Source of the DNA: Thermoanaerobacter pseudethanolicus ATCC 33223
GTDB lineage: Bacteria; Bacillota; Thermoanaerobacteria; Thermoanaerobacterales; Thermoanaerobacteraceae
Assembly (NCBI RefSeq): GCF_000019085.1
Contig: NC_010321.1
Coordinates: 1,499,001 to 1,563,000, forward strand
DNA: 64,000 nucleotides
Reading direction: 5' to 3'
This document shows, in pieces, positions 1 to 64,000 of the stretch (positions are counted from its first letter, which is position 1; every line of letters starts with the position of its first letter). Below the pieces are notes generated by a model. The model was given only the letters and a program-made list of their open reading frames with translations. It was not told the origin of the DNA and made no database searches. The position numbers and the translations under genes were made by a program.

Positions 1-549
1 TTCTAATTCTTGTTTTTCTAATTTGTCATTAGAAGCTTTATAAGAAAGAGCCGACATATAATCAAAAATTTGTTGAAAATCTTGTAATTTGCTTGTAAAA
101 ACATCCATTTCTGATGTTAATTTCTTGTCATATGCAATTTTTATAGAAGGCCCTTTTTTTACATATACTTCACTGGAAATACCTTGAGACTTTAAGGAAG
201 AAGAAAATAAAGCAGCTTGTTCTCTATCTAAAAATATTCCACCTATTAACAAATATTTGTCAGAATCTTTACTAACAAAAGAATAAACTCCCTTCATCTT
301 CATTAAATCATCCTGATACTTTGCAGTCTCAAAATCTGAATAGCTACCTAAAACAACTTCAAACAAGTCAATTCCTTTAACAACCATCTCTTCAAAATTA
401 TCACTGTCATTTGTTTTTGAAATGTTAGGTTCTACAATATCTTTTGAAATAAAATAACCTGCTAAAAGAGAAACTAGAGGAATTATTAATACAACAATTA
501 AAACTTCCAGCATTCTTTCGTTTTTCATTTCTTTATCAACCCTTACCAT
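1..549 (-). CDS. SPOR-domain membrane protein (3' end beyond window)
   Basis: The reverse strand is open from position 549 to the left edge, so only the N-terminal 183 codons are visible. The protein starts with a short basic stretch and one membrane segment (about residues 14-32), then a linker. A SPOR-like region follows (FEVVLGSYSDF, then YLLIGGIFLDREQAALFSSSLKSQG), as in proteins that bind denuded septal peptidoglycan or act in sporulation. A second ATG at 528 has an AAGGG sequence upstream and is an alternative start. The C-terminus, and therefore full domain content, is unseen. Family assignment is by pattern only. Confidence 0.7.
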   Translation of the reverse strand, partial: MVRVDKEMKNERMLEVLIVVLIIPLVSLLAGYFISKDIVEPNISKTNDSDNFEEMVVKGIDLFEVVLGSYSDFETAKYQDDLMKMKGVYSFVSKDSDKYLLIGGIFLDREQAALFSSSLKSQGISSEVYVKKGPSIKIAYDKKLTSEMDVFTSKLQDFQQIFDYMSALSYKASNDKLEKQELE

Positions 550-702
550 AAATCTTTATACGATAAATCTTTACACTTATATTATACTATACTTCCTTAA
601 AAAATCCTTTAAAAATTTTAATAGGACTTTTTTACTAATTTGCACTTTTAAAAGAGGTTTTAGAAGAATTTTGTCGAATTATATATTATAGGAGGGATTG
701 AA

Positions 703-1263
703 TTGACAAATATTGTAAATCAAATAATTGAAAATAAATTTCGCGAAATTCAAAGCAGACTCCCTGCTAATATAAAAATATTTAACACTGATAAACCTTT
801 TGCTGAAGTTTTAAACAATGCTATAGAAAATCAACAATACAATTCAGGAAATGTGAGTAATAATGCGCCATCAAAAAATACAAATTTACAACAAATTGAA
901 GATTTAATACAACGGGCCAGTCAAAAATATAATGTAGATGCAAATCTCATCAGAGCGGTCATCAAAGCAGAGTCTAATTTTAATCCATTCGCAGTTTCTT
1001 CTGCAGGAGCGATGGGACTTATGCAGCTTATGCCTTCAACTGCAAAGGAATTAAATGTATCCAATCCTTTTGACCCTTCTCAAAATATAGATGGAGGAGT
1101 AAGATACCTAAAAAATTTGTTAGACACTTACCATGACATAAGATTAGCATTAGCTGCATATAATGCTGGTCCTCAATCAGTAGAAAAATATCAAGGTATT
1201 CCCCCTTACCAAGAAACTATAAATTATATAAACAAAATTTTAAATGACTTATATAATAAATAA
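703..1263 (+). CDS. Lytic transglycosylase (SLT domain)
   Basis: This 186-residue protein would cleave peptidoglycan between MurNAc and GlcNAc. The start is TTG, chosen because GGAGGG lies 6 bases upstream. Residues 1-60 are low-complexity with no clear signal peptide. The SLT goose-lysozyme-like domain occupies about 65-180, with the catalytic Glu at about 90 (AVIKAESNF), then [10 protein letters not shown] and the AAYNAGP motif. Family members are usually exported, so lack of a signal sequence is odd and export may use another route. It is a lone gene, closed by a hairpin shared with typA, which converges on it. Confidence 0.88.
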
Positions 1264-1266
1264 TAA

Positions 1267-1285
1267 AGGAGCCAAAAAGGCTCCC
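1267..1285. terminator. Bidirectional terminator between SLT gene and typA
   Basis: GGAGCC, loop AAAAA, GGCTCC, between two convergent stop codons. The minus-strand side is followed by a T-rich tract and the plus side by CCTATTTGTT. Confidence 0.75.
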
Positions 1286-3109
1286 CTATTTGTTGTATTT
1301 TGCACTTTTATATCTTTGTTGAGAATCCAAAATCTTTTTTCGTATTCTAATGCTTTGAGGAGTAACTTCCACTAATTCATCATTATCTATAAACTCTAAT
1401 GCTTCTTCTAAGGACATCTTTTTTACAGGAGATAGCCTCAAAGCCTCATCCGCCGTTGCAGACCTTAAATTTGTCACATGTTTTTTCTTACATACATTGA
1501 CATCAATATCTCCACTTCTTGAATTAACTCCCACAACCATCCCTTCATACACTTTTGTACCTGGCTCTATAAAAAGTGTCCCTCTCTCTTGAGCATTGTA
1601 AAGGCCATAAGTTGTCGCAACCCCCGTCTCAAAAGCTACAAGAGCGCCTCTCGTACGAGAAGGAATGTCTCCTTTGTAAGGTGCATAATCATAAAAGACA
1701 GAGGTCATTATGCCATTTCCTTTTGTATCTGTTAAAAATTCAGACCGATACCCTATTAAGCCTCGTGTAGGTATTTTAAACTTAAGCCTTATAGTTCCTG
1801 GCTTTAATGTGTGCATATCCATCAATTCAGCTTTTCTCGGTCCTAATTTTTCCATCACAACTCCCATATATTCTTCAGGAATATCTATTGTCAAAAGTTC
1901 AATAGGTTCCATTTTTACTCCATTTATTTCTTTAAAAATCACTGTAGGCTTAGAAACCTGTAATTCATACCCTTCCCGTCTCATAGTCTCAATTAAAATA
2001 GAAAGATGCAGCTCTCCTCTTCCAGACACCTTAAAAGAATCAGTAGAATCTGTTTCTTCAACTCGCAATGCGACGTTTGTCTCTAGCTCTTTAAAAAGCC
2101 TTTCTCTTAAATGTCTTGAAGTAACGTATTTACCCTCAGTTCCAGCAAAAGGACTGGTATTTACACTAAAAGTCATAGAAACTGTTGGCTCTTCTATGCG
2201 AACAAAGTCTACCGCCTCGGGGTTATCTCTATCTGCAATGGTCTCTCCAATCTCAATATCGCTTATGCCAGAAACCGCCACAATATCTCCCAAGCTTGCT
2301 TCTTCTACTTGCACTCTTTTTAGTCCTTCAAACTGATATAGATTATTTATGTGAACTTTTTGTATTGACCCATCTCTTTTACATATAGCCGCTTCTTCCC
2401 CTGAAATTATTTTTCCTCTAACTACTTTTCCAATGGCAATTCTCCCAATGTAATCATCATAATCTAAAGTAGTCACTATAAGTTGTAATGGTGCTTCAAT
2501 ATCTCCTATTGGTGCAGGAATATAGTCTAAAATCGTATCAAAAAGAGGTCTCAAGTCATGAGACTCTTCTTCTAAACTTAATTTTGCTATACCTTCTTTT
2601 GCAGAGGTGTAGACAACAGGGAAATCAACTTGGTCATCATTTGCTCCTAATTCAATAAATAGATCTAAGACTTCGTCAATAACCTCCTGAGGCCTTGCAT
2701 CAGGCCTATCAATTTTATTTATGACAACTATAGGTTTTAGATCCAGTTCCAATGCTTTACTTAATACAAAACGGGTCTGTGGCATAGGTCCTTCAAAAGA
2801 ATCTACCAACAAAAGTACCCCATCTACCATTTTTAATACTCGCTCTACTTCACCGCTAAAATCTGCATGTCCTGGGGTATCCACTATATTTATTTTCACA
2901 TCTTTATATCTAACAGCAGTATTTTTGGCAAGAATTGTTATGCCTCTTTCTCTTTCTAAATCGTTAAAATCCAAAATCCTTTCCTCAACTTTTTCATTTG
3001 CCCTAAAAATACCGCTTTGTTTAAGCATAGCATCAACCAAAGTAGTTTTTCCATGATCAACATGAGCAATAATGGCTATATTTCTTACATCTTCTCTTAC
3101 ATATTTCAT
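1286..3109 (-). CDS. typA: Translational GTPase TypA/BipA
   Basis: A 607-residue ribosome-associated GTPase of the EF-G family, involved in ribosome assembly and stress adaptation. The G motifs are clear: AHVDHGKT at about 15-22, [13 protein letters not shown] and NKID. EF-G-like domains III and V and the TypA-specific C-terminal domain ([11 protein letters not shown], then [13 protein letters not shown]) follow. The length is typical. The ATG at 3109 is chosen over a 20-residue upstream extension because GGAAGGAGATACCTT sits directly before it. It is monocistronic and converges on the SLT gene. Confidence 0.97.
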
Positions 3110-3190
3110 AAGGTATCTCCTTCCATAAAATAGGCTATATCGCGTATACAGTATTATATGATATATCAAGGAATAAAAATAGTCAATATA

Positions 3191-3222
3191 AAAAAGAGCA
3201 CTCCTTGGAGTACTCTTTTTTT
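3191..3222 (-). terminator. Terminator after the NlpC/P60 gene
   Basis: Hairpin AAGAGTACTCC / GGAGTGCTCTT (minus strand) with A- and T-tracts on both sides, directly after the stop codon at 3227. It also separates this gene from typA downstream on the same strand. Confidence 0.75.
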
Positions 3223-3226
3223 ATGC

Positions 3227-4366
3227 TTATCTTATAACGCGTCGTGCTGTAGTATAATGGTCTTTATAATATCCCGAAGTTATATTACTTATTATCACTT
3301 TTCCAGCCCCTGAAGAGCTGTGTATAAACTCACCATTGCCTATATATATTCCTGAGTGATTTATCACACTACTTCCCAAAGTTTTAAAAAATACCAAATC
3401 TCCTGGTTGAAGGTTGCTATAACTTACATATTCTTCTACAGTAGATTGGTCCTTCGCCGTTCTTGGTAAATTAATATCAAAATTCTTAAAAACATATTGA
3501 ACAAAACCGGAACAATCAAACCCTGCAGGAGATGAACCTCCATACACATACTTGGTTCCCAAAAGAGATTTAGCAAATTCTATAAGCTTGTTTACCACAC
3601 TTCTATCTACGTCTCCTCTTGATACAATCGTTTGTGTTCCTACTGATAAATATTGGCCATATATCCAACCTTCTCTTCCATCTGAAAGCCTTATATTGTA
3701 CCATCCATTTTGATTTCCTAATACATCCACTTTTGTATTTTTTGTAACTTGTGCTATCACATTGGCAGATATATTACCTGCACTTCTCACATTTACTACA
3801 CTACCTGTTACTATGCCAACAGCTATTGGTGTTCTATTAACACTTCCTCTTGATACAGTAGTATCTACACTTTTTACTGCTAAATATTGACTGTAAATCC
3901 ATCCTTCTTTGTTGTTAGAAAGTCTTACTTTGTACCAATCATTTTGCTTTCCTAAAACATCTACTACAGTATTTTTTGCAAGTTGTGTTATTATGCTTGC
4001 AGATAAACTGGCTGCACTTCTTACGTTCACTCTACTACCGGTCACAGTACCAACTCCTGTTACCGGTGCATTTTGGCCATTAACTAATGCTAAATACTCT
4101 CCAAAAACCCAACCTTCTTTTCCATCTGAAAGCTTAATCTTGTACCATCCATTTTGCTGATCTAACACAGTCACAGTATCATTTAAATTTAGCCGTGTAA
4201 TAATGCTTCCTGATAAACTGCCCTGCGTTCGTACATTTACATAATTTCCCGTAATCTTTCCAACTCCCAATCCTTCTGCAAACGCTGGGTTCAAAAAAGA
4301 ACTACCAATCAGCGTCGCGCCAAACACAGAAATTCCAAAAATCATCTTTCCTATTCGCTGATCCAC
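3227..4366 (-). CDS. Secreted cell-wall hydrolase, 3x SH3b + NlpC/P60
   Basis: A 379-residue D,L-endopeptidase-type peptidoglycan hydrolase. The start is GTG at 4366, preceded by GGAAGGAGATTTGCA. A longer reading frame runs upstream but passes through the riboswitch and is not protein. A signal peptide ends near AFA at residue 30. Three bacterial SH3 repeats follow, each with VNVR and GW(V/I)(F/Y)xxYL. The C-terminal NlpC/P60 domain has the catalytic Cys (GFDCSGFVQ) and His (INHSGIYIG), then EFIHSS. Placement under a c-di-AMP riboswitch agrees with the known role of that ligand in wall homeostasis. Confidence 0.93.
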   Translation of the reverse strand: MDQRIGKMIFGISVFGATLIGSSFLNPAFAEGLGVGKITGNYVNVRTQGSLSGSIITRLNLNDTVTVLDQQNGWYKIKLSDGKEGWVFGEYLALVNGQNAPVTGVGTVTGSRVNVRSAASLSASIITQLAKNTVVDVLGKQNDWYKVRLSNNKEGWIYSQYLAVKSVDTTVSRGSVNRTPIAVGIVTGSVVNVRSAGNISANVIAQVTKNTKVDVLGNQNGWYNIRLSDGREGWIYGQYLSVGTQTIVSRGDVDRSVVNKLIEFAKSLLGTKYVYGGSSPAGFDCSGFVQYVFKNFDINLPRTAKDQSTVEEYVSYSNLQPGDLVFFKTLGSSVINHSGIYIGNGEFIHSSSGAGKVIISNITSGYYKDHYTTARRVIR

Positions 4367-4383
4367 TGCAAATCTCCTTCCTT

Positions 4384-4500
4384 TATTGCCTCCGGAGTTA
4401 GCTGTCGGGTGCGGGACAGAAGGTATCCCTACTGCAGCTTCACTGCAGATTAACCCCAAAAAGCGGTTCCTCCGTACCTTTCGGATTCGGCAAGATTGCA
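4384..4500 (-). promoter_or_regulatory. c-di-AMP riboswitch (ydaO/yuaA type)
   Basis: The minus strand carries the conserved ydaO/yuaA blocks in order: CCGAATCCG, GGTACGGAGGAACCGC, TTTGGGGTTAATC, TAGGGATACCTTCTGTCCC, GCACCCGACAGCTAACTC and CGGAGGC. A closing stem pairs TTGCC (4489-4493) with GGCAA (4386-4390). It lies immediately upstream of the NlpC/P60 start. This class senses c-di-AMP and usually turns genes off when ligand is high. No clear terminator is visible in the short space before the GTG, so control of ribosome access is possible. Confidence 0.93.
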
Positions 4501-4623
4501 TATTTTGTCCTTTTGTCTTATCTTATCATATCCTACAGTCAAAGTCAATGTTTACATTACATTTTCTTAAACTTTTTAATCTTTTTTTAATATATTTTAT
4601 AAAAAATTAATAATTTGTGTGAC

Positions 4624-4650
4624 AAAAAAATAAAAGGCTTAACGCCTCTT
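4624..4650 (-). terminator. Terminator of tRNA-Leu
   Basis: On the minus strand AGGC-GTTAA-GCCT is followed by TTTTATTTTTTT, just past the tRNA 3' end. Confidence 0.7.
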
Positions 4651-4656
4651 TTCTCT

Positions 4657-4690
4657 TTTATTTATGGTGCGGATTTATTTATGGTGCGGA
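4657..4690. repeat. 17-bp perfect tandem repeat at the tRNA-Leu 3' end
   Basis: The 17-mer beginning TTTATTTATGGTGC is present at 4657-4673 and again at 4674-4690. The right copy contains the CCA end and part of the acceptor stem of tRNA-Leu, so the left copy is an extra tRNA 3' end. Confidence 0.9.
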
Positions 4691-4766
4691 GGGTGGGACT
4701 TGAACCCACACGGGAAACCCCATACGCCCCTCAAACGTACGCGTCTGCCAGTTCCGCCACCACCGC
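4682..4766 (-). tRNA. tRNA-Leu (anticodon GAG)
   Basis: An 85-nt class II tRNA with encoded CCA. The acceptor stem is GCGGTGG/CCTCCGC, the anticodon stem TACGT/GCGTA with loop TTGAGGG, followed by a long variable arm (TGGGGTTTCCCG) and a T arm GTGGG-TTCAAGT-CCCAC. The loop gives anticodon GAG, and the long variable arm fits leucine. Confidence 0.95.
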
Positions 4767-4839
4767 ACGCTTTTTTAATTTCGTCACACTATGAATTATA
4801 TAATCTTTTTAGGTCAGTGTCAATACCTATTTTTTAATA

Positions 4840-6423
4840 CTACTTTTTTATATACCATTTTTCTATATTGTCGAAAACATTAAATCCAGTAGGGTCCACA
4901 CCTTTTACATTGTCATATGCCATAACTGCTCCTTCAATATAGAAAAGGCCAATTATAGGTTGTTCCTCTAAAAAAACTTGTTCCAAAACTTGATAATCTG
5001 CTTTTAAAGAATTTTCTTCTAAATCATAAAAAATTCTACTATATATTTCATCAACTTTAGAATTACTATAACCCATAAAATTATCTTTGCCTTTTGTCAT
5101 AAACATCGCAGACATATCTTGATTATAACTTAAATTCCACTCCATTAGCACCAAATCAAACTTACCCGAATACACAGAACTTAGTAAATTATCCCAATCT
5201 TTTGGTACAATTTTTATTTCAATTCCTATGCTTTTTAAATTATTCTTTATAATTTGAGCAGTCTTAATTAAATAAGGATTATTTACATTTACTATCAAAT
5301 CAAATTTAAGTTGATAAGTTCCATTGTTCCTTATCCCTTTAACTAAATTCCAACCATTTTCCTCTAATATTTTATTTGCCTCTTTTATATCGTAATTATG
5401 AGCTACTATTTTACTACTATAAAGCCATGAATCAGGGCGGACTGGAATGCATGACTTTAACCCATGACCAAAATATACATCTCTCAAAATTTTGTCAGTA
5501 TCTATTCCATAACACATCGCTTTCCTGACATTTGAATCTTTCAACGCTGGATTTTGATAATTAGGAGCCATAAATACATAATCTTGCATAACGTATTTAT
5601 AAATATTTACATTTGAAAGCTCTTTGTATTTATCCCAGTCTATGTCACTTAAAAAAGTAAAATCTGCTTCTTTGCTTTGAAAAGATGTTATCATGGCATT
5701 TTCATTAGGCACAATTTTAAATACTATATTATCTATATAGGGTTTGTCGCCTCTATAATAAGGATTTTTTTCAAAAATAACCTCTCTGCTAACACTGTAA
5801 GAAGATATCTTATATGGTCCTGTACCAATAGGTACGATGTCTTTATTTAAAATATCTTCCTTGCTCTTGTATTGGTGCTCGGCTAAAATAGGAAAAGTAA
5901 ATAAAGCTATTGGATTTGCAGCAGGTTTATTTAAAACAACTTCAAATTCATAATCACCGTTTGTCTTATAAGAGGAGAGATAGTTAATGAGAATGTCCTT
6001 ATAAGGGCTTTTTACCTCCTTACTTTTAAAAGAATCAAAAGTAAATTTTACATCATTAGCTGTAAAACTTACTCCATCCTGCCATTTAACATTCTTTTTT
6101 AAATAAAATTTTATATTAAGTCCATTTATATCCCACTTTTCTGCTAATTGAGGAACAGGTTTTAAAGTTTTATCTAAAGTAACTAATCCTTCCAATGACA
6201 AATTCAACATTTGCCTTACTCGTTCATTGCTGTTTAAAAAAGGATTTAACGTATCAAAAGAAGTAATATTTACTCTTAAAGTGCCACCCTCTAGTGGCTT
6301 TTCTTCTTCAATCTTAGTTTTATCCTCAGAAGCTTGCGGCAAATTTACCATATTTTGTGGAGTGGTTTTGCATCCTGTAAAAATAAACATCAAAATGAAA
6401 GATAATATAATAAATTTTCTCAT
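4840..6423 (-). CDS. ABC transporter substrate-binding lipoprotein, family 5 (peptide/opine type)
   Basis: A 527-residue extracellular solute-binding protein. Residues 1-18 form a lipoprotein signal (hydrophobic core, then FTGC, with Cys18 as lipid site). The DppA/OppA-like fold is indicated by LNPFLNSNERVRQMLNLSLEGL, the NVKWQDGVSFTANDVKFTFDSF block and the VRKAMCYGIDTDKILRDVY region. Ligand cannot be told from sequence; peptides are typical. No permease or ATPase genes adjoin it. It follows the nicotinate phosphoribosyltransferase gene by only 19 bases and is probably cotranscribed, which could hint at uptake of a related compound, though that is speculation. Confidence 0.88.
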   Translation of the reverse strand: MRKFIILSFILMFIFTGCKTTPQNMVNLPQASEDKTKIEEEKPLEGGTLRVNITSFDTLNPFLNSNERVRQMLNLSLEGLVTLDKTLKPVPQLAEKWDINGLNIKFYLKKNVKWQDGVSFTANDVKFTFDSFKSKEVKSPYKDILINYLSSYKTNGDYEFEVVLNKPAANPIALFTFPILAEHQYKSKEDILNKDIVPIGTGPYKISSYSVSREVIFEKNPYYRGDKPYIDNIVFKIVPNENAMITSFQSKEADFTFLSDIDWDKYKELSNVNIYKYVMQDYVFMAPNYQNPALKDSNVRKAMCYGIDTDKILRDVYFGHGLKSCIPVRPDSWLYSSKIVAHNYDIKEANKILEENGWNLVKGIRNNGTYQLKFDLIVNVNNPYLIKTAQIIKNNLKSIGIEIKIVPKDWDNLLSSVYSGKFDLVLMEWNLSYNQDMSAMFMTKGKDNFMGYSNSKVDEIYSRIFYDLEENSLKADYQVLEQVFLEEQPIIGLFYIEGAVMAYDNVKGVDPTGFNVFDNIEKWYIKK

Positions 6424-6442
6424 TAACTATCATCTCCGAAAA

Positions 6443-7477
6443 CTATTTTATCTTTTTCAATTTTTTATTTTCTATAATACCAGGAATTCTCCCTCTTTTA
6501 GCAACAGGTACCCCTTCTACTTCTTTTATATCCATTGTCATGTCAATAGGTTGAGCATCAGATATGTAACTTCCAACACCAAAAGCATCTGCCCCACTTT
6601 CAGAAAGTTTTGCAACTCTTTCAGGATCTAAACCTCCAGAAACTATAATTTTTACATTTGTAAATCCTTTTTGATTAAGCCTTTGTCTTAGTTCATAAAC
6701 CAAACTGGGAGTAACACCTCCTCTTTCTGATGGAGTATCAAGTCTTACTCCGTATAATCTATCCCCTAAAAATTCAGCAACCCTCAAAGCCTCTTCCACT
6801 TCGTCTTTAAAAGTATCAACTAAAATGGTTATCTTCTCATCAGGGGGAGTTATATCTCTGTAAGCTTTCACCACTTCTAATGTATCTCCTGCAATCAAAA
6901 AAGCAGCATGAGGTACTGTCCCTTTAGGGTCTTTTCCCATTAATTTTGCACCTAAAACACAGCTGGCATCATCTGCCCCTCCAACGAGTGCCGCCCTTTC
7001 CATCACAGGTGCCACAGCTGGATGTACATGTCTCGCGCCAAAACATAATATTGGTTTGTCTTTGGCAACTTCTTTAAGCTCCCTTGCTGCTGTTGCCCAA
7101 CCAGAAGAACTTGCAAGAATTCCTAATATTGCCGTCTCATAAATTCCAAACTCACTATAAGGCCCTTTTATCCTCATTACTGTATCTTTAGCTTCAAAAG
7201 TATCTCCTTCTTCCAAAGACCATATTTCCACATTTTTATCTTTAAGTAAACTCATTACTTCTGGTAACCCTGCAAAAACTCCTCTTTTTCTTGGAAATAT
7301 CTCCGCTGTGACTATTTTATCTTGTACACTAAGATATGACAAAATATCCTGGGTTCTTAAAAAATACACATCCGTAGTCCATGCATTTTTTATTTCTTCA
7401 TGAGTAGCTGAGAAAAACTCCCTATCCTTTTCGATTTTTACCTCATTTAGGTCTTTTAAATGTTTTAATTGTTTCAT
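6443..7477 (-). CDS. pncB: Nicotinate phosphoribosyltransferase
   Basis: A 344-residue cytoplasmic enzyme of NAD salvage that joins nicotinate to PRPP with ATP hydrolysis. It is the shorter form seen in many Firmicutes and archaea. Recognisable blocks are the FPRKRGVFAGLPEV region, ILGILASSSGWATAAREL, FGARHVHPAVAPVMERAALVGG, a GTVPHAAFLIAGDT block, VRLDTPSERGGV, and IIVSGGLDPERV with DAFGVGSYIS for phosphate binding. The start ATG has GGAGG upstream. It is the first gene of a likely two-gene operon with the binding lipoprotein. Confidence 0.93.
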   Translation of the reverse strand: MKQLKHLKDLNEVKIEKDREFFSATHEEIKNAWTTDVYFLRTQDILSYLSVQDKIVTAEIFPRKRGVFAGLPEVMSLLKDKNVEIWSLEEGDTFEAKDTVMRIKGPYSEFGIYETAILGILASSSGWATAARELKEVAKDKPILCFGARHVHPAVAPVMERAALVGGADDASCVLGAKLMGKDPKGTVPHAAFLIAGDTLEVVKAYRDITPPDEKITILVDTFKDEVEEALRVAEFLGDRLYGVRLDTPSERGGVTPSLVYELRQRLNQKGFTNVKIIVSGGLDPERVAKLSESGADAFGVGSYISDAQPIDMTMDIKEVEGVPVAKRGRIPGIIENKKLKKIK

Positions 7478-7560
7478 TTGTGTCCTCCCTTTTTATTTTC
7501 TTTTTTAACGATACTATTATACCAATTTTTCAGCTTTTTTTGTATATACTAATTTTCATA

Positions 7561-8121
7561 TCAATTTTTAGTTTCATATATGAACTTATACATCTGATAA
7601 ACTGCTAACACCTTTTTTATATATCTATTTGTCTCAGGAAAAGGAACAGCATGTAGCTGCTTCCCATCCTTCGAAAATTTTTTGTCTTTAAGCCATGCAT
7701 CTACATTTCCACTACCTCCGTTATAAGCTGCTATAGCCAACTGCATATTCCCATTGAAATTTTTAAGAAGATAACTCAAATACCATGTCCCCATTTGAAT
7801 ATTGTATTTAGGTTCAAAAAGCATATTATTACTGTAGTTTTTTATCCCTATTTTTTTAGCAATCCACTCTCCAGTCTCTGGTAAAATTTGCATTAATCCT
7901 ATAGCATTTTTACTGGAAATTGCATTACTTTTAAAATTACTTTCTACTTTTATTACGGCAAAAACAAGATAGGGATCTACTCCATACTCTTTTGCGTAAT
8001 AAACTACATAATTCTGGTATTTAAGAGGATAAATTTTTTTTAAAAAATAATAAGTATTTAACTCGTAAGTAAACAAAAGACCTAGTAGTATCAAAAATAT
8101 TACCGCAACTTTTTTTCTCAA
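7561..8121 (-). CDS. Membrane-anchored lytic transglycosylase (SLT domain)
   Basis: A 186-residue peptidoglycan-cleaving enzyme. The start is TTG at 8121, preceded by GGAGGAGTTAC. The longer frame that overlaps coaE lacks such a site. Residues 4-19 form an uncleaved anchor or signal segment. The SLT domain spans about 38-180, with catalytic Glu at about 60 (VIKVESNF), then AIGLMQILPETGEW and AAYNGGSGNV. It lies 23 bases after coaE and is probably the last gene of a polA-coaE-SLT operon. Spore-cortex or wall turnover is the likely role. Confidence 0.9.
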   Translation of the reverse strand: MRKKVAVIFLILLGLLFTYELNTYYFLKKIYPLKYQNYVVYYAKEYGVDPYLVFAVIKVESNFKSNAISSKNAIGLMQILPETGEWIAKKIGIKNYSNNMLFEPKYNIQMGTWYLSYLLKNFNGNMQLAIAAYNGGSGNVDAWLKDKKFSKDGKQLHAVPFPETNRYIKKVLAVYQMYKFIYETKN

Positions 8122-8144
8122 AGTAACTCCTCCGATATCATGAT

Positions 8145-8741
8145 TTATGTTGCAAATCTTCCCCAAAATAGTGTAACTTGTTTTTCCATAGCTTTAAAAT
8201 CCTTACTATTGTTTATTATAAAATCTGCGTATCTTATTTTTTCATCCAGAGGCATTTGACTTTTTATACGATTTAACGCGTCTTTGTAAGAAAGTTTATC
8301 CCTTTCCATAACCCTCTTTATTTGAGTTTTTGAATCTACTACTACTAGCCAAACTTCATCTACCATTTTATAAAGTTTCATTTCAATTAAAAGAGCTGCG
8401 TCTAATACAATAGCCTTTTGCTGATTCTTTTTTCTTTCTTCTTCTATTTTTTCTTTTATTCGTTCTATTATTATAGGATGAGTAATTTCATTTAATTTTT
8501 TAAGCTTCCTTCTGTCAGCAAACACAATATTACCTAATTTCTTTCTGTCAATTTCTCCGTCCTCCTTTAAAATTTCTCTGCCAAAATATTCTACAATTTT
8601 ATTATATGCTTCTGTTCCCTTTACCATTATTTCTCTCGACACGATATCTGCATCAATAACCACAGCCCCCATCTTCTTTAAAAGCTTAGAAACAGTGCTT
8701 TTCCCAGACGCAATGCCACCAGTCAGTCCAATTACTTGCAT
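8145..8741 (-). CDS. coaE: Dephospho-CoA kinase
   Basis: A 198-residue P-loop kinase for the last step of coenzyme A synthesis. It has the P-loop [12 protein letters not shown] at about 5-16, the [10 protein letters not shown] motif, the [20 protein letters not shown] block, THPII, and DAALLIEM as the usual VLDxPLL equivalent. The ATG at 8741 is chosen because AGGTG lies 6 bases upstream; a GTG three codons earlier overlaps that site. It begins 10 bases after the polA stop, and coaE next to polA is a common Firmicute arrangement. Confidence 0.95.
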
Positions 8742-8751
8742 TTTGTACACC

Positions 8752-11370
8752 TCACTTGGCTAAAAACCAATTGGGTCCTACTCCAATTTCCACTACAAGG
8801 GGAACTTTTAATTGTACTACATTTTCCATATTATCTTTGAGTATCTTTTTTACGATTTCTACTTCATCTTTATAAGTATCCACTACAAGTTCGTCATGAA
8901 CTTGTAATATAAGCTTAGACTTAAGCTTTAATTTTTCTAAATCGTTGTACACTCTAACCATTGCCATTTTTATTATATCGGCAGCACTTCCCTGTATTGG
9001 AGCATTCATCGCTAACCTTTCAGCCTGTGACCTTTGAGTAAAATTTCTGGAGTTTATCTCAGGAATATATCTTCTCCTGTTCATTATTGTAATCACATAG
9101 CCATTTTCTTTTGCAAATCGAACTATTTTTTCAATATATTCTTTTACTCCTTTGTATCTTTCAAAATAATTATTTATATACTCTTTTGCCTCTTTTCTTG
9201 ATATTTTAAGGTCTCGAGAAAGCCCGTAATCGCTGATGCCATATATTATGCCAAAGTTTACGGCTTTTGCTGCTCTTCTCATCTCTGGTGTAACTTTTTC
9301 CATTGGGACTTTAAAAACTTCCGAAGCAGTCCTTAAATGTATATCTTCATTATTCATAAAAGATTCTATTAGCTTTTCATCTCCCGAAACATGTGCTAAA
9401 ACTCGTAGTTCAATCTGAGAATAATCAGCTGAGACAATATACCCATCTTTAGTCCGCGGAATAAAAGCTCTTCTAATTTGCCTTCCAAATTCTTCTCTTA
9501 TAGGTATATTTTGTAGATTTGGCTCGGTACTGCTTATTCTGCCTGTAGAAGTGACCATTTGCTTAAAATTAGAATGTACTCTATTGTTTTCATCCATGAG
9601 AGGCAAAAATCCATTTATATAAGTAGATTTAAGTTTTGTAAGTTGCCTATACTCTATTATATCATTGACAATATTATTGTAAGGAACTAATTGCTCTAAA
9701 ACTTCAGAATCTGTAGAATACCCTGTTTTTGTTTTCTTTATTACTGGTAAATTTAATTTTTCAAACAAAAATTCACTTAATTGCTTAGGAGAATTTACAT
9801 TAAATTGATACCCTGCCTCTTTATAAATTTTATCTAGTATTTCTGCTATTCTATCATTTATTTTTTGTGAAAGCTCTTTTAGGACTTCTTTATCCAATGT
9901 AAAACCACTTACTTCCATTGATTTTAAGACTTCTACAAGAGGCATTTCTATTTCCAACAAAAGTCTTTTCATATCCATTTCTTCAATAAAATTCATCAAC
10001 TTTTCTCTTAAATCAAATAGATGTACACATCTACTGCAAATGTAATCAGCAAGTATATCTTCTCCTATTTCTTCAAGTTTCTTTTTATCCCTACCTTTGC
10101 CAAATACCTCTTCATAAGATGGAACATCAACCTTTAAATATTTTTTTAGCACACGATCTAAATCATAGTTAGACTCAGAAGGATTTAAAAGATAAGCCAT
10201 TATAGCAGTATCCATGTACTTGCTTTTACACTCTATTCCTTTATAAGAAAGCTTAACTAAAAAATCTTTTATTTCATGGGTTGTAAATTCAAATTTTTCT
10301 TTTTCAAAAATCTCTTTTAAATCTTTTATTTGAAAACCATCAATATAAACAGTATCGTTTCCAAAAGAAAAAGCTATTTTCTTTATTTCCCCTTCATAAA
10401 TTAGTGGATAAAAAGCAATACTTTTGCTATCTTGCAATAAAGCTATTAATTTTTTTATATCTACTTTTGACCATTTTTGAACTTTATGATTATTTACAAT
10501 CTCTACGTTATTTTTTTTCTTTATGCTATCAATCAAACTAAAGAATTCTAATTTATTAAAAAGCTCCAAAAGCTTCTCCTCATTAAAGTCTTTTACTCTA
10601 TATTCCTCAAAATCTATCTCAATGGGAATGTCTCTTTTTATAGTAGCAAGTTTTTTACTCATTATAGCTAATTCTTTATTATTTTCTATATTTTCTTTTA
10701 TCTTACCTTTGAGCTGAGAAAGATTTTGTAGTAAATTCTCAATTGTTCCAAAGTCTTTTAATAGTTTAATTGCTGTTTTTTCCCCTATATTAGGTATTCC
10801 AGGGATGTTGTCAGATTTATCCCCCATTAGTCCTTTTAAATCTATAAATTGGTGAGGAGTTATTTCATATCTTTCTAAAACAGCCTTTTCGTCAAACTCT
10901 TCCATCTGAGTTATACCCTTTTTAGAAATCTTCACTTTCACTTTATCCGAAACTAATTGAAGCGCGTCCCTATCTCCTGTAACTACAAGCACTTCCATTT
11001 CTTTTTCCTCTGCCAACTTTGAAATAGTACCTATGATGTCATCAGCTTCGTAACCTTCTAATTCTAAAATCTTTATATTAAAGCCCTCAATAATTTCTTT
11101 TAAAAGGTCTACCTGTTCAGCCAATTCTTCTGGCATTGCTTGTCTTGTAGCTTTGTAGTCTTGATACTCTTTGTGTCTAAAAGTAGGAGCTTTTTTGTCA
11201 AAAGCAATAGCTATGTAATCAGGTTTTTCCTCTTCAATAAGTTTTATAAGCATCATAGTAAAACCGTACAAAGCATTTGTATGTAATCCTTCACTTGTAG
11301 TAAGCATAGGCAATGCATAATAGGCTCTGTACATGAGGCTACTCCCGTCAATTACTAAAAATTTAGACAT
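8752..11370 (-). CDS. polA: DNA polymerase I, proofreading domain degenerate
   Basis: An 872-residue repair polymerase. The N-terminal 5'-3' exonuclease domain (about 1-290; [38 protein letters not shown]) is intact. The central 3'-5' exonuclease domain lacks the acidic DxE of motif I ([12 protein letters not shown] is found there), so proofreading should be absent, as in Bst-type enzymes. The polymerase domain has motif A ([10 protein letters not shown]), motif B ([14 protein letters not shown]) and motif C (QVHDELV). The start is the ATG at 11370 after GGGAGTGATTTA; an upstream in-frame extension lacks a ribosome site. Confidence 0.97.
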
Positions 11371-11413
11371 TAAATCACTCCCATTTTTATTTCTTTGTAT
11401 TTTAATATACCGC

Positions 11414-11450
11414 AAAAAAAAGAAGATGTAAATTGTCATCTTCTTTTTTT
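11414..11450. terminator. Hairpin terminator upstream of polA
   Basis: AAGAAGATG / CATCTTCTT with an A-tract before and a T-tract after. It could end transcription on either strand and isolates polA from the PspC-type gene upstream. Between 11451 and 11638 I see no gene or other clear signal. Confidence 0.65.
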
Positions 11451-11638
11451 GATCTGAGAAATTACACTTTCAAATTCAACCTCCTAAAATTAAATAGTAA
11501 ATTAGGTCATCGCAAAACTCTAAAAACCTCACAAACACTTTTGTCAAATTCTTATATAGATTAAACTCAAAAACAAAATGTAGGAAATTGTCACAAGTTT
11601 TTTATTCACTGTCACAAAGACATAACTAAAGGAAATTA

Positions 11639-11655
11639 GGGAGCACATGCTCCCT
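11639..11655 (-). terminator. Hairpin after the PspC-type gene
   Basis: A perfect palindrome GGGAGCAYRTGCTCCC immediately after the stop codon. On the minus strand it is followed only by TAATTTCCTTT, so it is a weak terminator. The T8 tract lies on the plus-strand side. Confidence 0.5.
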
Positions 11656-12070
11656 ATGTTTTTTTTAATAAAATCCCTAAACCAATTATAATCAGCAAAA
11701 CAGGCCAAATAATTTTAAAACTCAACCAAGGTAATAATCTATCTAGCAAAAGCAATGCTCCAAAAATCACTAAAGCCCAACCTAAAACTTCGTTTACTTT
11801 GTTAGATTTATCTTCTGCTTCTACCGTACTATCTTGTTGGTGTTCTTCGGCTTTAGGCTCTTCTTCTACAATTTTTCCTTTTAATTGATAAGGATTTTCC
11901 GGTATTAATATCCAAGCAATGATATACGGAATCAGTCCAATACCACTAAATATCGCTAAAAGGCAAATAATTCTTACTAAAGTCACGTCAATGTCCAAAT
12001 ACTCCGCTATTCCTCCACAGACTCCTCCTACCATTTTTTCCACCCTAGACCTGTACAATTTTCCACTCAT
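11654..12070 (-). CDS. PspC-domain membrane protein
   Basis: A 138-residue envelope-stress type protein. Residues 3-60 form a PspC domain (YRSRVEKMVGGVCGGIAEYL, then the VRIICLLAIFSGIGLIPYII membrane helix and AWILIPE). A charged linker (about 65-90) is followed by two C-terminal hydrophobic stretches resembling the LiaF/LiaI N-terminal region (GWALVIFGALLLLDRLLPW, IIWPVLLIIIGLGILL). It is probably cotranscribed with the small membrane protein 30 bases upstream. Related proteins act in cell-envelope stress responses. No regulator is encoded nearby. Confidence 0.85.
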   Translation of the reverse strand: MSGKLYRSRVEKMVGGVCGGIAEYLDIDVTLVRIICLLAIFSGIGLIPYIIAWILIPENPYQLKGKIVEEEPKAEEHQQDSTVEAEDKSNKVNEVLGWALVIFGALLLLDRLLPWLSFKIIWPVLLIIIGLGILLKKT

Positions 12071-12100
12071 ATTGTGACCTCCAATCTAATACTCTACTTA

Positions 12101-12382
12101 TCATAAATCAATAAAATTCAAAGGAAATAAATAGAAAAACTTACTCGTAAAAATTAAGATTAAAATCGCCAATAATATAACTCCTATGTTAATATCGCTC
12201 TTTTCATTTCCATATAATTTACTGCTAAATATCAGTTCTAAGCCCAGCAAAATAAAAAATATGGGCCATATCATTTTGTAAACTAAAGAAGGTATAAATA
12301 CGTTAAAATTCGGTAAAAGTAACAAAATCCCCATAAATATAAGAGAAAGTGCACTGGCTAAAATTCCTGCCCTTCTTTTCAT
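12101..12382 (-). CDS. Small LiaI/LiaF-like membrane protein
   Basis: A 93-residue protein with three hydrophobic segments (about 8-25, 33-50, 66-88). The IWPIFFILLGLELIFSSK block resembles the membrane domain of LiaI/LiaF-like (DUF5668) proteins and the C-terminus of the neighbouring PspC protein (IIWPVLLIIIGLGILL). The ATG at 12382 is preferred over one three codons earlier that directly abuts the AAGGAGG site. It is the first gene of a likely two-gene envelope-stress operon. Function is inferred only from this resemblance. Confidence 0.7.
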   Translation of the reverse strand: MKRRAGILASALSLIFMGILLLLPNFNVFIPSLVYKMIWPIFFILLGLELIFSSKLYGNEKSDINIGVILLAILILIFTSKFFYLFPLNFIDL

Positions 12383-12488
12383 TTTTACCATGCCTCCTTT
12401 ACTTCACTCTATAAAACATTATACATATTATGAAAGTATAAAGTCAAAATAAAAAATTTTTATAAAAAATATCTTTGGAGGTGTAATA

Positions 12489-13412
12489 ATGGATAACAAA
12501 TGGTATTTTGATATAGCTCCCGGCGCTGTTGATGACTTAAAAGCCCATGCAAAAGACATAACAACTCTTATTCCTTTTTGGTATGGAGTAAAAGAAGATG
12601 GAACTTTAGCCGACATGTCTTCAAATGAAGTCAAAAAAATCGCTTCTGATAACAATTTGCCTCTTTATCCTATAATCCACAATTATTCGGACCCAAAAAA
12701 GTCACAACTAATACACGACTTATTATCCTCTACCACTTTGAGAGATACTTTAATTGCAAGTATTAGAGATATGGCAGTCGCAAACAATTACCCCGGTATA
12801 AATATAGATTTTGAGTTTGTTCCCCCTGAAGACAGGTCAAATTTAAACACTTTTTTAGAAAACCTTTATACTTCCTTAAAAGCGGTAGGAAAAATTGTTA
12901 CAATATCAGTGCCAGCAGAATTAAGTGATAACCCTCAGCATCCTTTTTCAGGTGCTTTTCAATATTCCTTTATCGCTCAAAATGCAGACCAGATATACAT
13001 TCTCGCATACGATGAACACTTCTCACAGCCAGGGCCTATTGCTTCTATAGGCTTTGTCACAAATGTTTTAAATTATGCCGTAACAGTTATTCCACCTGAA
13101 AAAATATGGCTGGGAATGGCAGTATATGGCTACGACTGGACAGAAGGAATAAACTATCCTCGCACCCTCACATATGAACAGGCTGTAACTTTAGCTCGAA
13201 ATCTTGGAGTAACTGTAATATATGATGAAACAGCACAAGAGTCCACTTATACCTACGTTTTAGACGGAAAAACCCATACAGTTTGGTTTGAAGATTCAAG
13301 AAGTTTTTCTGCAAAATTATCTCTTGTAGATAGATACAAACTATCAGGAATAGCAATTTGGCGATTAGGTCAAGAAGACCCTGCTATATGGAATATTTTA
13401 AAAGAAAGGTAA
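12489..13412 (+). CDS. Glycoside hydrolase family 18 protein (spore-type YaaH/YdhD-like catalytic domain)
   Basis: A 307-residue protein made of a single GH18 barrel. The catalytic motif appears as YPGINIDFEF, with Asp107 and the acid Glu109; the first Asp of the usual DxxDxDxE is replaced by Asn. Other family blocks are LPLYPIIHNY, IYILAYDEHFSQPGP and IWLGMAVYGYDWTEG, with a C-terminal SGIAIWRLGQEDPAIW. There is no signal peptide and no LysM domain, unlike Bacillus SleL/YaaH. Such proteins cut peptidoglycan or spore cortex at GlcNAc. GGAGGTGTAATA precedes the ATG. Confidence 0.87.
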   Translation: MDNKWYFDIAPGAVDDLKAHAKDITTLIPFWYGVKEDGTLADMSSNEVKKIASDNNLPLYPIIHNYSDPKKSQLIHDLLSSTTLRDTLIASIRDMAVANNYPGINIDFEFVPPEDRSNLNTFLENLYTSLKAVGKIVTISVPAELSDNPQHPFSGAFQYSFIAQNADQIYILAYDEHFSQPGPIASIGFVTNVLNYAVTVIPPEKIWLGMAVYGYDWTEGINYPRTLTYEQAVTLARNLGVTVIYDETAQESTYTYVLDGKTHTVWFEDSRSFSAKLSLVDRYKLSGIAIWRLGQEDPAIWNILKER

Positions 13413-13490
13413 TTTTCTTTATTTTTTTCAGGAACTTTTTTGATTTATTTACGTCTAACTAGATAAAGATACTAAAAAAGGAGGTTTTTT

Positions 13491-14176
13491 ATGAAAAAAT
13501 TTACATCTCTCGTTATTGTCCTTGTTTTCCTGTTTGCACTTATGATGCCATCAAACATGGCATTGGCACAAGCTACAGAAGAACAAAAAGCAATCGAAGC
13601 CTCAGAAATATACATATCAAAGGATAAAGCTATTGAAATAGTGAAAAAAGTCTTCCTTTTTCAATAAGCGATTACAAGTTAACTAACGCAAACTTATATA
13701 CTGGTTATGATTATCCTCCTGCTAAATCTAATCCTGTGTGGTCTTTTAACTGGACCTTAAACAAAGAAGACAAATACTACTATGTATATGCTACAGTTGA
13801 CGCTGTCACAGGTGAACTTAAATCTTTTAACAAGGGCAGTCCTGATATAGATAATGTGCAGGGAAAACAATCTTTATACACTAAAGAGCAAATGAAAAAA
13901 ATCGCCGAAGAATACCTTAAAAAAACAGTTCCTGATAAGTTCAGTAAAACAGAATATCAAGAGGCAAATCTTCCCGAAGATTCTAAAATGATTGAAATGC
14001 CGACATATCCTTTCAGATATGTAGAAGTAGCAAATGGAATTTTGTGCCCTTTTAACACAATAAATGTTAACGTAAGCCCATATACGGGTGAAATAGTTGG
14101 ATACTCAATCAATTGGACTTCGGTAAAGTTACCTTCCCTAGAAAACTATCGCCCATGCCGGGCGCACATAATTTAA
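13491..14176 (+). pseudogene. YcdB-like secreted PepSY-type protein, frameshifted and shortened
   Basis: A good ribosome site (AAGGAGG) and a signal peptide (ending near ALAQA) begin a protein that stops after 58 codons at 13665. The coding sense continues in another frame (ISDYKLTNANLYTGYDYPP and onward) to 14176. A single missing base near 13655, in the run TCTTCCTTTTTC, explains the shift. The second part has the YcdB/YcdC-like pattern YVYATVDAVTGELKSF and VNVSPYTGEIVGYSINW, then ends early, where relatives have many more repeats and often S-layer domains. It is therefore doubly damaged unless the frameshift is a sequencing error. Confidence 0.8.
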
Positions 14177-14200
14177 AGGCACGGTTTCCCGTGCCTTACT
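14176..14200. terminator. Bidirectional terminator
   Basis: AAGGCACGG / CCGTGCCTT with loop TTTC, between the convergent YcdB-like remnant and the TIGR01440 gene, whose stop codon it overlaps. Confidence 0.75.
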
Positions 14201-14747
14201 TTTTATACCTTGCCCTTTCTCCCCCTATTAACTTAGGCCTTGTCCTTGCAGCAACAATTGTAGCTTCCCCTATTTTATTTCGGCTTAATCTCACAGGAAC
14301 GACTACGGGCCTTAAGTGCATTCCAATTAGTACAAGCCCTATGTCAAGCCCGGCGTGCCCCAATCCTTTTAAATTCTCCACCATCACAGGGTTTTTGTAT
14401 TGTTCATAAGCGTAAGTCTGTAAAGAGCCGCCAGCATGCTCATGAGGAATGACATTTACCACTTCAAGCCCGTACTTCTCTTGTGCCTCTTCTTCCACCA
14501 AAAGTGCCCTGTTTATGTGCTCACAACCCTGTACCGCAAGGTAAAGCCCTCTTTTATATATTGCCTCCAGAATCGGGTCCATTACTGCTTTTGCCACATC
14601 AAGACTTCCTGCAGTTCCCACTTTCTTGCCCAATATTTCACTTGTACTTCCACCCAAGACAAAAAGACTCCCCGGCTTTAAATTTGCTATGTCAAGTAAC
14701 TCCTCTATGACCTCCTCTGCCTGCTTTGAAATCTCTTTTAAATCCAT
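14196..14747 (-). CDS. TIGR01440 family (DUF436) protein
   Basis: A 183-residue conserved protein of unknown function, common in Firmicutes (YwlG-like). Recognisable stretches are the LFVLGGSTSEILGKKVGTAG region, YLAVQGCEHINRALLVEEE, a NVIPHEHAGGSLQTYAYEQ block and the C-terminal VRLSRNKIGEATIVAARTRPKLIGGERA. The start is ATG at 14747 after AGGAGGGATAGAA; the longer frame lacks a site. Length is normal. In other genomes it often sits near glyA or upp, but not here. Confidence 0.9.
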   Translation of the reverse strand: MDLKEISKQAEEVIEELLDIANLKPGSLFVLGGSTSEILGKKVGTAGSLDVAKAVMDPILEAIYKRGLYLAVQGCEHINRALLVEEEAQEKYGLEVVNVIPHEHAGGSLQTYAYEQYKNPVMVENLKGLGHAGLDIGLVLIGMHLRPVVVPVRLSRNKIGEATIVAARTRPKLIGGERARYKK

Positions 14748-14864
14748 TTCTATCCCTCCTGAACTACCCTTTACCACCATTACCATATTCAAAATGAATC
14801 CTTTCACTGTCCTTAATAAAAAACACTAAATCTTGTGTTAAAATGCCCCATTGGCATATGTTTT

Positions 14865-15062
14865 TTATTCACTTTCTAACTTTTCGAATCCTTTGGTAAA
14901 TAAATCATTCCCGTATTTTCTTCTTCTCTTCTCTGCTACTGAGTAACAATAATCATCATCTCTTGGAGAAACCGCTACTATATTCATGAGTTTTTTATCT
15001 CTAACGAGTGTATACACTACTCTTATTCCTATATCCTTGTACTTGTCCCACATATTATTCAA
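14865..15062 (-). pseudogene. RelE/ParE-like toxin, N-terminally shortened
   Basis: A 65-residue product starting at TTG (or ATG at 15053) and overlapping the antitoxin stop by 8 bases. The visible part, GIRVVYTLVRDKKLMNIVAVSPRDDDYCY, matches the central beta strands and C-terminus of RelE/ParE-type mRNA interferases. The first helices and strands of the roughly 90-110-residue family are missing. The antitoxin C-terminus seems to run straight into the middle of the toxin, as if a deletion removed the toxin's N-terminal half. It could still be translated by coupling but is unlikely to be toxic. A genuine short form cannot be excluded. Confidence 0.6.
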
Positions 15063-15423
15063 TCTCCACCATATCGATGTACTTTTTTAATTCTTCTTTT
15101 GTCAATCCATCTTCTTTAAGAATCTCCTCAAAAGGTATAGTTTCTCCTTCTTTTAAATTTTTTGTCCTTTCGATTGCAAGCTGTAAAAGTTCAAGGTCTT
15201 CCTGTGCTTCTATAAGTTCATCATATTCTTCGATAGGTATAATTACTGCTTGAGGTTTGTTATTTTTAACAACTATATAATGTTCCTTTTTTTTAGCAAC
15301 CTTCTCTATAATTTTTGATGCTTTTCCTCTCCCTAAATCACTCACGGAAATCATATACGAAGCCAAATCTTTAAGATTTAAAAACTTTCTTTTGCTCATA
15401 ACTGCATCACCCACTTTTATCAA
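15055..15423 (-). CDS. Phd/YefM-family antitoxin
   Basis: A 122-residue (or 114 from the internal ATG MSKRKF) DNA-binding antitoxin. The pattern SVSDLGRGKASKIIEKVAKK, VKNNKPQAVIIPIEEYDELIE is typical of Phd/YefM. The acidic C-terminal part (TIPFEEILKEDGLTKEEL) would wrap the toxin. The TTG start is used because GGAAGGAGGGATGTACA precedes it; the internal ATG is the conventional family start. The downstream toxin is shortened, so this may now be an orphan antitoxin. Autoregulation is expected for the family. Confidence 0.8.
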   Translation of the reverse strand: MIKVGDAVMSKRKFLNLKDLASYMISVSDLGRGKASKIIEKVAKKKEHYIVVKNNKPQAVIIPIEEYDELIEAQEDLELLQLAIERTKNLKEGETIPFEEILKEDGLTKEELKKYIDMVEIE

Positions 15424-15551
15424 TGTACATCCCTCCTTCCTATTTTATTCTTTGCTCAATTAAATTATACCAGTAGTATAACAAATTTTCAATTAAAAAT
15501 TAATGAAAATTTTAATGAATTATTAACTTCATTTATCATCTGAAAAATTAT

Positions 15552-15590
15552 GGCCCTGTATAGGGTAATTACTCTCTACAGGACCTTTAT
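15552..15590 (-). terminator. Hairpin after the mntA-hepT pair
   Basis: Stem GGCCCTGTATAG / CTCTACAGGACC with two mismatches. The minus-strand side runs into ATAATTTTTC. It lies about 40 bases past the hepT stop and probably ends that operon. Confidence 0.45.
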
Positions 15591-15628
15591 ATCAAAACTT
15601 TGTAAGACATGGGGAGGGTTTGAAAAAT

Positions 15629-16057
15629 TTACTCATCAATCCCTTCCATGAATTCAGTTACAACTTCAATATACTCGTTAACCAGCTCTATAAGATTTTT
15701 ATAATTGTCAAAAATTATTTTGTGGTTTACATCTTCATACTGGTGAACAATTCTATTTCTCATGCCTGTAAAAGAGGCAAGCTGTCTTGCAACTTTATCA
15801 GGTAAAATCTTTTTATCTCCAAGTATTATAAAAGATTCATAATAACTTTTAGGAGGTTTTAGTCCTTCGTATTCTATAATTAAAGAATTTATATCCATGC
15901 AAGTCTCTATTATAAGCTGTATTAGTCTTTCACCAGTATAGTAAATGAAGTAATTACTCACGTATTCTTCATAGGTATATTCAGTTATTGGCAGAAGTTG
16001 TTTTACATAATTAGAAAGACTTATCAATTTGCGGCGGATGACATCTTTGTAATTCAT
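15629..16057 (-). CDS. hepT: HepT-like toxin (HEPN RNase)
   Basis: A 142-residue helical HEPN protein, toxin of the MntA/HepT (type VII) system. The RNase motif R-x4-H-x-Y is present as RNRIVHQYE near residue 113-121. GGGGATAAAAA precedes the ATG. It starts 47 bases inside the end of the mntA gene, so translation is probably coupled. In the family, MntA polyAMPylates the tyrosine of the RxxxxHxY motif to silence the RNase. Length and key residues are intact, so the module looks functional. Confidence 0.85.
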   Translation of the reverse strand: MNYKDVIRRKLISLSNYVKQLLPITEYTYEEYVSNYFIYYTGERLIQLIIETCMDINSLIIEYEGLKPPKSYYESFIILGDKKILPDKVARQLASFTGMRNRIVHQYEDVNHKIIFDNYKNLIELVNEYIEVVTEFMEGIDE

Positions 16058-16466
16058 TTTTTATCCCCTTTTTTAAATAATTTTCTTCCAATTTTCTTAA
16101 CTTTTTTACATCATCATAACTTTTGACAGAATACAAATAAAAATCTATATATGCTCCAGAATAAGCTTGATACAGCACTTTACAACTACTTATAATTTCA
16201 AAACGCAAAAGTGGATCTGTATAGTTTAAAACTACAACGTCAATGTCTTCCCTGTTGAAAATTTCTACAAGTTCTCTTAATATTGAGCTATACAGATTCA
16301 TATCTATATTTTTATCAAATTTTATTCCAATGTCTAAATCGCTTGATTCACGGACTCTTCCCTTTGCATAGGAGCCAAATATCAATATTAGTGAAATATT
16401 ATACTTATTAACAAACTCTTTTAGCTTTTTTTTATCATAGAAAATACCATCTACTTTATAAAACAT
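16011..16466 (-). CDS. mntA: MntA-like antitoxin nucleotidyltransferase
   Basis: A 151-residue minimal nucleotidyltransferase. The catalytic pattern is intact: FGSYAKGRVRESSDLDIGI (GSx10DxD) with the third Asp in IDVVVLN. It would transfer AMP to the HepT toxin encoded directly downstream. GAGGGGAAGTAA precedes the ATG. The last 15 codons overlap hepT in another frame, and this tail (LQRCHPPQIDKSF) does not look family-like, so the ancestral stop may have been lost. The pair sits in a patch of gene remnants, consistent with horizontal gain. Confidence 0.85.
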   Translation of the reverse strand: MFYKVDGIFYDKKKLKEFVNKYNISLILIFGSYAKGRVRESSDLDIGIKFDKNIDMNLYSSILRELVEIFNREDIDVVVLNYTDPLLRFEIISSCKVLYQAYSGAYIDFYLYSVKSYDDVKKLRKLEENYLKKGIKNELQRCHPPQIDKSF

Positions 16467-16527
16467 TTACTTCCCCTCACATAACAAATAATACAAAATA
16501 TCTAGTCGTACTATACACTCCTATAAC

Positions 16528-16684
16528 TCACTGCAATATCTTTTTCTCTTCAGGAGTTAAATCTCTTGTGGGTGAACCTATGTCTTTATAAGGGCCACTT
16601 TTTATCGTTATTTCTTTTAAGCCCAATTTGTCATACAACCCTTCGTAGTTAGTGTATTGCATTATAACGCCAATGCTTCCAGAC
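16528..16684 (-). pseudogene. SppA signal-peptide peptidase fragment
   Basis: On the minus strand, from about 16684, one frame reads [20 protein letters not shown] and then KEITIKSGPYKDIGSPTRDL TPEEKKILQ before a TGA at 16528. This is the catalytic-serine region (SGSIG-V) and following block of SppA-type proteases, about 50 of some 300 residues. The upstream part is replaced by an ABC-ATPase fragment and the downstream part is gone. It is a remnant with no start of its own. Confidence 0.8.
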
Positions 16685-16831
16685 TATCATTTTTATGGTA
16701 GTAGTTTTTCCAGCACCGTTAGGGCCTAAAAATCCAAATATTTCACCAGCATTTACAATAAGATCAATATTGTCAACAGCTTTTACTTTGCCTTTGTTGT
16801 AAGACTTTGAAACACCATTTAATTCTATCAA
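16685..16831 (-). pseudogene. ABC transporter ATP-binding protein, N-terminal fragment
   Basis: The first 49 residues of an ABC ATPase: [15 protein letters not shown], then the Walker A block [18 protein letters not shown]. The family similarity stops right after Walker A, and the frame then runs out of phase through the SppA remnant to a stop at 16649. Signature, Walker B and H-loop are all missing. A single deletion joining two genes from a lost or rearranged neighbourhood explains the arrangement. A ribosome site (GGAGG) remains. Confidence 0.85.
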
Positions 16832-16963
16832 GTTTTACACCTCCATTTTCTCACTCTTCTATTATAACATAAAATTGTTCAAAATTTGCCAATAAATATA
16901 GTGTTAAAAAACTTTTAGCCTTCATATTATTATTTTGAATTACATTAGCGAGGAGGAGAGCAA

Positions 16964-18115
16964 TTGGATATCAAAAAATATCATAAACCAATTGGTCTTT
17001 TGCTGGCATTAATTTTTTTAACTTATTTTTCTATATCTTTTTTTAATAAAACCGTGCAAACAACTTCAGATAACAAAGAAGAGATAAAACCAGTGTTAGA
17101 TGAATTTTTTAAAAGAAGAGGAAGTGTACTGTTAAGTGGTGACTTAACAGAAATAGAAGGCTTTTACGACAAATCATCTACATATGGCAGATGGGCATTG
17201 GACCATGAAAGGAGGCGAATTGAATACGTTAAAGGATGGTCAGAAAAGAGAAATCTTAAGTTTACAGAAGCAGAGTCCTTTTACAGGATAAAAAGCATAA
17301 AAGCTGGTGAAAACTCTATTTGGGTATATCTTGTGGAAACTATGAAAATGGGATATGCATACAATGTAAAAAGCAATATAATAAATTACATGGGGCTAGG
17401 TATAAGGCATTCTATACAACTTGTAAAAGTTGATGGAAAATGGCTTATAAGAAGAGATTGGTACTATGACCCTCTTGATGAAGATTCAGCCTATATAGAC
17501 GCTGCTCCTGCCGATGGGATACTGCCTGAAATTACTTCTACTGTTTCAAAACCACAAACCGAAGAAGAAGCAAAGCCTAAAAAGAAAGGTAAATATGACA
17601 GAGAAGGAGCAGTAGCCTATGCTGATAAATACGCAGGAGCCGCTTGGGGAAGTGGTAATAACTATGAGTATAATCCCAAATACAGGGATTATAACGGGAT
17701 AGGAGGAGACTGTACTAATTTCGTTTCCCAAGTATTACACGAAGGGGGAGGACTTCCTATGGATTATGTATGGTTCTTTGATGGCAAAGACTCCTCCACT
17801 GCCTGGGCGCAAGCACCCGCTCTTTTTAACTATCTCATTTATACAGGGAAGGGTAAATTAATTGCAAAAGGATATTATATAGATATGGTAAAACCTACTG
17901 AACAGCATCCAAAAGGAGCTATAGCAGAAATTGAAAAAGGAGACCTAATCTGCTATGAAGAAAAAGGAGAAATAGTTCACTTTGGAGTAGTTACAGGCTT
18001 TGATTCTATGGGAATACCTGTTGTAAACACTCACACTTCTGATAGATACCATGTTCCCTTTGACTTGGGATGGGATAAAAGGGTAATTTATAGGTTTATA
18101 CATATAAACGATTAA
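16964..18115 (+). CDS. Membrane-anchored protein with putative amidase domain (Amidase_6)
   Basis: A 383-residue protein with a TTG start after GAGGAGGAGAGCAA. It has one N-terminal membrane segment (about 8-26). Residues 30-180 form an NTF2-like accessory region. The C-terminal domain (about 205-383) has the Amidase_6 pattern: REGAVAYADKYA, GGDCTNFVSQVLHEGG with the likely catalytic Cys, and the ENGEIVHFGVVTG-like EKGEIVHFGVV His block. This family is CHAP/NlpC-like and thought to act on peptidoglycan or amides, but the substrate is not established. It is a single gene, closed by a terminator shared with the HD gene. Confidence 0.82.
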   Translation: MDIKKYHKPIGLLLALIFLTYFSISFFNKTVQTTSDNKEEIKPVLDEFFKRRGSVLLSGDLTEIEGFYDKSSTYGRWALDHERRRIEYVKGWSEKRNLKFTEAESFYRIKSIKAGENSIWVYLVETMKMGYAYNVKSNIINYMGLGIRHSIQLVKVDGKWLIRRDWYYDPLDEDSAYIDAAPADGILPEITSTVSKPQTEEEAKPKKKGKYDREGAVAYADKYAGAAWGSGNNYEYNPKYRDYNGIGGDCTNFVSQVLHEGGGLPMDYVWFFDGKDSSTAWAQAPALFNYLIYTGKGKLIAKGYYIDMVKPTEQHPKGAIAEIEKGDLICYEEKGEIVHFGVVTGFDSMGIPVVNTHTSDRYHVPFDLGWDKRVIYRFIHIND

Positions 18116-18147
18116 AGATAGAGAAAAACTCTATCTTTAATTTTTTT
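18112..18147. terminator. Bidirectional terminator
   Basis: AAAGATAGAG / CTCTATCTTT with loop AAAAA and a T-tract, between convergent amidase-domain and HD genes. It overlaps the HD gene stop. Confidence 0.8.
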
Positions 18148-18613
18148 CATCTGCTTCTTGAAGTTTTATAATGTTTTCGTCTTTAGGATTATTGTCATGG
18201 TGATGCCTTACAATGCCTACTATTCTCTCATTTAACCCAATTTCCTTACAAATTTCTGCACCATATTCTGCATGGTTATAATACACTTTTAAAAAATATA
18301 CGGGCCTTTCGAGAAGATTAGCTAAAAAAGGAATTTTCTTTAAAATCACCGCTATGGCTTTTTTTGTAGGAGTAATTTTCGCTTTTATCTTTCCAATATC
18401 ATGAAAAATAGCCGCCTTTAAAAGGTCATACTCCTCTACCCCATATTTATCAATGAGATAATAGCACACATCTAAAGAATGTCTCTTTTCATAAACAGGC
18501 AATTTATTGAAGTATTCCAACTCTTTTTCGTTTAAAAAATTCATTAAAAATTTATAATCTTCCTCATAAATTTTGGCCTTTTTCGCTTTAAAATATTGTT
18601 TTATCCTATTCAC
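18137..18613 (-). CDS. HD-domain phosphohydrolase
   Basis: A 158-residue metal-dependent HD protein. The ligand residues are visible: RHSLDV, AAIFHDIGK (the HD pair), YYNHAEYGAEI and VRHHHDNN. The fold resembles small YqeK/HDIG-type hydrolases acting on nucleotides, but substrate is unknown. The gene begins 11 bases after hutH and may be cotranscribed with it, though no functional link to histidine breakdown is known. Confidence 0.82.
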   Translation of the reverse strand: MNRIKQYFKAKKAKIYEEDYKFLMNFLNEKELEYFNKLPVYEKRHSLDVCYYLIDKYGVEEYDLLKAAIFHDIGKIKAKITPTKKAIAVILKKIPFLANLLERPVYFLKVYYNHAEYGAEICKEIGLNERIVGIVRHHHDNNPKDENIIKLQEADEKN

Positions 18614-18623
18614 AAAATCACCT

Positions 18624-20150
18624 TTATTCTAATATTATACCTTCTTTTTCAAGGGCCTCCAATACTTTACCTGATTTTATAATATCAAAACAGGCATTTA
18701 TGTCAATATAAAGTTCCCTATCTTCTTCCAACGGCTTAACGTATTTTCTTACTAAATCATATATTACTTGTGATCCTTTCCCTTTTTTTAAACCTTTCTT
18801 AAACTCCATTGCCTGCAAAGCTGCCATAAGTTCTATTGCTATAACCCTTGTAGCGTTTTCTATTATTTCCCTTGCCTTTCTCGCAGCAATAGTGCCCATA
18901 CTCACATGGTCTTCTTGATTTGCAGAAGATGGTATAGAATCAACAGAAGCTGGATGCGCCAAAACCTTATTTTCTGACACTAAAGAAGCTGCTGTGTATT
19001 GAGCTATCATCATACCAGAATTTAGTCCCCCTTTTTCAGTCAAAAAAGGAGGAAGGTCGTTTAATTGATAATTTACAAGCCTTTCAATCCTTCTTTCGGA
19101 AATATTAGCAATTTCAGAAACTGCAATACCTAAAAAATCCATAGCTAATGCAATAGGTTCACCGTGAAAGTTACCCCCAGATATTACATCGCCATCGTCA
19201 GGAAAAATTAAAGGATTATCTGTTGCAGAATTTATCTCCCTTATGAGAACATCTTCTACATATTCAATGGCATCCCTTATAGCTCCATGGACTTGGGGAA
19301 TACATCTTAACGTATAAGCGTCTTGAACCCGTATTTCTCCCTGTCTCGTTATGAGCGTACTTTCCTCACACATTTTCTTTATATTTTTAGCCACAACCAT
19401 TTGACCCCTATGAGGCCTCACCATTTGGACTCTATCGTCAAAAGCATCAATTATTCCTCTCAAAGCTTCTAAAGTAATAGAAGATATAGCATCAGCAGAT
19501 TTTATAAGTCTTTTAGAATCATATACATTTAAACACCCTATTGCCGTCATTACTTGAGTACCATTTATCAATGCTAAACCTTCTTTTGAACTCAAAACAA
19601 CTGGAGCAATTCCTGCCTCTTTCATTGCTTTTTCTCCAGACATTCTTTTACCTTTGTATAAAGCTTCTCCCTTTCCTATCATCACAAGAACCATGTGAGC
19701 TAAAGGTGCAAGGTCTCCGCTTGCTCCTAAAGATCCTTTTTCAGGTATAACAGGAGTTACTCCTTTGTTTAACATTTCAATCAATGTCTTTAAAGTTTCA
19801 AGCCTTACTCCTGAAAAACCCTTTGCAAGAGCATTTGCCCTCAAAAGCATTATTGCTCTTACTACTTCTTCTGGAAGTGGCTTCCCTACCCCGCAAGAGT
19901 GACTCATAATCAAATTCTTTTGCAAAATTTCTGTATCCTCTTTAGATATTACTACATCGCTAAAATTCCCAAAACCAGTTGTAATTCCATAAACCACTTT
20001 TTCATCATTTACATATCTTTCTACTATTTTTCTAGAATGAAGTACTCTTTCTTCAGCAATGCTACTAAGCTCTACCCTATAGCCATCTCTTGCTACGTGC
20101 ACTACATCCTCTATTGTAAGATTATTCCCATCTATTATGACCTTCCCCAT
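18624..20150 (-). CDS. hutH: Histidine ammonia-lyase
   Basis: A 508-residue enzyme that deaminates L-histidine to urocanate. The self-forming MIO cofactor triad Ala-Ser-Gly is at about 143-145 (GSLGASGDLAPL). Other family blocks are YGITTGFGNF, NLIMSHSCGVG, NGTQVMTAIG and TDNPLIFPDDGDVISGGNFHGEP. Length is normal. AAAAAGGAGGTAGATT precedes the ATG. No hutU, hutI or hutG genes follow, so either the rest of the pathway is elsewhere or the enzyme serves another purpose. Confidence 0.95.
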   Translation of the reverse strand: MGKVIIDGNNLTIEDVVHVARDGYRVELSSIAEERVLHSRKIVERYVNDEKVVYGITTGFGNFSDVVISKEDTEILQKNLIMSHSCGVGKPLPEEVVRAIMLLRANALAKGFSGVRLETLKTLIEMLNKGVTPVIPEKGSLGASGDLAPLAHMVLVMIGKGEALYKGKRMSGEKAMKEAGIAPVVLSSKEGLALINGTQVMTAIGCLNVYDSKRLIKSADAISSITLEALRGIIDAFDDRVQMVRPHRGQMVVAKNIKKMCEESTLITRQGEIRVQDAYTLRCIPQVHGAIRDAIEYVEDVLIREINSATDNPLIFPDDGDVISGGNFHGEPIALAMDFLGIAVSEIANISERRIERLVNYQLNDLPPFLTEKGGLNSGMMIAQYTAASLVSENKVLAHPASVDSIPSSANQEDHVSMGTIAARKAREIIENATRVIAIELMAALQAMEFKKGLKKGKGSQVIYDLVRKYVKPLEEDRELYIDINACFDIIKSGKVLEALEKEGIILE

Positions 20151-20192
20151 AATCTACCTCCTTTTTACGTTAATTCTTTATCGCAATAAAAC

Positions 20193-20227
20193 AAAAAACG
20201 CGAGAGTTTATCCTCTCGCGTTTTTTT
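20193..20227. terminator. Strong hairpin terminator between hutH and the YkuS operon
   Basis: CGCGAGAG / CTCTCGCG with A- and T-tracts on both sides. It most likely ends the upstream two-gene transcript. Its position 43 bases before the hutH ATG also makes a leader attenuator conceivable. Confidence 0.7.
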
Positions 20228-20344
20228 ATTAAATTGCAAAATTTTTCTATCATTTCCAGTCCCACACTCAACCATTAATATTATTATAAGTATATTATAT
20301 ATATTCTACAAAGTTTAAAAAAATCCTTTTAAAATTTCAAAATT

Positions 20345-20545
20345 CTATGTTTGATCAAGGCTTGATAAAACTTCGTCAAAAACTCCTATTCTGCAAATTT
20401 TCTTATTTCCATCCCAATGTCGGCATATTTCGCAGCTTCTTTCTTGTAAAGATACAGACATAGTCAAATTATTTCCATAGCGAGATGGATCTAACTCAAA
20501 ATCCTCACAACTTCTTCCTACAGCTTTCAATTGCTCAGTACTCAC
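20345..20545 (-). CDS. Small cysteine-containing protein of unknown function
   Basis: A 66-residue protein with GTG start after GGTGGTGAT. It has four cysteines: one in RSCEDFELDPSRYG and three in SCEICRHWDGNKKICRIG, an arrangement that could bind a metal or Fe-S cluster. I do not recognise the family. The upstream YkuS-like gene is 21 bases away and on the same strand, so the two are probably cotranscribed. Confidence 0.6.
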   Translation of the reverse strand: MSTEQLKAVGRSCEDFELDPSRYGNNLTMSVSLQERSCEICRHWDGNKKICRIGVFDEVLSSLDQT

Positions 20546-20566
20546 TACAGAATCACCACCTATAAT

Positions 20567-20818
20567 TTATAATCTTTTTATACTTTCTTCTACATCAAAG
20601 GGAGTCATTCCTGTCGCATCTATCACCGGAACATTTGTCAAAACATCATCTATGCCTAACATATTTCTACTTTGCCCCGTTATAACTATGGCGTCATAGG
20701 CATTTAAATCGCTTTTTTCTGAAAGAGTCTCTTTTAATTCTACAACCTCATATCCCTTTTGCTTTAAATAATCTTTAATATTGGAAAGCTGGCTTTCTAC
20801 TGCTATTCTTTTTCCCAT
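20567..20818 (-). CDS. YkuS family (UPF0180) protein
   Basis: An 83-residue conserved protein of unknown function. The pattern is that of UPF0180: IAVESQLSNIKDYLKQKGYEV, then YDAIVITGQSRNMLGI and VPVIDATGMTPFDVEESI. It starts at ATG after GGAGGTGTTGAG and has normal length. It is the first gene of a probable operon with the cysteine-containing small protein. Confidence 0.88.
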   Translation of the reverse strand: MGKRIAVESQLSNIKDYLKQKGYEVVELKETLSEKSDLNAYDAIVITGQSRNMLGIDDVLTNVPVIDATGMTPFDVEESIKRL

Positions 20819-20866
20819 CTCAACACCTCCTGTGATTCATTCAAATAGTAGTATTCTCCACATCGA

Positions 20867-21150
20867 TTATTTTATACCTATAACTGTTTCTCCGACTAAG
20901 ACAACTAACAAAGATAAAAGCCACACTACTAACATTGCAATAATAAGATAGCTTCTCTATATTTTTATAAATTTTCTCTCTTCTCTCCTCTCTGGTAATT
21001 CTTCTTTATAATAAATTTTTTTGATAAATCTTATATCATCGATCTAATAGGAAATATACAATACATCACCTAATAATCCTACACCAGCTTCTATCAAAAA
21101 AAGATATACAAAAGCAAACTAAAAGAATTTATCATAACATTATAAAAATT
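20867..21150 (-). pseudogene. Decayed small membrane protein gene
   Basis: The ~410-base gap between the YkuS gene and the M23 peptidase is not empty. One minus-strand frame reads FAFVYLFLIEAGVGLLGDVL, a charged middle (IRFIKKIYYKEELPERREER) and a second hydrophobic segment (IIAMLVVWLLSLLVVLVGET VIGIK) ending at TAA 20867. Two in-frame TAG stops interrupt it, and a plausible start (MINSFSLLLYIFF) lies in another frame. The pattern fits a two-helix membrane protein with several disabling changes. The family is not recognised. Confidence 0.5.
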
Positions 21151-21232
21151 TAAAATTTGATTTTTTAGCAGGATTTTGATACCTTTGTATAGAATAAATA
21201 TAGTTGTCCATTTTTTAGGGTGGGGGGTACAA

Positions 21233-22138
21233 ATGAAAAAGAGAAAAGAGAAATACCTCAATATTATGATTATTCCTGATTCAACTCAGCAAATCAAAAG
21301 CTTTAAAATCTCTATTCCCTTTATAAAAACAACGGTAACAGTAGCTTTTTTAATAATTATGGTTGCTACAGCTTTTTTAGTTTATTTTAGTAAAACAACT
21401 TTTTACTTATACAGTGTGATAGCAGAAAAAGATAAAGAAATCGAGCAATTAACTTCCCTTATAGAAGAACAAGACAAAAAAATAGCTACTTTAGACAAAA
21501 ATGCTCAACTGGTCAATGAAAAAATTAAAGGCTTAAACGAATTAGAAGAAAAAGTAAGACGCATGGTTGGATTATCAACTCCTACTACAAGCCGTGGCAG
21601 TATATCAAGAAGCACTAGATCCGATGCTAACATTTCCTTTGATAATGAAGCAACAGCCGAACTTATTTCACAAATAGATCAAAAAACACAAGATTTTCAA
21701 GACCTTATTACAAAAGTGTCAACTAGACTTGATTATCTGGATTCAATACCCAGTGCTTATCCAGTATATGGTACAATAACCTCCCTTTTTGGAAGGAGAA
21801 AGTCTCCTTTTGGCTCTGGAACTGAATTTCATGCTGGAATGGACATATCTGTACCTACAGGAACTCCAGTAAAAGCCGCTGGAAAAGGTAGAGTTACATA
21901 TGCAGGATGGTTATCAGGATATGGTAAGGTAGTAATTATAGACCACGGTTATGGAATTCAGTCCGTATATGGCCATAATTCTGAAATTCTTGTTAAAGTA
22001 GGCCAAAGTGTAAAAAGAGGCGATATAATAGCAAAGTCGGGGAATACTGGAAGAAGTACTGGCCCTCATGTTCACTTTGAGGTTAGAGTAAATGGCAATC
22101 CCGTAGATCCTATGAAATATCTTGCAAAGGGGAATTGA
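21233..22138 (+). CDS. M23-family peptidase (membrane-anchored, coiled coil)
   Basis: A 301-residue LytM/M23 metallopeptidase or related peptidoglycan-binding protein. A membrane segment spans about 28-52. A coiled coil (about 60-110; KDKEIEQLTSLIEEQDKKI) precedes a Ser/Thr-rich linker. The C-terminal M23 domain keeps all zinc ligands: HAGMD and HVHFE, with GYGKVVIIDHGYG and VYGHNSEI between. The ATG at 21233 follows GGGTGGGGGG; an upstream extension has no site. The next gene, a bactofilin, starts 2 bases after the stop. M23-bactofilin pairs are a known cell-shape arrangement. Confidence 0.93.
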   Translation: MKKRKEKYLNIMIIPDSTQQIKSFKISIPFIKTTVTVAFLIIMVATAFLVYFSKTTFYLYSVIAEKDKEIEQLTSLIEEQDKKIATLDKNAQLVNEKIKGLNELEEKVRRMVGLSTPTTSRGSISRSTRSDANISFDNEATAELISQIDQKTQDFQDLITKVSTRLDYLDSIPSAYPVYGTITSLFGRRKSPFGSGTEFHAGMDISVPTGTPVKAAGKGRVTYAGWLSGYGKVVIIDHGYGIQSVYGHNSEILVKVGQSVKRGDIIAKSGNTGRSTGPHVHFEVRVNGNPVDPMKYLAKGN

Positions 22139-22139
22139 T

Positions 22140-22538
22140 ATGTTTCAAAAAAGAGAACAGATTGTAGAAGTTAATCCTGACAAAATTGACACCGTCATAG
22201 GAAAAAATTCAACTTTTGAAGGTACAATTAAATCCGAAGGCACTCTAAGGATAGACGGTAATTTTACGGGTCAAATAGAAACAAAAGGCAACATTGTAAT
22301 AGGTGAGTCAGCAAAAATAGAAGCTAATATAACAACTGATAATATAATCGTTTCAGGCGAAGTGAAAGGAAATATATTTGCCAAAGGCCAGCTACAACTT
22401 ACTTCTACTGGAAAACTTTATGGAGATATAGAAGTTCAAAATTTGATAATTGAAGAGGGAGCTATTTTTGAAGGAAAGTCTAAAATGACAAAGTCTTCTC
22501 CTTCAGATTTTAACAAAAAAGATGAACAAACAAAATAA
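22140..22538 (+). CDS. Bactofilin
   Basis: A 132-residue polymer-forming cytoskeletal protein. The beta-helical core (about 15-110) shows the repeated pattern IGKNSTFEGTIKSEGTLRIDG, NIVIGESAKIEANI, VSGEVKGNIFAKG, LTSTGKLYGDIE, with a charged tail. The ATG at 22140 follows GGGGAATTGAT. Translation is coupled to the M23 gene upstream. Bactofilins scaffold peptidoglycan enzymes, so the peptidase upstream is the likely partner. Confidence 0.93.
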   Translation: MFQKREQIVEVNPDKIDTVIGKNSTFEGTIKSEGTLRIDGNFTGQIETKGNIVIGESAKIEANITTDNIIVSGEVKGNIFAKGQLQLTSTGKLYGDIEVQNLIIEEGAIFEGKSKMTKSSPSDFNKKDEQTK

Positions 22539-22848
22539 AAAGGCCACCTTACGGCCTTTTCAGTTTGTTGACAAAGTTGAAAAATATCAAAGGAGATATT
22601 TTGCATCGTCACTCCGGTGTTCCAAAGCGACAAAACTAAAGCTCGACCTTCGGGCTCCGGCAGGGTACCTACGTCAGGTGGCATCCATGCCTTAAGGTGC
22701 CCGCCTCCGCCATCCATGGCTTCGGCCCTGCCTCCACCCTTGGTCTTGCTAAGTTTTGTTGCCGCTTTGTAACAAGTCGCTCCTTATGCAAAATATCTCC
22801 TTTACGAAAGTTTGTCTACAGTCTAAAAAGGCCATCTTACGGCCTTTT
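22536..22848. repeat. Direct terminator-hairpin copies flanking repeat element A
   Basis: The 25-mer TAAAAAGGCC...CGGCCTTTT occurs at 22536-22560 and 22824-22848 with one mismatch (ACC versus ATC). Each is a terminator hairpin GGCC...GGCC with flanking A and T tracts. They bracket the 263-bp element and end the converging bactofilin and MocR-type genes. Confidence 0.9.
22561..22823 (+). mobile_element. MITE-like element, copy A
   Basis: About 263 bp, matching copy B (59445-59709) on the opposite strand over its whole length apart from a changed central stretch and scattered differences. The ends are inverted: CAGTTTGTTGACAAAGTT at the left and, read inward from the right, GACTGTAGACAAACTTTCG. 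Each is followed by a perfect 18-bp inverted repeat, AAAGGAGATATTTTGCAT. GC content is much higher than the surroundings in the middle. Reading frames inside have no supported start and are not conserved between copies. Nothing similar to a transposase is present. Confidence 0.8.
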
Positions 22849-24282
22849 TTATATTATAGGAAGATATATGCCGTTTTCATTAGATTCTCCTTCTAAAACC
22901 TCTTTCAGTATATTTATCCCTTTTTCTATCTCCTCCAACTCACAAGAGGCAAAACTTAATCTTATAAAATTGGTCTCTTTTTTTATTGCAAAAAACATGT
23001 CTCCTGGGACTATAAGTAAATTTTTCTCTAAACATTTAGAATATAAATTTTTAGCAGAAATATTGTCTTTAAGTCTTAACCAGTAGTAAAAACCCCCTTT
23101 AGGATATTCAAATTCTACATAATTTTTTAACATCTGAAGTCCATTACCCATCTTTTCAAACCTTTTTTTCATTACTTGTTTTATTTCTTCAATATGATTT
23201 TTCCAAATATTTTCTCTAAGATATAAATCAAAGGCTCTTTGCATCAAACCTGAAGTAGATAAATCTGTCACATATTTGGCTTTTAGGAAACTACTTACTA
23301 GCCTTTCTGGAGCAATTATAAAACCTAACCTCAAACCCGGCATGTATATTTTTGAGAAGCTTTTTATATAAATGACTCTGTCATATTTATCATAAGCTTT
23401 AAGTGGCAATATCTTTTCTTCAGTAAAACTTAAATCACTGGCAAAATCATCTTCTAAAATATAAGTTTCATATTTTTCCGCCAACTCTATTAGTTTCTTC
23501 TTTTTTTCCTCACTGTAAACAATGCCGGTGGGATTGTGAAAATTGGGTATTGTATATATGAACTTTGGCTTAAATTTCTTTAACTTATCCTCCAATTCCT
23601 CTAAATTTATTCCATCTTTTTTTAAATCCACTTCTAAAATCTCTGCTCCTCTCGATTCAAAAGAGGCTAAAGCCCACGAATAGGTGGGTCTTTCAACAAT
23701 TATGCTATCTTCAAAATTTATTAGCGCTTTCGATACTACATCTATACCTTGCTGTCCCCCAGAAATTACCTGTATATTTTCAACATAAGTAAATATTTCA
23801 TCTTTCTTTACAAATTCTTTTATAGATTCTCTTAATGGTTTATATCCTCTTGTGTCTTGATACTCAAAAGCATATCCTCCATCTCTTCTCAATACTCTAT
23901 TGATTAAATCTCCAAAATCCTCCACTGGAAAAAGCTCTGGATTAAGAGATGAAGAAGCAAAATTTATAATTCCTTTCTTTAAGGGAATTTCTCCTTGGTC
24001 TGTTAATTTAAAGCTTTCATCAAGGTCCTCTTCTTTTTTTATATCTTCACAAACGTAAGTACCACTTCCTACTTTAGTATATATATATCCATTTTGCTCT
24101 AAAAGCTTATAAGCATTAATCACTGTAATATTGTTTACCCCCAACTCCTTTGCAAGGCTTCTTATAGTGGGGAGTTTATATCCACCTGGCAGGCTGCCAT
24201 TCTCTATAAATCTTTTTATTTGACTGTACAATTGAATATATAAAGGCACATTTTTATTTTTATCAATTGTTATTTTATTCAT
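22849..24282 (-). CDS. MocR-type regulator (GntR HTH + aminotransferase fold)
   Basis: A 477-residue PLP-dependent transcription regulator or fused aminotransferase. Residues 1-70 form a GntR winged helix (VPLYIQLYSQIKRFIENG, KLPTIRSLAKELGVNNITVINAYKLLEQNGYI). A fold-type I aminotransferase domain follows, with NFHNPTGIVYS, EDDFASDLSF and the PLP-lysine block YIKSFSKIYMPGLRLGFI. ATG at 24282 follows GAGGG by 6 bases. It is divergent from iadA; a palindrome lies just upstream. It may regulate iadA or itself, but ligand and targets are not evident. Confidence 0.88.
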   Translation of the reverse strand: MNKITIDKNKNVPLYIQLYSQIKRFIENGSLPGGYKLPTIRSLAKELGVNNITVINAYKLLEQNGYIYTKVGSGTYVCEDIKKEEDLDESFKLTDQGEIPLKKGIINFASSSLNPELFPVEDFGDLINRVLRRDGGYAFEYQDTRGYKPLRESIKEFVKKDEIFTYVENIQVISGGQQGIDVVSKALINFEDSIIVERPTYSWALASFESRGAEILEVDLKKDGINLEELEDKLKKFKPKFIYTIPNFHNPTGIVYSEEKKKKLIELAEKYETYILEDDFASDLSFTEEKILPLKAYDKYDRVIYIKSFSKIYMPGLRLGFIIAPERLVSSFLKAKYVTDLSTSGLMQRAFDLYLRENIWKNHIEEIKQVMKKRFEKMGNGLQMLKNYVEFEYPKGGFYYWLRLKDNISAKNLYSKCLEKNLLIVPGDMFFAIKKETNFIRLSFASCELEEIEKGINILKEVLEGESNENGIYLPII

Positions 24283-24298
24283 ATCCATCCCTCGCAAA

Positions 24299-24314
24299 AT
24301 TGTATCGCTACAAT
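24299..24314. promoter_or_regulatory. Candidate operator in the MocR-iadA divergent region
   Basis: Inverted repeat ATTGTA-TCGC-TACAAT, 17 bases upstream of the MocR-type start, in the only space shared with the divergent iadA gene. Assignment to this regulator is inference. Confidence 0.4.
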
Positions 24315-24415
24315 TATTATACCATTATCATGACAAAAATTCTTTTTAATTTTAAAATATATTATAATGGATATGGAAGAAAAAATATTATAAAGAAACC
24401 AAATGAGGTGAGATC

Positions 24416-25591
24416 ATGTTTTTACTTTTAAAAGGGGGAGAAGTTTACTCTCCTCAGCCTTTAGGTAGAAAAGATATTTTAATCTGCAATGGAAAAATAA
24501 TAAGAATTGCTGATGAAATAAAACCTATGAAGGAATTTGGAAATGTAGAAATTGTAGATTTACAAGGTTTTATCATAGTTCCAGGTTTCATTGACCAACA
24601 CGTCCACATCGCAGGAGGCGGTGGAGAAGGAGGACCAGCCACAAGGACACCTGAAATAACTCTATCTGATATCACAAAAGGCGGAATAACTACAGTTGTA
24701 GGCCTCTTGGGAGCAGATGGAATAACGAGAGGCATGGCTTCTCTTCTTGCAAAAGCAAGAGCTTTAGAGCAAGAAGGCATAACTACCTACATTTATACAG
24801 GAGCTTATGAACTTCCTACACGCACTTTAACAGGAAGTGTAAGATCAGACTTAGTTTTAATCGACAAAGTAATAGGTACTGGAGAAATCGCCATTTCAGA
24901 TCACAGGTCTGCACAACCAACTATTGAAGACTTGACAAAACTTGCTGCAGAAGCAAGAGTTGGAGGTCTTTTAGGGGGTAAACCCGGAATAGTTCACCTT
25001 CATGTTGGAGATGGAATAAGAGGATTGTCCCCGTTATTTGAAATAGTGGAAAACACTGAAATACCTATTACACAATTTGTTCCTACTCATATAAACAGAA
25101 TAGGACATTTATTTGAACAAGGATTAAAATTTATAGAAATGGGTGGCGTAATTGACCTTACTTCTGATATAAAGCCGGACGCCCACACAAAAACTGCTTT
25201 AACACCAAAAGAAGCAATTAAAAAAATCGTAGAAAACAAATTACCTATAGAAAAAGTCACTATGAGCTCTGATAGCAATGGTAGCATTCCTGTATTTGAT
25301 GAAAATAAGCGATTGGTAAAGGTTATGGTGGGAAGTGCACAAACTCTATACCGCGATTTAAGAGAAGTTATAGTGGAAGGGATACTGCCAATAGAACAAG
25401 CAATTAAAATAATAACAGAAAATGTAGCAAAAGTGTTGAATTTATATCCAAACAAGGGGTGTATCAAGGAAAAATCAGACGGGGATATAGTAGTATTAGA
25501 TAGCAATTTAAATATTCATTCTGTTATTGCAAAAGGAGTATTCATGATAAAAGATAAAAAAATAGTAAAAAAAAGCATGTTTGAAGAATAA
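24416..25591 (+). CDS. iadA: Isoaspartyl dipeptidase
   Basis: A 391-residue metal-dependent amidohydrolase that cleaves beta-aspartyl dipeptides from damaged proteins. Metal ligands are visible in PGFIDQHVHIAGGGGEGG (HxH), HLHVGDG, PTHINR and the Asp in MSSDSNGS. The YTGAYELPTRTLTGS block is specific to IadA. Length is normal. ATG follows GAGGTGAGATC. It is transcribed away from the MocR-type regulator and ends at a terminator shared with the ANTAR gene. Confidence 0.95.
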   Translation: MFLLLKGGEVYSPQPLGRKDILICNGKIIRIADEIKPMKEFGNVEIVDLQGFIIVPGFIDQHVHIAGGGGEGGPATRTPEITLSDITKGGITTVVGLLGADGITRGMASLLAKARALEQEGITTYIYTGAYELPTRTLTGSVRSDLVLIDKVIGTGEIAISDHRSAQPTIEDLTKLAAEARVGGLLGGKPGIVHLHVGDGIRGLSPLFEIVENTEIPITQFVPTHINRIGHLFEQGLKFIEMGGVIDLTSDIKPDAHTKTALTPKEAIKKIVENKLPIEKVTMSSDSNGSIPVFDENKRLVKVMVGSAQTLYRDLREVIVEGILPIEQAIKIITENVAKVLNLYPNKGCIKEKSDGDIVVLDSNLNIHSVIAKGVFMIKDKKIVKKSMFEE

Positions 25592-25620
25592 AAGAGGCGG
25601 TCTCACGCCTCTTATTCTTT
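25591..25620. terminator. Bidirectional terminator
   Basis: GAGGCG / CGCCTC with loop GTCTCA, then TTATTCTTT. It lies between convergent iadA and the ANTAR regulator gene. Confidence 0.75.
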
Positions 25621-26184
25621 ATATTCTTGTAATATCATTTCAGCTATTATTTCCATTGGAATTGACAAATCCATGCTCATCTTTCTCATAATTTTATAAG
25701 CTTCCTCTTCACTCAATCCTTTAGTTTTCATAATATACCCTTTTGCCTTTTCAATCTTTTTCCTCGCTTCAAGTTCATGCTTTAATTTTTGAATTTCCTC
25801 TTTCATGCTCCTAAACTTTTTGTAATTTTCTATGACAAATTCAACTGTCGACAAAAGTACCCCTCTGTCTACTGGCTTTAATAAATAAGAAAATACAGAA
25901 TATTTTCTTATTTCCTCAAGAAAATCTCTTTGAAGAGTAGAAGTCATCAAAATTACAGGTGCTATATCATCTTCATTTATAATGCGTCCAACTTCATAAC
26001 CATTTATATTGGCAAGATTCAAATCCGCTATAACTAAATCAGGAGCGAGAGCGCGACAAAGCCTTATAGCACTTCCGCCATCTCTCGCTTCATAAACCAA
26101 GTGTCCATTCGCTAATAACACATTCTTTATGAACTGCCGAGACAAATCACTGCTGTCTGCCAAAACAATTCGCCATTGGCTCAT
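25612..26184 (-). CDS. ANTAR-domain response regulator (RNA-binding antiterminator)
   Basis: A 190-residue protein with a receiver domain (about 5-120; LADSSD at the N-terminus, phosphoacceptor region VIADLNL, LLKPVDR) and a C-terminal ANTAR domain (about 130-188; KKIEKAKGYIMKTKGLSEEEAYKIMRKM). ANTAR proteins bind paired hexaloop hairpins in mRNA leaders and stop terminators forming. It starts 19 bases after glnA and is certainly in its operon. This order, glnA then ANTAR regulator, is common in Clostridia and implies a role in nitrogen control. Confidence 0.93.
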   Translation of the reverse strand: MSQWRIVLADSSDLSRQFIKNVLLANGHLVYEARDGGSAIRLCRALAPDLVIADLNLANINGYEVGRIINEDDIAPVILMTSTLQRDFLEEIRKYSVFSYLLKPVDRGVLLSTVEFVIENYKKFRSMKEEIQKLKHELEARKKIEKAKGYIMKTKGLSEEEAYKIMRKMSMDLSIPMEIIAEMILQEYKE

Positions 26185-26203
26185 CGAGACACCTCTAATT
26201 AAC

Positions 26204-27538
26204 TTAGAATTTAGAAAGATATTGATCTAATTCCCACTGAGTAACGTATATTTTGTACTCATCCCATTCTGCTCTTTTAGCCTCCAAAAATTTTGTATAC
26301 ACATGATCGCCTAATGCTTCTTTTATAACTTCATCCTTTTCTAACTCGTTTAAAGCTTCTTCTAAAGAGCCTGGCAGTCTTTCAATTCCTAAGTTTTCTA
26401 ATTCTTCTTTATTCATATGGTATATATTTGCATTTACAGGTGGTGGCGGTGTTATATTATTCTTTATGCCATCTAATCCTGCTGCCAATGCAACAGCCAA
26501 AGCAAGATAAGGATTGCTACTTGGATCAGGACTTCTAAGCTCTATCCTTGTAGATTCCCCTCTTTTGGCAGGAATTCGTATTAAAGGACTTCTGTTCCGT
26601 AAAGACCAAGCAATATTTACAGGAGCTTCATAGCCTGAAACTAGCCGTTTATAAGAATTAACAATAGGGTTAGTAATAGCTGTCATAGCTTTTGCATGTT
26701 TTATAATTCCTCCTATATAGTTATAACATACATTACTTAACCCTAGAGGGTCAGAAGGGTCATAAAAAGCATTTTTACCATCTTTTGTAAGTGACATGTT
26801 CATATGCATTCCAGACCCCGCAATTCCAAAAACTGGTTTCGGCATAAAGGTAGCATGCAATCCATGTTTTTGAGCAATTATCCTTACCACCATTTTAAAA
26901 GTCATCACATTGTCAGCAGTAGTTAATGCATCGTCATATTTGAAATCTATCTCATGTTGTCCTGGTCCCACTTCGTGATGAGATGCTTCAATTTGAAACC
27001 CTAGTTGCTTAAGAGTCGACACCATTTCTTTTCTTGCACTTTCCCCTAAGTCCACAGGTGCCATGTCAAAATAACTTGCATCGTCTTGAGTTATTGTCGT
27101 AAGATTACCTTTTTCATCCGTCAAAAAGAGATAAAACTCGCATTCAGGCCCTACATTAAATTGATAACCTAATTTCTTTGCCTCTTCTAAATTTCTTTTT
27201 AAAACATAGCGAGGGTCTCCTTCAAAGGGAGTTCCATCGTAATTGTAAATATCACATATGAGTCTTGCCTCTACCCCAGAGTTTGTCCTCCACGGGAAGA
27301 TCACAAACGTATCAGGGTCCGGCCTTAAATACATGTCTGATTCTTCAATTCTCACAAATCCGTCAATTGAAGATCCGTCAAACATGATTTCATTGTTAAG
27401 AGCCTTACTTAATTCTTCCACAGGAATAGAGACATTTTTCATAACCCCAAAGATGTCGCTAAATTGAAGATGTACATATTCTACCCCATTCTCTTTTGCC
27501 AGTCTTAAAACATCTTCTTTGCTATATTTTTTACCCAT
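26204..27538 (-). CDS. glnA: Glutamine synthetase, type I-alpha
   Basis: A 444-residue enzyme that makes glutamine from glutamate, ammonia and ATP. Family signatures: FDGSSIDGF, the GPECEFYLF metal-site block, [15 protein letters not shown], the [19 protein letters not shown] region and SRNRSPLIR-type [26 protein letters not shown]. The short length and lack of an adenylylation-site insertion fit the Gram-positive alpha form, controlled by feedback rather than AMPylation. AAAGGAGGAATATT precedes the ATG. A structured leader lies upstream. Confidence 0.97.
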
Positions 27539-27560
27539 AATATTCCTCCTTTAATAAATT

Positions 27561-27608
27561 AAGGGCGCACTCAAATAGGATACCACCACCCCATTTGAAG
27601 ACGCCCTT
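27561..27608 (-). promoter_or_regulatory. Structured leader hairpin of glnA
   Basis: A 48-nt hairpin in the glnA leader, 23 bases before the start. The outer stem is AAGGGCG / CGCCCTT, the inner stem TCAAAT / ATTTGA, with GGGGT / ATCCT above and a six-base loop GGTGGT. No strong T-tract follows, so it is not an ordinary terminator. It is a candidate site for regulation, perhaps by the ANTAR protein of the same operon, although the loop does not match the usual A1/G4 hexaloop at its first base. Confidence 0.55.
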
Positions 27609-27699
27609 GCCTTCCCTATAAATTATTATTAAATTTTAATCAACAACTATTATATCACATTTTTTTCACAGTGCAATATAGTTTTAATAATTTTTTTTG

Positions 27700-27981
27700 C
27701 TATTTTTTCTCTACTAGTATGTCAATGCCATCAATCCAGCCAGAAACTACGTTGAAAAGCCATGCTCCAAAAGCACTAACTATAGAAAAAATTATGCCAT
27801 AAACTATTCCGCCAATGAGGCCGCCAATTATTCCTGCACCAAAAGCTCCAAAACTGTTTGCAAAAAGTCCACCAAATAAACCACCAATAAGTCCCAGAAT
27901 TAGGCCTATCACAATCCCGTAAATCAAAGTAAATTTAAAAACTGACAAAACAGATATTTTTTTGAGTTTATAATTCCACAT
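27700..27981 (-). CDS. Small glycine-rich membrane protein
   Basis: A 93-residue protein with about three membrane segments. It is rich in glycine-zipper motifs (GLILGLIGGLFGGLFANSFG, GAGIIGGLIGGIVYG), as in small channel-like or packing proteins. GGAGGTG precedes the ATG. The C-terminal VVSGWIDGIDILVEK region resembles the DUF3566 family loosely. I do not assign a function. It is divergent from the ABC exporter genes. Confidence 0.65.
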   Translation of the reverse strand: MWNYKLKKISVLSVFKFTLIYGIVIGLILGLIGGLFGGLFANSFGAFGAGIIGGLIGGIVYGIIFSIVSAFGAWLFNVVSGWIDGIDILVEKK

Positions 27982-28081
27982 CTTAACACCTCCTTCCTTT
28001 TTTGAAATTCTAAAGATTTACGTTATAATTATATTACACCTAAAAATAATTATGCCTGTCTGTAGTTTCAGGGGGGATTTT

Positions 28082-29830
28082 ATGAAAAGTTTTGCAACAG
28101 TTATTCCATTTATAAAAAAGCACAAGTGGGATTACATAATAGGTATAATTTTTTTATTAGCAGTAGACTTGCTTCAAATGATAGTTCCCCATTTATTAGG
28201 TTCAGTAACTGATTTATTTAAAAGTAAAGACTTAACTCCAAAGGTATTGTTAACGTATTCCTTTTGGATAATAGGTATAGCTATTTTGGTATTTGCTTTT
28301 AGATTCATTTGGCGTATGAAAATAATGGGGATGTCAAGGCTTTTGGAAAAAGAACTAAGGGAACAACTTTTTGCTAAGTTTCTTGAACTTTCACCACAAT
28401 ATTACAATGAACACAAAACAGGTGATTTAATGGCTCATGCCACAAATGACATAAATGCCGTCAGAATGGCAGTAGGACCTGGAATTATATTGTCTGTAGA
28501 TGCATCATTTTTAGGTATTTCTATAATACTTATAATGGTATTTACAATTGATCCGAAACTTACTATTTTAGCTTTACTTCCTTTGCCCGTTATTGCACTG
28601 GTAGTCAGCCGCTTTGGCAAAGTCATTCACTCAAGATTTTTAAAAGTTCAAGAAGCTTTTGCCTCTTTAACAGATAAAGTTCAAGAAAGCATATCTGGCA
28701 TAAGAGTGATTAAAGCCTTTGTTCAAGAAAAAGAGGAAATAGAAAACTTTAGAGGAGAAAATCTAAGAAATTTTAAAGCAAATATGGATATGATTAAAAT
28801 CTGGGGATTATTTGACCCTACTGTTCAATTTTTAGCAGCATTAAGTTTTACAATAGCCTTACTTTACGGCGGAATACAAGTTATAAAAGGAATAATCACT
28901 TTAGGAGATTTTGTAGCATTCACCAGCTACTTGGGAATGCTTATCTGGCCTATGATGGCATTTGGCTGGGTGATAAATATTTTTCAGAGAGGTTCTGCCT
29001 CTATGGAAAGACTTAATATAATTTTCAGTGAAGTACCCGAAATAACAGATAACTATGCCGATCCAAATATTACAGTAATTGACGGAAATATAAAAATAAA
29101 AAATCTCACATTTTCTTATAAAAAAGGCCTACCTCCTGTTTTAAAAAATATAAACATAAGTCTTCCAAAGGGAAAAACTCTGGCTATAATAGGTAAAACT
29201 GGTAGTGGCAAAAGCACTCTTGTAAATTTACTTGCAAGACTTTACAAAGTACCGCAAGATACCATATTTATTGATGGGCATGACATCAACGAAATACCTT
29301 TAAAAGTTTTAAGAGAAAACATTGGTTTTGTACCTCAGGACAACTTTATATTTTCAGATACTATAGCCAATAATATAGCCTTTGTCAATGAAGAACCCCT
29401 AGAAAAAATACAACAATTTGCCACAATAGCAGATGTCCACAAAGATATAATGGACTTTCCACAGCAATATCAAACAATTGTAGGCGAAAGAGGAGTAACT
29501 CTCTCAGGCGGTCAAAAGCAAAGGATAGCTATCGCAAGAGCTTTAATAAAAGAACCAAAAATCCTTATTTTAGACGATAGTCTCTCTGCTGTAGATACAA
29601 ACACAGAAGAAACCATATTAAGCAATTTACGTAAATATATGAAAAATAGAACAACTATAATCGTCTCTCATAGAATCTCTACTATAAAAAACGCTGATGA
29701 AATCATAGTATTAGATAATGGGGAAATAGTTGAAAGGGGAACCCATGAGGAACTTATTAAGCTAAAAGGTCTTTATAACAGTATTTATGAAAAACAACAA
29801 TTGGAAGATGCAATATTAAAAGAAGTTTAA
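28082..29830 (+). CDS. ABC exporter half-transporter, degenerate-site partner
   Basis: A 582-residue membrane-ATPase fusion: six membrane helices (about 15-310), then an ATPase with Walker A GKTGSGKST, signature LSGGQKQR and Walker B ILILDDSLSAVDT. The residue after Walker B is Asp, not the catalytic Glu, so one ATP site of the dimer is weak. This is the pattern of BmrC/TM287-like heterodimers. The ATG at 28082 follows GGGGGGATTTT. The partner gene starts 12 bases downstream. Confidence 0.93.
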   Translation: MKSFATVIPFIKKHKWDYIIGIIFLLAVDLLQMIVPHLLGSVTDLFKSKDLTPKVLLTYSFWIIGIAILVFAFRFIWRMKIMGMSRLLEKELREQLFAKFLELSPQYYNEHKTGDLMAHATNDINAVRMAVGPGIILSVDASFLGISIILIMVFTIDPKLTILALLPLPVIALVVSRFGKVIHSRFLKVQEAFASLTDKVQESISGIRVIKAFVQEKEEIENFRGENLRNFKANMDMIKIWGLFDPTVQFLAALSFTIALLYGGIQVIKGIITLGDFVAFTSYLGMLIWPMMAFGWVINIFQRGSASMERLNIIFSEVPEITDNYADPNITVIDGNIKIKNLTFSYKKGLPPVLKNINISLPKGKTLAIIGKTGSGKSTLVNLLARLYKVPQDTIFIDGHDINEIPLKVLRENIGFVPQDNFIFSDTIANNIAFVNEEPLEKIQQFATIADVHKDIMDFPQQYQTIVGERGVTLSGGQKQRIAIARALIKEPKILILDDSLSAVDTNTEETILSNLRKYMKNRTTIIVSHRISTIKNADEIIVLDNGEIVERGTHEELIKLKGLYNSIYEKQQLEDAILKEV

Positions 29831-29842
29831 GGCGGTGATAAA

Positions 29843-31648
29843 ATGGAATACCAACAAGAAGAAGTAATGGCAAAACCTTTTGACATTAAAATAATGAAAA
29901 GACTTTTGACATATGCTAAACCTTACTGGTTGTACATTTTTATAGCAGCTGTAAGTATACTTTTAGTAACAGCATCAAACCTTCTACGACCATACCTCGT
30001 CCAAAAAGCTATTGATAACTATATAAATAACCCTAACATTCCTAAAGCAGAAGCAATAAATGGCGTTACCCATATAGGAATTTTGTATCTAATAATCATA
30101 ACTGTAGCCTTTATCATAAATTATGGACAGATTTATTTGATTCAGTACACAGGACAAAAAATAATCTTTAACTTAAGGCAACAAATATTTGAACATCTAC
30201 AGAGTTTATCATTATCATTTTTTGATAAAAACCCTGTAGGAAGATTGGTGACCCGTGTTACAAACGACACCGACACTTTAAATGAAATGTACACAAGTGT
30301 CATAGCAAATCTTTTTAATGACATTTTTATAATATTTGGAATAATCATTGCTATGGTAAGTTATAATGTAAAACTTGCATTAATCAGCCTCTCAACTACT
30401 CCGTTAATTATTGTAGGAATGTACATATACAGAAAACTGGCTTCACAAGCCTATAGACTTGTAAGAGTTCGCCTTGCCAGAATAAATGCTTTTCTTTCAG
30501 AACACATAAGTGGAATGAAAATTGTACAACTTTTTGTAACAGAGCATAAAAAAAGCAAAGAATTTGAAAAAATAAATAAAGATTATTATGACGCTAACAT
30601 GAGGCAGCTTACAATTTTTGCAATATTCCGTCCTTCTATGGATGTAATATATTCTTTAACTTTGGCTCTTTTAATCTGGTATGGTGGGAAAGACATAATA
30701 TCTCACAAAATTGAATTTGGCGTACTTTACGCTTTTGTAAATTATCTGCAACAACTGTTTCAGCCAATTTTTGACATATCAGAAAAATATGACATACTTC
30801 AATCGGCAATGGCTTCAGCAGAAAGAATTTTTATACTTTTAGATACAAAAGAACAAATAAAGGACCCTAAAGAACCTATTCCTTTAGAAGACATCCAAGG
30901 AAAAATAGAATTTAAAAATGTTTGGTTTTCTTACAACGGAAAAGACTGGGTATTAAAAGATGTAAGTTTTGTGGTCAATCCTGGCGAGACAGTAGCTTTT
31001 GTAGGGGCAACTGGCGCAGGAAAAAGCTCTATAATAAGCCTTTTAAGTCGATTTTATGACATACAAAAAGGAGAAATTTTAATTGACGGAATTGACATAA
31101 GAAAAGTAAGGCAACAAGATTTGAGAAAACATATAGGTGTTGTATTACAAGATGTCTTTCTTTTTACGGGAGATATTAAATCAAACATAAGACTAAACAA
31201 CAAAAACATAACAGACAACGACATTTACATGGTAGCAAAATATGTAAATGCTCATCACTTTATAAAAAAACTTCCAGAAAGCTATGAGTCAAAAGTAACC
31301 GAAAGAGGCTCTACTTTGTCAGCCGGTCAGAGACAGCTTTTAGCCTTTGCAAGAGCTTTGGCCTTTAACCCAAAAATATTGGTATTAGATGAGGCAACGG
31401 CAAATATCGACACAGAGACAGAAATGCTTATACAGGACGCTTTAAAAAAGCTTACAAAAGGTCGTACTACCATTGCAATAGCCCATAGATTATCAACGAT
31501 ACAGCACGCAGATAAAATAATTGTACTTCACAAAGGACGTATCAGAGAAATGGGCACTCACAACGAACTTTTGCAGAAAAAAGGCTTATACTACAATTTA
31601 TATATGCTGCAGTACAAAGACCAATTAATAGAAGGAAAAGCTAACTAG
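29843..31648 (+). CDS. ABC exporter half-transporter, catalytic partner
   Basis: A 601-residue half-transporter with six membrane helices (about 25-325) and an ATPase domain having Walker A GATGAGKSS and Walker B ILVLDEATANIDT with a true catalytic Glu. Its signature is LSAGQRQ, deviating from LSGGQ, which completes the expected asymmetry with the preceding protein. Together they match BmrCD/LmrCD/TM287-288 heterodimeric multidrug exporters. GGCGGTGATAAA precedes the ATG. Substrates cannot be read from sequence. Confidence 0.93.
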   Translation: MEYQQEEVMAKPFDIKIMKRLLTYAKPYWLYIFIAAVSILLVTASNLLRPYLVQKAIDNYINNPNIPKAEAINGVTHIGILYLIIITVAFIINYGQIYLIQYTGQKIIFNLRQQIFEHLQSLSLSFFDKNPVGRLVTRVTNDTDTLNEMYTSVIANLFNDIFIIFGIIIAMVSYNVKLALISLSTTPLIIVGMYIYRKLASQAYRLVRVRLARINAFLSEHISGMKIVQLFVTEHKKSKEFEKINKDYYDANMRQLTIFAIFRPSMDVIYSLTLALLIWYGGKDIISHKIEFGVLYAFVNYLQQLFQPIFDISEKYDILQSAMASAERIFILLDTKEQIKDPKEPIPLEDIQGKIEFKNVWFSYNGKDWVLKDVSFVVNPGETVAFVGATGAGKSSIISLLSRFYDIQKGEILIDGIDIRKVRQQDLRKHIGVVLQDVFLFTGDIKSNIRLNNKNITDNDIYMVAKYVNAHHFIKKLPESYESKVTERGSTLSAGQRQLLAFARALAFNPKILVLDEATANIDTETEMLIQDALKKLTKGRTTIAIAHRLSTIQHADKIIVLHKGRIREMGTHNELLQKKGLYYNLYMLQYKDQLIEGKAN

Positions 31649-31692
31649 CATACTAAAATTTAAGATGGACATACTATTTTTGAGGTGATAGT

Positions 31693-32517
31693 ATGAGAAA
31701 ATACTCTAAAATAGTATGTGCCATCTTTATTTTCTTGCTTTTATTCAACTTGTCAGGTTGTAAAAACAAACAACAAAATAGACCTCAAAAAAAGCCCCAA
31801 ACAAGTCAAAAAACAGAAGTACCAAAAGAACTATCTAAAATAGAAAAAGATATAGAAAAAATAATAAAAGAAGCACAGAAAATAAAGGAAAAACCGCAAA
31901 GTGATCAGGAAAAACAAAGTGATAAAGAAGAAAAAGACAAAAAAGATAAAAAGGAGGAGGATAAAAAAACACCAAAGAAAACTCCTGAAGATAAATCTTG
32001 GGAAGAAATTAACAAAGCAATAAAAGATATTCATACAGATTGGAACTCATTAGCTCCTTTAGTTACTAAAGAAGGAGCAAAATTAAATCTAATAAACAGT
32101 ATGAGTGCCGCTATAAATGACCTTACTATTATGGCAAATAAAAAATCAAAAATTGATGTTTTAATATATGCAAATAATGTGTATAAATATATTCCTGATC
32201 TAGAAGACCTTTTTCAAACAGAGGCGCCTACTGACATAAAAAGATTAAAATTTTACGCTCAAGATATCGCTTTTAAAAGTGAAGTGCAAAAATGGGAAGA
32301 AATTTCAAAAGATTTGATAGATATAAATTCTGTGTGGCAAACTTTAAAGCCAAAACTTCCTAAAGAAGCAAAAAATTCAGCTGACAAATTTGAGGCAGGA
32401 GTTACTGAGTTACAAAAAGCGATAAAATCTCAAAATAAAGTTTTAACTAAAATAAAGGCAGAAGTACTTCTACAAGATATAAAATCTCTTGAAAAAACTG
32501 CAAAGCCTAAAAAGTAA
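31693..32517 (+). CDS. Lipoprotein with charged linker, unknown function
   Basis: A 274-residue lipoprotein: signal with lipobox LSGC (Cys at about 23), then a very Lys/Glu/Gln-rich linker (about 25-105) and a helical C-terminal region (about 110-274). That region holds two similar repeats, each with W-E-E-I-x-K, then an LxPxL motif: SWEEINKAIKDIHTDWNSLA and KWEEISKDLIDINSVWQTLK. The repeats suggest internal duplication of a helical module. The family is not recognised. It follows the ABC exporter genes by 45 bases and may be part of their transcript. Confidence 0.75.
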   Translation: MRKYSKIVCAIFIFLLLFNLSGCKNKQQNRPQKKPQTSQKTEVPKELSKIEKDIEKIIKEAQKIKEKPQSDQEKQSDKEEKDKKDKKEEDKKTPKKTPEDKSWEEINKAIKDIHTDWNSLAPLVTKEGAKLNLINSMSAAINDLTIMANKKSKIDVLIYANNVYKYIPDLEDLFQTEAPTDIKRLKFYAQDIAFKSEVQKWEEISKDLIDINSVWQTLKPKLPKEAKNSADKFEAGVTELQKAIKSQNKVLTKIKAEVLLQDIKSLEKTAKPKK

Positions 32518-32540
32518 AAAATTACTTTTTAGGCTTTTTG
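32503..32540 (+). terminator. Terminator after the lipoprotein gene
   Basis: AAGCCTAAAAAGTAA / TTACTTTTTAGGCTT followed by TTTTG. The stem includes the end of the coding sequence and stop codon. Confidence 0.85.
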
Positions 32541-32562
32541 TTCATCTGTAATCCTTATTTTA

Positions 32563-32591
32563 TTGACTTCATATAATAATAATGATATATT
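32563..32591 (+). promoter_or_regulatory. Promoter of the asd-dap operon
   Basis: -35 TTGACT (32563-32568), 17-base spacer, -10 TATATT (32586-32591), about 80 bases before the asd ATG. No lysine riboswitch is visible in the short leader. Confidence 0.6.
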
Positions 32592-32670
32592 TTAAATTAA
32601 ATAAACCTGCTTTAATGCAATGTATAATTGAAATATTGTCATAATTTTAGAACTTTAGAGGAGGATAATA

Positions 32671-33660
32671 ATGGGAGTTAATGTGGCAATTGTAGGAGCT
32701 ACCGGAATGGTAGGTAGGACTTTTCTTAAAGTAATGGAAGATAGAAATTTCCCAGTTGACAAACTTTATTTATTTGCTTCTTCAAAATCTGCGGGTCAAA
32801 AAATCACATTTAGAGGTAATGAATACATTGTAGAAGAACTTACTGAAGAAAGTTTTAAAAGAGACATTCAAATCGCTCTTTTTTCCGCTGGTGCAACTAT
32901 AAGCAAACAATTCGCTCCAATAGCTGCTTCTCATGGCGTAGTCGTAATTGACAATTCCAGCGCTTGGAGAATGGATGAAAATGTACCTTTGGTTGTCCCT
33001 GAAGTAAATCCTCAAGACATTTCATGGCATAAAGGAATAATAGCAAATCCCAATTGCTCTACCATTCAAATGGTAGTTCCTTTAAAGCCTCTTCACGACA
33101 AATATAAAATAAAAAGAATAGTGGTATCCACCTATCAAGCAGTGTCTGGAGCAGGTAAAAAAGGTGTAGATGACCTTGAAAGAAGTTTAAGAGGAGAACC
33201 ATGCCAAGTATTCCCTCATCCTATTGCAAACAACTGTATTCCTCACATTGATTCTTTCGCACCAAATGGATATACAAAGGAAGAATTAAAAATGATAAAC
33301 GAAACCAAGAAAATCATGGGAGATAGTTCAATAAAGGTATCTCCTACAACAGTAAGAGTACCTGTTGCAAACTCTCACAGTGAATCTGTCAATGTAGAAT
33401 TTGCAAGGCCTTATGAAATGGAAGAATTAATAGAGGTCTTAAAACATGCTCCAGGAGTTGTTGTACAAGACGATCCTCAAAATAATATTTATCCTCTTGC
33501 AACTTATGCCACAGGAAAAGATGAAGTTTTTGTAGGCAGAATAAGAAGAGATGAAACAGTCTACAGCGGTGTGAACATGTGGATTGTAGCTGACAACATA
33601 AGAAAAGGGGCAGCTACGAACGCCGTTCAAATAGCGGAACTTTTAATTAAAAATATGTGA
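32671..33660 (+). CDS. asd: Aspartate-semialdehyde dehydrogenase
   Basis: A 329-residue NADPH enzyme that reduces aspartyl phosphate to the semialdehyde, the branch point for lysine, threonine and methionine. It has the nucleotide motif [12 protein letters not shown], the active-site Cys in [11 protein letters not shown], and the HSESVNVEF block. GGAGGATAATA precedes the ATG. It is the first of four tightly packed genes that lead to N-acetylated tetrahydrodipicolinate. Confidence 0.96.
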
Positions 33661-33673
33661 AAGGAGAATAATT

Positions 33674-34567
33674 ATGCCTGTTTTTAAAGGATCGGGTGTT
33701 GCTATTGTTACCCCATTTAATGAAGAGGGCGTAAATTTTGAAAAACTTGGCGAGCTTATTGAATGGCATATCAAAGAAGGAACTGATGCTATCATCATAT
33801 GTGGTACCACTGGTGAAGCCTCTACAATGACACAAGAAGAACAACAGCAAGCAATTAAATTTACAGTCGAAAAAGTGGCTGGAAGAATACCAGTAATTGC
33901 AGGAACCGGTTCTAACAACACAGCCCATGCTGTTGAAATGAGTGAATATGCTCAATCTGCAGGTGCTGATGCTCTTTTAGTTATAACACCCTATTACAAC
34001 AAAACAACACAAAAGGGATTAGTGGCTCATTTTACTGAAATAGCAAGACACGTAGACATACCTATTATTATTTATAATGTCCCCAGCAGGACATCTCTCA
34101 ATATGTTGCCAGAAACTTATCTCGAATTGAGCAAACACGTAGATAATGTAGTAGGTGTAAAAGAAGCCAGTGGTGACATCGTACAGGTAGCCGAAATTGC
34201 CCGCATCATGGGTAAATCCTTTGAAATATACTCAGGAAATGACGACCAAGTAATACCAATAATGTCTTTAGGTGGCCTTGGGGTAATATCCGTCACGGCA
34301 AATATAATCCCGGCAAAAATACATGAAATGACAACCGCTTATTTAAATGGAGATATTGAAAAGGCAAGAGACATGCAGTTAGAACTTAATCCTCTAAATA
34401 AAGCCCTCTTTATAGAAACAAACCCTATTCCTGTAAAAACTGCTATGAACTTAATGGGATTCAACGTAGGACCCCTACGCCTCCCACTTGTTGAAATGAG
34501 CGATAAAAACTTAGAATATCTGAAATCTGTTCTTTCAAAATACGGTTTATTGAAGGAGGCAAATTAA
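33674..34567 (+). CDS. dapA: 4-Hydroxy-tetrahydrodipicolinate synthase
   Basis: A 297-residue aldolase-type enzyme condensing pyruvate with aspartate semialdehyde. Family blocks: [12 protein letters not shown], a [14 protein letters not shown] region, [12 protein letters not shown] with the active-site Tyr, [10 protein letters not shown] with the Schiff-base Lys, and [14 protein letters not shown]. It starts 13 bases after asd and its stop overlaps the dapB start by one base. Confidence 0.97.
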
Positions 34568-35322
34568 TGATTAGAATAATAATTCACGGCTGTAACGGAA
34601 AAATGGGAAAAGTCGTAGCAAAGTTAGCAGCAGAAAGTCCCGATTTTAAAATAGTGGCAGGAGTAGATAAAAACATCTCTCCTCTTGACTTTCCTGTTTA
34701 CAGCGATTTAAAAGATGTAAAAGAAGAAGCGGATGTAGTAATTGACTTTTCATACCATGAAGCTGTACCTGATATGGTTAAAGCCGCCTTACAAAAGAAA
34801 CTTCCTGTAGTCATTGCCACAACAGGACTCAGTGAAGAAGAATTAAATGTCATAAAAGATGCATCAAAAGAAATACCAATTTTCAAATCTGCAAATATGT
34901 CCCTTGGAGTAAATATACTTATAAACCTTGTAAAAGAAGCTGCAAAAATATTGCAACAAGATTTTGATATTGAAATAATAGAAAAACATCATAACATGAA
35001 AAAAGACGCTCCAAGTGGTACTGCGTTAATGATTGCAGATAGCATAAACCAAGTACTAAATGACAAAAAGGAATACGTGTATGGACGCCATACTAAAACT
35101 GAACAGAGAAAACCGAATGAATTAGGGATACATGCAGTAAGGGGCGGCACAATTGTGGGTGAACACCAAGTAATTTTTGCTGGTCACGATGAAGTAATCA
35201 CCATAAGTCACTCTGCCCAATCCCGTGAAATTTTTGGCTATGGCGCCCTACAAGCTGCAAAATTCATAATAAATCAAAAACCTGGCTTATATACAATGGA
35301 AGACCTTGTGAAGAAAGGATGA
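34567..35322 (+). CDS. dapB: 4-Hydroxy-tetrahydrodipicolinate reductase
   Basis: A 251-residue NAD(P)H enzyme. It has the N-terminal motif [34 protein letters not shown], and the catalytic [15 protein letters not shown] block, then [19 protein letters not shown]. It is translationally coupled on both sides (1-base overlap with dapA; dapH begins within 6 bases of its stop). Confidence 0.97.
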
Positions 35323-35327
35323 TAATT

Positions 35328-36044
35328 TTGAGCACAAATGATAACTTGACAAACCCTTATGAAATTGCAAGATACATTAAAGAGGCAAAAAAGTCAACGC
35401 CCGTTAGAGCTTACATACAAGGGAATATAGAGATTGAAGAAACCGAAGAATTAGAAGTATATGGCTGTGACAACTTTAAAATCGTCTTTGGGGAATTGGA
35501 AGTCGTTGAAAAATTGCTTGAAATAAACAAAGATAAAATAAAACATTATCGCTTAGAGTATGATCGCAGAAACTCTGCAATTCCTTTACTGGATATTAAG
35601 CATCTTGACGCGAGAATAGAACCCGGTGCAATAATTAGAGATAAAGTCAAAATAGGCAAAAACGCTGTGATAATGATGGGGGCAGTGATAAATATAGGTG
35701 CAGAAATTGGTGAAAATTCTATGATAGACATGAACGCAGTAATAGGCGCCAGAGGAATTATAGGCAAAAACGTCCATGTAGGAGCTGGAGCTGTTATAGC
35801 CGGGGTATTAGAACCCCCCAGCAGTGTACCAGTTGTGCTTGAAGATAACGTACTTGTCGGGGCAAACGCAGTTATATTAGAAGGAGTAAGAGTAGGTCAT
35901 GGAGCTGTTGTAGCAGCAGGATCAGTTGTGACAGAAGATGTACCACCTAACACAGTAGTTGCAGGAGTTCCAGCAAAGATTGTAAAAATAGTAGATGACA
36001 AAACCCGTGAAAAAACAAAACTCATGGAAGACTTAAGAGGTTAA
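35328..36044 (+). CDS. dapH: Tetrahydrodipicolinate N-acetyltransferase
   Basis: A 238-residue left-handed beta-helix acyltransferase of the acetyl branch of the DAP pathway. The N-terminal alpha/beta part (about 1-85) precedes hexapeptide repeats ([20 protein letters not shown], then [40 protein letters not shown]). The TTG at 35328 is used because AAAGGA lies 8 bases upstream; an ATG three codons earlier overlaps the dapB stop but has a poor site. The acetyl-branch genes for the deacetylase and aminotransferase are not in this window. Confidence 0.95.
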
Positions 36045-36046
36045 AT

Positions 36047-36073
36047 AAAACACCCGATTTTTCGGGTGTTTTA
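36047..36073. terminator. Bidirectional terminator
   Basis: AAAACACCCGA / TCGGGTGTTTT with a T4 loop, between convergent dapH and the corrinoid adenosyltransferase gene. Confidence 0.85.
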
Positions 36074-36598
36074 GTATTCTATTCCGTATCTCGCTGGTAT
36101 TCCTTTTTCAAAAGGATGCTTAATCGCTTTCATCTCTGTAACCAAATCCGCTTTTTCAATTATCTCCTGAGGAGCACTCCTTCCTGTCAAAACCAATTCC
36201 ATCTCCGTCGGTTTCATATCTATTAACTTTAACACATCTTCCACTGTGTACATTTTACTATGTATTGCCGCCATTATCTCATCTAAAATTAAAATATCGC
36301 ACTTTTTGTTTTGAAGGACATCTACAACAAATTCATAGGCTTTTTTCATATCCTCAGCAAGAATCTTCTTTTCCTCTTCATTTAAACTCCAAAAAAACTT
36401 TTCTGTTGATTGAAACCTAAAAACCTTGAAATTTTCAATATTCTTAAGTGTATGCAACTCCCCTGTATCCGTGCCTTTCAGAAATTGTACCATATAAACT
36501 TTAAAGCCTCTTCCCACCGCTCTTATGCCAAGTCCAATAGAAGCCGTCGTCTTTCCTTTGCCATCTCCAGTATAAACTTGTATAAGTCCTCTCTCCAA
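36071..36598 (-). CDS. cobO: Cob(I)alamin adenosyltransferase (CobA/BtuR/CobO type)
   Basis: A 175-residue P-loop enzyme that adenosylates corrinoids. Walker A is VYTGDGKGKTTASIG at about 8-22; other blocks are MVQFLKGTDTGEL, the LILDEIMAAI Walker B and LTGRSAPQEIIEKADLVTEM. The start is TTG after GGGGGAATGAGTT. It lies 36 bases after the SSB-like gene on the same strand. No other cobalamin genes are nearby, so it probably salvages or activates cofactor for B12-dependent enzymes. Confidence 0.93.
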   Translation of the reverse strand: MERGLIQVYTGDGKGKTTASIGLGIRAVGRGFKVYMVQFLKGTDTGELHTLKNIENFKVFRFQSTEKFFWSLNEEEKKILAEDMKKAYEFVVDVLQNKKCDILILDEIMAAIHSKMYTVEDVLKLIDMKPTEMELVLTGRSAPQEIIEKADLVTEMKAIKHPFEKGIPARYGIEY

Positions 36599-36634
36599 AA
36601 CTCATTCCCCCTTGTGTCCTCTGTTATTTCCATT

Positions 36635-37282
36635 CTAACTCTTTTGTAATTCTTTTTCAACCACTTCCATCCTCGTAATAGAAACCTCATAAGCGACCTT
36701 TGTAACCACTTCATCGCCCAGTTTTTTTTGGTATTCCCTACTCTGCACTCTTCCCCATAAACGTATACGATCTCCTATTTCTAACTTTTCAGAAAACCTT
36801 GCATTTCTTCCCCACGCTATGACAGGTATGTAATCAGATTTGTTATAAGGCCTATTTACCGCAATTAATAAATCAGTTATCTCTCTCCCAAAGGGAGTAG
36901 TTCTATAAACTGGTTTTTTACAAATAAAGCCATCCAAAAAAATTTCATTCGGATTTTTTACTACTTCATCTTCCGACAATACCCTTATGTCTCGAGTAAA
37001 TATGGTCAAAATCAACTTATTTTTCCCTTCTTCTGGAGATTTTCTATTGTATGACCTCAATTGCCCTTCAATCTTTACCCTGGTACCTACCTGTAAATTC
37101 ATACCTTCAAATAAACGGTTAGAAATAGTAACAGGAAGATAATCTTTCGTTTCACTCAATCTTGGAACTTCCAAAATAAAATTAAAAAATTCTTCTCCAT
37201 ATAGTTCATGACTGTACTCTAAATCAGTAAAAATTTTCCCTACCACTACAACTACATTGTTCTCCAAAAAGTTGCCTGCCAT
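36635..37282 (-). CDS. SSB-like protein with two OB folds
   Basis: A 215-residue protein with two tandem single-stranded-DNA-binding-type OB domains (about 5-105 and 112-208). The second has the Ssb pattern ITDLLIAVNRPYNKSDYIPVIAWGRNARF and LEIGDRIRLWGRVQSREYQK. The first is similar in layout but diverged (FILEVPRLSETKDYLPVTIS). It is not the main replicative SSB (no acidic tip at the C-terminus). Such proteins occur in Clostridia with no proven role. GGGGAGAGTGAACAC precedes the ATG. Confidence 0.85.
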   Translation of the reverse strand: MAGNFLENNVVVVVGKIFTDLEYSHELYGEEFFNFILEVPRLSETKDYLPVTISNRLFEGMNLQVGTRVKIEGQLRSYNRKSPEEGKNKLILTIFTRDIRVLSEDEVVKNPNEIFLDGFICKKPVYRTTPFGREITDLLIAVNRPYNKSDYIPVIAWGRNARFSEKLEIGDRIRLWGRVQSREYQKKLGDEVVTKVAYEVSITRMEVVEKELQKS

Positions 37283-37394
37283 GTGTTCACTCTCCCCTTC
37301 CCCTTATGTGTCCTTCTAAAAATATATATTAAAATTAGAAAGCATTTATGACAGGTGGCAAAAGTAATCGTTAAAATTATCTTTAAAAAATTTA

Positions 37395-37937
37395 TCACCG
37401 CCCACTATTCTCAAAGGTTTTAACCACATTTTGTATATCTTTAATTTCATACCCTAAAATTAATAATACAGTTATTACAAATAATGAGTTATATATATTA
37501 TACTGTCCAGGAACTTTTATTTCAACAGGTATTTCCAATGGCTCTATCAATCTGCCTTTTAAATTAAAAAAAGACCTTTGTACGCAATAATTGAATCCAT
37601 AGCCTCCATCTTCGTATAATATAGAAGAAGCAGTTATAGAAGATTTAGGATTCAACCCGCAAGTTATAAGAGTAGAATTTATTCCCCGTGCAAAAAGTTT
37701 ATTTGATTTTTCATCATCAGCGTTTATTATTATTACACTACTGGGGAAAGTATAGATATAATTTTTTAATTTTTGAAAATATTCATCGTTGGAAATGTTA
37801 GAAACAATTAATATGTCCACTCTTTTATTTTGGTCTTCCAATTCTTCTACTACCACTTCATTTGTATTTACACAATGAGAAATGAATTTTAAAATCGCAG
37901 TTTTCCCTGTGCTCCCGCCAATTAATATATGTATCAT
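37395..37937 (-). CDS. Short Mur-ligase-like protein
   Basis: A 180-residue protein resembling only the central ATPase domain of Mur ligases. The usual GTNGKT loop appears as GGSTGKTAIL at about 6-15, followed by VDILIVSNISNDEYF, SSVIIINADDEKSNKLFA and GQYNIYNSLFVITVLLILGY. These correspond to the D-H..G, NADD and HNxxNxxAA regions of Mur enzymes. Residues for the UDP-substrate domain and the C-terminal ligase domain are absent. The ATG at 37937 has GGGAG 8 bases upstream. It is either a remodelled regulator or a decayed ligase; I cannot tell which. Confidence 0.6.
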   Translation of the reverse strand: MIHILIGGSTGKTAILKFISHCVNTNEVVVEELEDQNKRVDILIVSNISNDEYFQKLKNYIYTFPSSVIIINADDEKSNKLFARGINSTLITCGLNPKSSITASSILYEDGGYGFNYCVQRSFFNLKGRLIEPLEIPVEIKVPGQYNIYNSLFVITVLLILGYEIKDIQNVVKTFENSGR

Positions 37938-38011
37938 ATAACCAGCTCCCATTTTTGAGTACTATTTTTATTCTTTTCCTAAACTTAAATTTTATAATGC
38001 CAATTATATGA

Positions 38012-38041
38012 AATATAGGAAGGCATGATGCCTTCCTATAT
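38012..38041 (-). terminator. Terminator after the sleB-like gene
   Basis: ATATAGGAAGGC / GCCTTCCTATAT with loop ATSAT, overlapping the stop of the hydrolase gene. The following tract is T-rich but broken. Confidence 0.65.
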
Positions 38042-38647
38042 TCCGAACCAGTGGTGTCCTATCACATTTGTAATTGTCCTTGTCCATATCCACCAAGAAG
38101 TTGAAGTAGCTGGATTGAAAAAGTATAGTGCTCCTCCTGTTGGGTCCCATCCAGCTAAAGCTGCATCTGCTGCTTTAAAAGCTGTAAGGTCAGGTTCATG
38201 ATTGAAAAATTCACCATTCGTTACAGGTTCAAAAGCATCTGGCTGATATATAACTCCTGCTACAGTATTTGGGAAAATACCGCTTTTTACTCTATTCAAA
38301 ATTACCGCCCCTACAGCGACCTGACCCTCAAAGCTTTCTCCACGAGCTTCAGCATAAATCATTTTTGCGATTAAATATCTGTCAACAAGATAATTGTAAT
38401 AATCACTATTTTCATTTACTGGCACAACCAATTTTTCACCAGGATATATCAAATCGCTCCATTTCCCATTTGCCTGTTTTATGCTATTTACATCACTACC
38501 ATACCATTTCGCTATTAAATACAAAGATTCACCTTTAGAAACAACGTGGATTTTGTCGTAAGCGTATGCCGAAGTAATTCCTCCAAATATCATTATAAAA
38601 ATTATTAAATATACTACAGCAATTTTCAAAATTTTATTCTTCATCAT
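38036..38647 (-). CDS. sleB: LysM + SleB-type cell-wall hydrolase
   Basis: A 203-residue exported enzyme, probably a spore-cortex lytic transglycosylase. It starts at ATG 38647 with GGAGGAAACTT upstream; the longer frame has no site. A signal peptide spans about 1-29 (ends SAYA). A LysM domain (about 31-76; IHVVSKGESLYLIAKWYG) precedes the Hydrolase_2 domain with the catalytic Glu in MIYAEARGESFEGQVAVGAV and the ILNRVKSGIFPNTVAGVIYQ block. The order LysM-Hydrolase_2 is common in Clostridia. Confidence 0.92.
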   Translation of the reverse strand: MMKNKILKIAVVYLIIFIMIFGGITSAYAYDKIHVVSKGESLYLIAKWYGSDVNSIKQANGKWSDLIYPGEKLVVPVNENSDYYNYLVDRYLIAKMIYAEARGESFEGQVAVGAVILNRVKSGIFPNTVAGVIYQPDAFEPVTNGEFFNHEPDLTAFKAADAALAGWDPTGGALYFFNPATSTSWWIWTRTITNVIGHHWFGI

Positions 38648-38816
38648 AAGTTTCCTCCTTTCTATTCCGTTAACCGCAATAGCAGGAGTTAATTCGATTA
38701 CAATTATAAACTCTTCTATCAATATTGTCATCCTTCGTATTTCCTGATAATCCTCCATTTATTAAAAATATCTCTAGAATGATATATTATAGTGATATAT
38801 TCTTAGATATACTAAT

Positions 38817-39752
38817 CTATGGAAGATTCCCATTTTTTCTAAAATTATCCTCCAAAATGCTTTCTAAAAAGTTATTAATACAATCGATTATTCCCTTTTC
38901 AAATAATATTCCCTCAATTCCCTTTTCTTTTAATTCATGATATTTCATAGCGATAAATTCATAAAAATCATATCTATCTATTTTCTTTTCTTTTTCAGGA
39001 GAAATGATTAAAAATTTATCAAAAGTTGCTCTATCATTCCGCCCTACTTTCAAATAAGCCTGGGGTAACAAAGTAAGATCAACTTTTAAAAAATTCCTCT
39101 TTGTTCCGTAATTAATTAAAAAAGCTTTAGAGCAAATTAATTGAAGGAGGGATTTCAATTCCCCAATATTTCCTTCATATTGCAAAGACAAAAGCAAAGA
39201 AATTACTTCTGGATGTACAACAATATTTAAGTTGAGCCGTTTGGCTTCTTCTCTAAAAAGGTAAACAATTATCTCAATTTTCTCGTTTAGAGGCCTTTCC
39301 TCAAAAGATGGCAATTGAATGATAACTGGTATTCGTCTCATAAAAGTCTTTAAAAGAAATGAATCAGGTCTCTCTGTAGTAGCTGCTACAATCATTAAGT
39401 TAGCATTTCTTTCCACAGTATCCCCCAATTTTCGATATACTCCCTTGTCCATAAGGTAAAATAACATCTCTTGACCTTCAGGAGGTAATCTGTGAACCTC
39501 GTCAAGGAATAATATCCCTTTATCAGCTTTCTCTACTAAACCTATCTTATCTACATCAGCTCCAGTATAGGCTCCTTTAACATGTCCAAACAAATAAGAC
39601 ATAAGAAGTTGAGGATTGTTATAGTAATCCGCACAGTTTAACACTTCAAGAGGTCCTACCCTACCATTTTGAAGACTAAATTTGTGCATCATCTCTGCGA
39701 AAAAAGATTTACCAGAGCCCGGCGGTCCTATGATAAGAGTATGAAGTCCATA
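38817..39752 (-). pseudogene. LevR-type sigma-54 activator, AAA+ fragment (3' part)
   Basis: The C-terminal part of an enhancer-binding protein gene interrupted by the IS110 segment. From about 39752 it reads YGLHTLIIGPPGSGKSFFAE (Walker A), GHVKGAYTGAD (the sigma-54 contact loop GAFTGA, here GAYTGA), GILFLDEVHRL (Walker B) and RRIPVIIQLPSF. It stops at 38817 soon after the AAA+ domain. LevR-type proteins usually continue with PRD and PTS EIIA/EIIB-like domains for some 500 more residues, so the 3' end also seems lost. The 14 codons before 39752 belong to the inserted DNA. Confidence 0.85.
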
Positions 39753-39896
39753 AGTATTTCGGTAATATGTCAAGAGGGTGATAAAAAAATTCAAAAAAAA
39801 ATTTAATAAAATAACCTAAAAAAGGGCATAGCAAAGCTAACCATCACGCAATAAGCTAATGGAAAATAATGTAAAATATGGTTATGGGGTAATATG

Positions 39897-41156
39897 TTAA
39901 CTTATACAATCATCTCCTTTCATTATTGGGGATTTATAAAGTTTTTCTTCGCGCAGCAGAGCGAAGACTAACCTTACAGTTTTACGTGCAGTCAATACAA
40001 GAGCACGTTTATGCTTGTGAGTTTTGCTTTCTTTAAATTTGCGGGCATAGTATTGTGAGAACTCAGGTAAATACTTCCTGAGCTGGTCAGCTGCTTGAAT
40101 AAAATAATATCTGAGATACTCATTACCAGTACGCTTGAGATATGTGTCCTCCGCTTTAAAATCAGCAGACTGGTACTCTGACCAATAAAGGCCGGAAAAC
40201 TTTGCAAGGGCATTATCATTATCAAACCTTGAAATTCCGCCTATCTCAGATATTAAGCCGGCTGCGATGGTTGGGCCAATACCTTTTACTGATGTAAGAC
40301 AAAGGAATTCATTGTTAAATCCTTTGACCTCATTAATAATGGCTTTTTCTACAGCTTTCTTCTGCTTTTCAAGGGACTGTAGATTATCAAAGCAAGACTT
40401 GATAACAAAGTTTAAAGAATCATCTACAGTAGCATTAATTCTATAAGACTTGCGAACAGCCTCTTGAAGCAATTTAGCTGTAGCTTCTGGATCATCAAAG
40501 CGATCTTTACTCTTATCAACCAAAAAGCCGGCAAGTTCATCAAGCGGTCGAGCCGCAATATCATCAAGGGTGAAAAACTCATTAAATATTTCAGTAGCAG
40601 TTGCTCCAAAATTATTACTAAAGACTTTATTTTGGCACAAACCGCTAAACTTAAGGAACAAATTGCTGAGTAAATAATTTTTTTCTCTAACAATACTATT
40701 AACAATGTGAAAGCGATGACGAGTAAGCCTCTGGAGAGCAAGATATCTAAAATCTACAGAACAAGATTTAGGGAGTCTACCGAATCTCAGTTTTTCAGCA
40801 ATAGCAAAGGCATCAATCCAGTCATTTTTAGGCAAATTACCGAGAGACTTTTTAAAAGCATTAATAATATTAGCATTAAAAGTAGTAATAGAAGGTTGAT
40901 AAGGCTTAAGAGCAGAATGATCAGCCAAATAATACTGGAGGTGCCAGCCATAGACTGAGGTAGATTCCAAACCAATAAAGACCTTTTGAATATTGTATTT
41001 ATTACAACACTCCAAGATACGTGATACTATAACATCACAACCATGAGGGTTATTTTCTACAGAAAAACGGGAGGAAGCATCATTACCCTCCTGGTCGAGA
41101 ATATGAACCTTGACATCATTCAGGCTTACATCCATACCAACAAAAAGCTTATTCAA
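39897..41156 (-). CDS. IS110-family DEDD recombinase (transposase)
   Basis: A 419-residue recombinase. The N-terminal RuvC-like domain has the DEDD residues in FVGMDVSLNDVKV, FIGLESTSVYG and KNDWIDAFAIAE. The C-terminal Tnp_IS116/IS110/IS902 domain shows LTSVKGIGPTIAAGLISEIG, FSGLYWSEYQS with the serine region, then LKRTGNEYLRYYFIQAA. Length is full and no frameshift is seen, so the element may be active. The start is TTG at 41156, 10 bases after AAAGGAGG. A 5' noncoding region with structured RNA precedes it, as in the IS110 subgroup. Confidence 0.93.
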   Translation of the reverse strand: MNKLFVGMDVSLNDVKVHILDQEGNDASSRFSVENNPHGCDVIVSRILECCNKYNIQKVFIGLESTSVYGWHLQYYLADHSALKPYQPSITTFNANIINAFKKSLGNLPKNDWIDAFAIAEKLRFGRLPKSCSVDFRYLALQRLTRHRFHIVNSIVREKNYLLSNLFLKFSGLCQNKVFSNNFGATATEIFNEFFTLDDIAARPLDELAGFLVDKSKDRFDDPEATAKLLQEAVRKSYRINATVDDSLNFVIKSCFDNLQSLEKQKKAVEKAIINEVKGFNNEFLCLTSVKGIGPTIAAGLISEIGGISRFDNDNALAKFSGLYWSEYQSADFKAEDTYLKRTGNEYLRYYFIQAADQLRKYLPEFSQYYARKFKESKTHKHKRALVLTARKTVRLVFALLREEKLYKSPIMKGDDCIS

Positions 41157-41214
41157 GATTGTTACACCTCCTTTCAAAAGTGATAAAGTAAGTAAAAGTT
41201 AATTTGAGATAACC

Positions 41215-41431
41215 CTAGCAACCAGATTATGTAGCAACCTCGCAATTAGCTCTTAATATATAAGCCTGAATCCTCTGCTGCCAGGGGCTTATATATGACA
41301 AAGCAGATTTCGCGTAAGAAAAGGCAAATCTGGTGTAGGGACCACACTTAAAAGAGCGGTCAAGCCGCATGGAGGACGAAAGCCTGTCCCACATTAACTT
41401 TACAGTATAATAATGCTACAAGTTATCTCAA
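41215..41431 (-). ncRNA. Candidate IS110 bridge RNA with its promoter
   Basis: Upstream of the recombinase on the same strand is a promoter (-35 TTGAGA 41426-41431, 16-base spacer, -10 TATACT 41404-41409). About 180 bases follow with three stems: GTGGGAC / GTCCCTAC (41386-41392 with 41335-41342), CAGATTT / AAATCTG (41326-41332 with 41304-41310), and a perfect 11-bp stem ATATATAAGCC / GGCTTATATAT (41286-41296 with 41256-41266) with a large loop. Length, position and several stem-loops with big loops match the bridge RNAs described for IS110 elements. Guide assignments to target and donor are not made. Confidence 0.6.
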
Positions 41432-41469
41432 AAGTAAATAATAAGGCCGAAAAAAGATGAGACGGCCGC

Positions 41470-41511
41470 GCCATGAATCCTGCATATTGCGCAATATTAC
41501 GGATTCATGGC
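41470..41511. repeat. 42-bp palindrome at the edge of the IS110 segment
   Basis: Outer arms GCCATGAATCC (41470-41480) and GGATTCATGGC (41501-41511) enclose a perfect 14-bp palindrome ATATTGCGCAATAT (41484-41497). It could be an IS end structure or a REP-like target. It is preceded by a second hairpin GGCCG/CGGCC (41443-41468). Confidence 0.8.
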
Positions 41512-41624
41512 AATAGATAAGATTTTAGACAAGATGAGAATATTAAAGATTTCCAGTTATAAATGCACTTTATTAAATTTTTAAGAAGTGAGACAAATTT
41601 ATTGTCTTTAAAATTAATTATACG

Positions 41625-42029
41625 AGGAGGATACAATACAGCCGCTTTGGCCTGTTCTATTTGCCCTTTGAGGCTGCCATCATGTCCTATTATATTTTCA
41701 AAAGCACATTCTTTTTCTTTTCCCAAATCTAAAAAATCAATTAAATCTTTTAGAAGTATCTCTTCCTTAACCTTATTCCCTAAAAAATGAGCTAATCTAT
41801 TTTTTTCAATATAATACACAGGTTTTGAAATAATTTTAACTATTTTCCCTTCTCTTACAAGATGATTTAAAATAAAAGACACATTGGGTCGAGCTATTTT
41901 TAGCAATTGCGCTATTTCTTCTGTAGTGACCCCACCTTTTCTATTTATCAAAAAATCCTGAAGATTAAATTCCTTACTCTTTTCTATAATGAAATTGTAA
42001 ATTTTTTCTTTATTAGTCATATAAAACAT
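41625..42029 (-). pseudogene. LevR-type sigma-54 activator, HTH fragment (5' part)
   Basis: The first 135 codons of the interrupted activator. It starts at ATG 42029 with GAGGAAGTG upstream. A winged-helix domain (about 5-75; GGVTTEEIAQLLKIARPNVSFILNHLVREGKIVKI) is followed by the lead-in to the AAA+ domain (FENIIGHDGSLKGQIEQAKA, AVLYPP). The frame then enters inserted DNA and stops at 41505. PTS-type LevR/ManR activators have exactly this order. The missing continuation is found at 38817-39752. Confidence 0.85.
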
Positions 42030-42046
42030 CACTTCCTCAATTAATA

Positions 42047-42068
42047 AACCTCCTGTCAAAAGGCAGGA
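42047..42068 (-). terminator. Expression-platform hairpin of the c-di-GMP riboswitch
   Basis: Minus strand CTCCTGCC-TTTT-GACAGGAGG followed by TTTATTAATT, between the riboswitch and the activator start. It could act as a conditional terminator. Confidence 0.55.
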
Positions 42069-42083
42069 GATTATATATAAATG

Positions 42084-42162
42084 TTGGCAGCCCGGCTATC
42101 ATAGCAAAACTATCGCTTTAGACCCGTGGCTTTGCGTCCCCGCCTTTCGACGAGTTTGCCTT
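42084..42162 (-). promoter_or_regulatory. c-di-GMP-I (GEMM-I) riboswitch
   Basis: The minus strand has the GEMM-I core in order: GGCAAAC, TCGAAAGGCGGGGACGCAAA, GCCACGGGTCTAAAG, a short variable stem (CGATAGTTTTGCTATG) and ATAGCCGGGCTGCC, which closes P1 with the initial GGCA. The GGGACGCAAAGCC block with the later GCCGGG is diagnostic. The only gene downstream on this strand is the split LevR-type activator. Whether c-di-GMP switches it on or off depends on the hairpin at 42047-42068 and cannot be decided by eye. Confidence 0.92.
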
Positions 42163-42318
42163 TTTCAACAAAAATTTATTTAATTTTCCTATATTACTAT
42201 TTCGACATAAATATGAATTTTCCTTCTATTTTTAAAAAAGATTTTTTCTACATAATTCGTTAAATTTATACTAATTTCTAAATGTATGTGTTTTATGCAT
42301 TATTTTGTGTATCAAAAA

Positions 42319-42340
42319 TGTGTATAAAAAATTATACACA
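42319..42340. promoter_or_regulatory. Candidate enhancer (UAS) inverted repeat
   Basis: Perfect 9-bp inverted repeat TGTGTATAA-AAAA-TTATACACA, 40 bases upstream of the -24 element of the sigma-54 promoter, with an extra half-site TGTGTATC just before it (42306-42313). It is the likely binding site for the adjacent activator, by position only. Confidence 0.55.
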
Positions 42341-42378
42341 TTAAAAACTTTTATTAATTTTGTCTATATACAGTAAAT

Positions 42379-42394
42379 TGGCATAAAAATTGCT
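42379..42394 (+). promoter_or_regulatory. Sigma-54 (-24/-12) promoter
   Basis: TTGGCATAAAAATTGCTT contains GG (42380-42381) and GC (42392-42393) exactly 10 bases apart, with TGGCA and TTGC around them, the sigma-54 consensus. The start of transcription would be near 42405. It faces the subtilisin gene and is divergent from a sigma-54 activator gene, which greatly strengthens the call. Confidence 0.75.
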
Positions 42395-42432
42395 TGAGTT
42401 TTATTATAGAAAATAAATCTTACAGAAAGGAG

Positions 42433-42504
42433 ATGATGAATAGAAGAAAGAAACAGTTTCACTTAGCGACTAGAAGGGCTGACTTAAATTTTAAAAAATA
42501 TTAA
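42433..42504 (+). CDS. Possible 23-codon leader peptide
   Basis: ATGATG at 42433/42436 just after GAAAGGAG opens a short frame (MMNRRKKQFHLATRRADLNF, then KKY) ending at TAA 42504, within the leader of the subtilisin mRNA. It is very basic. The ribosome site is rather close to the ATG, so translation is uncertain. Confidence 0.35.
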   Translation: MMNRRKKQFHLATRRADLNFKKY

Positions 42505-42526
42505 ATTTTTAAGGAGGTAAGAAAAA

Positions 42527-44256
42527 ATGAAGAGCCGACAAACATTAAAAGCTTTACTGGCCTTTGTGTTAATTGTAGCTTTAATGTCGCTAAGTGGAGT
42601 ATTAGTCCAAGCCCAGCCCAACCTAACAAACTTTCCTATTAACTCATCAACAAAAAATTACTTGCCTCAAATTCAAAAAGTTTTGATGCAAGACTCTAAT
42701 AAAAATAAACTTTTTGACAACTTAGAAGCAAAAATTGCTGGTAAGCCAGACAGTGAAAAATTTCCAGTTATAATAATTTTCAACAAAAACATAGCTGATA
42801 ACGAACTATTAAATATTTCTAAATCCATTGGAAAGTTTAATATAAAGCATAAATACAAAATTATTCCAGGAATTGCTGCTACCTTAACTAAAGGACAAAT
42901 AAACGCTTTGTCAAAATTGGATATAGTAAAGCAAATTGAGTATGACGAGCCTGTATATGCCACATTAGACACTGCAACAAAATGGTTTGGGGTTACAAAA
43001 GCGAGAAGTGTTTTGGTGTAACTGGTGATAGAGACGGTAATGCTTCTTCTTATTCCAAGAATGATATAGTAATAGCAGTTATTGATACCGGTATTGATGG
43101 CTCCCATGTTGACCTCGCTGGTGGCAAAGTAATAGGATGGCAAGATTTTGTAAACGGCAAATCTACCCCCTACGATGATAATGGACACGGAACTCATGTA
43201 GCAAGTATTGCGGCAGGTACTGGGACAGGGAACAACCTTTATAAAGGTGTTGCTCCTGGTGCTGCTTTAGTAGGGATAAAAGTATTAGATTCAAACGGAA
43301 GCGGAACTATGAGCACTGTAACCGCAGGAATTGACTGGGCTGTTCAAAACAAAGACATATACGGAATCAAAGTTATAAATTTAAGCCTCGGAACTTCCAC
43401 AAGTTCTGATGGAACTGACTCTACCTCACTGGCAGTAAACGGAGCCGTAGATAGCGGAATTGTAGTAGTAGTTGCAGCTGGAAATTCAGGTCCTGCGAGA
43501 TACACCATAGGATCACCTGGTGCAGCAGAAAAAGCCATAACCGTTGCAGCAATGGCGGATGTAGGGGAACTTGGCTTTAACCTTGCAAGCTTCTCCAGCC
43601 GTGGTCCCACAGCTGACGGAAGGATAAAACCTGACATTGCAGCACCCGGATATAATATAACTGCCGCAAAAGCAAATTCTATAAATGGTTATGTGACATA
43701 CAGTGGTACAAGCATGGCTACACCTTTTGTAGCAGGTACAGTAGCCCTTATGCTCAGTGCAAATATAAACCTTGCACCACTTGATGCAAAAAATATAATA
43801 ATGACTACTGCAAAAAGTTGGGGTCCTCCAAGCAAAAACATTGACTATGGTGTAGGAAGATTGGATGCATATGAAGCAATTAAAACAGCTGGAAATTTCA
43901 CAGGAACTAATATATCTGTGCCAAACCACTATTATGCTAAAGAGTCACTTCCTGGGTCTCGTTACAGTGACATTTGGACATTTAATGTGACAGACACATC
44001 ATATCCTATTGCAATAACTTTCATAATACCTGATTGGGCAAACTATAACCCTGATTTCGATATATACCTCTATGACCCAACTGGTACTCTTGTCAAAAGT
44101 TCAACTGGAACACAAAGGCAGGAGACAATAACATACATTCCAACACAAACGGGAACCTATTATATCAAAGTATATTCCTTCCGAGGCAGTGGAAATTATT
44201 ACTTTGATTTAAGTGTAGGAGGCGGGTCACTCACCCTTTCAAGTAACGACATATAA
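42527..44256 (+). pseudogene. Secreted subtilisin-family protease (S8), frameshifted
   Basis: One gene read in two frames. From the ATG at 42527 (AAGGAGG upstream) come a signal peptide (ends VQAQP, about 32) and an I9-like propeptide (FPVIIIFNKNIADNELL, to DEPVYATLD). The frame stops at 43021. The other frame carries on with FGVTGDRDG and the S8 domain: catalytic Asp in VIDTGID, His in GHGTHVASIAAG, Ser in SGTSMATPFVAG. A C-terminal PPC-type beta domain follows (DIWTFNVTD to YYFDLSVGG). One missing T in the run GTTTTGG near 43010 explains the shift. Either the gene is dead or this is a sequencing error in a homopolymer. Confidence 0.88.
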
Positions 44257-44305
44257 AAAAATTAAAGAAGTATGGTGCCAATGGCTCCATACTTCTTTAA
44301 TTTTT
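44257..44305. terminator. Bidirectional terminator
   Basis: AAAAATTAAAGAAGTATGG / CCATACTTCTTTAATTTTT around a short loop, between convergent subtilisin and treP genes. Confidence 0.9.
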
Positions 44306-46639
44306 GAGACTTTCTACTTTATTTTCTCCTTTTTTAAGTAAAATTTTTTTGTCAAAGTAGTAGATTTCTATAGGCTCTCCTTCTAATAATGCAAACACAA
44401 CATTTTCTTTGGTTAATTTGACATTTATTTTTCTCCCTTTGTATCTCACATTAAAAGAGAGCAAATTCCATTCTTTTGGCAATCTCGGCTCAAAATGCAG
44501 TTCATTTGTATAAACCCTCATTCCACCAAAACCATTCACAACTGCGCTCCATGTCCCTGCCATAGAAGCAGCGTGAATTCCGTCCTTAACATTGTCATTG
44601 TAGTCATCCAAATCCATTCTTGCAGTCATCATAAAGTATTTATAAGCCTTGTCAGTATATCCTATTTCATTGGCTAGTATGCTAAATATAGCTGGCGACA
44701 AGGAGGAGTCGTGAGTGGTAATAGGTTCATAATAATCGTAATTCTTTTTAAGTTCATCTTTAGTAAATTTTTCTCTCTGTAAAAACATCAAAAGCAACAC
44801 ATCAGGCTGTTTGCATATTTGATATCTGTAAATATTTAGGTAATGCCAGTGCAATAAAAGTGGAAATTGGTCCTCAGGTATTTCATCCACTGTTATCCTT
44901 TCTTTATACAAAAAACTGTCATCCTGTGGTATAATATCAAGTTCTTTTGAATAAGGAAGGTACATATTGTCAGCAGCTTTTTTCCACGCAACAATTTCTT
45001 CATCCTTTAGATTTAGTTTAGAAGCGACTTTTTGATATTTTTGAGGCACTTCTTTTTTCATTTTGTTTGCAATGTCATAGGCATATTCCAAATTCATTTT
45101 CGCCATATAATTGGTATAAGCGTTATTGTCAACTAATGCCGTATACTCATCCGGACCAGTGACACAGTTTATGCAGAATTTATTGCCCTTAAGAGGAATA
45201 TACGCTCCTAAATCTTCCCAAAATCTTGCAGTTTCAAATAATATTTCACAACCGTAGTCATAAAGAAAATCCACGTCATTCGTCGCTTCTACATATCTTT
45301 TCAAAGCATAAACTATATCAGCATTTATGTGATACTGTGCCGTACCAGCTGGAAAGTAAGCAGAACATTCAGGACCATCTATCGTTCTCCAAGGATACAA
45401 AGCTCCTTTGTGACCTAATTCCTTTGCCCTGGATCTTGCTGCATCCAAAAGATTATACCTGTACATTACCAAAGCTTTTGCAATTTCAGGCTTTGTATAA
45501 AGAAAGAAAGGCATTATATAGATATCAGAATCCCAAAAATAATGGCCTTCATAACCTTCTCCAGTCAGCCCTTTTGCTGCAATATTTGTCTTTCCATCTC
45601 TTCCGACAGATTGAAGTAGATGAAATTCATTAAAGCGTATGCCTTGCTGCAGAGCTTTATCTCCTTCTATGATTACATCAGCATCTTTCCAAAAAGAATT
45701 CAAAAATTCTTCCTGCTCTTTTTCTATCGTTTCAAAGCCGTCATTTTTGGCTTTTTCTATTTCTTCTAAAGCAAGAGCAACCAATTTATTTTCATCAAAA
45801 TCCTTTGAAGTGTAATAGGAAATAAATTTATTCAAAGTGTATGAGGTGCCTTTTTCAGCCTCTAGATCTACAATTACTTTTACTCCATCTTCTTCTAAAC
45901 TATTTGAGACTTCATATTTGCTATCTGCCACTAATACATTGTCTATCGCGCAAGCATAGGAGAAATTGCTCTTTTGTGTCTTTTGAACAATCCACCCTTT
46001 TAAACCCTCTACACTTTTATCTATAGTCTTTAAAACCTTTCCTTTTAAATTTGACCCTACTCTTACATCTTCACTATCATTTATATTTGAAACATTTCCG
46101 TCAATAGCGGAAACAAATCTAATTTTTCCGGTAAAATTTACAGGTTGCATAGTAAAAGAAATCGCCGCTAAATGTTGTCTATTTAATGATACAATTCTCT
46201 TTATTTTTACCTCTAAAATTTTTCCTGTAGGGGATTCCCATTTTACTTTTCTTTCTACAAAACCTTTCTTCATGTCAAGTACTCTCTCATAAAAGAGGAT
46301 TTTCCCTTGTAACAAATCAAACTCTTCCCCATCTACATATAATTTTATTATTTTGCTATCAGCAACATTTAGCATCGTCTGCCCTATTTTTGCAAAACCA
46401 TATCCCCCTTCAGGGTAAACTATATCGTGTATTTCATAAAACCCATTGATATACGTCCCATTAAAAGAAGTATTTTTAGGCCCTGAATATCTTTCCTCAA
46501 AAGTTCCTCTCATTCCAATATATCCATTTGCTAAAGTAAAAATAGTTTCATTTCTATAGTTAGTATCTATACTAAACTGCGTCTCTCTTATAACCCAATC
46601 TTCAAAAGGGTAAATTGGTTTCTTCGTTTTGTTGGCCAT
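44297..46639 (-). CDS. treP: Trehalose phosphorylase (GH65)
   Basis: A 780-residue cytoplasmic GH65 enzyme. It phosphorolyses trehalose, with inversion, to beta-glucose-1-phosphate and glucose. The catalytic Glu is in NCVTGPDEYTALVDNNAYTN; the phosphate-binding and acceptor regions include THDSSLSPAIFS and GIHAASMAGTW. The sequence matches my memory of the T. brockii trehalose phosphorylase closely, including the MANKTKKPIYPFEDWVIRE start. The ATG at 46639 has GGAGG 6 bases upstream. It is the last gene of its operon, behind a sugar transporter. Specificity versus kojibiose or maltose rests on that resemblance. Confidence 0.9.
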   Translation of the reverse strand: MANKTKKPIYPFEDWVIRETQFSIDTNYRNETIFTLANGYIGMRGTFEERYSGPKNTSFNGTYINGFYEIHDIVYPEGGYGFAKIGQTMLNVADSKIIKLYVDGEEFDLLQGKILFYERVLDMKKGFVERKVKWESPTGKILEVKIKRIVSLNRQHLAAISFTMQPVNFTGKIRFVSAIDGNVSNINDSEDVRVGSNLKGKVLKTIDKSVEGLKGWIVQKTQKSNFSYACAIDNVLVADSKYEVSNSLEEDGVKVIVDLEAEKGTSYTLNKFISYYTSKDFDENKLVALALEEIEKAKNDGFETIEKEQEEFLNSFWKDADVIIEGDKALQQGIRFNEFHLLQSVGRDGKTNIAAKGLTGEGYEGHYFWDSDIYIMPFFLYTKPEIAKALVMYRYNLLDAARSRAKELGHKGALYPWRTIDGPECSAYFPAGTAQYHINADIVYALKRYVEATNDVDFLYDYGCEILFETARFWEDLGAYIPLKGNKFCINCVTGPDEYTALVDNNAYTNYMAKMNLEYAYDIANKMKKEVPQKYQKVASKLNLKDEEIVAWKKAADNMYLPYSKELDIIPQDDSFLYKERITVDEIPEDQFPLLLHWHYLNIYRYQICKQPDVLLLMFLQREKFTKDELKKNYDYYEPITTHDSSLSPAIFSILANEIGYTDKAYKYFMMTARMDLDDYNDNVKDGIHAASMAGTWSAVVNGFGGMRVYTNELHFEPRLPKEWNLLSFNVRYKGRKINVKLTKENVVFALLEGEPIEIYYFDKKILLKKGENKVESLKN

Positions 46640-46669
46640 ATCCATCCTCCACTCTTACTTTATTCAAAA

Positions 46670-46703
46670 TTTTAGTCGGAAACAAAGTCGTTTCCGACTA
46701 AAA
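46670..46703 (-). terminator. Hairpin between the binding protein and treP
   Basis: TTTTAGTCGGAAAC / GTTTCCGACTAAAA, in the 77-base gap. It may be a partial terminator or an mRNA end protector, since treP has no evident promoter of its own. Confidence 0.6.
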
Positions 46704-46716
46704 CAATTTAAAACAT

Positions 46717-47961
46717 TTACTTGCTTTCTGCAGCTTTCTTAGCTTCTTCTATCATGTTGTGATATTTGTCAAGAGTTGTCTTGATATCTTTGCCTTCAAA
46801 TATTATTTCTCTCAATGCTCCATTTATAGCTTTGTCCACATCAGCCCAGTATACAAGGTTTGGCCTTGGTTCTGCATGTTTTAACGCTTCATTTATAGCT
46901 TCAAAATATGGTTTTTGCCACTCTGCAACCTTCCCATAAGCGTCACTTCTCATGGATGGCCATCCTAATTTAGTGACAAGTTTCTCTTGAACTTCTTTAC
47001 TCATAAGGTATTCCATAAACTTTATAGCCATCTCTTTATTAGGTGCACCAGTTGGTATTCCTATAACTTCTCCTCCCAAAACGTGGGACTCTTTAACCGG
47101 ACCTGTCCATCCGTGATATGCCAAAATGTTCTTTTTTCCATACTGCTCTACAAGAACGTTTGCAGTGTACGGCCAATTTTGAACCAAATATACGCTCTCT
47201 TTTGCAAGATATTCTACAGGTGTATTCCAGTCAGCTTTCTTTGAGTCAGGAGAGAGATATGGCTGTATTTCTTTCAAGAAAGTAAATGCTTTTATTGAAC
47301 CCTCATCATTCAATACTGTTGGGTCACCACCAGCAGACCTTATAAGGTCAAACATGTGGACTGTGCTGTCAGGCCCTAAATTTTCTTTAATTATGACTCT
47401 ACCTATGCCCTCTTTTTCTTTAAAAGTCTTTGCAACCTGTAAAAGCTCATCCCAATTTGTAGGTAGTTTTAAACCGTATTCGTTGAATTTATCTTCGTTG
47501 TAGAAAGCTATTTCTACATTTGGTCTATACGGCATAAAGTACAACTTTCCATCAAACTCTCCTACTGGCACAAGACTTGGTATTACTTCCTTTGGTATCA
47601 TGTCTCTATACTGAGACAAATCTTCCACAAGCCCTTTTGCAACAAGTGGAGCAAGTTGCATGTTATCTTGTGTGATAATGTCTATATCCATCGCATTTGC
47701 TTTGTGCATAGCATCTAATTTTTTAATAAGGTCTCCTGCTTCGATTTGAAGAGGTTCAATTTTTACACCATACTTTTGCTCAAATGGTGGGAAAATATCT
47801 TCTTTCATCACTTTCCATTCTGCTTCTCCAAGTCCCATTGAAACTTTCAAAACTTTTTTCCTCGCTTCTGATTGGGTCTTGCTGCCACAGCCTGCAATAA
47901 CAGTACCTAGAAGCGAGATAATGATTAAAACTGCTATTAACTTAGTGTAAAACTTCTTCAT
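46717..47961 (-). CDS. Sugar ABC transporter substrate-binding lipoprotein (trehalose operon)
   Basis: A 414-residue family 1 binding protein. The lipobox VIAGC puts the lipid Cys at about 25. The fold is indicated by LPTNWDELLQVAKTFKEKEG, the NGxAMxxxW-like YLVQNWPYTANVL and GVPTGAPNKEMAIKFMEYLM-type block. GGAGG lies upstream. It follows the two permease genes instead of preceding them as is usual. The ligand is inferred to be trehalose because treP is next. Confidence 0.9.
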   Translation of the reverse strand: MKKFYTKLIAVLIIISLLGTVIAGCGSKTQSEARKKVLKVSMGLGEAEWKVMKEDIFPPFEQKYGVKIEPLQIEAGDLIKKLDAMHKANAMDIDIITQDNMQLAPLVAKGLVEDLSQYRDMIPKEVIPSLVPVGEFDGKLYFMPYRPNVEIAFYNEDKFNEYGLKLPTNWDELLQVAKTFKEKEGIGRVIIKENLGPDSTVHMFDLIRSAGGDPTVLNDEGSIKAFTFLKEIQPYLSPDSKKADWNTPVEYLAKESVYLVQNWPYTANVLVEQYGKKNILAYHGWTGPVKESHVLGGEVIGIPTGAPNKEMAIKFMEYLMSKEVQEKLVTKLGWPSMRSDAYGKVAEWQKPYFEAINEALKHAEPRPNLVYWADVDKAINGALREIIFEGKDIKTTLDKYHNMIEEAKKAAESK

Positions 47962-48003
47962 AGCTTAATAAAACCTCCTTAAAATTTAATTTTTATATAT
48001 ACA

Positions 48004-48024
48004 GTATCCGAAAAACTCGGATAC
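48004..48024 (-). terminator. Intra-operon hairpin before the binding-protein gene
   Basis: GTATCCGA / TCGGATAC around a short loop, between the permease stop and the binding-protein gene. No T-tract follows on the minus strand, so it probably protects the downstream message or tunes its level. Confidence 0.55.
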
Positions 48025-48031
48025 GTATATA

Positions 48032-48865
48032 CTAACCTTTTACAGCCCCTGCAAGATATCCACTTTTCATGTATTTTTGCAAGAAGAATGTCACAAGCAT
48101 TACTGGAATAGTGAGTACTGCCGCATATGTGGCAGAATCAAAAATTCCTCCTCTTTGGACGTAATAGTAGGTTTGAAGAGGTAAAGTCCTATCTGAAATA
48201 GTCAAGTAAAGAGCATAAGTAAATTCATTCCATGAATTTAGCCACACAAATATAGCAGTAACAGCTATACCAGGAAGTGCAATCGGCATTATAATCCTCA
48301 TCAATGCCGTCAATTTACTTGTTCCATCTACCAGTGCAGCTTCCTCTAAGTCCTTTGGTATTGTCTCAAAAGTTCCAACCAATATCCATGCTGCAAAAGG
48401 TAAATTTACAATGAGGTGTGCCATAACTAATCCTAAATAAGTATCCATCAAATTTAATTTTATGAATTGTACCGCTATCGGAAGAGCAATACCTACATCA
48501 GGAAACATTCTTGTAAAAAACAGTGATAATACTACTGCATATTTTATTTTCGATGGCATCCTCGCTATAACATAAGCCGCTGGAGCAGCTATTATAATTG
48601 CAATGATAGTAGTCATTGTTGCCACTACAAAACTCTTTTTAAAAGGAGGCCATATATTCCCTGAAGTAAATACGTTTTTCCAATGGTCCAAAGTAAAACG
48701 AGTGATGAAAAAATCTGGATGAGGCTTCAATATATCACTTGGCACTGCAAAGGAAGTCATAAAAAGTATATATACTGGTATAACCATCAATATTGCCGCT
48801 ATTATAGCTATTGGAATATAAGCTGTATTTGAAATCTTTTCGCTAATATCTATTTTTCTCATCAT
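48032..48865 (-). CDS. Sugar ABC transporter permease (MalG-like)
   Basis: A 277-residue inner-membrane permease with six helices. The EAA loop for ATPase docking is visible (KDLEEAALVDGTSKLTALMRIIMPIALPG). Overlaps the preceding permease gene by 4 bases, showing translational coupling. With its partner it forms the channel of the trehalose-operon transporter. No ATP-binding subunit gene is in the locus; a shared MsmX-type ATPase is expected elsewhere. Confidence 0.93.
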   Translation of the reverse strand: MMRKIDISEKISNTAYIPIAIIAAILMVIPVYILFMTSFAVPSDILKPHPDFFITRFTLDHWKNVFTSGNIWPPFKKSFVVATMTTIIAIIIAAPAAYVIARMPSKIKYAVVLSLFFTRMFPDVGIALPIAVQFIKLNLMDTYLGLVMAHLIVNLPFAAWILVGTFETIPKDLEEAALVDGTSKLTALMRIIMPIALPGIAVTAIFVWLNSWNEFTYALYLTISDRTLPLQTYYYVQRGGIFDSATYAAVLTIPVMLVTFFLQKYMKSGYLAGAVKG

Positions 48866-49719
48866 CTTTCCTCCTTAGTACCAGCTATTTTTAAGTAGCT
48901 CACTATAAATACTGCTATTATTAGGAGCAATATTGTAGATGCTGCCGCAGATGTATAGGCATTTGCATAATTATTATACTCATCATACGCAAAGGTAGAA
49001 ATAACAGGAGTAGCACGGCCTGCAAGAACAAGTACAAGTTCAAATATTCTAAAAGCGTCTATCGCCCTTAAAATCAAGGCCATCGTTATAGAGGGCTTTA
49101 GAAGTGGCAATGTCACATACCTAAAAGTCTGCCATGTAGTTGCCCCATCAATGTTAGAAGCTTCATAAACTTCATCTGGTATACTTTCAAGACCAGCCAA
49201 AAGCAAAAGTATGACCATCGGAGTAACTTTCCACATATCCGCTACAGAAACCATAAGTAATGTCTTAAAACCACCACTTGCCCAATCTATAGGCATTTCA
49301 ATAATGTGTAGTTTTTGCAAAAGCGCATTAAAATAACCATACAACCCAAAAATATAGGTCATCGCAACACCTGACACAAGAGTAGGTACTCCCATTGGCA
49401 CCAACATCAAAGACCTCAAAAGGCCTTTTCCTCTAAAATTCCTTTTTAAAATAAGCGCAATGACGAGGCCTGCAGTCATTTCCAAAGTGAGGCTTATAAA
49501 TGTAAGAGCTATGGTATTGAAAAAAGCATTTTTAAATTCTGTTTTTCCTATAATCTCTTTATAATTTGCCAATGTAAATGCTTTAGTATACTGGTCTTGA
49601 AAACTTAAAGTAATAGTTTGAATGATAGGGTATACAGTAAAACCCAAAATATATAATAGTAATGGTAAAACCATGGCAATTTCAAGTTTGTATTTCTTTA
49701 CGAAGTTTACATAAGACAT
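48862..49719 (-). CDS. Sugar ABC transporter permease (MalF-like)
   Basis: A 285-residue permease with six helices and the EAA loop SIPDEVYEASNIDGATTWQTFRYVTLPLLKP. It is the first gene after lacI in the trehalose operon. A perfect 14-bp LacI-type operator lies 57 bases upstream of its start. Pairs with the MalG-like protein encoded next. Confidence 0.93.
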   Translation of the reverse strand: MSYVNFVKKYKLEIAMVLPLLLYILGFTVYPIIQTITLSFQDQYTKAFTLANYKEIIGKTEFKNAFFNTIALTFISLTLEMTAGLVIALILKRNFRGKGLLRSLMLVPMGVPTLVSGVAMTYIFGLYGYFNALLQKLHIIEMPIDWASGGFKTLLMVSVADMWKVTPMVILLLLAGLESIPDEVYEASNIDGATTWQTFRYVTLPLLKPSITMALILRAIDAFRIFELVLVLAGRATPVISTFAYDEYNNYANAYTSAAASTILLLIIAVFIVSYLKIAGTKEER

Positions 49720-49776
49720 GCCATATTCTCCTTTCGTAAGCTTAAAATCTTCACTGCGCTTTTCATGCTTTAAAAC

Positions 49777-49790
49777 TGTAAGCGCTTACA
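49777..49790. promoter_or_regulatory. LacI-type operator 1a
   Basis: Perfect palindrome TGTAAGCGCTTACA in the gap between the first lacI gene and the permease genes. Matches the second site at 50849-50864, so it is likely bound by the LacI protein encoded at 49812-50825. Confidence 0.85.
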
Positions 49791-49811
49791 ATTTAAAAAA
49801 TAAAACAAAAT

Positions 49812-50825
49812 TTAATCTTTTCGAGATATACAAGAATTTCTTACCACAATTTTGTGCTCTAAAATTGTCTGATACTCATCAATATTTTCCCCATTTAACA
49901 TTTTTATAAGCATTCTAGCTGCAACAGCCCCTATTTCATACATAGGCTGTGATACAGTAGTGAGAGAAGGTCTTGTTGCTTCTGACAAGTCAATATTATC
50001 AAAGCCCATCACAGAAATATCTTCAGGACATGAAAGTCCACTATCAAACACTGCATTTATTACCCCCATTGCCATAATATCGCTTATTGCAAATATAGCA
50101 GTAGGCTTTATTTTTTCTTTTAACATCTCTTTTGCAGCATTATAAGCACTTTTATATTTAAAGTTTGCCTCCTTTATAAAACCCTCATAAATTGGCAAGC
50201 CATTATCAATAAGAGCTTGCTTATATCCCCTTAACCTATCCACACTATCTATGGTTTCCTTCATATCGCCTAAAGGACCATGAATAATTCCAATCCTCTT
50301 GTGGCCTAATGATATCAAATAATTCACTGCATCATAAGCCGCTTTAAAATTATCAATTCCTACATAAGGCACATCAAGCTTTGTTGTTCTTCCTGCAAGT
50401 ACCACCTTTATATTGTCATTTTTAAAGACTTTATAATGCTCTTCAGAAAAATAGTCACAGTGAAATATTATTCCATCAACCCACCGATTTTTTAGCATTT
50501 CTATATATTGAAATTCTTTTTCTCTTTTATTGTCTGCATTGCACAAAGTAATATTGTATTTATAAATATTGCAGACATCTTCAATACCTCTTACTACTTC
50601 TGCATAGTAAGGGTTTGATATATCAGGCACAATTAGCCCTATAGTGTTTGTCTTCTTCATCGCCAGGCTTCTGGCTGGCATACTGGGTTTGTATCCCAGC
50701 TCTTCTGCCGCTTTTAAAACTTTTTGTCTGGCTTTTTCACTTACTAAAGGACTATTATTAAAAACTCTCGAAACAGTTGCAATAGAAACTCCTGCTAATT
50801 TTGCTACATCGTCTATTGTCGCCAT
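49812..50825 (-). CDS. LacI-family regulator of the trehalose operon
   Basis: A 337-residue repressor. The N-terminal HTH is canonical (ATIDDVAKLAGVSIATVSRV, then VLKAAEELGYKPSMPARSLA), followed by a periplasmic-binding-like effector domain (NTIGLIVPDISNPYYAEVVRG, YLISLGHKRIGIIHGP). It is the first gene of its operon. Two like operators surround it (49777 and 50849), the latter directly over the start of transcription, which implies autorepression. The inducer is probably trehalose or a product of it. Confidence 0.93.
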   Translation of the reverse strand: MATIDDVAKLAGVSIATVSRVFNNSPLVSEKARQKVLKAAEELGYKPSMPARSLAMKKTNTIGLIVPDISNPYYAEVVRGIEDVCNIYKYNITLCNADNKREKEFQYIEMLKNRWVDGIIFHCDYFSEEHYKVFKNDNIKVVLAGRTTKLDVPYVGIDNFKAAYDAVNYLISLGHKRIGIIHGPLGDMKETIDSVDRLRGYKQALIDNGLPIYEGFIKEANFKYKSAYNAAKEMLKEKIKPTAIFAISDIMAMGVINAVFDSGLSCPEDISVMGFDNIDLSEATRPSLTTVSQPMYEIGAVAARMLIKMLNGENIDEYQTILEHKIVVRNSCISRKD

Positions 50826-50848
50826 TTTGACACCCTTTTCTCAATTTA

Positions 50849-50864
50849 CTGTAACCGCTTACAG
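50849..50864. promoter_or_regulatory. LacI-type operator 1b
   Basis: CTGTAACCGCTTACAG, near-palindromic and like the operator at 49777. It lies just downstream of the -10 box of the operon promoter, an ideal repression site. Confidence 0.85.
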
Positions 50865-50868
50865 TTAT

Positions 50869-50897
50869 ATTATATTATGATTCTTTCAAAAATGCAA
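50869..50897 (-). promoter_or_regulatory. Promoter of the trehalose operon
   Basis: -35 TTGCAT (50892-50897), 17-base spacer, -10 TATAAT (50869-50874), reading toward the lacI gene. Confidence 0.7.
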
Positions 50898-50900
50898 GAG

Positions 50901-50941
50901 TTTTTTATAAAAAATATTCCCCAAAACACAGGGGAATATTT
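50901..50941 (-). terminator. Terminator after pgmB
   Basis: AAATATTCCCC / GGGGAATATTT followed on the minus strand by TTTTTATAAAAAA. It ends the kojibiose operon and separates it from the trehalose operon. Confidence 0.8.
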
Positions 50942-50946
50942 CCACA

Positions 50947-51594
50947 CTACAGCAATTCTAATATTTTATCCGCTTCACTTAAATCCTTTAAAATTAAGTC
51001 TGCTTCTTTCACCGTTTCAGGATTGCCCACTCCTACTGCAAACATTCCTGCTCTTTTTATTGCAGTGATGCCCGCAGCAGAATCTTCTATTCCAATACAC
51101 TTTTCAGGAGAAATGCCAAGATGCTTCGCTGCGTTTAAAAATATCTCAGGGTCAGGTTTTCCATGCTTAATTTCATTTGCATCCACTATATAGTCAAATT
51201 TATCTTTTATTTTTAAATTTTCAACAACAGTAAAAGCATTTTTGCTAACAGAAGCAATTGCTGTTTTAATGCCTCTTTTTTTAAGCTCTTCAATGAATCT
51301 CTCCACTCCAGGCAATAAATCTTGAGGCGTAATTCTCTTTATCATCTCTTTATAATACTCATTCTTCTTATTTGCATAATATTCTTTTTCTTCTTGAGAA
51401 TATTTTTTATCGCTTTTCTCTAAAATTATTTCTAAAGATTCTAAACGACTTACACCTTTTAGCCTCTCATTGATAACTTCATCAAAATATATTCCCAACT
51501 CATCAGCAAGCTTTTTCCATGCTAAATAGTGGTATCTTGCAGTATCTGTAATAACACCATCCAAATCAAAAATTACTCCACGATATCTTGCCAT
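50947..51594 (-). CDS. pgmB: Beta-phosphoglucomutase
   Basis: A 215-residue HAD enzyme that converts beta-glucose-1-phosphate to glucose-6-phosphate. Motif I is GVIFDLDGVITDTA with nucleophile Asp and acid Asp; the cap has LKGVSRLESLEIIL; motif II is IASVSKN; motif III and IV are KHGKPDPEIFLNAA and GIEDSAAGITAIKRAGM. GGAGGAGGAATAAA precedes the ATG. It is the last gene of the kojibiose operon and the only mutase in the locus, so it should serve both phosphorylases. Confidence 0.96.
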   Translation of the reverse strand: MARYRGVIFDLDGVITDTARYHYLAWKKLADELGIYFDEVINERLKGVSRLESLEIILEKSDKKYSQEEKEYYANKKNEYYKEMIKRITPQDLLPGVERFIEELKKRGIKTAIASVSKNAFTVVENLKIKDKFDYIVDANEIKHGKPDPEIFLNAAKHLGISPEKCIGIEDSAAGITAIKRAGMFAVGVGNPETVKEADLILKDLSEADKILELL

Positions 51595-51615
51595 TTTATT
51601 CCTCCTCCGTTACGC

Positions 51616-52425
51616 TTATTTTAATCCCGTTGTAGATATTCCTTTTACAAAATATCTCTGGAATATTAAGAATATCAATATAGTAGGTAACGTCAAAAGT
51701 ATAGCTCCTGCCATTACCTGGTTCCAAAATTGATAGTATTGGCCGTAAAAGGAATTAAGTCCTACCGGCAGTGTATACATATCATCACTAGACGTCAAGA
51801 GACTAGGCCACAAGAAACTATTCCAATTGCCAGTAAACATAAAAATGAATTGAGTTGCAAGAGCAGGTTTAGACAAAGGCAAAACTATTTTAAAGAAAAT
51901 CCCAAATCGTGACAAGCCGTCAATTGTAGCTGCTTCTTCTAACTCTTTGGGAAGAGATAAGAAAAATTGCCTCATTAAAAATATTCCAAAATTGCTGGTC
52001 AAAAATGGAATTGTAAGACCCATGTAAGTGTTTACCCAGCCCAATTTGCTGAGGAGGATATAAGTTGGTACCATCACTACCTGTCCTGGTACCATCATGA
52101 GAGCAAGCACAACCATAAACAATAAATTTCTTCCAGGAAAATTTATTCTTGCAAGTGCATACCCTGCCATAGAATTAAACAGTATATTGCCAAGCGTTAC
52201 TATAACTGCAACTATAGCACTATTTATAAACCATCTCAAAAAGGGAAATTTTGTGATTATCATTTTATAGTTATCTAAAGTCAAATGTTTTATATTTACA
52301 GCAAAAGTATTTAATTCACTTGTGGGTTTTAGAGATGTTATTATAGACCATATAAAAGGGCCAAGTGTAATTACTGCATATCCTACTACAACGGTATAAA
52401 ATAAAAACCGCAACACCTTTTTCAT
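51616..52425 (-). CDS. Sugar ABC transporter permease (MalG-like)
   Basis: A 269-residue permease with six helices and the EAA loop LPKELEEAATIDGLSRFGIFFKIVLPLSKPA. Lies 13 bases after the partner permease and 21 before pgmB. Part of the kojibiose-operon transporter. As in the trehalose system, no ATPase gene is present. Confidence 0.93.
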   Translation of the reverse strand: MKKVLRFLFYTVVVGYAVITLGPFIWSIITSLKPTSELNTFAVNIKHLTLDNYKMIITKFPFLRWFINSAIVAVIVTLGNILFNSMAGYALARINFPGRNLLFMVVLALMMVPGQVVMVPTYILLSKLGWVNTYMGLTIPFLTSNFGIFLMRQFFLSLPKELEEAATIDGLSRFGIFFKIVLPLSKPALATQFIFMFTGNWNSFLWPSLLTSSDDMYTLPVGLNSFYGQYYQFWNQVMAGAILLTLPTILIFLIFQRYFVKGISTTGLK

Positions 52426-52438
52426 CTATTGCCACCTC

Positions 52439-53338
52439 CTAATAGGTTTCTTCTTTGAAAAGCTTTCGCTGTATAAGAGTCAATATCAAGATTATTACAA
52501 ATAATACAAAAGCCATAGCTGAAGCGTAACCCATGTTAAAATCTCTAAATCCTGTCCTATATATATCCAGCACGACTGTCATTGTAGCATCAAGAGGCCC
52601 ACCAGTCCCTTGGGATACTACATAGGCTTGGTCAAAAACCTGAAAAGTACCAATTAATGACATTACTAGATTAAAAAACACTATTGGCCTCAACATTGGA
52701 AGGGTAATTTTGAAAAATCTTTGAAATTTATTAGCTCCATCTACTTCCGCAGCTTCGTACAATTCTGATGGTATATCCTGTAGCCCGGCAAGAAAAATTA
52801 CCATGTAATTACCTACAGAAGACCATATCGCCATCATCATAATAGAAGGAAGTGCAAACCTTACATCATTAAACCAAGTAGGACCTTGTATGCCAAATTT
52901 AGCCAACAAAGCATTAACTAAACCATCTGCTTTAAATAGATACAAAAATATTACAGAAACTGCAACTGTGGAGGTAACAGTTGGTATATAATAGGCTACT
53001 CTAAAAAATGTTTTACCTTTAATATCCGAATTTACAATTAATGCCAGTATTAAAGCAATAACAAGCTGTGTTGGTACTACTCCTAAAGAGTAAAGTGTTG
53101 TATTTAAAAGAGCTCTTTTAAACGTTGGGTCACTGAATAATTTTATATAATTTGCAAATCCAATCCATCGGCTTGCTTCAGGATTTAAAAAAGAAAATTC
53201 TTTAAAACTTATAATAAAAGCATAAATTAATGGTCCTATCAAAAAAATAGATATTGAAGCAATAAAAGGTAACACAAAAGCATACCCTGACAAAGCTTCG
53301 TATAAATACCTCTTTTTCATAGTCATTTTAGCTTCCAT
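52439..53338 (-). CDS. Sugar ABC transporter permease (MalF-like)
   Basis: A 299-residue permease with a basic N-terminus and six helices. The EAA loop reads IPSELYEAAEVDGANKFQRFFKITLPMLRP. ATG follows GAAGGATGTACTT. Cotranscribed after the binding protein, from which a strong hairpin separates it. Confidence 0.93.
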   Translation of the reverse strand: MEAKMTMKKRYLYEALSGYAFVLPFIASISIFLIGPLIYAFIISFKEFSFLNPEASRWIGFANYIKLFSDPTFKRALLNTTLYSLGVVPTQLVIALILALIVNSDIKGKTFFRVAYYIPTVTSTVAVSVIFLYLFKADGLVNALLAKFGIQGPTWFNDVRFALPSIMMMAIWSSVGNYMVIFLAGLQDIPSELYEAAEVDGANKFQRFFKITLPMLRPIVFFNLVMSLIGTFQVFDQAYVVSQGTGGPLDATMTVVLDIYRTGFRDFNMGYASAMAFVLFVIILILTLIQRKLFKEETY

Positions 53339-53376
53339 AAGTACATCCTTCCCTTCAACCTTAAAAAATCATAATT

Positions 53377-53404
53377 GCAGCACCTTATTTTAGTAAGGTG
53401 CTGC
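53377..53404 (-). terminator. Hairpin between binding-protein and permease genes
   Basis: GCAGCACCTTA / TAAGGTGCTGC in the 75-base gap downstream of the binding-protein gene. There is no T-tract, so it is likely to protect the 5' message and give excess binding protein over permeases. Confidence 0.65.
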
Positions 53405-53413
53405 TTGTTTAAA

Positions 53414-54676
53414 TTATTGTCCAACTTCCTTTTGTGCATTGTCAAGAGCTTGTTGAGCACTACTAATTTGCTTCATTATTAATGCTTCACAAGCTTTATT
53501 AGCCGCATCTACTACCTTTGTGCCATACAAACCGAATTGCCATGGTACCGCATAAGAAGCACCATCTACAAAGGCAGCTCTTTCAGGATATTTCTCCTTA
53601 AATCCTTCTTGCATAGACTTTCTCGATGGAAGTGCAAGGCCTGAATCTACTACAAATTGCTGTCCTTCTTTACCGGTTAAAAATTCAATAAGTTTAAAGG
53701 CTTCATCTTTATGTTTGCTGTTTTTATTCATCACATATGCAACAGTGAAAGCCATTGTAGATTTTTGCTTTCCTGCTGGAAGCTCTGCTATACCATAGTT
53801 TAAATCAGGAGCTTTTTCTTTGAGGAATGGTATCATCCAGCCACCTTCTATTGCCATTGCAGCTTTTTTAGCAGCAAAAGCATCTCCATTCCAGCCTTCT
53901 CCCATGTTTTGTGGTGTGTCAGCAACTTTGTCTTTTGTGATGAGGCTCACATAAAAATCAAGAGCTTGTGCATTCTCTGGCAGATTTAAAGTAACTTTTC
54001 CATCTTGATATACTGAACCACCATTTTGATTTATAAAAGCATCAAATCTTGCAAGGTCTGCTGATAAAACCAAACCTTTGACACCGTCTTTTGTCAATTT
54101 TTTAGCTACATCTCTTAATTCCTCCCATGTTTTTGGAGGCTCATTTATTCCAGCCGCTTTAAACATGTCTTTGTTGTAAAACAAAGCTAGAGTATTGAAA
54201 TCCTTTGGTAAACCATAAGTTTTTCCATCCCACTGAAAAGCGGAAAGCAATGCTGGCTCGAAATCATTTACATCCACATTGTATTTCTTAATATAATCAT
54301 CTAATGGCTCTAAAACTCCTGAAGACATAAGCTGTGGTGCCGGCATGCTGTCAAGATAGAATATGTCTGGTGCTGTATTTGACGCCAGTTCTGTTTGTAA
54401 TTTTTGCATGTAATCTCCCACAATTGTCTCAATTTGCACATCTATATTTGGATATTTTTCTTTAAACTTAGCTATTTGGTCATCCACTATCTTCTTTTCT
54501 GCTGGAGATGAAGACCACATGCCTAATTTTATAGTAACTGGTTTTGCTGTCTCTTGTTTTTGTGTATTTGTCTCATTGGCACTGGAAGTATTATTTTTAC
54601 TGGATGAACAACCAGCTAAAACAGTAGCTAATACAAAGATCGTCAATACAAAGATGCTTATAAGTTTTTTACTCAT
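53414..54676 (-). CDS. Sugar ABC transporter substrate-binding lipoprotein (kojibiose operon)
   Basis: A 420-residue family 1 binding protein. The signal has the lipobox VLAGC (Cys at about 23). Typical blocks are VTIKLGMWSSSPAEKKIVDD, PKTWEELRDVAKKLTKDGVK and KKAAMAIEGGWMIPFLKEKA. The ATG at 54676 is favoured over a GTG two codons upstream by spacing to AGGGG. Ligand inferred to be kojibiose or a related alpha-glucoside because kojP is the neighbour. Confidence 0.9.
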   Translation of the reverse strand: MSKKLISIFVLTIFVLATVLAGCSSSKNNTSSANETNTQKQETAKPVTIKLGMWSSSPAEKKIVDDQIAKFKEKYPNIDVQIETIVGDYMQKLQTELASNTAPDIFYLDSMPAPQLMSSGVLEPLDDYIKKYNVDVNDFEPALLSAFQWDGKTYGLPKDFNTLALFYNKDMFKAAGINEPPKTWEELRDVAKKLTKDGVKGLVLSADLARFDAFINQNGGSVYQDGKVTLNLPENAQALDFYVSLITKDKVADTPQNMGEGWNGDAFAAKKAAMAIEGGWMIPFLKEKAPDLNYGIAELPAGKQKSTMAFTVAYVMNKNSKHKDEAFKLIEFLTGKEGQQFVVDSGLALPSRKSMQEGFKEKYPERAAFVDGASYAVPWQFGLYGTKVVDAANKACEALIMKQISSAQQALDNAQKEVGQ

Positions 54677-54780
54677 TACCACTTTCCCCTTTCATAATTT
54701 TATAGTAAAATATCTGATTGAGAACTTAAAATTTTACTCTAACTCCACTTATCCCCCCTTAAAACATAATCAATTTATTT

Positions 54781-54818
54781 TAAGGTATAGCAGGTTATCA
54801 ACCTGCCTATACCTTTTT
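54781..54818 (-). terminator. Hairpin between kojP and the binding-protein gene
   Basis: AAGGTATAGCAGGTT / AACCTGCCTATACCTT with a T5 tract on the plus side. On the minus strand it is a strong stem with an AAAAT tail, so readthrough is probable. Confidence 0.6.
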
Positions 54819-54820
54819 GA

Positions 54821-57148
54821 CTATTCTATTGTCAGCTCTTTCCCTTTTACCTTTACTTTTATATTTCCTTTTCCTTTTAATTTTTTTACTGTCACTTCCT
54901 GTTTTGTAACAATCACCTCTATTAAATTGCCTTTCCAAAATACTTTATAGGAAAGTTTATCCCATTTTTCTGGCAGCCACGAATTTATATTTAATGCCCC
55001 TTCTTTGTCAATTTCCATTCCGCCAAATCCAAAAACAGCTACTTGCCATGTACCACCAGCAGATGCAGCATGCAAACCTTCTTTAGTGTTCCCCTGATTG
55101 TCCACAAGGTCCACGTTGGCACTTCTCATAAAAGACTGGTATGCGTTTTTGTGGTCCCCTACTTTTAACCCCATAATGGCATACATGCTGGGACCTAATG
55201 AAGATTTGTGCATAGTTCGCTTTTCATAATATTCGTAATTGATTCTTTTCGTTTCTTCGTCAAATTCCTCACCTAACAAAAGCATTAACATAACAACATC
55301 AGCCTGTTTAATAAGCTGGGTATCACCCAATTTTGTTATATCAACACCTTCAGGCCATATAGGCATATTGTTTTCATCAAATTTATCAATAACATAATCT
55401 TTTTTATCAAAATAGCCTTCAAATTGTTCTATCAGCTTTTTGTCTTTGTCATAAGGTATATATATTTTTTCTTCAACTTCTTTCCACTTTTCCATTTCCT
55501 CATTTGTCAAACATATCTTGTTTGATATAGCATGATAATGTTCAGGGTATTTTTCTTTTAACATATTGATTAGTTCAAGTCCCTTTTTAATATTCCATTT
55601 TGCAAGGTAATTAGTATAAGCATTATTATCAACATGTTCATGAAATTCATCAGGACCTATGACATTGTTTATTTCATACCTGTCTAATTCTTTTACATAT
55701 TCACATCTAGATACCCAAAATCTTGCAGTCTCAAAAATGATTTCTGCACCGTAATTCAACATAAACTCAATATCCTCTGTCGCTCTAAAATACTCCCACA
55801 CTGCAAAAGCTATATCAGCAGTTATATGATGCTCTAAATCACCCGTCCATATCCTTACAGGGTTTCCTTTGTAATCAAATCCCCATTTAGGTGTCTCTTC
55901 CTCTCCTGTATCTGCAGATTCCCAAGGGTATTGTGCTCCCTTATACCCGTTTAAAGCCGCATTTTTTCTCGCTGCATCAAGCATATTGTACCTGTACATC
56001 AAAAGTGTTCTAGCTGCCTGCGGATACACATATATGAAAAAGGGAAGCATAAATATTTCTGTATCCCAAAATACATGGCCTTTGTATCCCTCACCATGAA
56101 GAGCTTTCGCAGCAATACTTACCAGGGGGTCATTTTCATTGACAGAACTCATGAGATGAAAAATATTAAAACGCAAAGCTTTATCTGCTTCTTCATCCCC
56201 TTCAATATTTATATCTGCAACAGACCATAGTTCTTCATATACCTCAATATGTCTCTGCAACTCTTTGTCAATACCTTCTCCAGCAAAAGCAAAGAGTTCT
56301 TTTTCCACCGTACTCTTTAACAGGTCTTTTCTTACGTCTCTGGAGGTATAAGTTATTACAAATTTGTCAATTACTACTGTTTTGTTCTCTGTGCTATCAA
56401 ACTCAAAGTATTCAATACTCATTTCACCTAAAGGCAAAAATCTCTTAAATTTAGCTATGTTATTTTTCTCTTTATCCTCATAATGATATAACCTCACTGC
56501 ACTACCTGTTGCAATGCGAATATCATCGTCAATAGTTGCTGTTTCAAGATAAACTCCGCTTTTATTTAAACTGCTATTGTCAGCCACTTTCAAATGCTTT
56601 ACCCTATGCTTTGGGCTATCTGCTGAATTTAAAACAGTCCCATCAATAATGCTCTCTATACCTACAACACCACTGTAATTTACAGGTGTTACAAATAGCT
56701 TAATTGCAGAACGATGAAGGTCGCTACGGCTTATAAACCTGTATCCCTCAATTCGAGTAATTCTATCTTTGCTGTCTTTTATCAACATACTCCTAAATAG
56801 AATACCTTTTTTCATATCAAGAATTCTTTTAAATTCTATCAACTGGCATTTATCCAAACTTAATTCTTCACCTTCAACATACAACTTTATTCTCAACCAA
56901 TTTTGAGCATTTACTATTTCTCTAACCTGCGCATCTGACTTGTCAAAAATTCCTGCAATAAAATTTCCCGACCTTTCTCCCTCGCTTCCTTCCTCAAAAG
57001 TACCTCTTACGCCCATGTAACCATTTGTAAGTGTAAAAAGGGTCTCATATCGAGGATTTACCTCTGTATTATACTCATTTTGGAAAATAAGCCATTTGTC
57101 ATCACTTATTAAATTGTTTACATCCTCTAAAAACATGTGCTTTACCAC
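54821..57148 (-). CDS. kojP: Kojibiose phosphorylase (GH65)
   Basis: A 775-residue GH65 enzyme that phosphorolyses kojibiose (alpha-1,2-linked glucose disaccharide) to beta-glucose-1-phosphate and glucose. The length and sequence agree with the characterised T. brockii enzyme as I recall it, including the MVKHMFLEDVNNLISDDKW start. The catalytic Glu lies in NNVIGPDEFHEHVDNNAYTN. The start is GTG after GGAGGTATATAA. It is the first enzyme gene after its LacI regulator, with an operator 35 bases upstream of the start. Confidence 0.94.
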   Translation of the reverse strand: MVKHMFLEDVNNLISDDKWLIFQNEYNTEVNPRYETLFTLTNGYMGVRGTFEEGSEGERSGNFIAGIFDKSDAQVREIVNAQNWLRIKLYVEGEELSLDKCQLIEFKRILDMKKGILFRSMLIKDSKDRITRIEGYRFISRSDLHRSAIKLFVTPVNYSGVVGIESIIDGTVLNSADSPKHRVKHLKVADNSSLNKSGVYLETATIDDDIRIATGSAVRLYHYEDKEKNNIAKFKRFLPLGEMSIEYFEFDSTENKTVVIDKFVITYTSRDVRKDLLKSTVEKELFAFAGEGIDKELQRHIEVYEELWSVADINIEGDEEADKALRFNIFHLMSSVNENDPLVSIAAKALHGEGYKGHVFWDTEIFMLPFFIYVYPQAARTLLMYRYNMLDAARKNAALNGYKGAQYPWESADTGEEETPKWGFDYKGNPVRIWTGDLEHHITADIAFAVWEYFRATEDIEFMLNYGAEIIFETARFWVSRCEYVKELDRYEINNVIGPDEFHEHVDNNAYTNYLAKWNIKKGLELINMLKEKYPEHYHAISNKICLTNEEMEKWKEVEEKIYIPYDKDKKLIEQFEGYFDKKDYVIDKFDENNMPIWPEGVDITKLGDTQLIKQADVVMLMLLLGEEFDEETKRINYEYYEKRTMHKSSLGPSMYAIMGLKVGDHKNAYQSFMRSANVDLVDNQGNTKEGLHAASAGGTWQVAVFGFGGMEIDKEGALNINSWLPEKWDKLSYKVFWKGNLIEVIVTKQEVTVKKLKGKGNIKVKVKGKELTIE

Positions 57149-57182
57149 TTATATACCTCCTGATTCCTGCTAAAAATTTTAT

Positions 57183-57196
57183 CCGAAACGTTTTGG
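57183..57196. promoter_or_regulatory. LacI-type operator 2a
   Basis: CCGAAACGTTTTGG, one mismatch from the palindrome at 58241-58254. It lies between the second lacI gene and kojP. Confidence 0.8.
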
Positions 57197-57213
57197 GTAC
57201 TTTTTAAAAAAAA

Positions 57214-58224
57214 TTATATCTTTCTAGCTGAATCTCTAATTACAAGCTTATGAGGTATTAATATATGCTGAGGCTTTTCCCCTTTTATAATAGATAAAAG
57301 ATGTTTTGCTGCATTATATCCCATCTTAAAAGTATCTTGTCTTATAGTAGTAAGTCCAGGAGTAATAAGGGATGCAAGTTCAATATCGTCAAAACCTACA
57401 ATAGAGATGTCATCAGGCACTTTCATTCCTAAGTCTTTTGCTGCTTTGAAAGACCCTATTGCCATCAAATCAGAAGCATGAAATACAGCAGTTATTTCCG
57501 GATGTTCAAAAACCAACGTCTTAAAAGAATTATATCCACCTTCTTGAGTAAAATCATCAAAAACTACATATTCCTCTTTGTAAGGTATATTATTTTTTTC
57601 AAGAGCTTTTTTATAACCTTCTAACCTTTCAAAACTTACAGCCGCATCACCATGCCCATTTATAAATCCAATATTTCTATGTCCTAACTTTATAAGATAG
57701 CTTGTAGCTTCAAAAGCTGCCTGAACGTTATCCGAACTTACATATCCCACTTTATCAGTCAGTATCGGTATATCAATCAGAACAGTGGGAATTTGTGTTC
57801 TCTTTATTTCTTCAATATAAGGATCACTCAATCTTAAACCTTCTACAATAGCCCCTTCCACTTTTCTGTCATTGCAAAGCTTCTCATAGGAAGTGGCATC
57901 TTGGCTTTCCGGGTCTACAGTAAAAAGTATAAGGTCATATTTATCTTTTTTTAATCCTGCTTTTATACCTGCAAGCACTTCGAGGAAGAAAGGATGATAC
58001 GCCCCAGGTTTTATTAATTCAGAAACAATCAAGCCAACTGTGTGGGTCTTATTTGTGACAAGTCCTCTTGCAATGGAGTTTGGAGTATAATTAAGTTGTT
58101 CCGCTATTTTTTTAATTCTTTCACGTGTTTCCTCGCTTACATCCGGATATCCGTTTAAAGCTCTCGAAACCGTTGTAACAGATACACCCGCATATTTCGC
58201 TATATCCTTTATTGTAACAGCCAT
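57214..58224 (-). CDS. LacI-family regulator of the kojibiose operon
   Basis: A 336-residue repressor. HTH: AVTIKDIAKYAGVSVTTVSR, ALNGYPDVSEETRERI, LNYTPNSIARGL. The effector domain includes THTVGLIVSELIKPGAYHPF and YLIKLGHRNIGFINGHGD. It heads the kojibiose operon. Two AACGTT-centred operators, upstream of itself and of kojP, differ from those of the trehalose regulator, so the two operons should respond separately. Confidence 0.93.
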   Translation of the reverse strand: MAVTIKDIAKYAGVSVTTVSRALNGYPDVSEETRERIKKIAEQLNYTPNSIARGLVTNKTHTVGLIVSELIKPGAYHPFFLEVLAGIKAGLKKDKYDLILFTVDPESQDATSYEKLCNDRKVEGAIVEGLRLSDPYIEEIKRTQIPTVLIDIPILTDKVGYVSSDNVQAAFEATSYLIKLGHRNIGFINGHGDAAVSFERLEGYKKALEKNNIPYKEEYVVFDDFTQEGGYNSFKTLVFEHPEITAVFHASDLMAIGSFKAAKDLGMKVPDDISIVGFDDIELASLITPGLTTIRQDTFKMGYNAAKHLLSIIKGEKPQHILIPHKLVIRDSARKI

Positions 58225-58240
58225 TTAATATCCACCTTTT

Positions 58241-58254
58241 CCAAAACGTTTTGG
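58241..58254. promoter_or_regulatory. LacI-type operator 2b
   Basis: Perfect palindrome CCAAAACGTTTTGG, 17 bases upstream of the second lacI start; suited for autorepression. Confidence 0.85.
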
Positions 58255-58272
58255 TTGTTTGATTTCATTTTA

Positions 58273-58974
58273 TCAAAAACCTTTTAACCTGTCAACAGAT
58301 TTTTTCCTTCCGTAAGGACACACTTCCATACAAATACCGCAGACATAGCCTCTTCCAATGTGTTTAAATTTTTTATTCATGTATTCACTGCAAGCTCTTG
58401 CGTCAACTATTTCTTCTCTCGGCATTCCCTCTTTCCATAGAGTACCATAAAGTGCCATAGCAGGACAGGCATCTACACATAATTTACAGCTGCCACATTT
58501 ACTTTCAGTAATGGGGGTTCCGGTTTCAAAAGGCATATTTGTTAGAACTGTTCCTAATCTCACTCTTGGTCCATATTTTTCAGTCACAAGAAGCCCATTT
58601 TTCCCTATCCAACCAAGCCCTGCTCTTGTAGCAGCAGTTTTATGTGGAAAAAGTCCTCTATATTCTCCCAAATCAGCAATCGATTGAGACGCAGGAACAG
58701 CTAATGCTTTATAGCCCCATTCTTCAAGAAGAAGACCCGTCCTTAAGGTTATCTGGTCAATTAGCGTATTTACAGAACGGTAATGGTGATAATAAGTGTG
58801 AGTAGGCTTATTCTCAATTTCATCCACTATTCTATCCGCTAATTTTATTACAACTGTAATGGCATACGGAATATCTGAAAGAGTATCGGGAAGGATACCT
58901 GTAAGATTTGAAAAACCTACTAAAGACGCTCCCCATTCCCTTATTTTTTGCTCTAAAATTTTTTGTTTCTCCAT
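58273..58974 (-). CDS. QueG-like double 4Fe-4S protein
   Basis: A 233-residue protein related to the Fe-S and N-terminal part of epoxyqueuosine reductase and reductive-dehalogenase-like enzymes. Two ferredoxin-type clusters are predicted from CGSCKLCVDACP and CGICMEVCP, with an additional Cys in ARACSEYM. The N-terminal region has SQSIADLGEYRGLFPHK and AATRAGLGWIGKNGLLVTEKYGPRVRLGTVLT, typical of the family. It is shorter than true QueG (about 310-380 residues) and lacks the HEAT tail, so its substrate is open. ATG at 58974 has AGGG 9 bases upstream. Confidence 0.85.
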   Translation of the reverse strand: MEKQKILEQKIREWGASLVGFSNLTGILPDTLSDIPYAITVVIKLADRIVDEIENKPTHTYYHHYRSVNTLIDQITLRTGLLLEEWGYKALAVPASQSIADLGEYRGLFPHKTAATRAGLGWIGKNGLLVTEKYGPRVRLGTVLTNMPFETGTPITESKCGSCKLCVDACPAMALYGTLWKEGMPREEIVDARACSEYMNKKFKHIGRGYVCGICMEVCPYGRKKSVDRLKGF

Positions 58975-59111
58975 CTCTATCAACCCTTTTAGTAAAATTT
59001 ATGCATATAAATATTTTAGCACAACAAAATATATTTTTTTAAAATTTTTCAAAGTATATTTTTTATCCACCTACACAAATTAAGTATGAGAAAGAATAAG
59101 GAGGGATTTAA

Positions 59112-59411
59112 ATGGCAAGAGGTAGTTGGAACGATCGTCCAAAAATGGTACCAGAGGCTCACAAAGCCCTTGATAATATGAAATACGAAATCGCATCAGA
59201 ACTTGGCCTTCCAGTTAAGCAAGGTTCTGAAGATTATTGGGGATATATAAGTAGTAGAGATTGCGGCAAAGTAGGAGGACAAATGTTAAGACGAATGGTT
59301 CATTTTGCTGAATCTGCCATGGCAAGAGGCATTAGTATATATGGTTCTACTCCTGCACAAGGCGGCCCACAAGGTGCTGCAGGGAGCGAATCAGAATATA
59401 TGCAAAGATAG
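59112..59411 (+). CDS. Small acid-soluble spore protein, alpha/beta type
   Basis: A 99-residue DNA-binding spore protein that protects DNA from UV and heat. The core pattern is intact: MKYEIASELGLPVKQGSEDY, then the conserved ISSRDCGKVGGQMLRRMV. The C-terminal tail is Gly/Pro-rich (STPAQGGPQGAAGS), longer than usual. GGAGGGATTTAA precedes the ATG. The germination-protease site is expected at ELG-L. It should be expressed in the forespore. A terminator hairpin and the repeat element follow. Confidence 0.93.
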   Translation: MARGSWNDRPKMVPEAHKALDNMKYEIASELGLPVKQGSEDYWGYISSRDCGKVGGQMLRRMVHFAESAMARGISIYGSTPAQGGPQGAAGSESEYMQR

Positions 59412-59421
59412 AAAGAGAAAA

Positions 59422-59732
59422 AGAGAGTATTTCGTATACTCTCTCAGACTGTAGACAAACTTTCGTAAAGGAGATATTTTGCATAAGGAGCGACTTGTTA
59501 CAAAGCGGTAACAAAACTTAGCAAGACCGAGGGTGGAGGCAGGGCCGAAGCCATGGATGGCGAAGGCGGGCACCTGAGGCAAGGAGGCCGATTGTGCCCG
59601 GTACCCTGCCGGAGCCCGAAGGTCGAGCTTTAGTTTTGTCGCTTTGGAACATCGGAGCGACGATGCAAAATATCTCCTTTGAATATTTTTTAACTTTGTC
59701 AACAAACTGAGAGAGTATTTCGTATACTCTCT
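59422..59732. repeat. Direct terminator-hairpin copies flanking repeat element B
   Basis: A perfect 23-bp direct repeat (AGAGAGTATTTCG...CTCTCT) at 59422-59444 and 59710-59732. Each is a hairpin GAGAGTAT/ATACTCTC. Only the right copy is followed by a T-tract (TTTTATTATTG), so the original terminator appears to have been copied and split by the element. Confidence 0.92.
59445..59709 (-). mobile_element. MITE-like element, copy B
   Basis: About 265 bp, inverted relative to copy A at 22561-22823. Ends and the 18-bp inner inverted repeats (AAAGGAGATATTTTGCAT) are identical in both. The middle differs by a replaced stretch (GGTACCGGGCACAATCGGCC in B) and scattered changes. It lies in the 3' region of the SASP gene. 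No frame within it is kept between copies. Confidence 0.8.
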
Positions 59733-59803
59733 TTTATTATTGTATATTTTGTGATAGAATTAACTTAAACATACCACATATAGTAATAATGCGAGGTGGT
59801 AAC

Positions 59804-60319
59804 TTGGCTTACGAAATACAAGAATTAGCAGAAAACAAGTTAATTATACTATACATCTTAAACAGAATAAATATGCCTATTACAGACGAGCAAATAAGCA
59901 AAATTATCTTAGATAACAAACTTATGAACTATTTCTATTTAAGACAATACCTTGACGAGTTAATAGAAACTGGCTTTATAAAATTAGAAGAAGAAAAATA
60001 TTTTATTACGGAAGAAGGTATAAACATTTTAAAACTATTTTTCACAAGAATCCCCTTTGAAACACGGCAAAAAATAGACGAATACATCCTTTTAAACAAA
60101 GAAAAAATAAAACAGGAATCTCAATATATAGCCACTTATTACAAAAAAGACGAAAATCAATATATAGCTAATTGTAAAGTCGTAGAAAATGATATAGTTT
60201 TGATTGAGCTAAATATAAATGTAGTAAACAGCGAGCAGGCAAAACTTATCTGCGATAATTGGAAACAAAAATCTCAAGACGTATATGCATACATAATAAA
60301 AGTCCTCACGGGTCAATAA
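59804..60319 (+). CDS. DUF4364 family protein
   Basis: A 171-residue conserved clostridial protein of unknown function. The N-terminal half looks like a winged-helix module (NKLIILYILNRINMPITDEQISKIIL, YFYLRQYLDELIETGFIKL, YFITEEGINILKLF). The C-terminal half has the family's beta-rich part. TTG start after GAGGTGGTAAC. Its 3' end overlaps the beta-propeller gene on the other strand by 14 bases, so the two messages are complementary at their tails. Confidence 0.82.
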   Translation: MAYEIQELAENKLIILYILNRINMPITDEQISKIILDNKLMNYFYLRQYLDELIETGFIKLEEEKYFITEEGINILKLFFTRIPFETRQKIDEYILLNKEKIKQESQYIATYYKKDENQYIANCKVVENDIVLIELNINVVNSEQAKLICDNWKQKSQDVYAYIIKVLTGQ

Positions 60320-61223
60320 CAAGGCCTTGGGGCTCTTTTCTTGTTTCAATAAACTTTACTACCCTCATTTCATCAATGTCAATTATATTCACTTTGTTTT
60401 CTTCTGCAGAAGAAACATAAGCATATTTATCTAAAATACATAAATACCCAGGTGCATATCCGCAATAAACTTCTTTTTTCTGTTTTGTAAATAAATCTAT
60501 TTTGCTCAACGTATTAGAGCAAGAATTAAGCACATACAAAAAGTTTTCCTTTTTCCGTACCATTGTAGGAACTTTTCCCACTTCTATCTCACCAGTTACT
60601 TTAAAACTTTGCAGGTTTATCACAGAAATTTTCCCATTTACCCCTGTTTCAAAATAACTGTTTACCACATACAAATAGTCCCAATCTTCAGAGAAAGTCA
60701 TTCCTATAGGTCTTGCCCCTGTTCCAATAAAATCTACAATCCTATAACTAAAAGGGTCGATTAATAAAATTTCATCGGAGTTCATATTGCTCACAAAAAT
60801 CAAATCATACTTTTCATTGTAAATTATGCCCTGGGGGAAACTTCCTACTTTAACTTGCCCTATCACTTTTTTCTCTTCAATATCAAAAATACTTATAGAG
60901 TCTGAGTCTCCATTAACCACTAATATATAATCTCCATGCATAATGCCATTATTAGGATAATTACCTACATACAGAGAAATTTCTGAAGTAAAATCTTCTA
61001 GGTTTATTATACTAATTGAATTATCATAAGCATTTAAAGAATACAGTTTCTGTCTTTGTTTATCTAAAATTAATCGATGAGGACCACATAAATATTTAGA
61101 ATAGACATTTAAGGGCAGATGTTTATTGTTATATGATTTAATCTTTGCAAAATTTCTGTGATTTGTCTTCAAATTAACTCGCTCAATAATATCTTCTCCC
61201 ATATTGGCAATGTAAATGTACAA
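60306..61223 (-). CDS. YncE-like beta-propeller protein
   Basis: A 305-residue protein composed of YVTN-type propeller repeats. Each has a pattern like SISIFDIEEKKVIGQVKVGSFPQGI, IFVSNMNSDEILLIDP, YLYVVNSYFETGVNGKISVI. About seven blades fit. The TTG at 61223 is preferred because GGGGGGATG lies upstream. There is no signal peptide, unlike E. coli YncE, so it may be cytoplasmic. Function unknown; such proteins often occur beside spore-coat or wall genes. Confidence 0.8.
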   Translation of the reverse strand: MYIYIANMGEDIIERVNLKTNHRNFAKIKSYNNKHLPLNVYSKYLCGPHRLILDKQRQKLYSLNAYDNSISIINLEDFTSEISLYVGNYPNNGIMHGDYILVVNGDSDSISIFDIEEKKVIGQVKVGSFPQGIIYNEKYDLIFVSNMNSDEILLIDPFSYRIVDFIGTGARPIGMTFSEDWDYLYVVNSYFETGVNGKISVINLQSFKVTGEIEVGKVPTMVRKKENFLYVLNSCSNTLSKIDLFTKQKKEVYCGYAPGYLCILDKYAYVSSAEENKVNIIDIDEMRVVKFIETRKEPQGLVIDP

Positions 61224-61295
61224 AACACATCCCCCCACATATTAGCATAATTCCATAATATGCAGGAGGATATATTTGAGAAACCAATAACTCCA

Positions 61296-61325
61296 TAAAA
61301 AATCGCTCACTTAAATTGTGAGCGT
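61296..61325 (-). terminator. Terminator downstream of tRNA-Pro
   Basis: CGCTCAC / GTGAGCG with loop AATTTAA, then GATTTTTTAT on the minus strand, about 110 bases past the tRNA end. Confidence 0.75.
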
Positions 61326-61433
61326 CTTTCAATATTTTTACAAATTTACCACCGAGGTGGCCCTATATCATACCTGCAACCACTTGTTCTTTTAGCCTGT
61401 TGATAAGTCTTAAAACCCGCATGGCTGTAAGAA

Positions 61434-61508
61434 TGGTCGGGGCAACAGGATTTGAACCTGCGACCTCACGGTCCCGAACCGCGCGCGCTACCGCTGCGCC
61501 ATGCCCCG
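61434..61508 (-). tRNA. tRNA-Pro (anticodon CGG)
   Basis: A 75-nt tRNA with encoded CCA. Acceptor CGGGGCA/TGCCCCG, D arm GCGC-AGCGGTA-GCGC, anticodon stem CGCGG/CCGTG with loop TTCGGGA, T arm GCAGG-TTCAAAT-CCTGT. The anticodon is CGG. Confidence 0.95.
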
Positions 61509-61738
61509 ACACATTATTCATTTTATCATACTCCTTTCCTTTTTTCAATAAACAAAATAAAGTTATAGCCCTACCCAAACTCAAAACTATTTAATTATTT
61601 TTTTCAAAAAACCCTTATTAGTAGCAAGCTTTCTGAGAAATTTGGCTCTAAAATGAATTTCTAAATTTTATAATTGCAATTGACAGATAAATGAATTAAG
61701 TGTATAATAAAACTATCAAATTGGAAAGGGCGATTGAT

Positions 61739-61912
61739 ATGACTTATTTGGAGTTAGAATTTATGCGCTCTTCAAAACCAGTAAATGCACCGATTAGAAC
61801 GATGAAGAAATGTAATGCAATTACATGTATCCATAATTGCAACGGTTTTTGTGTGACCTATAAAGATTTTAAGTGCGATTTTCAAGAAGAAATTAAAATA
61901 CCTGAACAATAA
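61739..61912 (+). CDS. Small cysteine-rich protein (DUF1540-like)
   Basis: A 57-residue protein with four clustered cysteines, C-x4-C-x3-C-x4-C-x7-C in part: KKCNAITCIHNCNGFCVTYK and DFKCDF. This resembles DUF1540-type small proteins thought to bind metal and common in spore formers. ATG at 61739 follows AAAGGG by 8 bases; an upstream extension has no support. It is a lone gene with its own terminator. Confidence 0.65.
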   Translation: MTYLELEFMRSSKPVNAPIRTMKKCNAITCIHNCNGFCVTYKDFKCDFQEEIKIPEQ

Positions 61913-61916
61913 ATCA

Positions 61917-61938
61917 GGCGGTCGAAAGACCGCTTTTA
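61917..61938 (+). terminator. Terminator
   Basis: GGCGGTC-GAAA-GACCGC followed by TTTTAT, directly after the small cysteine-rich gene. Confidence 0.85.
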
Positions 61939-62172
61939 TCATACGTCTATTATTTTTTCCATCAATTCATTCATGTTATATTTGATTTTTTGTTCTTTAG
62001 CAATCCTTAAGAGTCTCAAATATTCTTGTCTTGCAAAATCGTACTTTAGCCTTGCTAACTTTATCTTGAGGTAGTTGTCATTTTCCAGCATTTCTAAATT
62101 TCTTTCTGCTTCTTTCATCGCCTTTAGTGCTTTATCTATCTCCCGTAACAACGCAGTACCTGTTATTTCCAT
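61939..62172 (-). CDS. Small coiled-coil protein (DUF2508-like)
   Basis: A 77-residue, nearly all helical protein with heptad-like spacing (ALLREIDKALKAMKEAERNL, LARLKYDFARQEYLRLLRIA). The layout recalls DUF2508 proteins of Firmicutes, but the match is loose. ATG at 62172 follows AAGGTGGTTGTT. It is 49 bases after folC on the same strand and may be cotranscribed. Confidence 0.6.
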   Translation of the reverse strand: MEITGTALLREIDKALKAMKEAERNLEMLENDNYLKIKLARLKYDFARQEYLRLLRIAKEQKIKYNMNELMEKIIDV

Positions 62173-62220
62173 AACAACCACCTTCTCATTACGGCCTTTA
62201 CACCTTACATTATATTAAAA

Positions 62221-63504
62221 CTATGTCTTAATTATTACCTTTTTAAGCATAGACCTCACATAACCAATCATGTACAATGAACCACAAAAAAGCACCATAT
62301 CCTCTTCCTTAGCTATATCCAAGGCGTATTTTACTGCCTTTTCAATATTTTCAATTGGAATTACGTTTTCTTTATCTATCTTTTGTGCAAGTTCACTTGC
62401 CTTATAAGCTCTTTCACTTATTGGGGTGGTTGTTATTATCATATCTGCCTCTGGCACAATTATATCCAACATCTTCTGTGTATCTTTGTCTTTAAGCATT
62501 CCAATTACTAAAATCAATTTATCGTATTTAAATAATTTTAGAGACTCTTTCAAAACAGTCATTCCTTGAGGATTGTGAGCACCGTCTATCACTACGTAGG
62601 GTTTTTTTCTCATTACTTCCAATCTTCCAGGCCATTTTGCCCTGTAAAGCCCTTCCTTTATATCTTTTTCTGTGACTTCATACCCATACATTCTTAATTT
62701 TTCTACACTCTCTACTGCCAAAGCAGCATTGTAAATCTGATGTTCTCCCAATAAAGTAATTTTTAAGTCCTTGTATTTTTTGTAGTCAAAAATCTGAAAA
62801 TCAGGGTTTTGTTCTTTTATAATTACGTTACTTTTTTCAAGTACAGTCAAATAAGCATTTCTTACCTCACAGGCTTCTATGATGACCTTCATCGCTTCTG
62901 GTTGCTGATAAAAACTCACTACAACTCCCTTTTGCTTGATGATTCCGGCTTTTTCATATGCAATCTCTCCTAAAGTATGTCCCAATCTGTCTGTATGGTC
63001 ATAATCAATAGTCGTTATGACAGAAACCAAAGAAGAATCTATGGCATTTGTCGCGTCAAATCTGCCTCCAAGCCCCACTTCCAATACTACAAAATCCACC
63101 TTTTCATCGTAAAAATATTTAAAAGCAATTGCAGTTATCACTTCAAATTCTGTCGGATGATTGTAGCCTTCTTTTACCATTTTAGATATTATAGGTTTTA
63201 TATACTCAACATAGTAAATCAACTTTTCCTTGGAAATATTTTCTCCGTTTATTCTCATTCTTTCTTCAAATTCTTCGAGGTAGGGAGAAGTATATAAAGC
63301 TACTTTGTATCCAGCCTGCTGCAAAATGTTGCTTATAAAAGCTGATGTAGAGCCTTTTCCATTTGTACCAGCAACGTGGATAATTTTAAGGTTTTTTTGA
63401 GGATTCCCCATATAACTTAATAATCTTCTTATATTTTCTAATCCCAACTTTATGCCAAATTTGTATGTACCATGTATGTAGCTAATCGCTTCTTCATAAT
63501 TCAT
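62221..63504 (-). CDS. folC: Folylpolyglutamate synthase / dihydrofolate synthase
   Basis: A 427-residue Mur-ligase-family enzyme that adds glutamate to folates. ATP loop HVAGTNGKGSTSAFIS near 42-57, TSPYLEEFEERMRING, EVGLGGRFDATNAI, HQIYNAALAVES and DGAHNPQGMTVL are all present. Length is normal. It follows the GNAT gene by 28 bases. In related genomes folC lies with valS upstream, not visible here. Confidence 0.96.
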   Translation of the reverse strand: MNYEEAISYIHGTYKFGIKLGLENIRRLLSYMGNPQKNLKIIHVAGTNGKGSTSAFISNILQQAGYKVALYTSPYLEEFEERMRINGENISKEKLIYYVEYIKPIISKMVKEGYNHPTEFEVITAIAFKYFYDEKVDFVVLEVGLGGRFDATNAIDSSLVSVITTIDYDHTDRLGHTLGEIAYEKAGIIKQKGVVVSFYQQPEAMKVIIEACEVRNAYLTVLEKSNVIIKEQNPDFQIFDYKKYKDLKITLLGEHQIYNAALAVESVEKLRMYGYEVTEKDIKEGLYRAKWPGRLEVMRKKPYVVIDGAHNPQGMTVLKESLKLFKYDKLILVIGMLKDKDTQKMLDIIVPEADMIITTTPISERAYKASELAQKIDKENVIPIENIEKAVKYALDIAKEEDMVLFCGSLYMIGYVRSMLKKVIIKT

Positions 63505-63532
63505 TTAAGCCCATCTCCCATATAAACGGATT

Positions 63533-64000
63533 TTACAAAAACAATCCCATCAAAACCTCATCTACGTATTCATCACCAATTTTAAACTGTTTTTTTCTTC
63601 TACCCTCTTCTTCAAAACCAAATTTCTTATAAAGGTGTATTGCTACTTCATTGGTACTAAAAACACTGAGGCAAAGTTTTTCATAACCTTTGCTTTTTGC
63701 CCAATTAATAGCTTCTGTAAACAATTTTGTTCCGATTCCTATATTCCTAAATCGAGCGTCTATACTTATACCTATTTCTCCTACATGTTGTACTTTAGGA
63801 GACCTTCCTCCATAATAACGAAAGAGAGTAAGGCAGCCTACGATTTCTCCACCGTAGTCTGCCACTAGGATCAAATCTTTGTTGCGGTCTAAATTTTTTA
63901 TAAGCTGTTTTTCTTCCTCTTCAGACCAGTTAAATGTCTCTGACACCATATACAATTTTTCTCTTCCAACACTGCTTAAAAGCTTTATTATCCCCCTCGC
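63533..64000 (-). CDS. GNAT-family N-acetyltransferase (5' end beyond window)
   Basis: The reverse frame is open to the right edge, giving at least 155 codons. An internal TTG at 63955 is not the true start because the upstream codons (RGIIKLLSSVGREKLYMVSE) fit the family's N-terminal helix. The acetyl-CoA site is GIGISIDARFRNIGIGTKLF-like: IDARFRNIGIGTKLFTEAI, then VFSTNEVAIHLYKKFGFEEE. The small-molecule or peptide substrate is unknown. Upstream of folC, likely same transcript. Confidence 0.87.
   Translation of the reverse strand, partial: ARGIIKLLSSVGREKLYMVSETFNWSEEEEKQLIKNLDRNKDLILVADYGGEIVGCLTLFRYYGGRSPKVQHVGEIGISIDARFRNIGIGTKLFTEAINWAKSKGYEKLCLSVFSTNEVAIHLYKKFGFEEEGRRKKQFKIGDEYVDEVLMGLFL

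Follow-up and report, generated by a model that had tools for sequence, protein, structure and literature searches.

A recently broken copy of a probable c-di-GMP riboswitch and sigma-54 activator relay in Thermoanaerobacter

Here we present a class-I c-di-GMP riboswitch that, as the sequence reads, is without a working output in the window (the whole 64,000-nucleotide stretch of Thermoanaerobacter pseudethanolicus ATCC 33223 that was analysed), because an IS110 element has cut the gene for a sigma-54 enhancer-binding protein (EBP) downstream of it and the frame of the neighboring subtilase is broken. The best full explanation, to which we assign a probability of about two in three, is that most sister genomes have an intact c-di-GMP relay at this locus and that the window has a copy of it that was broken not long ago. 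Where the relay is intact, the EBP mRNA would have in its leader a class-I c-di-GMP aptamer followed by a terminator. When c-di-GMP is bound, the aptamer would stay folded, the terminator would form, and no EBP would be produced; when there is no ligand, the P2 stretch of the aptamer would pair with the 5′ arm of the terminator, and the EBP would be made. This EBP, a short LevR/DagR-like protein without the PTS half, would bind a palindrome and drive sigma-54 polymerase at a divergent promoter, leading to the synthesis of a probably secreted subtilase. At high c-di-GMP the chain would be halted at the leader, and the protease would probably act in the release or turnover of surface material when c-di-GMP is low. 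A sequence-only reading of this DNA had suspected a two-layer link between c-di-GMP and sigma-54, and it is in the sister genomes that the parts of such a link are found intact.

Features of the locus

The elements of the locus, from the divergent subtilase down to the far end of the interrupted EBP gene, are as follows, with coordinates in the window and strand.

42527-44256 (+): subtilase gene (Tk-SP_N-pro, Peptidase_S8, PPC), split in the window into a pair of overlapping frames at 42527-43021 and 42982-44256
42379-42394 (+): sigma-54 (-24/-12) promoter TGGCATAAAAATTGCT of the divergent subtilase, an exact match to TGGCAYRNNNNTTGCW
42317-42342 (no strand): perfect palindrome of 11+4+11, 26 bp, candidate EBP binding site
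42083-42170 (-): c-di-GMP-I (GEMM-I) aptamer, RF01051, 89.0 bits, E 2.5e-16
42138-42151 (-): P2 stretch GUCGAAAGGCGGGG, predicted antiterminator partner of the terminator 5′ arm and loop at 42055-42069
42047-42072 (-): terminator-like hairpin, the expression platform, from a terminator scan and hairpin energy
41625-42020 (-): N-terminal part of the EBP gene, winged-HTH-like, from a domain search and comparison with the near-identical genome G005; its frame continues into the insertion sequence to 41505
39753-41624 (-): IS110 element of 1,872 bp with core CT, within the EBP gene; transposase at 39897-41177; ends placed from its copies and the uninterrupted G005 gene
38817-39752 (-): C-terminal part of the EBP gene, sigma-54 AAA+ domain and lid, PF00158, 129.8 bits; joined to the N-terminal part in G005

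The riboswitch and its expression platform

The aptamer aligns to model positions 1-87 of 87 with zero non-standard pairs marked, and it is the one RF01051 match in the 2,362,816-base genome. The sequence-only reading had placed a c-di-GMP-I riboswitch at 42084-42162 and proposed a covariance-model search, which bears out the call at full length, the 89.0 bits standing against a gathering score of 35 bits. At aptamer position 11, the counterpart of G20 of Vc2, which reads one guanine of the ligand, the window has a G, as do 7 of 8 orthologues. In the orthologous riboswitch of G004 (L130, G004:C1:810156-810243) an A replaces this G; it is at this position that ligand choice is shifted towards cGAMP in GEMM-Ib.

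The terminator scan returned 2 sites where shuffled sequence gave 0.2 on average, and the two are one hairpin read on both strands. A hairpin had already been noted at 42047-42068, and it is recovered here as the terminator-like stem running from 42072 to 42047 on the minus strand. Such a hairpin is present in all nine leaders, with an energy of -10.4 kcal/mol in the window and of -12.9 to -18.2 kcal/mol in the 8 orthologues; the U-tract is short (UUUAUUAAUU). Pairing of P2 with the terminator arm is also predicted in 9 of 9 leaders, with 13-14 consecutive pairs in eight of them and 10 + 3 in G004. When the folding of the growing RNA was followed, 8 of 9 leaders (all but L126) passed through a length at which this pairing gave the minimum-energy fold, and for this reason P2 is preferred as the antiterminator candidate. 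Against shuffles of the arm, the pairing is clear in only three of the nine orthologues: per 1000 shuffles, the observed P2 energy was matched by 1 in the window, 1 in G005, and 17 in L125, while in the remaining six it was matched by 49-113. Another antiterminator was considered, formed by the aptamer 5′ AAAAGGCA and the terminator UGCCUUUU, with -10.6 kcal/mol in 8 of 9 leaders and -3.7 kcal/mol in G004, but P2 was preferred over it. Control of a ribosome site through the GGAGG of the hairpin was ruled out, since this motif lies about 30 nt upstream of the conserved ATG. No sigma-70 promoter stands out ahead of the riboswitch, with 3 found in the region versus 3.6 expected.

Seven leaders were modelled. 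At 37 C, the probability of P1 drops from 0.64-0.88 to 0.00 in five of them after the 5′ arm has been synthesized, and in G002 and G004 P1 is never predicted. In the full-length RNA at the same temperature, the terminator has a probability of 1.00 in six leaders, the window being the exception with 0.46. Raising the temperature to 65 C leaves four leaders at 1.00 and gives 0.62 for G005, 0.12 for G004, and 0.04 for the window. By these models the window copy should terminate poorly, and the best reading of the modelled module as a whole is an OFF switch, in which c-di-GMP would lead to termination. The sequence-only reading had held that the switch should still sense its ligand, and for the aptamer this likely stands; control over a gene, however, may be lost in the window, because the terminator is weaker than in all 8 orthologues compared.

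The sigma-54 activator

The gene controlled by the riboswitch had been described as cut after 135 codons, and up to 41625 there are indeed 135 codons from the ATG at 42029, or 132 from the ATG at 42020, the start conserved in relatives, after which the IS110 element begins. The AAA+ half (Sigma54_activat, PF00158, 39752-38817 on the minus strand) lies on the far side of the element, so that both the earlier identification of a sigma-54 EBP and the absence of an intact product agree with what is found. The winged-HTH matches of the EBP fall short of the Pfam cut-offs, the best in the N-terminal part being 21.6 bits, just under the cut-off of 21.9. Walker A and GAYTGA are present in 7 of 7 intact orthologues, as belongs to an EBP; the exchange of F for Y at this position of the GAFTGA loop is already known from TouR (PMC3162934).

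Counted from the conserved ATG, the EBP of the seven intact riboswitch-bearing genomes is 430-443 aa long. For the G005 protein the best NCBIfam model is DagR, whose positions 1-433 of 938 are matched with 379 bits; this falls far short of the model's cut-off of 1400 bits, and the full-length LevR/DagR architecture with its C-terminal half is not present. By its sequence, the EBP looks like a LevR/DagR-like activator without the C-terminal half: it shares with those sigma-54 activators the order of winged HTH then AAA+, but unlike them it ends where the PTS-linked half would start. In this family, the PTS domains are located in the C-terminal half. Among the best 80 of 244 EBP relatives, 71 have frames of at least 657 residues and 9 have frames below 600; the five loci with the riboswitch in this set all belong to the nine short forms (some being the same genomes as in the genus survey below), and the other four short-frame loci (L047, L081, L111, and L115) are without it. 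A riboswitch match of 19.5 bits at L101 was taken as chance. That the short EBP arose jointly with the riboswitch is an idea weakened by G008, which has a 434-aa EBP without a detected riboswitch. Tentatively, and with odds that we place somewhat short of even, Thermoanaerobacter may have an activator of the LevR/DagR kind that lacks the sensory half, for which the riboswitch would be the only signal and through which low c-di-GMP would give rise to a secreted protease; if true, RNA would have taken over from the protein as the point at which the signal enters.

The IS110 insertion

The element in the EBP gene belongs to the IS110 family, with matches to DEDD_Tnp_IS110 (71.4 bits) and Transposase_20 (64.7 bits), both above the cut-off. 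Its position follows from comparison with the uninterrupted EBP gene of G005; CT is found at both junctions, and EBP coding resumes at 39752, immediately past the element. The genome holds 4 copies, whose transposases are identical and whose DNA is 99.3-99.9% identical. The window and G005 share 99.6-100% identity over GH65, both subtilase parts, the intergenic region with the riboswitch, the EBP N-terminal part, and SSB; for the EBP C-terminal part the figure is 98.1%. Since this near-identical genome has the EBP uninterrupted, the insertion and the orphaning read as a recent event of the window strain. The description of the riboswitch as orphaned thus holds insofar as its product is broken here, but it does not hold as a standing state.

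The window and G005 differ at 18 places in the C-terminal part of the EBP. Of these, 17 fall in 38825-39083, and 17 of the 18 are derived in the window when L125 is used to polarize them. Because the window allele of this segment matches no relative compared, the sequences suggest recombination from an unsampled lineage.

The divergent subtilase and its promoter

The subtilase, a single frame of 576 aa in 7 relatives and broken in the window, has an N-terminus that by eye reads like a signal peptide, and it is the likely target of the EBP, one of which the sequence-only reading makes no mention. Its exact -24/-12 site is the only one in the 64 kb, where 0.05 would be expected, and the promoter is found in 7 of 7 intact relatives and also in G008. 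Across the genome, TTGGCAYRNNNNTTGCW occurs 7 times and the reversed control 0 times, and no site is more than about 7 kb from an EBP domain in the list used for this comparison, which comprises 8 of the 9 PF00158 matches in the genome. RpoN is encoded in the genome away from the riboswitch locus. The 22-bp core pattern of the palindrome has one occurrence in the genome; of the 9 orthologues, 6 retain the palindrome exactly and L125, L130, and L119 do not, nor does G008. A wider EBP regulon was considered and set aside, since a search with this single exact pattern finds the core only once in the genome. The subtilase leader contains, past the sigma-54 promoter, a 23-codon frame (MMNRRKKQFHLATRRADLNFKKY, 42433-42504) with a ribosome-site-like AAAGGAG upstream, possibly a leader peptide.

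Conservation among relatives

A search of 20 family genomes for RF01051 found matches in 17 of them, at 26 places in all, one of which scores below the cut-off. Nine of these places carry the orthologous EBP, all in the genus of the window, and tblastn found the other 17 to be without it. Seven of the 10 genus genomes (G002-G007 and G010) have an intact copy of each component: subtilase, promoter, riboswitch, and EBP. In the window genome (G000), both EBP and subtilase are broken. In G009, a draft that is 94% complete with 6% contamination, the state of the locus is uncertain, since the EBP frame is interrupted, there is no exact promoter at its place (TTGGTACAAAACTTGC), a subtilase fragment adjoins the riboswitch, and another subtilase lies in two frames on another contig. 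G008 has the subtilase, the identical promoter 16-mer, and the 434-aa EBP in the same order, with no Rfam match between subtilase and EBP; a covariance search with filters off gave 8.1 bits (E 1.1, chance level) at the expected position of the riboswitch (L169 6156-6215), which could be noise or a worn remnant. In a class-wide riboswitch scan of 37 genomes, 14 new loci, from a larger number of places listed, were checked, and no such EBP was found within their flanks of about 1.5 kb. As for GGDEF domains, there are 3 matches in the window genome, one of them weak, and 4-11 in the nine other genus genomes.

The genus provides two natural comparisons for the proposed relay. One is G008, where the gene pair and its promoter occur with no riboswitch detected; the other is the window strain, in which activator and protease have been lost, both of which are retained in a nearly identical genome.

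Alternative explanations

The same module might work as an ON switch, with c-di-GMP favoring read-through and high c-di-GMP giving more EBP and more protease. Class-I ON switches are known, Bc2 of B. thuringiensis being one (PMC6366702), and the antiterminator pairing does not exceed the shuffles in 6 of 9 orthologues. However, the predicted antiterminator is built from the aptamer's own P2, so ligand binding should oppose the antiterminator, and the 7 functional C. difficile class-I switches are all OFF (PMC6366702); we consider an ON switch unlikely. Carrying only marginally less weight is the possibility that the EBP serves other genes and the subtilase is a bystander whose sigma-54 promoter is used by another EBP. 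The genome has other EBPs, and EBPs are able to act from a distance, but gene order and promoter are kept in 8 of 8 genus genomes with an intact EBP (the seven and G008), the palindrome with its single core lies between the EBP and subtilase genes, and the other exact sigma-54 promoters each have an EBP of their own nearby.

It is far less probable than either of these that the locus has been re-used in the window strain, the riboswitch transcript entering the IS110 element so that a transposase, a bridge RNA, or a DNA-binding fragment of the EBP would respond to c-di-GMP. The element does have the orientation of the riboswitch transcript, and the N-terminal frame is open to 41505. Yet 3 more copies with an identical transposase lie elsewhere, while the only RF01051 match of the genome is here, the insertion is recent, and the terminator is weakened.

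Comparison with known systems

FleQ, FlrA, and VpsR are EBPs that bind c-di-GMP as proteins. The proposed relay would likewise place an EBP-type regulator under c-di-GMP control, but here the ligand would bind the mRNA leader and there it binds the protein; if the relay is true, c-di-GMP would be tied to sigma-54 through RNA and not through an activator that binds c-di-GMP.

The nearest parallels are found in C. difficile, as described in PMC11477304 and PMC6366702. There, PPEP-1 (Zmp1, CD2830) is under a class-I c-di-GMP riboswitch that is OFF at high c-di-GMP, and the relay would resemble it in having a class-I riboswitch, OFF at high c-di-GMP, govern a secreted protease. The difference is that the metalloprotease gene itself is riboswitched in C. 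difficile, while here it is the gene of a sigma-54 activator, which would in turn activate a divergent serine protease; if true, the concrete output would be a secreted protease, as with PPEP-1, but reached through a relay. The two-layer route from a c-di-GMP riboswitch to the regulon of an alternative sigma factor also has a precedent in the class-I riboswitch of C. difficile flgB, with SigD and TcdR (PMC11477304, PMC6366702), although the sigma factor itself is riboswitched in the flgB/SigD case and here it would be the ATPase activator of sigma-54, RpoN being encoded elsewhere. Because an alternative sigma factor under riboswitch control is already known, what is new within these searches is confined to the EBP version and the divergent protease: the parts are known and the wiring is new. 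No description of a c-di-GMP riboswitch on a sigma-54 EBP was found in the open-access literature searched, judged by titles and the starts of abstracts, and a term search of a paper on the sigma-54 regulons of Clostridiales (PMC6615313) gave no hit for “riboswitch”, “c-di-GMP”, or “Thermoanaerobacter”.

In C. difficile, PPEP-1 is under class-I control, while the adhesins that are its substrates and the type IV pili are under class-II control, which runs the other way (PMC11477304, PMC6366702). In the window genome, a c-di-GMP-II riboswitch of 68.4 bits (L197 1501-1584, G000:C1:1129065-1129148) lies 26 nt before a PilB/GspE-like ATPase gene, which also has an MshE-type c-di-GMP-binding domain. 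By analogy, this arrangement would fit opposite control like that of C. difficile.

Additional observations

The IS110 copies permit an observation on target choice that is separate from the riboswitch. Among 30 loci (39753-41624; L027-L030 and L171-L196), both ends were found in 24, and directly left of the element stands CCTCCT in 23 of the 24 and CCTCCCT in one, the equivalent of AGGAGG on the opposite strand. In raw counts over 23 distinct flanks, an ATG follows 4-13 nt past AGGAGG in 14, and an ATG, GTG, or TTG in 19. This IS110 subfamily seems, from its flanks, to target Shine-Dalgarno sequences, and no such target for IS110 elements was found in the literature searched; the window copy hit a CCTCCT within the EBP coding region. 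A GTCCTCC stretch is kept in 12 of 12 aligned left ends and is a possible guide in the bridge RNA.

Elsewhere in the window, a ydaO c-di-AMP riboswitch (RF00379, 100.8 bits) lies at 4372-4502 on the minus strand, and 37395-37952 encodes a free-standing Mur-ligase middle domain of 185 aa, which has relatives at the same place in genus genomes.
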